Shown one piece after another: positions 1-34,816 of a DNA stretch of 34,816 nt. The position numbers and the translations under genes were made by a program. This DNA comes from Helicobacteraceae bacterium (GTDB lineage Bacteria; Campylobacterota; Campylobacteria; Campylobacterales; Sulfurimonadaceae). Under the pieces are notes generated by a model. That model made no database searches. It had not been told where the DNA came from and saw only the letters and a list, made by a program, of their open reading frames with translations. The DNA lies in the NCBI GenBank assembly GCA_027052175.1, contig JALUFE010000079.1, positions 1 through 34,816 on the forward strand. The letters are read 5' to 3'. Each line of letters starts with the position of its first letter. Position 1 is the first letter of the stretch.

Positions 1-791
1 GAAAGTGTACTTAAAATATCCTGAAGTTTTTTTCTATCAAAATCAAATATAACGGGAATACCCAGATCTTCAAGCAGTGGTATGAGTTTTTGTGAATAAT
101 CTTCTCGCTGGAAGTAGATCGGCCGTCCTCCACTTGCAAGTGATTCCAGCACTGCTTGCAGAGAGGCTGATATAAGTATGTCCGTTCGCCGGATCATCTC
201 TTTGTAATCTTCAAATTCGAAAACATTAGGAAACTTTTCCCTCAGCATATCCTCATACGCTATAAAATAGTAAAAACCAAGCTGCAGGTGCGCATCAAGT
301 CCCTCAATGAAATCCAAATGTTTTTGAAGATCTTTTTCGTAATCGTCATCCCCGAAGAAGTAGGTTACAGGCACATCTTTTTCGAACTTGCCGAAATAGC
401 ATTCATCTATCATCAGCGTCTTACAGCTTCGTTCACCATCTATATAAGGAGAGATTAGACATTCATTATCAACCGTTTGATCGTTTGGATCGTCGCTGAC
501 GCGCACAAAAGAGGAGAAAAAACTGCGCATATCTTCAAGCATCAAAGGATTTGCCTCATCGGAATCGAAGATAATCTTATCTCCCCTTTGGGCAATGTTG
601 GCGATATTGCGCGCGACGTCGATTCCGACACATTTTTTTACTCCATACTCACTTGCCACACTCGCGATACGATAGTCGGATGTCAGCAGTGTGATGTCGA
701 CATCCTGCATACAGTTGATCAGTGCTGCAGCACGCCTGAAGCGGTCAAGCCCTATGCGGTGCCCCGTATGTGCATAATAAAAAATCTTCAT
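1..791 (-). CDS. Glycosyltransferase-like conserved protein (3' end outside window)
   Basis: An uninterrupted reading frame runs from an ATG at 791 to the left edge, giving 263 residues with no stop, so the C-terminus is missing. The start is preceded by AAGGAT about five bases upstream. The N-terminus (MKIFYYAHTGHRIGLDR) has the short beta strand and Gly/His loop typical of GT-B glycosyltransferases and PseG-like proteins. Near residues 205-225 a segment (ISASLQAVLESLASGGRPI) resembles the donor-sugar-binding region of that fold, where a Ser/Ala-Gly-Glu pattern precedes a small-residue loop. There is no signal peptide or membrane segment, so it is probably cytoplasmic. It diverges from the MBL gene across a 139-base promoter region. 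The fold assignment is inference from pattern only; the acceptor and donor are unknown. Confidence 0.6.
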   Translation of the reverse strand, partial: MKIFYYAHTGHRIGLDRFRRAAALINCMQDVDITLLTSDYRIASVASEYGVKKCVGIDVARNIANIAQRGDKIIFDSDEANPLMLEDMRSFFSSFVRVSDDPNDQTVDNECLISPYIDGERSCKTLMIDECYFGKFEKDVPVTYFFGDDDYEKDLQKHLDFIEGLDAHLQLGFYYFIAYEDMLREKFPNVFEFEDYKEMIRRTDILISASLQAVLESLASGGRPIYFQREDYSQKLIPLLEDLGIPVIFDFDRKKLQDILSTL

Positions 792-819
792 TTTTATCCT
801 TCATTAGACTTCTTGCATT

Positions 820-829
820 ATTGTACAAT
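820..829. promoter_or_regulatory. Symmetric -10 element (ATTGTACAAT) upstream of the left-edge gene
   Basis: This perfect 10-bp palindrome reads TACAAT on both strands. On the minus strand it lies about 28 bases before the ATG at 791, a good distance for the left-edge gene's -10 box. No clear -35 box is visible. Confidence 0.4.
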
Positions 830-870
830 TTTGCATCTAAGGATGTCTTGAGAAATTTGATCTCTTTTTA

Positions 871-898
871 TGATTTTAAATCCATAAAGATGTATAAT
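871..898 (+). promoter_or_regulatory. Promoter of the MBL RNase-rhodanese pair
   Basis: An extended -10 (TG-TATAAT, hexamer 893-898) lies 32 bases before the ATG at 931. The -35 region is weak and T-rich, as is usual for sigma-70 promoters in Campylobacterota. Confidence 0.55.
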
Positions 899-930
899 AG
901 GAAAAAGAGAAAAACAAGAAAGGCGAAAGA

Positions 931-2331
931 ATGATAACAGTACGATCTTACGGGGCGACGGAAGAGGTGACAGGCTCTTGTCATATAATGAAAATTGGTG
1001 AGAAGCGTATTATGATAGACTGTGGCATGTTTCAAGGAGAGTATGAAGAAAACAATCAGGGACCTTTCGAATTTGATCCCAAGCAGATCGACGTTTTGCT
1101 GCTTACCCATGCGCATCTTGATCACTGCGGACGTATCCCAAAGCTTGTCAAAGAGGGTTTTAACGGGAAAATCTACGCTACGGCTCCGACAATGGAGTTG
1201 AGTGAAGTGATCCTGCTTGACAGTGCGAAAATAATGCGGGAAGACTATGAGACACGCTACAGAAAAGCGCAGCGCCGAGCAGAGCATAAAAAGGTGCTCA
1301 AACCCATTTATGATGTCGCCGATGTCTACGACACCTTCTCCAAGATCGAGTGGGTTGCGGTGGAGTACGACAACTACTTCGAGCTGTTTGAAGGTATAAG
1401 CGTGCGTTATAAAAATGCGGGGCATATTCTCGGTTCGGCCTTTATCGAGATCAGTTATATGGATGAGGGAGATTCCAAAAAAATTGTTTTCTCAGGCGAT
1501 ATTGGCAATGACAATATGATCGTTCTTCCAAAGCTTCGAACGTGCAAAAGGAGTGATTCGCTGTATGTGGAGACGACCTATGGTGACAGACTTCATCAGC
1601 CTCTTGCACTTACACTTGAAGAGTTTAAAAATGTGATCATAAAAACTCTCAAGCACAACGGGAACGTGCTTATTCCGTCTTTCGCCGTCGAGCGTACGCA
1701 GGAGCTGTTGTGTATCTTGCGTTCTATGTACGAAAACGGGGAACTTCCAAAGTGTGATGTCTTTTTAGACAGTCCGATGGCAACGAAAACAACCAATCTG
1801 TATAAAAAGTACTCTTATGAACTACTTGAAAAATGTCAAAAAAATCTTGACAAAAACGGCTCTATTTTCAATTTCGATCTCCTGACCTACACCGAAAAAC
1901 CCGAAGAATCGAAAAAGATCAATGAGGTACGTGAGCGTGCCATCATCATTGCCGGCAGCGGAATGTGTAACGGAGGACGAATCCAGCATCATTTCAAACA
2001 CCGTATATGGGATCCTAATAATGCTGTTATCTTCGTCGGTTTTCAGGCCAGCGGTACACTCGGACGCGAGATTGTAAACGGGGCGAAATGGATCAAAGTC
2101 TTTGGCGAAGACATCATAGTCAAGGCTTCCATTCACACGATCAACGGCTTCTCGGCTCATGCCGATCAAAATGGCATCATCAAATGGATCAAAAAGATCA
2201 AGAACCTTCGAAAGGTTTTTCTCGTTCATGGGGAATACGAGGCGCAAAAGAGATTTAAAAAGGTGTTGAAGAAAAAAACAGGCTTGCAGGCTCATATAGT
2301 TGCCTATAAAGAAAAAATAAAAATCAAATGA
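931..2331 (+). CDS. Beta-CASP metallo-beta-lactamase RNase-like protein
   Basis: This 466-residue protein is a metallo-beta-lactamase-fold hydrolase of the CPSF73/Ysh1-like group, whose characterised members are zinc-dependent RNA nucleases. The metal motif H60-A-H62-L-D64-H65 (THAHLDHCGR) is intact. Later come a HILGSAF histidine segment, an FSGDIG aspartate motif, the beta-CASP segment, a GSGMCNGGRIQHHF motif and a C-terminal NGFSAHADQNG plus LVHGE that complete the metal site. The length is normal for the bacterial family. The ATG at 931 follows an AAGG-type ribosome site. The stop overlaps the next upstream ATG and the rhodanese gene follows directly, so the two are probably co-transcribed. 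Cytoplasmic RNA processing or decay is the likely role from family knowledge; the substrate cannot be read from sequence. Confidence 0.85.
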   Translation: MITVRSYGATEEVTGSCHIMKIGEKRIMIDCGMFQGEYEENNQGPFEFDPKQIDVLLLTHAHLDHCGRIPKLVKEGFNGKIYATAPTMELSEVILLDSAKIMREDYETRYRKAQRRAEHKKVLKPIYDVADVYDTFSKIEWVAVEYDNYFELFEGISVRYKNAGHILGSAFIEISYMDEGDSKKIVFSGDIGNDNMIVLPKLRTCKRSDSLYVETTYGDRLHQPLALTLEEFKNVIIKTLKHNGNVLIPSFAVERTQELLCILRSMYENGELPKCDVFLDSPMATKTTNLYKKYSYELLEKCQKNLDKNGSIFNFDLLTYTEKPEESKKINEVRERAIIIAGSGMCNGGRIQHHFKHRIWDPNNAVIFVGFQASGTLGREIVNGAKWIKVFGEDIIVKASIHTINGFSAHADQNGIIKWIKKIKNLRKVFLVHGEYEAQKRFKKVLKKKTGLQAHIVAYKEKIKIK

Positions 2332-2342
2332 AGGAGTTACAA

Positions 2343-2792
2343 ATGAAAAGTTTACATTCACAACTGGCATCATATGCAAAAAAATGCGATGAGGTTCTGC
2401 TTTCGAAAAATCTCAAAAAATTGGTGGAAGAGGCGAATGAGAAAGTTCCGCAAATCACTCCAAAAAAGCTTAATAAAATAAAAAAAGAGATCATCGTCAT
2501 AGATGTCCGCGAGCCTGAAGAGTTCGGTTCTGGTTATATCAACGCCAAAACCGTTTTGACTATTCCGCGAGGAAAGCTTGAATTTATGGCGATCGAGAAG
2601 ATCGCCAAAGAGTTTGGGCAGGATGCGAAGATTGTCACTTACTGTCTCAAAGGAGCGCGAGGTTCTTTGGCGGCACTGCATCTGAAAAAGCTTGGATTTG
2701 AGAACGTTTTCAACCTCAAAGGGGGGATATTGGGCTGGATAGAAGCCGGATATACGATCAAAAATTATCTTGGAGAGTTCAAGGCGGTCTAA
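2343..2792 (+). CDS. Rhodanese-like sulfurtransferase domain protein
   Basis: A 149-residue single-domain rhodanese. The N-terminal 45 residues are a charged helical extension. The domain then shows VIDVREPEEFGSGYI and the active-site loop YCLKGARG, whose cysteine would carry the persulfide, and ends with FNLKGGILGWIEAGY. An in-frame ATG exists at 2328, but it lies 5' of the AAGGAG ribosome site (2331-2336). The ATG at 2343 sits six bases downstream of that site and is the better start. Rhodaneses transfer sulfane sulfur to thiol acceptors; the acceptor is unknown. The stop codon overlaps the stop of the convergent cardiolipin synthase gene. Confidence 0.85.
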   Translation: MKSLHSQLASYAKKCDEVLLSKNLKKLVEEANEKVPQITPKKLNKIKKEIIVIDVREPEEFGSGYINAKTVLTIPRGKLEFMAIEKIAKEFGQDAKIVTYCLKGARGSLAALHLKKLGFENVFNLKGGILGWIEAGYTIKNYLGEFKAV

Positions 2793-4207
2793 AGGATAGG
2801 CGCAGCAAGTCTTGCGAGTTTTGCAGCGAGGCGGAAAGGCAGCGGTTTACTGTCTGCCTCTTTTGGCTTCATTTTACGCGAGGCTGCGAAATCACGTGTA
2901 AGCATAGCCGCTACCTCGTCGCAGAACGATCTGTCATAAATGAGGGAAGTGAGTTCGAAATTGAGCCGGAAAGAGCGATTGTCGAAGTTGGCTGATCCGA
3001 TCGAACTCACATAATCATCCACAAGAACCACTTTTTGATGCATAAATCCCTTTTGGTATCTGTAAAACTTCACGCCAAGGTCATCCACCTCGCTGAAGTA
3101 TGCATAGGCGGCGAAATAGACCAGCAGATGATCGGGCTGTTCCGGGATGAGAATGCGCACATCCACTCCGTGCAAAGCTGCAAGCTGTAGCGCTGCAAGT
3201 GTGGCATCGTCAGGAACGAAATAGGGTGTAGCGATCCACAGACGCTCTTTGGCGCTGTTGATAAAGTGGATAAAGGTAAGCTCCGCTGTTGCAAGTCTGT
3301 CTGCAGGACCTGTCGGTAAAATGAGGACAGGAAGATTTGCTTTGTTGCTGACAACCGCATCCCACCGTAAATCCCCTATGAGTTCATCTTGAGCCCAGTT
3401 CCAGTCCTCGGTAAAACTAAGCTGTGCAGCGATAGCCGCGGGACCGTCGATACGGACATGGGTATCACGCCAATGGGAAAAACGTCTGCCTTTTCCGATA
3501 TATTCATCTCCTATGTTATGTCCTCCTATCCAACACTCTTTGCCGTCGACGACCACAAGTTTGCGGTGATTGCGGAAGTTCAGCTGAAAACGGTTGTGTC
3601 GCCCTTTGGTTGTGTTGAATGCAGAGACAAAGATACCGCATCCTTCAAGCATTTCTATGTATCGTGAAGAGAGCTTGTAGGAGCCTATCTCGTCATAGAG
3701 GAGATAAATCCTGACTCCCTCTTTGGCTTTTTTGCACAGAAGCTCTCCAAGACGTGATGCGAGTTCCCCCTCTTCAATGATGAAAAATTCGAAAAGGATA
3801 TAGGAGGATGCGTGTTCTATGCCTTCCATCATACTTGCAAAGGTCGCTTCACCGTCGATGAGCAGCTCCACGTTGTTTCCATGGAGTGTGGGTAAGGTTG
3901 TGATCCCTGTTTTTATGACATCGATCCCGTATTTGTCCGTATGCTTGAAAGTATGCTCGCTTAGACGTTCCTGGAGTGTCGAGAGCGCTTTTCTGACAGC
4001 TTTATCCTTGATTTGTCTCGCATTTTTGTACCCTACAAAGCGATTGCGTCCCAAGATCCAGTAGGCTGGCAGTCCCAACAATGGGAACGAGATCAAAAAA
4101 ACAGCCCAGCCGACAGCACCTTGCGCCGTTCTCGTTTCCATAATGGCACGAAAAGCGCTGTAAAACGCTAAAGTTTCGATTAGGAGATAGAGGTAACCAT
4201 ATATCAT
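2789..4207 (-). CDS. cls: Cardiolipin synthase (phospholipase D family)
   Basis: This 472-residue membrane enzyme matches bacterial cardiolipin synthases in length and architecture. Two N-terminal hydrophobic helices occupy residues 1-55 and include the conserved WILGRNRF stretch. Two HKD catalytic motifs follow: NHRKLVVVDG with the downstream GGHNIGDEY, and MHQKVVLVDD with GSANFDNRSF. It would condense two phosphatidylglycerols into cardiolipin and glycerol at the inner membrane. The ATG overlaps the stop of the upstream endonuclease-like gene as ATGA, so they are translationally coupled within the mnmG operon. Chain end and rhodanese stop overlap by four bases in convergent orientation, with no terminator between them. 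Confidence 0.9.
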   Translation of the reverse strand: MIYGYLYLLIETLAFYSAFRAIMETRTAQGAVGWAVFLISFPLLGLPAYWILGRNRFVGYKNARQIKDKAVRKALSTLQERLSEHTFKHTDKYGIDVIKTGITTLPTLHGNNVELLIDGEATFASMMEGIEHASSYILFEFFIIEEGELASRLGELLCKKAKEGVRIYLLYDEIGSYKLSSRYIEMLEGCGIFVSAFNTTKGRHNRFQLNFRNHRKLVVVDGKECWIGGHNIGDEYIGKGRRFSHWRDTHVRIDGPAAIAAQLSFTEDWNWAQDELIGDLRWDAVVSNKANLPVLILPTGPADRLATAELTFIHFINSAKERLWIATPYFVPDDATLAALQLAALHGVDVRILIPEQPDHLLVYFAAYAYFSEVDDLGVKFYRYQKGFMHQKVVLVDDYVSSIGSANFDNRSFRLNFELTSLIYDRSFCDEVAAMLTRDFAASRKMKPKEADSKPLPFRLAAKLARLAAPIL

Positions 4208-4911
4208 GATGCGTCATTATAACGAAACTTGGCCCACAAAGGGTTGTGATCAGAAACCTTCTGCGTATCGATCGCTTTGGCTCGAAGCAGCTCAAGATCT
4301 CTGTAAAAGATGTGATCCAGTGGTTTTTTCCAAAGGGTTTTGATATAATGGGCATCCTCCATTGCCGCTTTTGTCAGCCCCAGTGAAGCGGCAAAAGCTT
4401 CAAGGTGGTGTTCTCGCCGTTTGCTCCAAGTGTTGAAATCTCCTGCGACGATCAAAGGTGCATCGACCTCTCGAAGATGCTCCAAAAGCCGCTGCAATTC
4501 ATACAAAAAATGTTTGTGAGAAACGAAGTTGATTGCATGGAGATTGACTACATAAAGAGCTGTTTTTTCATTTAAACGATACGATGTTATAAGCAGTCCC
4601 TTTTTTGTCATACAGTAAAGCTCCTTTATGTGGGTGAGGATCTCTGTATGCGAAAGCATCTCGAAACTGCTCGCACTCAAAATGCCGTACGAAAGTTTTG
4701 TCATTTCGATATTTTTCACCGATGCGAGCTGAAAGTGCGAAAGTGTTCGCAACGCCTGAGGCGCAAGTACCGCTTCTTGCAGCAACAGCAATTGAGGGTC
4801 ACACTTTGCCAGCAGATGTGAAAACGTCTGCTCAAAAGCCATCCGCCCCATCTCTTTGTGTACATTCCAGCACAGTATGCTAAACGTTCGAGAAGGGGAG
4901 ATTTTTTTCAT
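4204..4911 (-). CDS. Endonuclease/exonuclease/phosphatase family protein
   Basis: This 235-residue soluble protein has the ordered motifs of the EEP (DNase I-like) superfamily: CWNVHKEMG near the start, LLLLQEA with the catalytic glutamate, VVNLHAINF, VAGDFNTWSKR with the Asp/Asn pair, LDHIFY and a closing SDHNPLWAKF. All metal and catalytic residues appear to be present. It shares one base with the mnmG stop and four bases with cls. Family members cleave DNA, RNA, phosphoinositides or other phosphodiesters, so the substrate is open. Small EEP proteins are often found beside cardiolipin synthases, which fits a membrane phospholipid link, but that is inference. Confidence 0.8.
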   Translation of the reverse strand: MKKISPSRTFSILCWNVHKEMGRMAFEQTFSHLLAKCDPQLLLLQEAVLAPQALRTLSHFQLASVKNIEMTKLSYGILSASSFEMLSHTEILTHIKELYCMTKKGLLITSYRLNEKTALYVVNLHAINFVSHKHFLYELQRLLEHLREVDAPLIVAGDFNTWSKRREHHLEAFAASLGLTKAAMEDAHYIKTLWKKPLDHIFYRDLELLRAKAIDTQKVSDHNPLWAKFRYNDAS

Positions 4912-6800
4912 TATGAGCTTTTTTTCTTTTGACTCTCCATCTTTATATAGATATGGAGGATCTCAATGGCTGCCGGGGTGACACCGCTGATCTGCGATGC
5001 GGCCTGAAGTGTTGGTGGATTGAATTCAAAGAGCTTCTCCTGTATCTCTTTGGAGAGACCGCTTACTTTGGAGAAATCGAAGTTGTCGGGTATCTTGACT
5101 TGAAGGTACTTTTTCATCCTTTCGATCTCTTGCTCCTGCTTGATTATATAGCGGTGATATTTCGCTTCTGTGAGGATCTCCTCTTGGATGTAGCGGGAAT
5201 ATTGTGCAAGTTCGGGAACGAGGTGCAGCATCTTTTCTACATCGAAACTTTTTCGTGCCAGCAACTGTGCGGCGGCTATTTTGTCGCCTATGGGTTCTTC
5301 CCCCAGTTCGGCAAGGAGTGTTTGAAACTCTTTGTTTGGAGTGAAGGAGGTGTTTTGCAGGAGTACAAATCCCTCTTGGATCTGTCTGCGTTTTTCTTCT
5401 ACACGATCCAACTCCTTTTTTGTCAGCAAACCAAGTTCATATCCATAAGGGCTCAGGCGCAAGTCCGCACTCTCTTCGCGAAGCAGCAGTCTGTACTCTG
5501 CGCGGCTGGTAAACATACGGTAGGGTTCTTTGGTCCCTTTGGTGACAAGGTCGTCTATCAGCACGCCGATGTAGGCTTCATCGCGGCGCAGCACGAGTGG
5601 CTCTTTGCCTTCAGTTGCAAGTGCGGCGTTGATTCCGGCCATCAAGCCTTGTGCAGCAGCCTCCTCATATCCTGTCGTTCCGTTGATCTGTCCGGCGAGA
5701 TAAAGTCCCTTGATCTTTTTGGTTTCCAATGAATGTTTGAGTTCTCTTGGGTCGACATAGTCATACTCGATTGCATAGCCGTAGCGTACAATCTTGGCGT
5801 TTTCTAGCCCACGGATGGAGTGTACCATCTCTTGCTGGACATCGGGTGGGAGGGAGGTGGAGAGCCCGTTGATGTAGTATTCCGTTGCCTCTTTTGTCTG
5901 AGGTTCCAAGAAGAGATGATGGCGCTCTTTGTCGCGGAAGCGGTTGATCTTGTCCTCGATGCTTGGGCAGTATCTCGGTCCCGTTCCCTCTATCTGACCC
6001 GTAAAGAGGGGTGCACGGTAGAAGTTGCTTTCGATGATCTTGTGGGTGTTGAGATTGGTATAGGTGATGAAGCAGGGGAGCTGCTCTTTTGTTTTTGCAA
6101 ACTCTTCTCTGTCAGTGCGGAAGCTGAAGGGGCTTGGGTTCTCATCACCCGGCTGCTCTTCCATTACACTGAAGTCGATGGAGTCGGCATCCACGCGCGG
6201 GCAGGTTCCGGTTTTGAGTCGTCCCATACGCAGACCGAGATTGGCAAGTGAGACGCTGAGTCCTTCACTTCGCTGCTCACCGAAGCGCCCACCTTCGAGT
6301 TTGATTTCACCGACATGAATAAGTCCACGCAGGAAAGTCCCTGTAGTGAGGACGATTTTCTTTGCCCGGTACTCGTTGAGGAGGTTTGTTTTGACTCCGA
6401 CGACTTCGTCGTTTTCAACGATCAGCTCCTCTGCGAGCTCCTGAACGAGATCGAGATTTTTTTGTCCAAGCACCTTCGTTCGCGCAACCACTTTGTAGCG
6501 ATCCATGTCGATCTGAGCGCGTGAGCCACGAACTGCCGGACCTTTGGCCTGGTTGAGGATGCGAAACTGGATGCCCGCTTCATCTGTGATCTCACCCATC
6601 ACGCCGCCAAGCGCATCGATCTCGCGTACCAGGTGTCCCTTGGCAAGCCCGCCGATGGCAGGATTACAGCTTGTAGCACCCACATTTTCCGCAAGCATCG
6701 AAAGCAAAAGTGTTTTTTTGCCCATTTTGGCTGCGGCCATGCTCGCTTCCACGCCTGCATGTCCGCCTCCAATAACGATGATATCGTAGTTGTGTATCAT
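4911..6800 (-). CDS. mnmG: tRNA uridine-5-carboxymethylaminomethyl modification enzyme MnmG (GidA)
   Basis: At 629 residues this is a full-length MnmG. With MnmE it installs the carboxymethylaminomethyl group on U34 of several tRNAs, using FAD, NADH and methylene-tetrahydrofolate. Visible signatures are the FAD dinucleotide loop [13 protein letters not shown] near residue 8, [43 protein letters not shown] and the C-terminal-half motif [19 protein letters not shown]. The conserved helical C-terminal domain that contacts MnmE and tRNA is present ([20 protein letters not shown]). The ATG at 6800 fits the family start, although no strong ribosome site is visible. It heads a minus-strand operon with the EEP protein and cls. 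Confidence 0.95.
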
Positions 6801-6890
6801 TATATTTTTACCATTGCTATAAATTTTAACTGCAATTTTATCATTTTTATGTATGATTCAGATAAGAAATGCAGATTAGTTGGAGTCATA

Positions 6891-7139
6891 ATGAAAAAAC
6901 CGCCTGCAAGTGAAGTGTTCAAAGATTACAAACCCGAGATCATCACCTATGACCCTGCGGTTGATTTTGGAGATGAATGGCTCGATCGGGAACAGCATCT
7001 CAGTGAAAAAGAGAAGCTGATCGAGAAGATTATGAAGGGCAAACGGGCAAAAAAGGGCAACAGGACAACTTACAGAGCACCGATACGCACGGAAAATTTA
7101 AAAGGGGCAGACGATGCAAACACTGAAAATAACGATTGA
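6891..7139 (+). CDS. Small charged protein of unknown function, upstream of the antitoxin
   Basis: I do not recognise this 82-residue protein. The ATG at 6891 follows a GGAG ribosome site by five bases. The product is hydrophilic with many Lys, Glu and Asp: an acidic, proline-containing N-terminal half, a basic middle (KGKRAKKGNR) and an acidic tail. There is no membrane segment or cysteine pattern. Its end overlaps the antitoxin gene by 26 bases, which suggests co-translation. It may be a conserved small protein next to mnmG or a third component of the toxin-antitoxin operon; the sequence does not decide. Confidence 0.6.
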   Translation: MKKPPASEVFKDYKPEIITYDPAVDFGDEWLDREQHLSEKEKLIEKIMKGKRAKKGNRTTYRAPIRTENLKGADDANTENND

Positions 7140-7371
7140 AGATAGCTTTTTGCAGGACTTTCTCTCGATCGTTGAGCATTACAAAGGCAAGATCCAGATA
7201 GAAAAAGATGAAAATCTTCTACAAGACCCCTTTTTCTATGAACGACAAAAGCAGCTTCAAGAAGATATTCAAGCTCTCGATGATGATCGGGCAAAGATCT
7301 ACCCACAAGAGGAGTATGCAACAAAGAGAGATGATTTTTTGAAAGTATTGCGATCGAAATATGCAGATTAG
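7114..7371 (+). CDS. Putative RelB-like antitoxin
   Basis: This 85-residue acidic protein starts with a short beta strand (MQTLKITIEDSFLQDFL) like the ribbon-helix-helix start of RelB-type antitoxins, followed by a long charged helical region that could wrap a toxin. An AAAGGGG ribosome site lies eight bases before the ATG. It overlaps the upstream small gene by 26 bases and the downstream RelE/ParE-like gene by 11, which is the usual antitoxin-before-toxin order. The family assignment rests mainly on position, size and charge, so it is probable rather than certain. If correct, it neutralises the toxin and probably represses the operon. Confidence 0.65.
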   Translation: MQTLKITIEDSFLQDFLSIVEHYKGKIQIEKDENLLQDPFFYERQKQLQEDIQALDDDRAKIYPQEEYATKRDDFLKVLRSKYAD

Positions 7372-7648
7372 TCGTACTTTAAAGTACCAAAACAGCTTAT
7401 TCGCGATTTTGGAGTATATTGCACAAGATAAAGTGAGTGCTGCCGAGAACTTTGTAAATGAGCTGGATAAGCTTATCGACGATCTGCCAAATTTCCCTTT
7501 CAAATACAGAAAATCGATATACTTTCAAGATGAAAATATCAGAGATATGATATATAAAGGCTATACTATAGTCTACAGAGTCAATACCGAGAAAAAGAGA
7601 ATCGAAATACTGAGAATTTTCAATAAGAACAAACCACTTACAGAGTAA
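7361..7648 (+). CDS. RelE/ParE-family toxin
   Basis: A 95-residue protein with the RelE/ParE fold pattern: an N-terminal strand (ISRTLKYQNSLFAIL), two helices (KVSAAENFVNELDKLIDDLPNFP) and C-terminal strands with RDMIYKGYTIVYRVN and IEILRIFNKNKP. This matches the core GY.I.Y.V......I.IL.IF pattern of plasmid-stabilisation toxins. Known members cleave ribosome-bound mRNA (RelE) or poison gyrase (ParE); the target here is not evident. It overlaps the antitoxin by 11 bases. No frameshift or stop is seen, so the pair appears intact, unlike the remnant at 30360-30490. Confidence 0.8.
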   Translation: MQISRTLKYQNSLFAILEYIAQDKVSAAENFVNELDKLIDDLPNFPFKYRKSIYFQDENIRDMIYKGYTIVYRVNTEKKRIEILRIFNKNKPLTE

Positions 7649-7659
7649 GGAAAAACATT

Positions 7660-8349
7660 ATGAATATACAAGAAGCACACAACGCCTATAACAGTGGCAA
7701 CTATGAAAAAGCAAGAGAATTGTATACGCAGTTAGCCGAAGCTGGCGATAAAGTCGCCCAAACCTCACTGGGCTACATCTATCAAAATGGTCTTGGATGT
7801 GAGAAGGATGAGCAAAAAGCGCTTGAGCTCTACCAAAAAGCGGCAGAGCAAAAGGAGCCGTTTGCACTCTACAACCTTGGCATCCTTTATGCAAACGGGC
7901 TTGGGGGTGTGGAGCATGACCAGTTCAAAGCGCATGAGTACTTCCTCGAAGCGGCTGTTCGAGAGGTCGTGCCGGCGATGTATGAGGTGGCGCTGATGCT
8001 CGAGCGGGGGCTTGGATGTGTGGCCAACGCGAGTGAAGCGGCCTTTTGGTATGAAGAGGGGGCCAAACGCGGGGATGCGAAGTGCTTCAACAATCTTGGC
8101 GTGCTCTACAAAGACGGTACAGGGGTGATCCAGGACAATCAACGAGCTTTTATCTGCTTTCAGCGCGCTGCCGATGTGGGACTGCCCGAAGGACTTTACA
8201 ACCTTGGACTGATGTACGATCAGGGACTGGGATGCGAAGAGGATCATGACAAAGCGCTCGAACTTGCCAGAAAAGCCGCCTACAAGGGGCATGAAAAAGC
8301 CAAAAAGATCATCCGTGCACTCCAAGAGGACGGGAAGATAGTTTTCTGA
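7660..8349 (+). CDS. Sel1-like repeat (TPR) protein
   Basis: This 229-residue protein is built almost entirely of Sel1-like repeats of about 36 residues. Each carries the pattern A...LG.LY..G.G...D..KA...Y..AA, seen for example as TSLGYIYQNGLGCEKDEQKA and NNLGVLYKDGTGVIQDNQRA. Such solenoids are protein-interaction scaffolds. No signal peptide is present, so unlike the secreted cysteine-rich Hcp proteins of Helicobacter this one is probably cytoplasmic; the cysteines do not form the regular Hcp disulfide pairs. An AAGGAA ribosome site precedes the ATG. The stop overlaps the ribE start (TGATG), so the two genes are coupled. Partner and role are unknown. Confidence 0.85.
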   Translation: MNIQEAHNAYNSGNYEKARELYTQLAEAGDKVAQTSLGYIYQNGLGCEKDEQKALELYQKAAEQKEPFALYNLGILYANGLGGVEHDQFKAHEYFLEAAVREVVPAMYEVALMLERGLGCVANASEAAFWYEEGAKRGDAKCFNNLGVLYKDGTGVIQDNQRAFICFQRAADVGLPEGLYNLGLMYDQGLGCEEDHDKALELARKAAYKGHEKAKKIIRALQEDGKIVF

Positions 8350-8966
8350 TGTTTACGGGACTTATCCGCGAGATCGCAACAGTCAAAAGCTTTGTCGGCT
8401 CCAAACTCACTCTCAAAGCGAAATACAGACCCGATATCGGCGACTCGATCGCTATCAACGGAGCTTGTTTGACGGTGACGGAAGTCTTGCCTGATGGTTT
8501 CAGTGTGGAATTAAGTCCGGAAAGTCAAAAAGTGCTCGCGATCGAGAACTACAAAGAGCGTGTCCATATAGAGCCTGCCATGGCGATGGGCGATCGCTTC
8601 GAGGGGCACATAGTCCAGGGGCATGTCGATACGGTCGGAGAGATCGAGAAGATAACAAACAATGGTAACAGCTACGATGTGTTTGTGAGCGTCGATAAAA
8701 AGTTCATCCCCTACATCGTGCCCAAAGGCTCTATAACGGTTGATGGTGTGAGTCTTACGGTCAACGAAGTGTTTGAGAAGAGTTTCCGTCTGACTATCAT
8801 CCCCCATACGATGAAAGAGACGCTCTTTGGCAGTTACAAAAAGGGAACACGCGTCAATATAGAGACCGATATGTTCGCCCGCTATATCGAACATATTCTC
8901 AGCGCCAAGCAAAAGTCAAACAGTCCGTCATGGAGTGAGATCGACAAGATATCCGCACTCTTTTAG
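8349..8966 (+). CDS. ribE: Riboflavin synthase, alpha chain
   Basis: This 205-residue enzyme dismutates two 6,7-dimethyl-8-ribityllumazine molecules to riboflavin and the pyrimidinedione, the last step of riboflavin synthesis. The two internally similar barrel domains are visible. The first has MFTGLIREI at the very N-terminus and INGACLTVTEV; the second has GHIVQGHVDTVG and GSITVDGVSLTVNEV. The start is fixed by the family's invariant MFTG. Length is normal. It is coupled to the upstream Sel1 gene and ends in a three-base convergent stop overlap with the helicase gene. Confidence 0.95.
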   Translation: MFTGLIREIATVKSFVGSKLTLKAKYRPDIGDSIAINGACLTVTEVLPDGFSVELSPESQKVLAIENYKERVHIEPAMAMGDRFEGHIVQGHVDTVGEIEKITNNGNSYDVFVSVDKKFIPYIVPKGSITVDGVSLTVNEVFEKSFRLTIIPHTMKETLFGSYKKGTRVNIETDMFARYIEHILSAKQKSNSPSWSEIDKISALF

Positions 8967-11746
8967 TGCCTTTTTCTATGGCCTCTTTTGTAGGTTTTTT
9001 TATAGCAGCGCTCGCAGATGCGAAACTTCGAGCCAACCGGTAAAACGGTGTTGCAGAGTTTGCAGCGAAACGCAAACTGCTTTTGCTGGAGTGAGCGCTC
9101 GATGAAAGCGTTGAGTACGGCTCTGTGTTCGCGCGCTTTGTCTGCATCGACGAAATACTCCTCGAAACGATAACTCAGCCACAGATAGAGTGAGATCTCT
9201 TTGACCATATCTTCTGCATGAAGCAGATCCTCGTTGGTGAGCGCATAGTCGCTGCCAAGCCGCGGCGGGTTGTAGCGGATCGGCTTTTTGTTTTCCAGGC
9301 TCTCAAGATAGCTCTCAAACACTCCCAAAATATAGGGTGAATTGAGTGTGAGTGGAGCGGTTGCGAGATGAAACTTTGTGATGGTATCAAGCTCATAATT
9401 ATCGATAACGGTTGCGATCTCGACCATATCTTCAAGATCGGCCGCTTCAAACGGACCGCTAAAGACCATGTTTTTTGCAAAGAAGCGCAGCACTTCGGCT
9501 AACGAATTCTCTTCAAGAATGGAGCTGACGAGCTTGATGTGGTCGAGATTGGCCATCACTTTAAAAGGAAGGGCGACGGGGATGTCGGGTTTTTCCCAGT
9601 TTTTGCGGATGACTTTGAGCACTTCAGGGGATGTGGCCCCGACAAATCCCTCCTCCTCTATGCCGTAGCGTCCGGCACGTCCGGCTATCTGTTTGATCTC
9701 GTTGGGGAAAAGTTCACGATCCATGATCCCGTCAAACTTCTGCGCTTTGGTAAAGAGAATGGTTTTGATAGGCAGGTTCATCCCCATGCTGATCGCATCG
9801 GTAGCAACCAGCACCTCCGTCTCCCCCTCTCGAAATCGTCGTGCCTCTTCGCGTCTGACCTCGGGAGAGAGGTTGCCATAGACGGTGCTGACACTGAAAT
9901 GCGAAGAGAGCTTCTGTTTGAGTTTAAGCACCTCTTTGCGGCTGAAGGCGATGACGGCCGTGCCTTTTTCTATCTTTTCAAGTGGTGTGTGGTGTTTGAG
10001 GAGAGTAAGCGGATTTTTCCGCTCGAATTCCACGATCTCCAGCTCCTCGCCGAGATATTTCGCAAGCTCGATGATTGCGTCTTTGGAGGCGGGACTGCCT
10101 GTCATGACAATCTCTTTGGCGGGTGCGCCGATGATGGCGTTCGCCCATGCCCAGCCGCGGTCGCGATCGTCGATGAGCTGCACTTCGTCGATGACGCAGA
10201 CATCGACATCCACATCGTAGTTGAGCATCTCTATAGTAGAGCTGATGTGTGTCGCATCGGGGTCTAAAAGCTGCTCTTCTCCCGTAATGAGTGAAGCCTC
10301 GATGCCGGCGGCTTTGAGATTTTCATACCCTTCAAGTGCCAAAAGTCTCAAAGGAGCGAGGTAGTAGCCGGTATCTGCCTTTTTGAGTCGCTCCATCGCA
10401 GTATAGGTTTTTCCACTGTTGGTCGGCCCTATATGGAGTGTGAGTTTGCGGCGAAGGGAGCGGGCGATCGGGAAGAGATTTTTGAAGTCGCGAATACTCT
10501 GAGCCAGAAGCTGCTGGCGCTGCCTGCGCTGCATATGCTCCTGGATCGCATACAAGAAGCGCTTGGATGTCTTTTTGACCAGTTTTGGGGAGATGACAAG
10601 CTTTCTGCCGACATAGGGCAGCAGCACCTCGTAGATATGTCTGTAAAACTCCTCAAGCGAGAGTCCTGCCGATTTGGCGTAGGCATCGCTTTCTTGGATG
10701 ATGAGTTCGAGTTCACTGAGAAAACTGCCCTCATGCTCCTTTTTGGCATTGTCGATGGTACCCTCAAGCTCCAGCGGCTCTGCCAGCCAGATGCGCTCAA
10801 GCAGCTCGTCGAGCGGATAGTACACCTCCAGATCGTATGACACTTTTTGGTGAGTTACGGGGAGTGTGATACTCTCTTCGACGACGAAAAAGAGCTCACC
10901 CCGCTCGACTTTCACCTCTTTGATCTCTCTGTATTGCGCGAGGATCGCTTTGATATCGCGCGCTTTGAGGGCGGGGTAGTTCAGCTCGCTTGTCGGGGAG
11001 ACCGCTTTGAGTGCATGGAGGATTTGGGACTTTTGCAGATATTTGTGTGGGAGGGTAATGGAGGCGAGGAATGCATCCAGCTGTTTTTGCCGCTGCACTG
11101 CAGCCTCTTTTTTGTCTGTTTCTATCTTGTTTACGATCTCTTCAAGTGGGGTCTCTTTGAGCCAGGAGAGCTCGTAGGGTTTGGTATGTAGTACTTCGAT
11201 TTTGTTAAACTCTTCGCCAAATATCCGATATTGCAGAGGTGCATGAAACTCGAAGCGATCATGCAGATCGAATGTCCCGTCACATGCATCTTCGATCTGC
11301 AGTCGCTTGCTTTCAAAACGGATGAGCTCAAGTTTGTTTCGCATCTTCGAGAGAGTGATCTTTTTACTGCGGACATCCCGAAACGCCTCATAAAGCGTTA
11401 CTGCCTCCTCCGGCGTGACTTCAAGCTCATCCAAAAAGGCGTTGATCTTCTCCATCTTTTCGGCGATGGGCTCTTTGCTCTTGTCCGATTTGTATATTTT
11501 ACCGTTTTGTGCAAAAAATTCAAGGATCATCTCCCGCACGACGATATCGGCAGTAGACCAGAGGTTGCGTACGGTTTTTATCATGACACTCTTTGAGTAT
11601 TCGATGTCATAAATACCCAGATAGTGCATCAGCTCGCTGAGAGTATCGCTGCTAACGCGTTCTATACCGACATCGAAAGGGTCGTTGTCGAAAAATTTCT
11701 TGATTTTTTGATTGATTTTGGTGAATTTTTTATTTTTCTTGGCCAT
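8963..11746 (-). CDS. Suv3-like DExx-box superfamily 2 helicase with C-terminal zinc finger
   Basis: This 927-residue protein has a long helical N-terminal region (about 1-430) followed by an SF2 helicase core. Walker A GPTNSGKT lies near residue 440, the Walker B variant DEVQ near 519, then MTGSPAS, a second RecA lobe with TDAISMGMNLP and the arginine-finger segment QIAGRAGRYG. The DEVQ box and GRAGRYG resemble the mitochondrial RNA helicase Suv3, which works with an exoribonuclease. The last 35 residues carry four cysteines as two CxxC pairs (CKLCN, CERCY), a likely zinc ribbon, and a basic tail. No Shine-Dalgarno site is visible; the start codon is seven bases after a TACAAT -10 box, so the mRNA may be leaderless. 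Role in RNA metabolism is inferred. Confidence 0.8.
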   Translation of the reverse strand: MAKKNKKFTKINQKIKKFFDNDPFDVGIERVSSDTLSELMHYLGIYDIEYSKSVMIKTVRNLWSTADIVVREMILEFFAQNGKIYKSDKSKEPIAEKMEKINAFLDELEVTPEEAVTLYEAFRDVRSKKITLSKMRNKLELIRFESKRLQIEDACDGTFDLHDRFEFHAPLQYRIFGEEFNKIEVLHTKPYELSWLKETPLEEIVNKIETDKKEAAVQRQKQLDAFLASITLPHKYLQKSQILHALKAVSPTSELNYPALKARDIKAILAQYREIKEVKVERGELFFVVEESITLPVTHQKVSYDLEVYYPLDELLERIWLAEPLELEGTIDNAKKEHEGSFLSELELIIQESDAYAKSAGLSLEEFYRHIYEVLLPYVGRKLVISPKLVKKTSKRFLYAIQEHMQRRQRQQLLAQSIRDFKNLFPIARSLRRKLTLHIGPTNSGKTYTAMERLKKADTGYYLAPLRLLALEGYENLKAAGIEASLITGEEQLLDPDATHISSTIEMLNYDVDVDVCVIDEVQLIDDRDRGWAWANAIIGAPAKEIVMTGSPASKDAIIELAKYLGEELEIVEFERKNPLTLLKHHTPLEKIEKGTAVIAFSRKEVLKLKQKLSSHFSVSTVYGNLSPEVRREEARRFREGETEVLVATDAISMGMNLPIKTILFTKAQKFDGIMDRELFPNEIKQIAGRAGRYGIEEEGFVGATSPEVLKVIRKNWEKPDIPVALPFKVMANLDHIKLVSSILEENSLAEVLRFFAKNMVFSGPFEAADLEDMVEIATVIDNYELDTITKFHLATAPLTLNSPYILGVFESYLESLENKKPIRYNPPRLGSDYALTNEDLLHAEDMVKEISLYLWLSYRFEEYFVDADKAREHRAVLNAFIERSLQQKQFAFRCKLCNTVLPVGSKFRICERCYKKTYKRGHRKRH

Positions 11747-11753
11747 AGGGGGG

Positions 11754-11759
11754 ATTGTA
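11754..11759 (-). promoter_or_regulatory. -10 box of the helicase gene, placing the transcript start at the ATG
   Basis: On the minus strand TACAAT is followed by CCCCCCT and then the ATG. A start site six to eight bases downstream of the -10 coincides with the start codon, predicting a leaderless transcript. The -35 region is weak. Confidence 0.4.
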
Positions 11760-11790
11760 GCCTCTTTTTGTATAAAAAACGCTTTGATTT

Positions 11791-11820
11791 TTGTGCCTTC
11801 AAGAATTATTATGATATAAT
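11791..11820 (+). promoter_or_regulatory. Sigma-70 promoter of the lipoprotein-barrel operon
   Basis: TTGTGC (11791-11796) and TATAAT (11815-11820) are separated by 18 bases. The expected start near 11827 leaves a leader of about 36 bases containing an AGGGGAG ribosome site. Confidence 0.6.
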
Positions 11821-11862
11821 CGACAAGGATAAAAAACAGATTAGAACAAAAAAGGGGAGAAT

Positions 11863-12960
11863 ATGAAAAAGTTACTGAGTATTTCTGCCTTGGCGGCTAT
11901 AATGCTGCTTGGCGGATGTGGAAGCGAAGAGACGAGTTGCCGTATCGACGTACAAAAAGATATTGATCAAGGTAATTTCGATGCTGCAATCTCAAAGCTC
12001 AATGGTAGCTGTGCCTCGACATTCAATGAAAACGATCGTCTTTACAACCTTGCGACTGCTTATATGGGGAAAGCAGGATATGGAGTGAGCGATGTGATCA
12101 AGGTGATGGTTGAAGCAGATGACAATAGTAATAGCGGAAGTTTTTCAACTTTTACGAAGAGTATCAATAAAAATAAAAAGAGCGATTCGTTGGATCTTTT
12201 AGGACAGGCAAAAAGTTATTTTCTACGCTCTCTTGATCCAAGTGTGACAAGTGTGCAGACATTGTTCAACAAATACTGTTCGAGAAGTGGTAGCAAATTT
12301 GTCGATCCACGCATCAAAAATGCCTGCTTCTACGTTGGTTTCAACGATGTGATTCGAACAAGTGTCACGGTTGGTGAGCTTACGAAAGATGTCGACAAGG
12401 TTGTGGATGCGATCGATACCAAAACTTCATCGGCCATTCCTATCGATATGAAAGTGAGTCTCGATGCCCTTGCATGGGCAACGGGCAATTCTATTCAGAA
12501 CGGCTCTACCGTGACACCGGGAGCCCCTCAATCTATTAAAGGAAACAAGTACATTCCTCTCGTGCTGATCAACAACGGTGAAACGTTTTATCGTTTAGCG
12601 GATGCCAAGGCTCCCGATAAGAACAGCTCGACAATTTTGACAGACGGCTACTGTACGGCAAGTGGAGATACATCAGCTTGTGCGGGCATAGAAAAGCCCG
12701 ACGGTTCGATCGATACGTCGAAAATTCCATCAGGAACGACATGTTATGCCTGTCCCGTTTCGGTCGAGAGCAACGCTTCGACGGCAAAAGTTGCCGATCT
12801 ACTCGTAGAAGCGCTCAACAACGGAACCGACTCGATTTTATCCATTTCGAACGATCCCGATCTTGAAGACAGTGTCAAAAAGTTTAAAAAAGAGGTAACC
12901 GGAAGTGAAAACGGAAGGGTAACGATCGATGACATTATGAAATATCTCAACGCAAAGTAA
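11863..12960 (+). CDS. Conserved lipoprotein of unknown function
   Basis: The 365-residue product begins with a lipoprotein signal (MKKLLSISALAAIMLLGGC); the lipobox LLGGC gives a diacylated cysteine at residue 19. There is no Asp at +2, so outer-membrane sorting is possible. The mature part starts with a helical TPR-like stretch (DIDQGNFDAAISKLNGSC...RLYNLATAYMGKAG) and contains about eight further cysteines, including a CYAC-containing segment near residue 290 that could form disulfides in the periplasm. Only 21 bases separate it from the following outer-membrane barrel gene, and both share one promoter, so the pair probably acts together. I do not recognise a named family. Confidence 0.8.
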   Translation: MKKLLSISALAAIMLLGGCGSEETSCRIDVQKDIDQGNFDAAISKLNGSCASTFNENDRLYNLATAYMGKAGYGVSDVIKVMVEADDNSNSGSFSTFTKSINKNKKSDSLDLLGQAKSYFLRSLDPSVTSVQTLFNKYCSRSGSKFVDPRIKNACFYVGFNDVIRTSVTVGELTKDVDKVVDAIDTKTSSAIPIDMKVSLDALAWATGNSIQNGSTVTPGAPQSIKGNKYIPLVLINNGETFYRLADAKAPDKNSSTILTDGYCTASGDTSACAGIEKPDGSIDTSKIPSGTTCYACPVSVESNASTAKVADLLVEALNNGTDSILSISNDPDLEDSVKKFKKEVTGSENGRVTIDDIMKYLNAK

Positions 12961-12981
12961 AGAAAAAAAGGGAGAGCCATT

Positions 12982-14163
12982 ATGAAAAAATTACTTACAC
13001 TTTCACTGCTTGGAGCAAGTGCGCTGTTGCAGGCCGATATGTCGCAGCAAGAGTTTTTGTACAAAGATCCTCGTATGATGGGTATGGGTTCGGCAGCTAC
13101 GGCTGTCGGCGGTTATTCGACGGCCGTTTTTTACAATCCTGCCGGACTTATCAACATCAAAAAGAGCCATGGAGTTGAGGTAGAATTGCTTGGCATTGCC
13201 GTTACGGGTTCTAAAGATATAAAAAGTTTTGCAGATGATGTCAACAATGCCGATACGGATCCGGAAATAATCGAAGCGGTCAAAAAATATTCCGGTGAGG
13301 CATTTAACGTTACTGCATCGGACTATACATCGTTCTCCTACCATACGCAAAACGATCTTGCCTATTCAATCGGTGTTTTGGCTTCGGTCGATGCGAATTT
13401 CATTCCTCATGACAACAGTGGTATAAACGGTCTGCTTGAAACACACAGCCGAGCGTATGGCGGAGTGCTTTTGGGAGCGGCGCAGAAGTTCGACGGAATT
13501 CTCGGCGGGAAGCTGACGGTTGGGCTTGGACTGAAGTTCATCACTCAAAAATCCTACGAAGCGGGTCTCGATGCTGGAGAAGTGACCGAGCACAAAGATG
13601 ACCTTGGAACATATTTGCAAGACAAGTATGAAGTTTCCAACTCAGGATTCGGGGCGGACATCGGGGTGATCTACGAGCCTGGAATTCTTACTGCCTTGCA
13701 TCCGGCCATAGGATTGAGTCTTATGAATATCGGAACGCTTAATTTCGATGATGTTTACGGTGCACAGCCGATGACACTCAACGGCGGTATTTCGATCTCT
13801 CCGGAAGTTCCTTTGCTGGATTCACTGACGGTATCTGTAGATTATGTCGATATGCTCAATGCGCAGCAGGCACGTGTGCGCAACTACAATCCATACAGAA
13901 GTTTTGACCAGTACGATAACGCTGACATCGACTTTGATGTGATGCAGCATCTCAGAGCTGGTCTCAAAGCGGGTGTGTTTGACAACTCTTGGGTGACAAC
14001 GACCCTTATGGCCGGATTGTATCAGGGGGCTTACACCGCCGGTGTCGATTTTCAGTTTACACTTCTTAAAATTCAGGCGGCAACATACCAGGAGCAGCTT
14101 GGGGCCAAAACGGGTCAGCTTGAAGACAGACGCTATATGGTCGGTTTGGGAATCGGCTGGTAA
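12982..14163 (+). CDS. Outer-membrane beta-barrel, FadL/TraF-like
   Basis: A 393-residue exported protein with an 18-residue Sec signal peptide (cleavage near LLQA-D). Just after it comes a GMGSAATAVGGYSTAVFYNPAGL segment, the hallmark of OmpP1/FadL- and PorV-like barrels and of proteins often labelled conjugal transfer TraF. The rest alternates amphipathic strands and turns and ends in IGW, with the aromatic last residue expected by the BAM machinery. It is not evidence for a conjugation system: no other transfer gene is nearby. It follows the lipoprotein gene by 21 bases with a GGGAG ribosome site. Transport of hydrophobic compounds or a structural role are both possible. Confidence 0.8.
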   Translation: MKKLLTLSLLGASALLQADMSQQEFLYKDPRMMGMGSAATAVGGYSTAVFYNPAGLINIKKSHGVEVELLGIAVTGSKDIKSFADDVNNADTDPEIIEAVKKYSGEAFNVTASDYTSFSYHTQNDLAYSIGVLASVDANFIPHDNSGINGLLETHSRAYGGVLLGAAQKFDGILGGKLTVGLGLKFITQKSYEAGLDAGEVTEHKDDLGTYLQDKYEVSNSGFGADIGVIYEPGILTALHPAIGLSLMNIGTLNFDDVYGAQPMTLNGGISISPEVPLLDSLTVSVDYVDMLNAQQARVRNYNPYRSFDQYDNADIDFDVMQHLRAGLKAGVFDNSWVTTTLMAGLYQGAYTAGVDFQFTLLKIQAATYQEQLGAKTGQLEDRRYMVGLGIGW

Positions 14164-14194
14164 AAAGGATACAACCTTATCATGAGAATATCAA

Positions 14195-14236
14195 ATTGAC
14201 GAATTTTTTTAGTTTTTATTGACTTTTTTCGTCAAT
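14195..14236. promoter_or_regulatory. Inverted repeat ATTGACGAA / TTCGTCAAT, operator-like
   Basis: Two perfect 9-base arms (14195-14203 and 14228-14236) have centres 33 bases apart, about three helical turns. The right arm lies in the spacer between the -35 and -10 boxes of the downstream gene and the left arm just upstream. A third TTGAC copy forms the -35 itself. This arrangement fits repression by a DNA-looping or dimeric regulator, plausibly the product of the next gene. Confidence 0.5.
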
Positions 14237-14248
14237 TATGGCTATAAT
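14219..14248 (+). promoter_or_regulatory. Sigma-70 promoter of the recombinase-like gene and ccoG
   Basis: TTGACT (14219-14224), an 18-base spacer and TATAAT (14243-14248) form a near-consensus promoter. The transcript would start near 14255, which excludes the upstream in-frame ATG at 14238 as a start codon. Confidence 0.7.
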
Positions 14249-14285
14249 GACGATGAAAATTAAATATTATGGAGTTTCATCGTAC

Positions 14286-14963
14286 ATGGCCATCGCCTAC
14301 ATTCGACCTGATAAACATTTCGGCACCGCTTACGATCAACTCAAACTCATCACTTCCTATGCATTGGTCAATGATATGGAAGTGACGGAAAAGTTTATCG
14401 ACCAGGCGCCAAAGAGGAACCGTTCTCTTGAAGAGTTTGAAGCAGCGAAATTTTTTCGTGCGCACAAAGAGGGGACGTTGCTGGTTGCGGATGTTTGGGT
14501 GCTTGGAAACAGTGTTGAAGAGATAGCGCAGACATTCAACTGTCTGTTCAAAAATGACATTACGGTTCACTTTGTCGCCAAATCCGTTGTCATGTCCAAG
14601 CGTAGCAGTGCTGTGTTTGTTCTTGGACTGCTCGATGATGCAAGACAGATGCTGCAAAAAAGTTCGCAGAAAAAGGTGGGCAGACCGCGCGGCAGCAAAT
14701 CGAGCTCGAAATTCGACGTGTATCTCGAAAAGATCATGGCTTATATTCAAGAGGGCAGAAGTGTAAGTGAAATAGCACGTATTCTTGGAGTGAGTCGCAG
14801 CTCTTTGAAAGACTACATCGAATCGAGAGAGCTCAAAAAACTGGCGGCAGAGCCGCTTGTCTTTAAAAAAACGAGTGAAGAGGATGTCATTAAAAAGGCA
14901 CAATGTCCCGATGAAGCCTACAAAACGATGAAAACCATAAACAACGAGGGAGCAGACGCATGA
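14286..14963 (+). CDS. Resolvase-like DNA-binding protein lacking the catalytic serine
   Basis: The 225-residue protein has a serine-recombinase-like N-terminal domain (MAIAYIRPDKHFGTAYDQLKLI...). At the position where active resolvases have the nucleophilic serine (Y.RVST) it reads YIRPDK, so strand cleavage is unlikely. After residue 145 a basic AT-hook-like stretch (KVGRPRGSKSSSK) precedes a helix-turn-helix (SVSEIARILGVSRSSLKDYI). A regulator is therefore more likely than a recombinase. The ATG at 14286 follows GGAG by 11 bases; an upstream ATG at 14238 lies within the promoter. The stop overlaps the ccoG start as ATGA, so both are expressed together, which suggests control of respiratory functions. 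That target assignment is inference. Confidence 0.75.
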   Translation: MAIAYIRPDKHFGTAYDQLKLITSYALVNDMEVTEKFIDQAPKRNRSLEEFEAAKFFRAHKEGTLLVADVWVLGNSVEEIAQTFNCLFKNDITVHFVAKSVVMSKRSSAVFVLGLLDDARQMLQKSSQKKVGRPRGSKSSSKFDVYLEKIMAYIQEGRSVSEIARILGVSRSSLKDYIESRELKKLAAEPLVFKKTSEEDVIKKAQCPDEAYKTMKTINNEGADA

Positions 14964-16423
14964 GCAAAGCAGAAACAGTTAAAAAGACGCACTGGAGGCC
15001 GAAACGGTATGTAATGTATATAATAGCAACAATAGTCGCATTGGTGCTGCCGTGGATAAGAGTAAATGGAAATCACTTCTTCTTGTTAAGCTTTGACAAG
15101 ATGAAGCTACATTTGGCATTTGTACAGTTCGATATGCAAGAACTCTACTTGATGCCGTTTTTGTTGATGATACTCTTTATCGGGATCTTCGGTATGACGG
15201 TATTCGGCGGGCGGATGTTCTGTGGATGGTTCTGTCCGCAGACTATTTTCCGTGTCGTTTATCGTGATTTGATAGAGACGAAACTGCTCAAGCTTAGAAG
15301 AAGCATCAAAAACAAGCAAAAAGAGCCGGACTGGAGTAAGCCGGAGAACAAAGTGAAGCGTGTTATCGCGATCCTTATCTGGTCTGTGCTGGCACTTGTT
15401 GCCGCGGCGGACTTTATGTGGTACTTCGTTCCGCCGGAAGATTTCTTCAGATATCTCCAAAATCCGTCTGATCATATGGTCATGATCGGTTTCGTTCTTG
15501 GAGTTGCAGGCTTTTTGATAGCGGATATCATCTTTATCAAAGAGAATTTCTGTATCTATGTCTGTCCTTACTCTCGTGTGCAGTCGGTCCTGTATGACGA
15601 GCATACGATCATGGCGATCTATGATGAGTATCGAGGCGGTAAGATTTATGACGAACATCACCACAAACTTGCAAAAAGTCAAAAAGAGGTCAAAGCGGTC
15701 AATGGGGAGGATGCCCTCTGTACGGCATGCGAGAGCTGTGTGAAAGTGTGCCCGACCCATATCGACATTCGTGAAGGTTTGCAGCTTGAGTGTATCAACT
15801 GTCTTGAGTGTGTCGATGCCTGTACCGATGTTATGGCGAAGTTCAACGAGCCGACACTTGTCAAATGGTCGAGTGAGTATGAGACACTCTACAGAAAAGG
15901 AAAGACACATTATTTCAGACCGAAGATCATCGGTTATATCATCGTTCTTCTGATCGTGATGGGTGTTTTGGCTGCAATGGCAAGTAAAAAAGAGTATATG
16001 CTTCTCAATATCAACAAAGAGACACGTGCATATTCGATCAAAACGGAACCGCGTGGTTGTCAGCTTGGAAAAGACAAAAATTGTCATTTCGTTGTCGAAA
16101 ATGCGTATGAGTTCCTTGTACAGAACACGCAAAGCAAGAAGATGAAGTTCTTCTTCGATGTCAAGCCAGATATCAAAGTCAACGGTAAGATCGAGATTCT
16201 CAAACCAAGAAGAGCGTTCACAGTCGTACCTGGCATCAAGAAAAAGAAAATCGTCGTTCTTGGAACGAACGATATGCTCGTAACGAATAAAAGAGACGAT
16301 ACGATCATCCCTATTACGATCCATGCGTATGCTCTGGACAAAGACGGCAAGCCGAGTAAAAAGATATCGGTTTTCAGAAAAGCTCGATTTGTCTTCCCTC
16401 GCGCGGATATACTTAAAAAATAA
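14960..16423 (+). CDS. ccoG: Cytochrome c oxidase accessory protein CcoG (RdxA/FixG)
   Basis: This 487-residue polytopic protein carries the CcoG arrangement. N-terminal membrane helices surround C88-G-W-F-C92-P, a later CIYVCPYSRVQ occurs near residue 200, and a double 4Fe-4S ferredoxin segment (CTACESCVKVCP and CINCLECVDAC) lies near residues 255-290. A further membrane helix near 325-342 and a periplasmic Ig-like FixG domain follow. In studied bacteria CcoG reduces Cu(II) for assembly of the CuB centre of cbb3-type oxidase. The cbb3 structural genes are not in this window. It is translationally coupled to the recombinase-like gene and is followed by a hairpin terminator. Confidence 0.92.
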   Translation: MSKAETVKKTHWRPKRYVMYIIATIVALVLPWIRVNGNHFFLLSFDKMKLHLAFVQFDMQELYLMPFLLMILFIGIFGMTVFGGRMFCGWFCPQTIFRVVYRDLIETKLLKLRRSIKNKQKEPDWSKPENKVKRVIAILIWSVLALVAAADFMWYFVPPEDFFRYLQNPSDHMVMIGFVLGVAGFLIADIIFIKENFCIYVCPYSRVQSVLYDEHTIMAIYDEYRGGKIYDEHHHKLAKSQKEVKAVNGEDALCTACESCVKVCPTHIDIREGLQLECINCLECVDACTDVMAKFNEPTLVKWSSEYETLYRKGKTHYFRPKIIGYIIVLLIVMGVLAAMASKKEYMLLNINKETRAYSIKTEPRGCQLGKDKNCHFVVENAYEFLVQNTQSKKMKFFFDVKPDIKVNGKIEILKPRRAFTVVPGIKKKKIVVLGTNDMLVTNKRDDTIIPITIHAYALDKDGKPSKKISVFRKARFVFPRADILKK

Positions 16424-16424
16424 C

Positions 16425-16449
16425 ATACTTCAGCTTCACGCTGAGGTAT
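16425..16449 (+). terminator. Hairpin after ccoG
   Basis: Ten-base arms ATACTTCAGC and GCTGAGGTAT (one G-T pair) enclose a five-base loop just after the ccoG stop. The following ATTTGCTGCTT is only partly T-rich, so termination may be incomplete. Confidence 0.55.
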
Positions 16450-16458
16450 ATTTGCTGC

Positions 16459-16473
16459 TTATAATTATTATAA
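16459..16473. promoter_or_regulatory. Perfect PerR/Fur-type 7-1-7 palindrome
   Basis: TTATAATTATTATAA is an exact 7-1-7 inverted repeat and matches the Bacillus PerR box consensus (TTATAAT-N-ATTATAA) at all 14 defined positions. It differs from the classical Fur box at one symmetric position. It lies 98-112 bases before the yeiH ATG and just upstream of the -35 region of a TATAAT promoter. Being AT-only, it also contains -10-like hexamers on both strands. Confidence 0.5.
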
Positions 16474-16495
16474 ATACAAAATCTAAAAGTTTCGT

Positions 16496-16501
16496 TATAA
16501 T
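16496..16501 (+). promoter_or_regulatory. -10 box of yeiH
   Basis: TATAAT, preceded by an A/T-rich stretch without a clear -35, would start transcription near 16508 and give a leader of about 63 bases ending in an AAAGGAG ribosome site. Confidence 0.5.
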
Positions 16502-16570
16502 TCCACTCGAAAAACTCCTGCACTATTTTTTAGCAGTTTATTCATCATCCAAAATCCATAAAGGAGACAC

Positions 16571-17635
16571 ATGGCATTTTCACCGGAAAACAGAAAAGGT
16601 ACTATCAGCGGTATCGTTTTCGTTGCTCTTGTCGCGGCATCTGCGACATACATCGCGGGTCTTGGACCCATCAAAGCGCTAGGAATCTCCCCTCTTGTTG
16701 TCGGTATCGTTATCGGTATTTTCTATGCAAACACACTGCACAACCACTTCCCAAGCTCATGGGAGACAGGAATTGTTTTCAGTGCGAAGAAGATTCTTCG
16801 TTTTGCGATCGTTTTTTATGGTTTCAGACTGACATTCCAGCAGATCATCGATGTCGGGCCTGCCGGGATTACTGTTTCAGCGGTTATGCTTACCACGACA
16901 TTCCTACTTGGTACATGGCTTGGTATGAAGGTGTTTGGTCTTGATCGCGATACTTCGATGCTCACAGCTTCAGGTGCGAGCGTATGTGGAGCAGCAGCCG
17001 TTCTTGCAACCGAGCCGGTTCTTAAAGCAGAAGGGCACAAAGCGGCTGTAGCGGTTTCAATGGTCGTTTTATTTGGTACGATCTCTATGTTCTTGTATCC
17101 TGTACTGTATGCGACGATCATCGAGCATGCTACAGGTTTCTTGCATATGACGCCGGAGCAGTTTGGTATCTATACAGGGGGAACTATCCATGAGGTCGCT
17201 CAGGTTGTCGCAGTACCGAACTCCATCCCGGGTGCGCCACAGGTTATGGCAAATGACGCGGTTATCGTAAAAATGACGCGTGTTATCATGATCGCGCCGA
17301 TGCTTATCATCCTCGGTCTTTACCTCTCTTACAGTGCGAAAAAAGAGGGTGGTGCTGCCAGCGGTGTCAAACTTGTCATACCTTGGTTTGCGGTTTACTT
17401 CATCGGTGTTGCCGGTTTCAACTCTTTCCACTTCATACCAGATAACATCGTACATCAGATCAACGTGGTCGATACATTCCTCCTTACTATGGCGATGACG
17501 GCTCTTGGTATGCAGACACGTTTCGCGAAGTTCAAAGGTCTTGGGCTTGCACCGCTTTATACCGCGCTTGGTATGTTCGTCTGGCTTGTTGTCGGCGGCT
17601 TTGTCATTACAAAAGCGGTTACGGCTGTTCTCTAA
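16571..17635 (+). CDS. yeiH: YeiH family putative sulfate exporter (UPF0324)
   Basis: A 354-residue integral membrane protein with about ten hydrophobic helices. It shows the family's conserved segments: SPLVVGIVIGIFYANT near residue 40, a KKILRFAIVFYGFRL segment, GASVCGAAAVLATEP around 138, a GTIHEVAQVVAV segment in the middle and a final TMAMTALGMQTRF helix. The ATG at 16571 follows an AAAGGAG site by seven bases. Members are annotated as putative sulfate exporters, but substrate evidence is thin. It is transcribed alone: a hairpin precedes it and another ends it. The PerR-like palindrome upstream suggests oxidative-stress or metal control. Confidence 0.85.
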   Translation: MAFSPENRKGTISGIVFVALVAASATYIAGLGPIKALGISPLVVGIVIGIFYANTLHNHFPSSWETGIVFSAKKILRFAIVFYGFRLTFQQIIDVGPAGITVSAVMLTTTFLLGTWLGMKVFGLDRDTSMLTASGASVCGAAAVLATEPVLKAEGHKAAVAVSMVVLFGTISMFLYPVLYATIIEHATGFLHMTPEQFGIYTGGTIHEVAQVVAVPNSIPGAPQVMANDAVIVKMTRVIMIAPMLIILGLYLSYSAKKEGGAASGVKLVIPWFAVYFIGVAGFNSFHFIPDNIVHQINVVDTFLLTMAMTALGMQTRFAKFKGLGLAPLYTALGMFVWLVVGGFVITKAVTAVL

Positions 17636-17646
17636 GAAAATACTTC

Positions 17647-17665
17647 GAGTCCACTTTGTGGACTC
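17647..17665 (+). terminator. Rho-independent-type hairpin after yeiH
   Basis: A perfect stem GAGTCCAC-TTT-GTGGACTC lies 11 bases after the yeiH stop, followed by a pyrimidine-rich TCCTCTCTTT. It abuts the repeat element that starts at 17678. Confidence 0.7.
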
Positions 17666-17677
17666 TCCTCTCTTTGC

Positions 17678-17945
17678 AGGGCACCTCTAAAAACCCTAAG
17701 TTGCCTCAGCATTATAGCAAAAGTGCTTATTTGAGGCGGAACTTTGCAGTCGCTACCGGTAGCTTCAAAAAGTTCCAACGAAGAAGAAGCGTTTTTGCTA
17801 TAATGCCCTACGGGAGTCTAAAATAGGAGCAATCTTGCGTAAAAATTTTTCTCACCGTCGCTTTGGCTACGCCTTAAAAAATATTTTTCACAATCTCACT
17901 CCTCTTTTAAGCTCTGAGACAATTTAGGGTTTTTAGAGGTGCCCT
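17678..17945. repeat. 268-bp nested inverted-repeat element (MITE-like or structured RNA)
   Basis: The ends form a terminal inverted repeat: 22 bases are perfectly complementary (17678-17699 with 17924-17945, starting AGGGCACCTC), and the match extends inward to 32 bases with two mismatches (17709 and 17914). Inside are two arms. Arm A (17709-17806) has a perfect 14-base stem (GCATTATAGCAAAA with TTTTGCTATAATGC), an 8-base stem (GGAACTTT at 17738, AAAGTTCC at 17769) and a 12-base central palindrome GCTACCGGTAGC at 17752. Arm B is an imperfect stem (AAAATAGGAG near 17820 with CTCCTCTTTT near 17899). No target-site duplication is visible (flanks TTTGC and TTACT). It could be a miniature mobile element or a structured transcript. 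It fills most of the 368-base gap between yeiH and the next gene. Confidence 0.75.
17799..17927 (+). other. Possible mini-gene inside the repeat element: promoter, ribosome site, 30-codon frame
   Basis: An extended -10 (TGC-TATAAT, 17799-17804) in the right stem of arm A is followed by AGGAG (17825-17829), a TTG start at 17835 and 30 sense codons ending with TAG at 17925, inside the right terminal repeat. The peptide would be basic (RKNFSHRRFGYALKNIF at its start) with a short apolar tail. Another frame through the right repeat reads NLGFLEVPF. The coding potential may be accidental, since repeat elements often give spurious short frames. Confidence 0.2.
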
Positions 17946-17970
17946 TTACTCACTTTTAAAAAAATCATAC

Positions 17971-17976
17971 TATAAT
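17971..17976 (+). promoter_or_regulatory. -10 box of the 18004 operon
   Basis: TATAAT lies 25 bases past the edge of the repeat element and 28 bases before the GTG start. The -35 region is at the element boundary and weak. Confidence 0.5.
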
Positions 17977-18003
17977 ACTCACAACCAATAAAAAAGGGTA
18001 TGC

Positions 18004-18471
18004 GTGTCCAGTCTGCCAAACAAACTTGACAACTATTGGCTGTGGAAAGAGGTACGAGAGCGCCTTGGCGTCTCCAACCCTCTGTATAAATACTGGCGGG
18101 ATACGCCGCATATAAAACTCAACAACAAGTATGTCTTTGTCAAGAAGAACACACTTCCTTCCAAGTATGGGTACGTGGAGGAGATACTTACAAATCTCTC
18201 AGGTTATCTCCCGACCAAATACGCTGCAGATACGCTGCACATGGATGAGCATGTCTTTCGCTATGAAAAAATGCGCCTTTACAAAGAATTTGAATACAAA
18301 TATGTCGAAGATGTCAAGTTTGTCAATATTCGAAAATTCTTCATCCAAAACGGCATAAAAGTGCCTGATAATGCCATCGTGCATCTGGGACGTCTGAAGG
18401 ATCTTGAGATTACGGAGGAGTGCACTTTCTACAATCTCAAATATGACTATGGAATCGTGATCTATGGGTAG
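18004..18471 (+). CDS. Conserved hypothetical protein, GTG start
   Basis: I do not recognise this 155-residue protein. It starts with GTG at 18004, with AAAAAAGGG five to eight bases upstream; the nearby ATG at 18000 is in another frame that stops at once. The product is soluble, rich in Tyr, Lys and Glu, with an N-terminal aromatic stretch (LDNYWLWKEVRERLGVSNPLYKYWRD) and a helix-rich middle (YLPTKYAADTLHMDEHVFRYEKMRLYKEF) that could be a helix-turn-helix, though this is weak. It overlaps the LapB-like gene by eight bases, so it is probably the first gene of the operon leading to rnhA, rnc and aroC. Confidence 0.7.
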   Translation: MSSLPNKLDNYWLWKEVRERLGVSNPLYKYWRDTPHIKLNNKYVFVKKNTLPSKYGYVEEILTNLSGYLPTKYAADTLHMDEHVFRYEKMRLYKEFEYKYVEDVKFVNIRKFFIQNGIKVPDNAIVHLGRLKDLEITEECTFYNLKYDYGIVIYG

Positions 18472-19513
18472 TTTTTTTATTGAATTTCGTGATCCGCTCT
18501 TTAGTATCATCATTCTTTTTGCCATCATTTTTGTCATCTCCTTTTTTTCCTATTGGTGGGGACGCTACAAGGCAAAAGACAATTACCGCTACCTTGACCG
18601 CTTCCTTGAGCAGTTCCATACGCTCCCCAGCGAGGATGATCTCAAAGCTCTGATACGGCAGGGGGAGCTTTCGCACAAATCATGGCTGCTGCTTGCCGAC
18701 GCCTACACGAAAAACGGGGATTATGAAAAGGCGATCGATATCTACAGCGAAGTGCTGCGCCTCGAAGATGCGAAAGAGAATGCGCGAGACATTATGTTTC
18801 TTCTTGGCAAGACCTATTTCAAAGCGGGATTTTTGGGACGCAGCCGTGATGTCTTTTTGGAGATTTTACGTAAAAATCCCCGCACACCGCAAGCTTTGCA
18901 CTATCTTTTGCTCGTGTACGAATATATGCGTGACTATAATGCCGCCTTGGAGGTGCTTGAGCCACTTGACGAACTGGGTGAGGATGTGACAAAAGAGACG
19001 CTGTATCTTAAACTGCTTGCGCTTCTTCAAGCACCGGACATTGACGAAGAGTTGCGAAAGATAGAGATAGTTGCTCTTTACAAAGAGCACAAACAGCTCC
19101 CCAGAATGATTTTTGAGTATCTTTTCCGCATCGATCCCCTGCTTGCCTGGAAGCATCTCGATCTCAAAGATGCACCGCTTTTAGCCGACATTCTCTGGCA
19201 GTTGGAAGAAAAAGAGGTCAATTTCGATATAATTGCAAAGAGTGGTTTTCTCCAGGAGCTCTATACGGCCAAAGGCTATATCGACATAGCCAAAAGCTCA
19301 CAGCAGTTCGAGCTGGATGTGCTTATAAAACTCCCCGAAGATGCAGCGGCAACGATAGGGTTCGAGTATCTGTGTGAGCACTGTAAAGTGGTGTTTCCGT
19401 TTGGTTTTCACCGTTGTAGCAGTTGCCACGAGATTGGCACGGCAAGTCTGGAGTACAATCTGGTTCGAGATTATCAAAAGGAGCTGAGTGAAGCGGGTGA
19501 CTCTTTTTTGTGA
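18464..19513 (+). CDS. LapB/YciM-like TPR protein with membrane anchor and zinc ribbon
   Basis: This 349-residue protein has the three-part architecture of LapB (YciM). One N-terminal membrane helix (SIIILFAIIFVISFFSYWWG, about residues 13-34) is followed by cytoplasmic TPR repeats (SWLLLADAYTKNGDYEKAIDIYSEVL and so on) and a C-terminal rubredoxin-like metal site with C304-x2-C307 and C318-x2-C321. In E. coli LapB controls LpxC turnover by FtsH and so balances lipopolysaccharide. Sequence similarity beyond the architecture is modest, so function is inferred. It overlaps the unknown upstream gene by eight bases and rnhA by 26. Confidence 0.75.
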   Translation: MGSFFIEFRDPLFSIIILFAIIFVISFFSYWWGRYKAKDNYRYLDRFLEQFHTLPSEDDLKALIRQGELSHKSWLLLADAYTKNGDYEKAIDIYSEVLRLEDAKENARDIMFLLGKTYFKAGFLGRSRDVFLEILRKNPRTPQALHYLLLVYEYMRDYNAALEVLEPLDELGEDVTKETLYLKLLALLQAPDIDEELRKIEIVALYKEHKQLPRMIFEYLFRIDPLLAWKHLDLKDAPLLADILWQLEEKEVNFDIIAKSGFLQELYTAKGYIDIAKSSQQFELDVLIKLPEDAAATIGFEYLCEHCKVVFPFGFHRCSSCHEIGTASLEYNLVRDYQKELSEAGDSFL

Positions 19514-19922
19514 CGGCAGCAGCCTTGGCAATCCGGGACCGGGCGGATATGGCGGGATACTCCGCTACGGAGAGCATGAAAAGGAGTATGGCGGTTATGA
19601 GATTGAGACAACCAACAACCGGATGGAACTCACAGCCGTGATAGAGGGGCTGCGCCTGCTTAAAGAGCCATGTGAAGTGGAGATCGTCTCGGACTCCTCC
19701 TATGTGGTGCGGGGTATCAACGAGTGGCTCGATGGCTGGCGCAAAAAAGAGTTTAAAAAGATCAAAAACCCCGATTTATGGCGGGAGTACATCAAGACGG
19801 CAAAGCCGCACCGCATCTATGCAAAGTGGGTGCGCGGGCATAACGGACATAAAGAGAATGAACGGTGCGATAAGATCGCAAAAGAGCAGGCAGAAAAGGC
19901 AAAGGCATTAAAAAATGCATAA
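19488..19922 (+). CDS. rnhA: Ribonuclease HI
   Basis: A 144-residue single-domain RNase HI that cuts the RNA strand of RNA-DNA hybrids. The DEDD residues are present: Asp in [15 protein letters not shown], Glu in [13 protein letters not shown], Asp in [15 protein letters not shown], and the last Asp in [12 protein letters not shown] with the preceding WVRGHNGH. It starts with GTG at 19488, four bases after AAAGGAG, inside the end of the LapB-like gene. It overlaps rnc by eight bases. Length is normal. Confidence 0.93.
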
Positions 19923-20595
19923 AAGTATAGAGAAATTGGAACAGGATTTAGGTTATACCTTTGAAAATAAAGATCTCATTATCGAAGCGCTGACACACAA
20001 GAGTTACAAGCAGCCCTACGATAATGAGAGATTGGAATTTTTAGGCGATGCTGTGCTGGACTTGGTAGTGGGGGAGTATCTCTACTACAAGTTTGAAAAT
20101 GCGAACGAGGGCACACTCTCAAAAATTCGTGCATCTTTGGTGAACGAGGTTGGCTTTGACAAACTTGCGCGCCATTTGCATTTGGGAGATTATATTTTGC
20201 TTTCAGCAGCGGAGGAAAATAACGGTGGTCGAGAAAAACCTTCACTGCTTTCAAACTCCTTTGAAGCGGTTATGGGAGCGATCTATCTGGAGTCGGGACT
20301 AGAAAAGGTCAAAGAGATAGCGATCAGACTCATAGAAGAGGTACATAAAGAGATATCGCTCGATTCTCTTTTTCGTGATTTCAAGACCTCTTTTCAAGAG
20401 CTTACGCAAGCACGATACGGAGTGACTCCGGAGTACAAGGTGATCGCCTCCCGTGGCCCAGATCATAAAAAAGAGTTCGAGGTGGCTGTACTGGTTGACG
20501 GCAAGGAGTATGCGCGCGCTTCGGGCAAAAGCAAAAAGGCAGCGCAGCAGGAGGCTGCAAAAATAGCGCTCGATACTCTTAAAAAAGGCAAATGA
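19915..20595 (+). CDS. rnc: Ribonuclease III
   Basis: This 226-residue double-strand-specific endonuclease processes rRNA precursors and structured mRNAs. The signature [16 protein letters not shown] lies near residue 39, with the second catalytic acidic cluster in [16 protein letters not shown]-terminal double-stranded RNA-binding domain ([20 protein letters not shown] to [17 protein letters not shown]) is complete. The start overlaps rnhA, and only one base separates the stop from the aroC TTG. Standard length and no missing residues. Confidence 0.96.
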
Positions 20596-20596
20596 T

Positions 20597-21673
20597 TTGA
20601 ATACATTCGGCATACGATTTCGTTTTACGACATTTGGAGAATCTCACGGCAAGGCGCTTGGCTGTATCGTTGACGGGATGCCAGCGGGTATAGAGATAGA
20701 TGAAGCTTTCATCCAAAGCGAGCTCGATCGAAGAAAACCGGGTAAAAGCAAGTTCGAGACAGCGCGCAAAGAGGCTGACAAGGTGGAGATACTCAGTGGC
20801 GTGTTCGAGGGCAAAAGTACCGGTACCCCTATAGCGATGGTGATCTACAACACCAACCAAAAAAGTAAGGATTACTCCAATATCAAAGATATTTTTCGTC
20901 CCGGGCATGCGGATTTCACTTATTTTCACAAATACGGTATCCGAGATTACCGAGGTGGAGGGCGCAGCAGTGCCAGAGAAACGGCTGCACGTGTGGCGGC
21001 AGGAGCGCTTGCGAAGATGCTGCTTCGCGAGCTGGGCATCGAGGTACAAAGCGGCATCAGTGAGATAGACGGTATAAAATCACGAAGCTTTGATTACGAG
21101 TATGCCAGAGAGAGCATCATTTTTTCGCTTGACAAGGAGGCGGAGGAGGCACAAAAAGAGGCTGTGCTTCGAGCCAAAAACGAGCATGATTCCGTTGGTG
21201 GTGTTGCACGCATTGTTGTCAAAAACGCACCTGTCGGCCTTGGAGAGCCGATCTATTACAAGCTCGATGCCGTTTTGGCCGATGCGATGATGGGAATCAA
21301 CGCCGTCAAGGCAGTCGAAATAGGAGATGGCTGTCTGAGCGTGCGCACCAAAGGGAGCCAAAATAACGATCAGATACGTCATGAGGGGTTTGAGTCCAAT
21401 CATGCTGGCGGAATTCTTGGTGGTATCAGCAATGGTGAGGATATCGTTCTCAATGTCTTCTTCAAGCCTACTCCTTCCATTTTTCAAAAGCAGCATACCG
21501 TTACAACCATGGGCGAAGAGGTTGACTTCGAGCTCAAAGGCAGACATGATCCCTGTGTCGCGATCCGCGGCAGCATTGTCGCCGAATCGATGGCTGCACT
21601 CGTGATCGCCGATATGCTTCTGCTGAATATGGGACGGACTGTAGAGGGTGTAAAGCGCTATTATGAAAAGTAG
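20597..21673 (+). CDS. aroC: Chorismate synthase
   Basis: This 358-residue enzyme makes chorismate from 5-enolpyruvylshikimate-3-phosphate, using reduced FMN, at the end of the shikimate pathway. Signatures are FTTFGESHGKALGC at the N-terminus, RPGHADFTYFHKYGIRDYRGGGRSSARET around residue 100, and GGISNGEDIVLNVFFKPTPS in the C-terminal half. The start is TTG at 20597, eight bases after AAGG and directly behind the rnc stop. No ATG is available before the conserved FGESHG block. It is the last gene of the 18004 operon. Confidence 0.95.
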   Translation: MNTFGIRFRFTTFGESHGKALGCIVDGMPAGIEIDEAFIQSELDRRKPGKSKFETARKEADKVEILSGVFEGKSTGTPIAMVIYNTNQKSKDYSNIKDIFRPGHADFTYFHKYGIRDYRGGGRSSARETAARVAAGALAKMLLRELGIEVQSGISEIDGIKSRSFDYEYARESIIFSLDKEAEEAQKEAVLRAKNEHDSVGGVARIVVKNAPVGLGEPIYYKLDAVLADAMMGINAVKAVEIGDGCLSVRTKGSQNNDQIRHEGFESNHAGGILGGISNGEDIVLNVFFKPTPSIFQKQHTVTTMGEEVDFELKGRHDPCVAIRGSIVAESMAALVIADMLLLNMGRTVEGVKRYYEK

Positions 21674-21692
21674 CCTCTTCTCTTTAGGAAAA

Positions 21693-21719
21693 TGAATTTC
21701 CTCCGATATACTTCCTATA
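21693..21719 (+). promoter_or_regulatory. Sigma-28-type promoter of fliS
   Basis: TGAA (21693-21696), 16 bases, then CCGATAT (21713-21719) closely resembles the epsilonproteobacterial FliA pattern TAAA-N15-CCGATAT and lies 27 bases before the fliS ATG. It is weaker than the flaA copy by one -35 base and one base of spacing. Confidence 0.5.
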
Positions 21720-21746
21720 AAAAACAGAATGAAGAAGGATTTTCAA

Positions 21747-22118
21747 ATGAGCCCGAATCTCGCTTATGATATTTATGCACAAAACAATGTTGGAGTGGAG
21801 TCTCCGGCAAAACTCGTAGAGATGATGTACGAAGGAGTGCTCCGCTTCAATGCACAAGCAAAAAAAGCGATCAAAGATGAAAATATAGAAAAGCGAGCTT
21901 ACTGGATCAACCGTTCTATAGCGGTGATAACGGAACTACTGGCCACACTCAATTATGAGGCAGGGGATGTCTCCGCATATCTTGAGGGACTTTATACCTA
22001 TCAGATTAAACTGTTAAGTGAAGCCAATCTTGAAAACGATTTAAAAAGGATCGATATTGTCAACAACGTTTTCAAGGGGCTCCTGGAAGCTTGGCGAGAG
22101 ACAAATGGACTGGCTTAG
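21747..22118 (+). CDS. fliS: Flagellin-specific chaperone FliS
   Basis: A 123-residue helical protein that binds the C-terminus of unpolymerised flagellin and escorts it to the export gate. The family pattern is clear: NLAYDIYAQNNVGVESPAKLVEMMYEGVLRFNAQAKKAI, then YWINRSIAVITELLATLNYEAGDVSAYLEGLYTYQ and a final VNNVFKGLLEAWRE. An in-frame ATG lies at 21729, but AAGGA (21735-21739) sits downstream of it and seven bases before the ATG at 21747, which is taken as the start. It overlaps the next small gene by 14 bases. A sigma-28-type promoter precedes it, fitting co-expression with flagellin. Confidence 0.93.
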   Translation: MSPNLAYDIYAQNNVGVESPAKLVEMMYEGVLRFNAQAKKAIKDENIEKRAYWINRSIAVITELLATLNYEAGDVSAYLEGLYTYQIKLLSEANLENDLKRIDIVNNVFKGLLEAWRETNGLA

Positions 22119-22362
22119 CGACCTCAAAATAGCCATTGTCTCCAAAGAGCCGCAAAAGATTTCCGCTCTCATTGACAGAGTGCCTGATTTTAAAAAGGTG
22201 GAGGAGATGCAAGAAGCTCTCTATCTTATCAAAGAGGCATATGCCGTTATGAACGAACTCAAAAGCGAAACGCTTGTGCAGCGAGAGCAGATCAAAAAGA
22301 ACATCGACTTTCTCAAATCCACCGCAACTCACCAGAAAAACTCTCTGGATGTCAGCTACTAG
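22105..22362 (+). CDS. Small helical protein, probable FliT-like flagellar partner
   Basis: An 85-residue soluble protein predicted to be almost all helix, with a long amphipathic stretch (DFKKVEEMQEALYLIKEAYAVMNELKSETLVQREQIKKNIDFL) suited to coiled-coil contacts. The ATG at 22105 lies inside the last codons of fliS. A longer frame from 22057 exists but would overlap fliS by 62 bases and lacks a ribosome site. Position directly behind fliS, size and helicity suggest a FliT-type export chaperone, yet no diagnostic motif is visible. Confidence 0.6.
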   Translation: MDWLSDLKIAIVSKEPQKISALIDRVPDFKKVEEMQEALYLIKEAYAVMNELKSETLVQREQIKKNIDFLKSTATHQKNSLDVSY

Positions 22363-22397
22363 TCACTATTTTAGAGGTGTCATTAAGATTTCTTTGG

Positions 22398-22403
22398 TAT
22401 AAT
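22398..22403 (+). promoter_or_regulatory. -10 box of the 4.5S RNA gene
   Basis: TATAAT ends eight bases before the predicted RNA start at 22411. The -35 region contains TTAGAG and T-rich sequence. Confidence 0.65.
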
Positions 22404-22410
22404 TTCACCA

Positions 22411-22511
22411 CTTCCTCTAGACCTGTGCAATGGGTTTGCAGGGCAATGTGTCAGGGTGGGAACACAGCAGCACACCCTGCCTGCCCATGTGCCGCAGGTA
22501 TCTGGGGGAAG
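22411..22511 (+). ncRNA. ffs: 4.5S (small bacterial) signal recognition particle RNA
   Basis: The sequence folds into one long hairpin. CTTCCTCTAGACC at the 5' end pairs with GGTATCTGGGGGAAG at the 3' end, with a two-base bulge. The apex has the Ffh-binding site of small SRP RNA: GTCAGG, a GTG-GGAA-CAC tetraloop stem, then AGCAGC, which forms the asymmetric and symmetric internal loops with GTCAGG. It has the usual length of about 100 bases and its own TATAAT promoter eight bases upstream. It binds Ffh and helps target membrane proteins. A T-run at 22539-22544 could end the transcript, within the 3' end of convergent asnB. Confidence 0.9.
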
Positions 22512-22525
22512 CCTCTGAGCCAAAG

Positions 22526-24331
22526 TTACAACAGCTCCTTTTTTATCCACCATGACAAGACATACAATCCCCAGATATGCTGTTTAAACGTTCCTTTTCT
22601 CGCTGTTTCAAGATAGCGAGCGAGTATATCCTTTTTGAACATTCCCGTTTGTTCATTTACCTCTTCTATCAGTGAGATACGCCCGCTTTCTATCAGGTAC
22701 TCCATATAAGGATTGGAAAATCCTTTCTTTTTTCGTTGGATGATCGTGTCATTAAGTTTGTTCTGCATTATTTTCTTTAGCAGTGATTTTGTAATACCCT
22801 CTTTGTAGCGCAGCATCGGATCGATGCTAAAGACAAGCGAGGCGAATTCATGATCGAGAAAAGGTGTACGCGACTCGATGGAGTGTGCCATCGAGATGCG
22901 GTCGAGTTTTGCAAGGAAGTGTTCGCTTTGGAAGTGGTTTAAGTCCATATAGCTGAACCAGATCGATTCGTCATGATGATTGGAAGCCTCAAAAGTGTCG
23001 CGATAGTTTTGGATGTAGCGCATACTCTCGCCGTCACGTACATTGCGCCGAAGCAGGATGTTCTTTTGCATGTCGGTGAACTTTTCGCTTGAGCAACGAA
23101 AGATCACCTCTTTCTCAAAAGCGCGCTTGTACCACTCCCACTCTCGGTTCATACTGAAGTGGGCGCGAAAGTACTTTTTCAGCCAGTTGGCATGGTAGAG
23201 CTCTTTGGCCTTTTCAAGCTCTATATACTCAAAGTACTGCCGATAGCCCAAAAAGAGCTCGTCACTCCCCTCACCGCTGAGCACAACTTTGTAACCATCC
23301 TTTTTAATCTCCTCCATCAGAATATACAGCGGTATTGCCGCAGGGTCGTTGAGTGGTTCGTCAAGCGCTTCAAAAACGGCATCGAAGCTCTCGATAAAGC
23401 GCTCTTTTGTGGCGATGACCTCTTTGTTGCGCACGCCAAGAAGCGCGGCACTCTCTTTGGCGGTATCCAGTTCATCGTACTTTCTGTACTCGCTAAAGCC
23501 AAGCGAGTAGCTTAGCAGATCGTGTCCGCTCGCTTTGGCATAGTAGTTGATTGTCGCGCTGTCGATCCCGCCGCTAAGGAGTGTCGCTACGGGAACATCG
23601 GTCGTACTGAGGCGTAGTTCGATGGACTCTCGGAGTTTGGCTTCGAGTCGCTCTATAGCCTTTGTTTCATTGGTGATACGGTTTGGTTCGTTATCCAAGA
23701 GATCGAAGTAGCGCTTGACTGTAAAGCTTCCATTGTCATAAATGAGGTACTCCGATGGAGCGAGTTTGTAAACACCTTCGTAAAAGGTCAGCGGTGAAGT
23801 GGGTGCAAGATAGGTAAGATAGGAGAGCATCGCACTTTCATTCATTTTGACTCGATCCAAAAAGGGCTTGATCGCTTTGAGTTCGGAAGCGAAGAGAAAA
23901 GCATCTTTGGTTTGTGTATAAAAAACGGGTTTTTTCCCAAGGCGATCACGATAAAGTAGCAACGTACCGTTGTCATAGATCGCTATAGCGAACATCCCGC
24001 GAAGGTATTTGACGAACTCCTCGCCGTAACGTAGATATAACGCGAGTATAACTTCGGCATCACCGTTTGTTTGAAAATCAAAATCAAGTGAGTCGCGAAG
24101 CTGCTTGTAATTGTAGATCTCCCCGTTGAAACTAACAAGAACGTTTTCATAACGTAATGGCTGGTTAGCGCGGTGGTGTGTGTCGAGTATCGAGAGGCGC
24201 TGATGTGCGAAAAAGAGTTGCTCCTGCTCCTCTATACCACAGTAGTCAGGACCTCTGTGGGTAAGAAGCGCCAGAGCGTTTTTCGCTTTTTTGCTTTCGT
24301 ATGTTCCGATTATTCCAAAGATGGCGCACAT
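22526..24331 (-). CDS. asnB: Asparagine synthetase, glutamine-hydrolysing
   Basis: This 601-residue protein transfers glutamine amide nitrogen to a beta-aspartyl-AMP. The N-terminal nucleophile Cys2 (MCAIFGIIG) and LLTHRGPDYCGI, FNGEIYNY and RDRLGKKP define the class II glutaminase domain. The synthetase half has the PP-loop LLSGGIDSATI near residue 250, LSGEGSDELFLGYRQY and a C-terminal SIESRTPFLDHE. Length is typical. AGGAG lies about eight bases before the ATG, inside the end of the upstream methyltransferase, with 22 bases of overlap. It may serve free asparagine synthesis or amidotransfer in a surface-polysaccharide or secondary pathway; AsnB paralogues do both. It converges on ffs. Confidence 0.9.
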   Translation of the reverse strand: MCAIFGIIGTYESKKAKNALALLTHRGPDYCGIEEQEQLFFAHQRLSILDTHHRANQPLRYENVLVSFNGEIYNYKQLRDSLDFDFQTNGDAEVILALYLRYGEEFVKYLRGMFAIAIYDNGTLLLYRDRLGKKPVFYTQTKDAFLFASELKAIKPFLDRVKMNESAMLSYLTYLAPTSPLTFYEGVYKLAPSEYLIYDNGSFTVKRYFDLLDNEPNRITNETKAIERLEAKLRESIELRLSTTDVPVATLLSGGIDSATINYYAKASGHDLLSYSLGFSEYRKYDELDTAKESAALLGVRNKEVIATKERFIESFDAVFEALDEPLNDPAAIPLYILMEEIKKDGYKVVLSGEGSDELFLGYRQYFEYIELEKAKELYHANWLKKYFRAHFSMNREWEWYKRAFEKEVIFRCSSEKFTDMQKNILLRRNVRDGESMRYIQNYRDTFEASNHHDESIWFSYMDLNHFQSEHFLAKLDRISMAHSIESRTPFLDHEFASLVFSIDPMLRYKEGITKSLLKKIMQNKLNDTIIQRKKKGFSNPYMEYLIESGRISLIEEVNEQTGMFKKDILARYLETARKGTFKQHIWGLYVLSWWIKKELL

Positions 24332-24909
24332 TTTCTTACTCCTATCGTTTTGTCGTTTTCAAGATAACCGCTCTGCTCGAAGAAAATCTCGGCATGAAAA
24401 TCGCGCAGCATCGCCTCTATTTTCACATCGTCGATATAGTTGTAGATGTCACTCTCTTTGTTCCCGTAGAGAAAGTTGAAAACAACACCATTTCTGGAGG
24501 CGTCAAGACACTTTTTGACAAACAAAAAACTCTCAAACAAGGTCAAAGTGTTGAGTGTACCGCTGCAGATATAGTAATCAGCCTTCGGTAATGCATCAGT
24601 CAGAACATCGAGATAGCGGATATCCTGCTTGCTCTTTTTTTTGGCGATATGCACAAAACGTTCAAGCGACTCAATACCGATATAGTGCTTGGGCTTCTCT
24701 CCGCGCTTTTGTAAAAAAAGCCAAAAATCTCCAAAACCGCATCCTGCATCGGCGATGGTGATGTTACCAAGATCATTTGGAAGAGCCTGACGAATTACTT
24801 CAAAGCGGATCTGTTGATGCTCTTTCGAGTTCCAGCAGAGTGCTTTGGCACTGACGCCGTATTTTTGCAGCGCGGCGAGGTAAAAGTATTTGGGATCGAT
24901 CTTAGGCAT
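24310..24909 (-). CDS. SAM-dependent methyltransferase, class I
   Basis: A 199-residue protein with the Rossmann-type methyltransferase core. Motif I is IADAGCGFGDFWLFLQ near residue 50, then YIGIESLERFVHIAKKK with the acidic ribose-binding residue, and DYYICSGTLNTL as motif IV. The substrate is not evident. The ATG at 24909 has no ribosome site and lies 14 bases from a minus-strand TATAAT, so the mRNA leader would be only about seven bases. The gene overlaps asnB by 22 bases, and the pair probably forms one unit. Confidence 0.8.
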   Translation of the reverse strand: MPKIDPKYFYLAALQKYGVSAKALCWNSKEHQQIRFEVIRQALPNDLGNITIADAGCGFGDFWLFLQKRGEKPKHYIGIESLERFVHIAKKKSKQDIRYLDVLTDALPKADYYICSGTLNTLTLFESFLFVKKCLDASRNGVVFNFLYGNKESDIYNYIDDVKIEAMLRDFHAEIFFEQSGYLENDKTIGVRKCAPSLE

Positions 24910-24919
24910 GTTTTTTTGC

Positions 24920-24929
24920 TACAATTATA
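24920..24929. promoter_or_regulatory. Overlapping divergent -10 elements between methyltransferase and panE
   Basis: The sequence TACAATTATA contains TACAAT on the plus strand (24920-24925) and TATAAT on the minus strand (24929-24924), sharing two base pairs. Both point to adjacent start codons: panE at 24955 and the methyltransferase at 24909. Confidence 0.5.
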
Positions 24930-24954
24930 ACGGAGTTAAGCTAAAAGGATATAT

Positions 24955-25827
24955 ATGCGAGTCTGTATCGTAGGGATTGGAGGGGTAGGCGGTTATATCG
25001 CCGCAAATTTTGCAAAAAGCGGCATCGATGTGACGGGCATTGCACGAGGTGCGCATCTGCAGGCTATAAAGGAGAGAGGTATCGAGATTGTCGAAGATGA
25101 AACACGCTGGAGTGTGAATATGAACGCTTGTTCGTGGACTGAGCTCGATGGTGTTTTCGATGTCGTACTGTTTTGTACCAAGAGCTATGATCTTGTCGCA
25201 AGTGCTGAAGCGATGCGAAAGCATACAACGACAGAGAGTGTCGCTGTGAGCTTTGCCAACGGTGTAAATAACGGGGACATACTGCGTGCGCATCTCGATG
25301 CGCAGGTGATAGATGGTGCTGTCTATATCCTCTCCCATATTGAATCACCCGGAGTGATACGCAAAAAGGGCAACATCTTTGCAGCCGTCTTTGGAGGGAG
25401 AGGAAGTGAGAAACTCGCAGATTTATTTGAAAAATCAAATTTAAGATACAAAATATCTACGAACATACAAAAAGATCTGTGGAAGAAGTATATTTTTATC
25501 GCCGCTTTTGCCAACCTGACAAGCTATTATGACCAGAGTATCTATCATGTAGCAAAAGAGCATCCCCAAGAGACGCAAGCGGTGCTTGAAGAGATCGCCT
25601 CTCTTGCGGCTGCCAAAGGCATAGATATCCAAAAGGAAGTTGAAAAATCTCTTCAAACCGCTCTCTCACTTCCAGAAGATGCTTCCACCTCGATGCATCT
25701 GGACTTTCAGAACAAAAAGCAAACTGAACTCGAAGCGTTAAGCGGATATCTCGTCAAAGAGGCAAAAGAGTATGGTGTAGAATTACCTCACATAAACAGA
25801 ATGTACGAGGAGCTTGTAAAAAGATGA
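24955..25827 (+). CDS. panE: 2-dehydropantoate 2-reductase (ketopantoate reductase)
   Basis: A 290-residue enzyme that reduces ketopantoate to pantoate with NADPH in coenzyme A synthesis. The N-terminal Rossmann loop MRVCIVGIGGVGGYIAANFAKSG is followed by LFCTKSYD and SFANGVNN, the family's conserved strand-turn segments, and LWKKYIFIAAFANLTSYYDQS carries the catalytic lysine helix. The C-terminal STSMHLDFQNKKQTELEALSGYLVKEAKEYGVELPHI matches the substrate-binding helices. An AAAAGGAT ribosome site is present. It overlaps msrA as ATGA. Related ApbA/PanE reductases act on other 2-keto acids, so the substrate is probable. Confidence 0.87.
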   Translation: MRVCIVGIGGVGGYIAANFAKSGIDVTGIARGAHLQAIKERGIEIVEDETRWSVNMNACSWTELDGVFDVVLFCTKSYDLVASAEAMRKHTTTESVAVSFANGVNNGDILRAHLDAQVIDGAVYILSHIESPGVIRKKGNIFAAVFGGRGSEKLADLFEKSNLRYKISTNIQKDLWKKYIFIAAFANLTSYYDQSIYHVAKEHPQETQAVLEEIASLAAAKGIDIQKEVEKSLQTALSLPEDASTSMHLDFQNKKQTELEALSGYLVKEAKEYGVELPHINRMYEELVKR

Positions 25828-26348
25828 AAGAGGTGATTTTGGGCGGCGGATGCTTTTGGTGTATCGAGGCGGTGATGCGAAGAGTAAAGGGTGTCAAAGA
25901 GGCTATAAGCGGCTATGCGGGGGGAGAGAGGCCTGATCCTACTTACTCGCAGGTCTGTAGCGGTGCTACGGGGCATGCCGAGGTAGTCAAAGTGATTTAT
26001 GATGAAAATGAGATCACACTTGATGAGTTGCTCGATATCTTCTTCGCTATTCATGACCCTACAACGCTTAACCGTCAGGGCGCGGATGTCGGAACACAGT
26101 ATCGAAGTGTGGTCTACTATGAAAACGAAGAGGAGAAAAAGGCGATAGAAGCGGCGATTGTACGTGCGCAAAAGGGGTACAGCGATCCGATAGTCACCGA
26201 AGTTGCTCCTAAGCCGGAATTTTATGAAGCTGAAGCGTATCATCAGAATTACTATGACCAAAACCCGACGCAGGGTTACTGCCGGATTGTCATCAGACCG
26301 AAAGTGCAAAAATTTTTGACAAAATTCACCGATAAAATAAAAAAGTAA
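25824..26348 (+). CDS. msrA: Peptide methionine (S)-S-oxide reductase
   Basis: A 174-residue MsrA that repairs oxidised methionine. The catalytic motif GGGCFWCIEAVM places the nucleophilic cysteine at residue 10 with a second at 13. GYAGGERPDPTYSQVCSGATGHAEVVKVIYD, HDPTTLNRQGADVGTQYRS and YHQNYYDQNP follow in the normal order. No MsrB domain is fused. The start overlaps the panE stop by four bases. Together with ccoG and the flavoprotein reductase it adds to the redox-maintenance theme. Confidence 0.95.
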   Translation: MKEVILGGGCFWCIEAVMRRVKGVKEAISGYAGGERPDPTYSQVCSGATGHAEVVKVIYDENEITLDELLDIFFAIHDPTTLNRQGADVGTQYRSVVYYENEEEKKAIEAAIVRAQKGYSDPIVTEVAPKPEFYEAEAYHQNYYDQNPTQGYCRIVIRPKVQKFLTKFTDKIKK

Positions 26349-26422
26349 CGATAAGAGTAGTAAAATTGTCATAGGGGCAGCTGGATTGTTGCGGTGCCCG
26401 CAGTTCTATTCAAAGGATGCTT

Positions 26423-27391
26423 ATGCAAAACGATCATATCTACAATCTCGCCATCATCGGAGCTGGTCCGGCGGGAATCGCGACGGCGGTTGAAGCTTAC
26501 ATCGAGGGTATACGTGATATCATCATACTCGAAAAGGATGAGAATCATAACTCTACGATTCGAAAGTACTATAAAGACAACAAACGGGTTGACAAGGACT
26601 GGAAAGGGCAGAAGGTGGAGCTTGATGGCCGTATCTATTTTATGGATGGTACAAAAGAATCCACGCTCGATTTTTTTGATGAACTGCTCGAAAAGCACTC
26701 CGTAAAGCTACAGACACACACTGAAGTGACGGGTATAGAGAAAGAGGGAGAGAACTTTGTCATACACTCTTCCAAAGGCGACATAAAAGCTAAGTTCGTT
26801 GTTGTCACGATCGGCAGAATGGGGAAACCCAACAAACCGGATTACAAGATACCGCTTTCTATTCGTAAGCGTGTGGGATACACACTCGATGGATGCAGTG
26901 AAGGAGAGAAGATCCTTGTCGTGGGTGGAGGAGACAGCGCCGTTGAGTATGCGGTCGATCTGGCTGAGAAAAACGATGTCAGTATCTGCTACCGAAGGGA
27001 GACTTTTCGCCGTGCCAACCCGACGAACCAGAAAAACATCGCCAACGCTATAGCGCACAACGAAGTGCGTCCCATTCTCGGTGTCAATATCGAAGGGCTT
27101 GAGGATGATGGGGGAAAAGTTAAGGTACTGTACAAAGAAAAAGAGCCGGAAACGTACGACCGCGTTATCTATGCCATAGGCGGAACGACTCCAAGCGGAT
27201 TTTTGGCAAGTTCGGGCATCAAGGAGGAGGATGGCAAACCGGTGCATGACGAGCATTATCAGACAAATATTCCAGGCTTGTATGTTGCAGGGGATATCAC
27301 TCAAGAAAGTGGAGGCAGCATCGCTCTGGGACTGAATCAAGGCTACCATATCGCCAAGCATATCGTAGAGAACGGGTGTTGTAAAAAATAG
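26423..27391 (+). CDS. FAD/NAD(P)-dependent oxidoreductase, thioredoxin-reductase-like fold
   Basis: This 322-residue flavoprotein has an FAD loop LAIIGAGPAGIATAVEA at the N-terminus, an NAD(P) loop ILVVGGGDSAVEYAVDLAE near residue 165 and the C-terminal FAD motif GLYVAGDITQESGGSIALGLNQGY. The CxxC disulfide that thioredoxin reductases carry in the NADPH domain is absent, so it is more like ferredoxin/flavodoxin-NADP or bacillithiol-type (YpdA-like) reductases. The ATG at 26423 lies six bases after AAAGG; another ATG at 26417 is too close to that site. It ends CCKK, a Cys pair at the extreme C-terminus. The electron acceptor is unknown. It converges on the AMMECR1-like gene with seven bases between stops. 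Confidence 0.85.
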   Translation: MQNDHIYNLAIIGAGPAGIATAVEAYIEGIRDIIILEKDENHNSTIRKYYKDNKRVDKDWKGQKVELDGRIYFMDGTKESTLDFFDELLEKHSVKLQTHTEVTGIEKEGENFVIHSSKGDIKAKFVVVTIGRMGKPNKPDYKIPLSIRKRVGYTLDGCSEGEKILVVGGGDSAVEYAVDLAEKNDVSICYRRETFRRANPTNQKNIANAIAHNEVRPILGVNIEGLEDDGGKVKVLYKEKEPETYDRVIYAIGGTTPSGFLASSGIKEEDGKPVHDEHYQTNIPGLYVAGDITQESGGSIALGLNQGYHIAKHIVENGCCKK

Positions 27392-27398
27392 TATATCG

Positions 27399-27761
27399 TT
27401 ACGCTTCGAAAGTGTCGTTTACAATCGGTTTGTCTCGCTCGCTCATAGTGCCATCGGCGGTGAAGAGTGTGAGTTCTATCTCTGCATGGAGGTACTGGGT
27501 GGAGGTGAGGATATGCTTTTGATCGGTTTCGAAAGCCGCTTTTTTGGCTGCGAGGATGATGTTGTCTAAAAGCGGTGTGTTTGCTCCGCTTGTATAAGTG
27601 CTGAAGATTTTTTCATTGAGATAAATAGTGATTTTGCAGGCCATGGGAGTGGCAAGAATGGGATGTTCTTCAAGAAGAGAAGCTTTGTCGATGAGACGTT
27701 TAGCCTGATAGACTTCAAGCATTGAATCACGTGCGAGTTTGAGCAGCAGCGAGTTTCCCAC
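27399..27761 (-). CDS. AMMECR1-like short protein
   Basis: A 120-residue protein whose order of segments matches the AMMECR1 fold: LLKLARDSMLEVYQ at the N-terminus, a central strand ATPMACKITIYLNEKI, and the helix-strand TPLLDNIILAAKKAAFETDQ...LHAEIELTLFTADG. The family's conserved RGCIG motif in the centre is missing, and the protein is shorter than the usual 180 residues or more. The role of AMMECR1 is not well defined; members near radical-SAM proteins are known. It starts with GTG at 27761 behind two AAAGGATA-type sites. It lies downstream of kef, but a promoter (27798-27803) sits in the 3' end of kef, so it may be separately expressed. Confidence 0.55.
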   Translation of the reverse strand: MGNSLLLKLARDSMLEVYQAKRLIDKASLLEEHPILATPMACKITIYLNEKIFSTYTSGANTPLLDNIILAAKKAAFETDQKHILTSTQYLHAEIELTLFTADGTMSERDKPIVNDTFEA

Positions 27762-27797
27762 GGCTATCCTTTATCCTTTCAAATTGTTCGATTTTGC

Positions 27798-27803
27798 ATT
27801 ATA
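27798..27803 (-). promoter_or_regulatory. -10 box of the AMMECR1-like gene
   Basis: TATAAT on the minus strand, 36 bases before the GTG start at 27761 and 10 bases beyond the kef stop codon; no clear -35. Confidence 0.45.
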
Positions 27804-27812
27804 ACATAATCG

Positions 27813-28985
27813 TTATTGCGGAGTTTTCGCCGTAAGACCTTTTTGAGTTTTGTAGAGCATTATAAGTTTGATGGCGGTCATAACTATAAGCACCTGGAAC
27901 AGTGAAGCGAGGATGAAGGCGTAGTAGTGCAGTTTGTCGATGGAGTCGGCGTTATATGCCAATGTCGCCATAGCGATAAGGAGCGTGAGCGGCATGGAGT
28001 GGGAGAGACCAAGCAAAACGGAGTCGATCATACCGAGTTTTTTGATAAAGACCAAAGCAGCGACAACCCGCATCGCAATCATTACAAGTGCGATGATGGC
28101 AGCGGCATAGATCAGTCCCTCCATATGCAGTGCGCGCAGGTCGAAGCTGTAGCCGATATAGATAAAGAAGATCGGGATCAAAAATCCAAAGCCGTAGCTT
28201 GCGAGTTTTTTCTCCAGGTCATGTTTGTGTTCGAAAAATGTCGGGATGAAGATACCGGCAAGGAAGGCTCCAAAAGCCAGTTCAAGATGCAGATACATCA
28301 TAGCTGCCACGAGTAAAAAGAAGATGGCCATCGAAAGACGGATATCCTGCTCCTGATTGTCTTGATGGGGCATAAGAACAAGCGAGAGCTTGGGAAACCA
28401 CCAAAAGAGGATCGTCATACTTTTAAAAAGCAGAAACATAAAAATCAAAAAGAGTGCGAGAGAAAGCACCGTTTTGAAAAAACCGATGCCAAATCCCGAC
28501 TCCAAAGCTGCCGCGGTAAGCGTGAGAATCCCGATACTCACGACCTCACCGATACTCCCAGCAACCATCGAAAGATCCAGCCATGCCGTTTTGCCGTACT
28601 CCTTTGCAAGTGTCGCAACCAGTCCGACAGAGATCAGAGGAAGCAGTACCATAAAAACTTTGCCAAGTACAAAGTAAAGACTGAAACTGATGGAAAAAGC
28701 GTAAAGAATAAGCAGATAAAAGAAAACTCTTTTGAGAATGGTTTTTGGAGTTTTTAAAAATTTTTTGAGGTTGATCTCCGTTCCCGCGATAAACATCAGG
28801 TATAAAAAACCGAATTCACTTAGAACATGAAATATTTTTTCATCATGGATAAAACCAAAATACCCCAAGATAGAACCTAAAACGATCTCGATGGGAGTTG
28901 TGGGCAGTCGAAGAATCTTTGCGAAAAAAGGGCTCAACAAAACGACGAGCGCAACGGATACTATGAGAGTGATGTTCGCGCTCAT
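27813..28985 (-). CDS. Kef-type monovalent cation:proton antiporter
   Basis: This 390-residue membrane protein has about 11-12 hydrophobic helices and no soluble NAD-binding (RCK/TrkA-N) domain. Family features are the N-terminal LRLPTTPIEIVLGSILGYFGF, FLYLMFIAGTEINLKKF, the YGKTAWLDLSMVAGSIGEVVSIGIL segment and the late FGAFLAGIFIPTFFEHKHDLEKKL. It would exchange Na+ or K+ for protons across the inner membrane. The ATG at 28985 has GGAG three bases upstream; an in-frame GTG at 28994 is possible but its ribosome site is poor. It follows bioB by 13 bases and probably shares its transcript. Confidence 0.85.
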   Translation of the reverse strand: MSANITLIVSVALVVLLSPFFAKILRLPTTPIEIVLGSILGYFGFIHDEKIFHVLSEFGFLYLMFIAGTEINLKKFLKTPKTILKRVFFYLLILYAFSISFSLYFVLGKVFMVLLPLISVGLVATLAKEYGKTAWLDLSMVAGSIGEVVSIGILTLTAAALESGFGIGFFKTVLSLALFLIFMFLLFKSMTILFWWFPKLSLVLMPHQDNQEQDIRLSMAIFFLLVAAMMYLHLELAFGAFLAGIFIPTFFEHKHDLEKKLASYGFGFLIPIFFIYIGYSFDLRALHMEGLIYAAAIIALVMIAMRVVAALVFIKKLGMIDSVLLGLSHSMPLTLLIAMATLAYNADSIDKLHYYAFILASLFQVLIVMTAIKLIMLYKTQKGLTAKTPQ

Positions 28986-28998
28986 GCTCTCCACTCTT

Positions 28999-29850
28999 TT
29001 ACACCTTTGTCGCTATGGAAAGGCCCAAATCACGGATGGTCTGCAGATCTTTGTCCGGTGCTGCACCCGGTGTTGTGAGGTAATTGCCTATGACGATGGA
29101 ATTGGCACCATATTCGAAGATTCGCGGCCATACATCGCCGAACATCAATTCCCGTCCGCCTGCTACCATGATGCGTTGTGCGTCGGGAAGCATTTTGCGG
29201 GTGAGTTTGACGAGGTCGAACGCCTCCTCTTTTGTCAAAGGATTTGGCTGCAGATGCAAAGCAAGGTTATGATGATAGAAGTTGATCGGCACGCTTGTAG
29301 GGTGGAGCTCTTGGAGAGAACGCAGCATACTCAGACGATCCTCTTGCGTTTCGCCAAGTCCGAAGATACCACCCGATATCAGTACAAGCCCCACTTCATT
29401 GACATTTTCGCAGGTTTCAAACCGTTCGTCCCACGGATGGGTGGAGCAGATCTTTGGATAGTATTCGCGGGAAGTTTCGAGATTGTGGTTATAAGCCTTG
29501 ATGCCATTTTTTTTCAGCTCCAAAAGCTGCTCTTTGGTTGCCGTTCCGTTACAGGCGATCAGGCGAAGACCGGGCTCCTCTTTATTGATGGTGTGCGCGG
29601 TGCGACAGACGAAGTCAAGCACTTTGTCATCCAGCCCTTTGTTGGAAGTTACCAGACAAAATCCGAGTGCACCGTTTTTACGTGCGGCTCTGGCTTCGTA
29701 CAAAATCTCCTCTATGGGTTTTTGCTTGTAGCGTTCGATGTCCGCTTTGTAGCGCACGCTCTGAGAACAGAATTTACAGTCCTCGTTACATGTTCCGCTG
29801 TTGATATTGCTGATGGCGCATAGAAAAACCGTTTTATCTTTCAAATTCAT
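28999..29850 (-). CDS. bioB: Biotin synthase
   Basis: This 283-residue radical-SAM enzyme inserts sulfur into dethiobiotin. The SAM-cluster motif is C21-x3-C25-x2-C28 (CNEDCKFCSQS), followed by ARKNGALGFCLVTS, AYNHNLETSREYYPKIC, GGIFGLGETQEDR and the C-terminal RIMVAGGREL that holds the 2Fe-2S ligand arginine region. It is shorter than E. coli BioB (346), lacking most of the N-terminal extension and part of the C-terminus, a form common in Campylobacterota. Its ATG lies inside the 3' end of the phosphoesterase gene (17-base overlap). No other biotin gene is nearby. Confidence 0.92.
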   Translation of the reverse strand: MNLKDKTVFLCAISNINSGTCNEDCKFCSQSVRYKADIERYKQKPIEEILYEARAARKNGALGFCLVTSNKGLDDKVLDFVCRTAHTINKEEPGLRLIACNGTATKEQLLELKKNGIKAYNHNLETSREYYPKICSTHPWDERFETCENVNEVGLVLISGGIFGLGETQEDRLSMLRSLQELHPTSVPINFYHHNLALHLQPNPLTKEEAFDLVKLTRKMLPDAQRIMVAGGRELMFGDVWPRIFEYGANSIVIGNYLTTPGAAPDKDLQTIRDLGLSIATKV

Positions 29851-30349
29851 ACTCTTTTGTCAAAATTTTGCCGCTTCGGATATCTTTTGCGAAGTATTGT
29901 ACCAAAAAACGCTTTTCGTCTATCTCCAGCAGTACCGATTCACTGTGCGGTTTTTCTCTGGCACACACCTCTCCGGGATTGAGAAAGAGTGTGTTTTTGT
30001 GCATCTTCGCTTCGAAGATATGGGTATGTCCGAAGATGACGACGTCACTGTCGGGCGTGAGGTAGTAGGGCATGTGCATCAGCTTGAACTTCACGTTCTC
30101 TATCTTGAAGTAGTAGGGTTCTTTGTGGAGGTTGAAGTCGTTGTGGTACTGCACCATATGCGCGTCGTTGTTGCCATAGACGGCGACATAGGGCAGACCG
30201 GTGTTTTTGATGTACTCTATTGTATCATACTCGCAGATGTCGCCGGCATGAATGATATACTGCGCACCCTTTATGATGAGGTTATCGATCGCCTCTTTGG
30301 CAAGGAGAAACTTTCTGTGTGTGTCGGAGATAACGGCTATTTTCATCAT
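29834..30349 (-). CDS. YfcE/MJ0936-family metallophosphoesterase
   Basis: A 171-residue calcineurin-like phosphodiesterase with the metal motifs in order: AVISDTHRK near residue 9, IIHAGDICEYDTI, VYGNNDAHMV and VIFGHTHIFEA. The normal SDTHG glycine is replaced by arginine, but the metal ligands are kept. Family members hydrolyse phosphodiesters in vitro; natural substrates are mostly unknown. The ATG at 30349 is preceded by AAGG and starts directly with the first beta strand. The frame is open further upstream, but that extension crosses a toxin-gene remnant and is not part of the gene. It overlaps bioB by 17 bases. Confidence 0.85.
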   Translation of the reverse strand: MMKIAVISDTHRKFLLAKEAIDNLIIKGAQYIIHAGDICEYDTIEYIKNTGLPYVAVYGNNDAHMVQYHNDFNLHKEPYYFKIENVKFKLMHMPYYLTPDSDVVIFGHTHIFEAKMHKNTLFLNPGEVCAREKPHSESVLLEIDEKRFLVQYFAKDIRSGKILTKEYEFER

Positions 30350-30359
30350 AGATACCTTT

Positions 30360-30490
30360 TTATTGCCAAAGCACCATGAAGATGCCAAGGATAACAACTG
30401 TTTGTTCGTTTTCTTGATACTAATACGCTATGCGGTAGTGACCATAAAGTAAAATGTGTACATTCTCTTCCATTTTGTCATATCGATGCT
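30360..30490 (-). pseudogene. Remnant of a RelE/ParE-family toxin gene
   Basis: On the minus strand the frame from the topA end reads EHRYDKMEENVHILLYGHYRIAY, then an in-frame TAG, then YQENEQTVVILGIFMVLWQ and TAA. The pattern H.LLYG.YRI.Y.....E...VVILG.F is the C-terminal strand region of RelE/ParE toxins of the plasmid-stabilisation type. The 5' half is missing, and the upstream side runs into the 3' end of topA, so the gene is both truncated and interrupted. It is unrelated in detail to the intact toxin at 7361. Confidence 0.65.
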
Positions 30491-32725
30491 CTATTTGCTC
30501 TCTATCTCCTCCGCAGGCGTTCTTGTCTTACATTTGACGCACTCGTAAACCTCTTTGTTGCGATAGGTGCGCTTGGCGAGTACACCGTCGCACCCCTCTT
30601 CTTTACATTTAATCGTAGTGGGTTCAAACTTGGAGATAAATTTACATTTTGGATAGTTCTCACATCCCCAAAAAGCTCCTCTGCGGCTTGTACGGTAGAT
30701 CAGTTTGCCACCGCAGTCGGGACATGGTGTCTTAGAAACCTTTTGCTCGCTCTGCAAACTTTTGGTGTTTTTACACTTCGGATAGGCGCTGCAAGCGAGG
30801 AACTTGCCGTTTCGTCCCTGCTTGACGACCATCTCCGCACCACACTTCTCGCACTTCTCACCTGCAAGCTCTTCCTCTTTTTTCGCAGGCGCGCTTGTAC
30901 CGTCTTCGTTGATCTGTTCGGTGTACTTACACTTTGGAAAGCCGCTGCAGGCGATGAATTCTCCAAAGCGTCCTTTGCGAAGGAGCAGTTCGCTGCCGCA
31001 TTCAGGACAGCTGCGACCTATCGGTTTTGCACTCTTTTGGGAGGCGATCTCTTTTTTTCCTTTTTCTATCTGTGCCATAAACTCCTTGTAGAACTCAAGC
31101 AGCAGCTTTTTCCAGTCCACTTTGCCTTCGGCTATTTCATCGAGTCTCTCTTCCATCTTTGCGGTGAAGTGCACATCGACGATATTGGCGAAGTGCTTTT
31201 CGAGGATTTCGATCACGGTAAAGGCGACTTCGGTAGGGATCAGCTGTTTTTTCTCCACTTCGACATAGGTTCTGTTCATCAAAGTAGCGATGGTCGGTGC
31301 GTAGGTTGACGGTCGCCCAATCCCTTCAGCCTCCATCTTTTTAATCAGACTCGCTTCGCTGTAGCGCGCAGGCGGTTCGGTGAAGTGCTGTGTAGGCTTG
31401 ATGCTCTCGATCTCGGCTTTTTCACCCTCTTTGAGTGGTGGGAGAAGTTTGTCTTTGTCCTCGTTGCCAAGTACACGGTAGAAACCATCAAAAAGCAGCT
31501 TTCTGCCTGTTGCTTTGTACTCGGCATGTTCGCCCTTAAAGGTGATGCTTTGCTGCTCGAAAAGGGCATCCGCCATCTGGCAGGCAAGGAAGCGTTCATA
31601 GATCAGTTTGTAGAGTTTTGCTTCTTCTGGTTTGAGGTACTGTGCCGCCTGTGCTGGGGTGAAGTCCAGCATCGTCGGGCGGATCGCTTCGTGGGCTTCC
31701 TGCGCACCTTTGGCCTTTTTGGTATAGTACTTGGGTTTTGCAGGAAGGTACTTCTCGCCAAATTGCTCTTTGATCGTATCGCGAACGGCGTGGATCGCTT
31801 CGGCGGCGATGTTGAGCGAGTCGGTTCTCATATAGGTGATTACCCCGCTCATCCCCTTGGGTGTCTGCACCCCCTCATAGAGCTTTTGTGCGATGCTCAT
31901 CGTTCGTTTAGGGGTAAAGCCGAGTTTACTCGAAGCGGTCTGCTGGAGCGTAGAGGTCATAAACGGTGGCGGAGTCGAAGTTTTGCGCTGTTTTGTTTCG
32001 ATCTTGGCGATAGTAAAGTCGTCGTTTTCGATCGTTTCCGTAATACTTTTGGCTTCCTCTTCATTTTTGATGGAGAGTTTTTCGATCTTGTTGCCGTTAT
32101 ATTTAACGAGACTTGCATCTATGTTTGTTTTGAATTTGGTATCGATGCTCCAATACTCTTGTGGGACGAACGCTTTGATCTCCCGCTCTCGATCGACGAT
32201 GAGCTTGAGTGTCGAGCTCTGCACTCGTCCACCGCTAAGCCCCTTTTGGATTTTGGAGCTAAGAAGCGGAGAGAGCTTGTACCCGACGATTCTATCAAGC
32301 AGACGACGTGCTTGTTGGGCATTGACCATATTCATATCGATCTTTCTTGCCGACTCGAGTGCGTGGTTGATCGCACTGTTGGTGATCTCGTGAAAGACGA
32401 TACGCGGCAGCTCTTCGGGGTTACGCTTGATAGCATAAGCGATGTGCCACCCTATGGCTTCCCCCTCGCGGTCCTCATCGGTCGCGATATAGACGATGTC
32501 AGCCTTGTCCGCTTTTTGTTTGATCTCTTTGACGGTGGGCTGGTTCTCTTTGGCGATGGAGTAGGTCGGGACGATCTCCCCTTTTTCTTCATCTATCGTG
32601 ATGCCAAAACGGCTCTTTGGCAGGTCACGGATATGTCCCTTGGAGGCGATAACCTCATACCCCTTGCCTAGAAAGTTTTTGATAGTACGTGCTTTTGCAG
32701 GTGATTCGACGATGATTAAGTTCAA
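30491..32725 (-). CDS. topA: DNA topoisomerase I
   Basis: This 744-residue type IA topoisomerase relaxes negative supercoils. The Toprim domain starts at once (NLIIVESPAKARTIKNFLG) with DEDREGEAIGWHI. The active-site tyrosine is Tyr298 in GVITYMRTDSLN, and EAHEAIRPT follows. The C-terminus has four cysteine zinc-ribbon repeats (CPECGSELLLRKG, CEKCGAEMVVKQG, CPDCGGKLIYRT, CKEEGCDGVLAKR), of which the last is degenerate in spacing. Translation starts with TTG at 32725, seven bases behind AGGA; no ATG lies upstream of the Toprim start. The -10 TATAAT at 32741-32746 gives a leader of only about 10 bases. It diverges from flaA. Confidence 0.95.
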   Translation of the reverse strand: MNLIIVESPAKARTIKNFLGKGYEVIASKGHIRDLPKSRFGITIDEEKGEIVPTYSIAKENQPTVKEIKQKADKADIVYIATDEDREGEAIGWHIAYAIKRNPEELPRIVFHEITNSAINHALESARKIDMNMVNAQQARRLLDRIVGYKLSPLLSSKIQKGLSGGRVQSSTLKLIVDREREIKAFVPQEYWSIDTKFKTNIDASLVKYNGNKIEKLSIKNEEEAKSITETIENDDFTIAKIETKQRKTSTPPPFMTSTLQQTASSKLGFTPKRTMSIAQKLYEGVQTPKGMSGVITYMRTDSLNIAAEAIHAVRDTIKEQFGEKYLPAKPKYYTKKAKGAQEAHEAIRPTMLDFTPAQAAQYLKPEEAKLYKLIYERFLACQMADALFEQQSITFKGEHAEYKATGRKLLFDGFYRVLGNEDKDKLLPPLKEGEKAEIESIKPTQHFTEPPARYSEASLIKKMEAEGIGRPSTYAPTIATLMNRTYVEVEKKQLIPTEVAFTVIEILEKHFANIVDVHFTAKMEERLDEIAEGKVDWKKLLLEFYKEFMAQIEKGKKEIASQKSAKPIGRSCPECGSELLLRKGRFGEFIACSGFPKCKYTEQINEDGTSAPAKKEEELAGEKCEKCGAEMVVKQGRNGKFLACSAYPKCKNTKSLQSEQKVSKTPCPDCGGKLIYRTSRRGAFWGCENYPKCKFISKFEPTTIKCKEEGCDGVLAKRTYRNKEVYECVKCKTRTPAEEIESK

Positions 32726-32740
32726 ATGTTTTCCTATACT

Positions 32741-32746
32741 ATTATA
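32741..32746 (-). promoter_or_regulatory. -10 box of topA
   Basis: TATAAT on the minus strand, 15 bases before the TTG codon. The tandem TTTCGA motifs just upstream (32752-32776) lie in its -35 region. Confidence 0.5.
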
Positions 32747-32751
32747 TGGAG

Positions 32752-32776
32752 TTTCGATTTCGAAAGTGTATCGAAA
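32752..32776. repeat. Tandem and inverted TTTCGA motifs between topA and flaA
   Basis: TTTCGA occurs twice in tandem (32752-32763) and once inverted as TCGAAA (32771-32776). The second and third copies form a 6-7-6 inverted repeat. The site covers the topA -35 region and lies upstream of the flaA promoter, so it may bind a regulator, but chance is possible. Confidence 0.3.
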
Positions 32777-32808
32777 AAAGTTTAAACGTGAAATTTTAGC
32801 TTTTTTGT

Positions 32809-32834
32809 TAAAGTTTTTTTTTCATGACCGATAT
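32809..32834 (+). promoter_or_regulatory. Sigma-28 (FliA) promoter of flagellin
   Basis: TAAA (32809-32812), exactly 15 bases, then CCGATAT (32828-32834) matches the sigma-28 pattern of Helicobacter and Campylobacter flagellin genes. Transcription would start near 32842, giving a leader of about 63 bases with an AAAAGGA ribosome site at 32892-32898. Confidence 0.8.
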
Positions 32835-32904
32835 AGTTGTCAAGCTCAACATGGATGTTGGCTAAAATCAACCCGGAACTATCCGGAAGATAAAAGGATT
32901 TATC

Positions 32905-34816
32905 ATGAGTTTCAGAATAAACACGAACGTAAGCGCACTCAATGCACACGTAAATGCGCAGATGACGAACAGAGCGCTTTCCAATTCATTGGAGAAGCTA
33001 TCAAGTGGTCTTCGCATCAATAAAGCAGCTGACGATTCATCAGGAATGGCGATCGCAGACAGCTTGAGAATGCAAGCAAGCTCACTGGGGCAGGCTATCG
33101 CAAATGCGAATGACGGTATAGGAGTTATCCAAATCGCCGATAAAGCGATGGACGAGCAACTTAAAATACTCGATACTATCAAAACAAAAGCCATCCAGGC
33201 AGCATCCGATACACAGAGTGCAAACTCACGTGAAGCGATCCAAAAAGATGTCAACAGATTGCTAGAGCAACTTGACAATATCGCAAAAACTACAGCCTAC
33301 AATGGACAGGCACTTCTAAGCGGTAACTTCACCAACAAAGAGTTCCAAATCGGAGCATACTCCAACCAGACAGTAAAAGCTTCCATTGCCAATACACAAT
33401 CACTTGCGATTGGTAACATTACATCCAAGACAGATGAAGTAGCTGTTGGAAATGTTGTAAGTGACAAACTAACAACAGGCTTAACAGAAGGTACAGATAA
33501 AATTTATATGAGTACCGCGTTGGCAAATGGTTTTACCAAAGGATTTGGTATTGCTGCAGGAGATACGATTCGTATCGATGGAGTAGGGGATTACAAAATT
33601 ACAGATATCGATGGTTCTGTACTGTCAACAGGAAAGATGTCGACAGCTATTTTGACTCTTGATAGAGGACTGGAGAAGACTCTTTCTGCTGGATCGACAT
33701 TGCGTTTATCCTTAGTGAAGACAGCAGCCGAAGATCTTAACAAGTTATCAACAGGTGGAGGGAATTTCTCTCAGGGGAATGCCGTAGGAGTATCAGATAT
33801 TACTGGATTTGCTGTTGGAGATCAAGTTGCTTATACCAATAGTAATGGTGTAACAACAATTCTTAAAATTGTTCAGATCAGTGCAGCTGCTGCTGCAGAT
33901 GGTAAGAAAAGTGGAGCAATCACATTTAGTGGAACGCCAGGAGGTGCTTTATCGCTTGGTACAATAAAAATGTACGATAGAGCTAGCCTTGGTAGTGATT
34001 TTACAGGTGATGATTATGTCCAGTATACAGTTGGCGGCACTCAACTTCAAGGTGTACAGCTAACAGAGTCAAAAACTGTTACAAAATCTGATGGAAGTAC
34101 TACCACACTTGCTGCTGGGACTGCCCAGACAGGACTTGGAAGAGTAGCCGATCTTATCAATGCAACAAGCGACAAAACAGGTATCAAAGCAAAAGCGATT
34201 GTCGAGCAGAACTCTAACATTCGAGTACAAGGCGGGCAAATCAGTAGTGATATTTTCATCAACGGTGAGAGAATCCTCGATGCCGGAACAACACTGAAAG
34301 ATGCTGATAGCGATAATACACTTGTCAACGCTATCAATGCTAAAACAAATCTTACAGGTGTAAGTGCCACACTCGAATCAGACGGAACCTTGACACTCTC
34401 TTCAGATGGAAGAGCGATTGTTACTGACGGTTTGAGTGCCGTTGCAGGTATCAATGATGGTGTACATGCAGGTGAGCTCCAGTTTACTAATCTAGATGGT
34501 GGAAATATTGATGTTTCAAGTGCTCACTATAAAGATGCTGGATTGGTAACAAATGCTCAGGCTGATGTCGTAGCACTCGATGAAATCGAGCAGAGCAATG
34601 TTCTTAGTGATGTTAAATTCGGCCAAGTAGATAACAATAACGATGGCGTCATTGATAACAATGATACGATTGGTCTTATGCTTTCGCGCAAAGGTGCGAT
34701 GCTTGCTATGGATATAGTCGAAGCAGCAACTAAAAATCTCGATGGAGTAAGAGCAGACCTCGGTTCAGTACAGAACCAGCTTACAGTTACAGTTAACAAT
34801 ATCTCTGTAACACAGG
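32905..34816 (+). CDS. flaA: Flagellin, long form (3' end outside window)
   Basis: The frame is open from the ATG at 32905 to the window edge, 637 codons. The N-terminal D0/D1 helices are classic ([72 protein letters not shown]). The C-terminal D1 helix starts near residue 590 ([26 protein letters not shown]), so some 40-60 residues are missing. Two flagellin_IN-type modules lie near 413-460 and 461-510. Residues about 172-412 form a large, beta-rich, more AT-rich insertion not seen in Campylobacter FlaA. Residues 576-587 ([12 protein letters not shown]) fit an EF-hand loop. A sigma-28 promoter precedes it. Confidence 0.93.

Follow-up and report, generated by a model that had tools for sequence, protein, structure and literature searches.

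MITEs are usually seen as deletion derivatives of which the ends alone matter. In the window (the whole stretch of 34,816 nucleotides analysed here), a short intergenic sequence in which arms are nested inside terminal repeats raises the question of whether such an element is only a mobile repeat or also a structured nucleic acid under selection. Our best explanation, to which we assign a probability of about 0.7, is that it is an IS5-mobilised MITE with a conserved folded core belonging to a larger superfamily, so that here the interior is the conserved part.

The element and its mobility

The preliminary description had reported a 32-base terminal inverted repeat with 22 perfect bases, and we recover it as such (17678-17709 and 17914-17945, 32 nt, 94% complementary overall, the first 22 nt perfect). 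The element bounds, first drawn at 17678-17945, were nearly right, and need trimming by one base at each side: target duplications in relatives set the ends at GGGC...GCCC, and the outermost A and T are thus target sequence. The best bounds for the whole MITE, which carries no strand assignment, are therefore 17679-17944 (266 bp), with ends GGGCACCTCTAAAAACCC...GGGTTTTTAGAGGTGCCC. Exact 4-bp target duplications flank these ends in 29 of 70 relatives (e.g., ATAA, TGTA, ATAT, TTCA, and TGAA); the window copy's own duplication is degraded (flanks TGCA / TTTA). The longest ORF lying wholly within the 266 bp encodes 30 aa, so that the element is short and lacks coding capacity.

Within these bounds, the left terminal inverted repeat (17679-17709, + strand), the inner CTCAG of which closes the junction, pairs with the right one (17914-17944, − strand; CTGAG...GGTGCCC). 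Both nested arms that had been described are present, the long hairpin being arm A and the second, imperfect hairpin being arm B. Arm A is a long bulged hairpin (17710-17805, + strand; helices 2-5 of the 47-copy alignment described below) built on an 87% inverted repeat (17709-17731/17784-17806), with an 8-bp stem GGAACTTT/AAAGTTCC and the palindrome GCTACCGGTAGC. It contains the conserved arm module (17723-17793, + strand; match to model R1, 77.9 bits, E = 1.4e-21), which reads in order GAGGC, the 8-bp stem, GCAG, the GCTACCGGTAGC hairpin, TTCAA, the returning stem and AACGAAG. Arm B is a second bulged hairpin (17815-17913, − strand; helices 7-9), inverted relative to arm A. The three-way junction first proposed gives way to a four-way one, because a CCCTACGGG mini-hairpin (CCC-TAC-GGG, 17806-17814, unstranded), whose CCC and GGG are nearly invariant, separates the arms; the junction thus consists of the terminal stem, arm A, the invariant CCCNNNGGG mini-hairpin and inverted arm B. 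The predicted RNA fold of the element reaches −110.8 kcal/mol on the + strand (z = −11.1) and −118.2 kcal/mol on the − strand (z = −11.4), and none of 200 shuffles was as stable.

The gene before the element encodes a PF03601 (Cons_hypoth698) protein and is followed by a terminator-like hairpin outside the element (17647-17665, + strand), whereas the gene after it has no Pfam match. The location between a terminator and a promoter, as originally proposed, therefore stands on its terminator side; the promoter side consists of a TATAAT-like string downstream of the element, picked out by eye and not reported by a promoter scan. Lying between a terminator and the next gene, the window copy may be untranscribed. 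No ORF contains any of the 139 elements that could be classified; 72 occupy tandem, 46 divergent and 21 convergent intergenic regions, proportions that are near expectation except for a modest excess of divergent sites. An apparent avoidance of convergent regions (1 of 58) disappeared at 139 elements (21 against 23 expected). The site of the window copy and the 21 convergent elements imply that not all sites require a role as RNA.

Copies are numerous. The own genome (G000; 131 contigs, 86% complete) holds five full-length copies with 85-100% identity (those on contigs C81, C25, C41 and C105 among them) and about ten rearranged or partial ones, including one-arm copies, copies with nested elements and palindromes made of the terminal inverted repeats (TIRs) only. 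A sister species of the same genus (G003) retains both flanking genes, with 66 bp between the matched flanks as against 318 bp in the window; this is evidently the vacant homologous site without the element. Allowing at most one mismatch, we found the terminal repeat in 77 of the 200 family genomes scanned, covering 14 of 18 genera, compared with none for a reversed control pattern. Multiple copies in the own genome and in relatives, target duplications and a vacant site bear out the earlier reading as a MITE, and we regard the element as a non-autonomous transposon by all sequence criteria.

The preliminary description had suggested looking for a transposase element with the same AGGGCACCTC ends, and one was found in G048, where a 1252-bp element (L105:1016-2267) carries these ends around a 342-aa transposase assigned to the IS5 family (NCBIfam NF033581, E = 4.8e-82; Pfam DDE_Tnp_1). 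Identical ends also flank IS5-family transposases in Sulfurimonas and Sulfurospirillum MAGs, and perfect target duplications accompany the IS5-family relatives at L191 (TTAA) and L202 (TTAT). Given the identity of the ends, the mobiliser is very probably an IS5-family transposase. No autonomous IS5-family element with these ends was found in the incomplete own genome, and plasmid and phage collections gave no match. A pair of distant family-type (F1-like) ends at L063 was considered as a further IS and rejected, since it encloses an unrelated host gene.

Several copies record later events. One copy (L010:1501-1901; G000:C25:10858-11258) harbours another kind of MITE: the nested element has CCCGGATTTTGCATTAG ends, is apparently flanked by a 5-bp duplication (TTAAT) and contains a GCAG...GGTAGTCCAA hairpin resembling the module cap. 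Another (L008:1501-2038; G000:C104:27306-27844) is interrupted in arm B by a TAAGTAATGAGGC-type member with a TA duplication, hence superfamily members insert into each other. TIR-only palindromes, about 30-65 bp long and bordered by direct repeats (L111:1118-1156, L116:749-798, and L024 near 1501), are apparently end-stage deletion derivatives.

Conservation and spread of the folded core

Covariance analysis of the copies, also proposed in the preliminary description, revealed extensive compensatory change. We aligned 47 diverged full-length copies with MAFFT, blind to structure, and RNAalifold gave a consensus of 96 pairs; 94.4% of the cells were paired and 87 of the 96 pairs had changed on both sides, with a covariation score of 0.623, compared with 0.195 after shuffling and no more than 0.135 with slid partners. 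The covarying fold takes in the junction and both arms as well as the inner part of the terminal stem; double-sided changes affect 27 of 30 pairs in the terminal-stem helix and 28 of 29 in arm B (helices 7-9). In the central hairpin, the 3-nt loop varies and CCC and GGG hardly do, and a hairpin of the CCCTACGGG type likewise occupies the centre of elements whose terminal repeats differ. Two strands of the apical module, [AG]AGGC and AACGCAG, are conserved and unpaired; the module's second loop is G[AC]AG/TTCAA or CGA. In 29 modules, whose stems were pre-filtered for pairing, 20 of 20 pairs had changed on both sides (covariation 0.750 vs 0.279), and 108 distinct modules scored 0.763 vs 0.241 in an alignment that was model-fitted and hence leans toward structure. 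The reading as a structured element thus holds as well; clearly, what we find is the opposite of a single copy lacking relatives and compensatory change.

The RNA covariance model of one arm (R1), built from the 29 modules, extended the core well beyond the window. It matched 71 sites in G000 (i.e., more than 70 in a single genome), 20 in G002 and 8 in G026 and, in a sample of Campylobacterota, about a fifth of the genomes (55 of 298), spread over 22 of 58 genera in at least nine families; matches in genera outside the training set reached E values near 1e-20. The fold is, by these comparisons, one kept by evolution across a whole bacterial phylum. Outside the phylum, matches occurred in 6 of 396 genomes of the Bacteroidota group, as well as in one Chlorobiota and one Bacteroidota genome. 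A few Bacteroidota/Chlorobiota have single-arm versions 161-169 bp long. One genome of the Bacteroidota group (G654) had 11 matches, ten of which were delineated as near-identical single-arm elements of 161-169 bp (L416, L420, L423, L425, L426 and L428-L432), with ends ATACGAATTACATTTTATAA or TACCAATTACG, TAA/TTA duplications and the same arm module. At the gathering score, Rfam 15 matched neither the window element nor the relatives scanned, its matches in the latter being host rRNA and tRNA genes only, and we found no report of such elements in Campylobacterota in the open-access literature.

We delineated 170 elements, most of them 262-276 bp long with CCCNNNGGG near the middle; the arm order in relatives was always + then −. 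By their ends, the elements can be sorted into about nine kinds, whose target duplications measure 2, 3 or 4 bp; G000 alone has at least seven of these kinds. The kind GGGCACCTC has a 4-bp duplication, TACCAxxx a 3-bp one (TAA or TTA in every readable copy), GACTTCTTGCAAAA a 3-bp one (mostly AAT/ATT), CTGACCTTACGCACC perhaps a 7-bp one, which is uncertain, and both AGTAATGAGG and TTACCGCACC a TA duplication; other types include GACTTCTTGC.. and CTGACCTTACGC.. ends. At L134 (G002:C19), the right end, where TACCA-type ends read ...TTTGGTAT, is joined to an AAT target to give TGGTATAAT, an outward extended −10-like promoter string, and insertion might thereby create promoters.

We did not find transposases for the other end types. 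Within the IS5 family, groups producing each of the duplication sizes of 2-4 bp are known, so one transposase superfamily may serve all end types; since the terminal repeats differ between sub-families, the individual transposases probably differ too. Module identity was 0.87 within one end type of the same genome, and between end types it was nearly equal within a genome (0.57) and across genomes (0.55), which indicates that cores and ends mostly descend together and that swapping is infrequent. Exchange of cores between terminal-repeat types thus seems rare.

Wobble pairs bear on which form of the core is selected. In stem 2 of the non-redundant modules, read in the module sense, G.T outnumbered A.C by 35 to 4. 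In the 47-copy alignment, whose cells are not independent, the G.T:A.C ratio was balanced in the terminal stem (44:33), strongly skewed in arm A (122:18, with the conserved U.G pairs 47-120, 48-119 and 49-118 supplying about half of the excess) and reversed in the middle part of the inverted arm B (13:30). A purely double-stranded DNA signal should lack such a skew, which suggests that a folded single strand, RNA or single-stranded DNA alike, is the selected form. The loops resemble UNCG tetraloops on the antisense strand, not on the sense strand.

Members of the superfamily also occur at rRNA genes, as known in two genomes only. Each of the three 16S genes of G247 has a 272-nt member inserted in its helix 10 region (L184:138-1943 on the − strand, L323 and L324). 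The insert is flush with an otherwise complete 16S model match and is therefore transcribed in the precursor; we regard it as a 16S intervening sequence that is a relative of the MITE. In G356, stand-alone module hairpins lie between 16S and tRNA-Ala and, inverted, between 23S and 5S (L385:944-1035 and L386:587-678, flanking 23S), a pair that could join as a processing stalk. The window copy, being intergenic, is not itself an rRNA intervening sequence, a status that applies to the G247 copies only.

Competing explanations and a proposed mechanism

An ordinary IS5-derived MITE, in which only the ends matter and the hairpins are inert filler kept self-complementary by template switching or similar processes, would account for mobility, for which terminal repeats, target duplications and an IS5 partner suffice, and the existence of TIR-only and one-arm forms means that the core is not required for insertion. 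We nevertheless consider this reading unlikely, because the loops (AAGGC/AACGCAG, and G[AC]AG/TTCAA or CGA), CCCNNNGGG and the arm lengths are conserved across genera, families and end types, and the wobble bias differs between the arms and the terminal stem. Template switching can also keep inverted repeats alike; however, correction of a neutral palindrome should erase conserved mismatches, and the mismatched loops argue against it as the sole cause. The fold could instead be selected as single-stranded DNA, exposed on the lagging strand or during uptake by transformation; a protein of the host, or one associated with the transposase, would bind it and promote transposition or shield the hairpins. 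The strand-sense wobble bias, which fits any folded single strand, the unselective position relative to transcription and the strand-neutral dyad symmetry all agree with this. The rRNA-gene copies, which indicate tolerance or a role at the RNA level, and the action of IS5-family DDE transposases on double-stranded ends both count against this alternative, which we find doubtful rather than implausible.

The module might also be a host RNA with a regulatory or processing function, for example in rRNA processing or as a 5' leader, that was copied by MITEs and is no part of the transposon. Stand-alone single-arm hairpins with their own covariation, found at a few sites per genome in families f3 and f7 and in both rRNA spacers of G356, agree with such an origin, but for most families the module is confined to elements with terminal repeats, which are scattered over many unrelated intergenic positions, and this makes the reading improbable. 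The two inverted bulged hairpins are, furthermore, reminiscent of a BIME, and stand-alone hairpins without terminal repeats exist in f3 and f7 genomes, as would be expected of REP-like hairpins moved by a RAYT, i.e., a Y1 (HUH) transposase. The terminal repeats and target duplications are DDE-like, however, and Y1_Tnp (PF01797) was absent from eight module-rich genomes (G000, which is 86% complete, G002, G046, G012, G247, G356, G427 and G357), so that we reject this possibility as extremely improbable.

We thus return to an IS5-mobilised MITE whose core, two inverted bulged arms around CCCNNNGGG with near-constant size and compensatory change, is evidently shared by the whole superfamily. An IS5-family DDE transposase encoded elsewhere would recognise the GGGCACCTCTAAAAACCC ends and leave a 4-bp duplication. 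Selection would act on the core in its folded single-stranded form, either RNA or DNA, with the internal loop AAGGC/AACGCAG as a putative recognition site for a host factor; since the arms are mutual inverts, one of them would always have the correct orientation, regardless of which strand is transcribed or exposed. A transcript would then fold into a self-contained, end-paired unit that RNase III-type enzymes, perhaps guided by the module, could cut out or trim, making insertions nearly harmless even in rRNA, as in the 16S genes of G247, and allowing the element to spread. Transcript folding followed by such excision or trimming is the mechanism that we favour, tentatively and at less than even odds.

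More speculatively, and with a similarly modest expectation of being right, we propose that the arm module is a functional structured nucleic acid of a new class, a folded domain of RNA or single-stranded DNA for which hosts have a conserved recognition factor, that an ancient MITE superfamily with diverse ends carries it for tolerable or mobile insertions, and that it seeded the stem-closed rRNA intervening sequences and rRNA-spacer hairpins of Campylobacterota. If functional, the fold would point to an unrecognised host interaction, offer a testable origin for some rRNA intervening sequences of Campylobacter and Helicobacter, and supply a model with which repeats now overlooked can be annotated.

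Comparison with known systems

NEMIS/Correia, ERIC and RUP elements are small palindromic mobile repeats with folding transcripts, and NEMIS transcripts are cut by RNase III. Set beside these by description, the present element is alike in being small, palindromic and folding. To our knowledge, each of them is a single family with one kind of end, confined to one genus or family and without a shared two-arm core.

REP/BIME sequences with RAYT (for REPs, PMC3733652) likewise form inverted pairs of bulged hairpins in many intergenic copies. In contrast, the present elements are larger and have terminal repeats and target duplications of the DDE type, in module-rich genomes that lack Y1.

Stem-closed rRNA intervening sequences are known in Campylobacter and Helicobacter (PMC3335488, PMC2801512); those of H. 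fennelliae measure 355 bp in 16S and 271 bp in 23S, and their paired ends are proposed RNase III sites (PMC3335488). The present elements, with the 272-nt G247 insert as the counterpart, resemble them by description as stem-closed inserts with paired ends, and differ in that most lie outside rRNA.

The IS5-type MITEs (PMC10969869) share with the present elements a short, gene-free, AT-rich and intergenic character, terminal repeats, target duplications and ends common to IS, and a strong predicted transcript fold has been reported for MITEs such as QMITE2 (PMC10969869). They differ from the present superfamily in its conserved, covarying four-way interior across many end types and throughout a phylum. 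The kind of element is therefore known; we did not find a phylum-wide structured core across many end types described.
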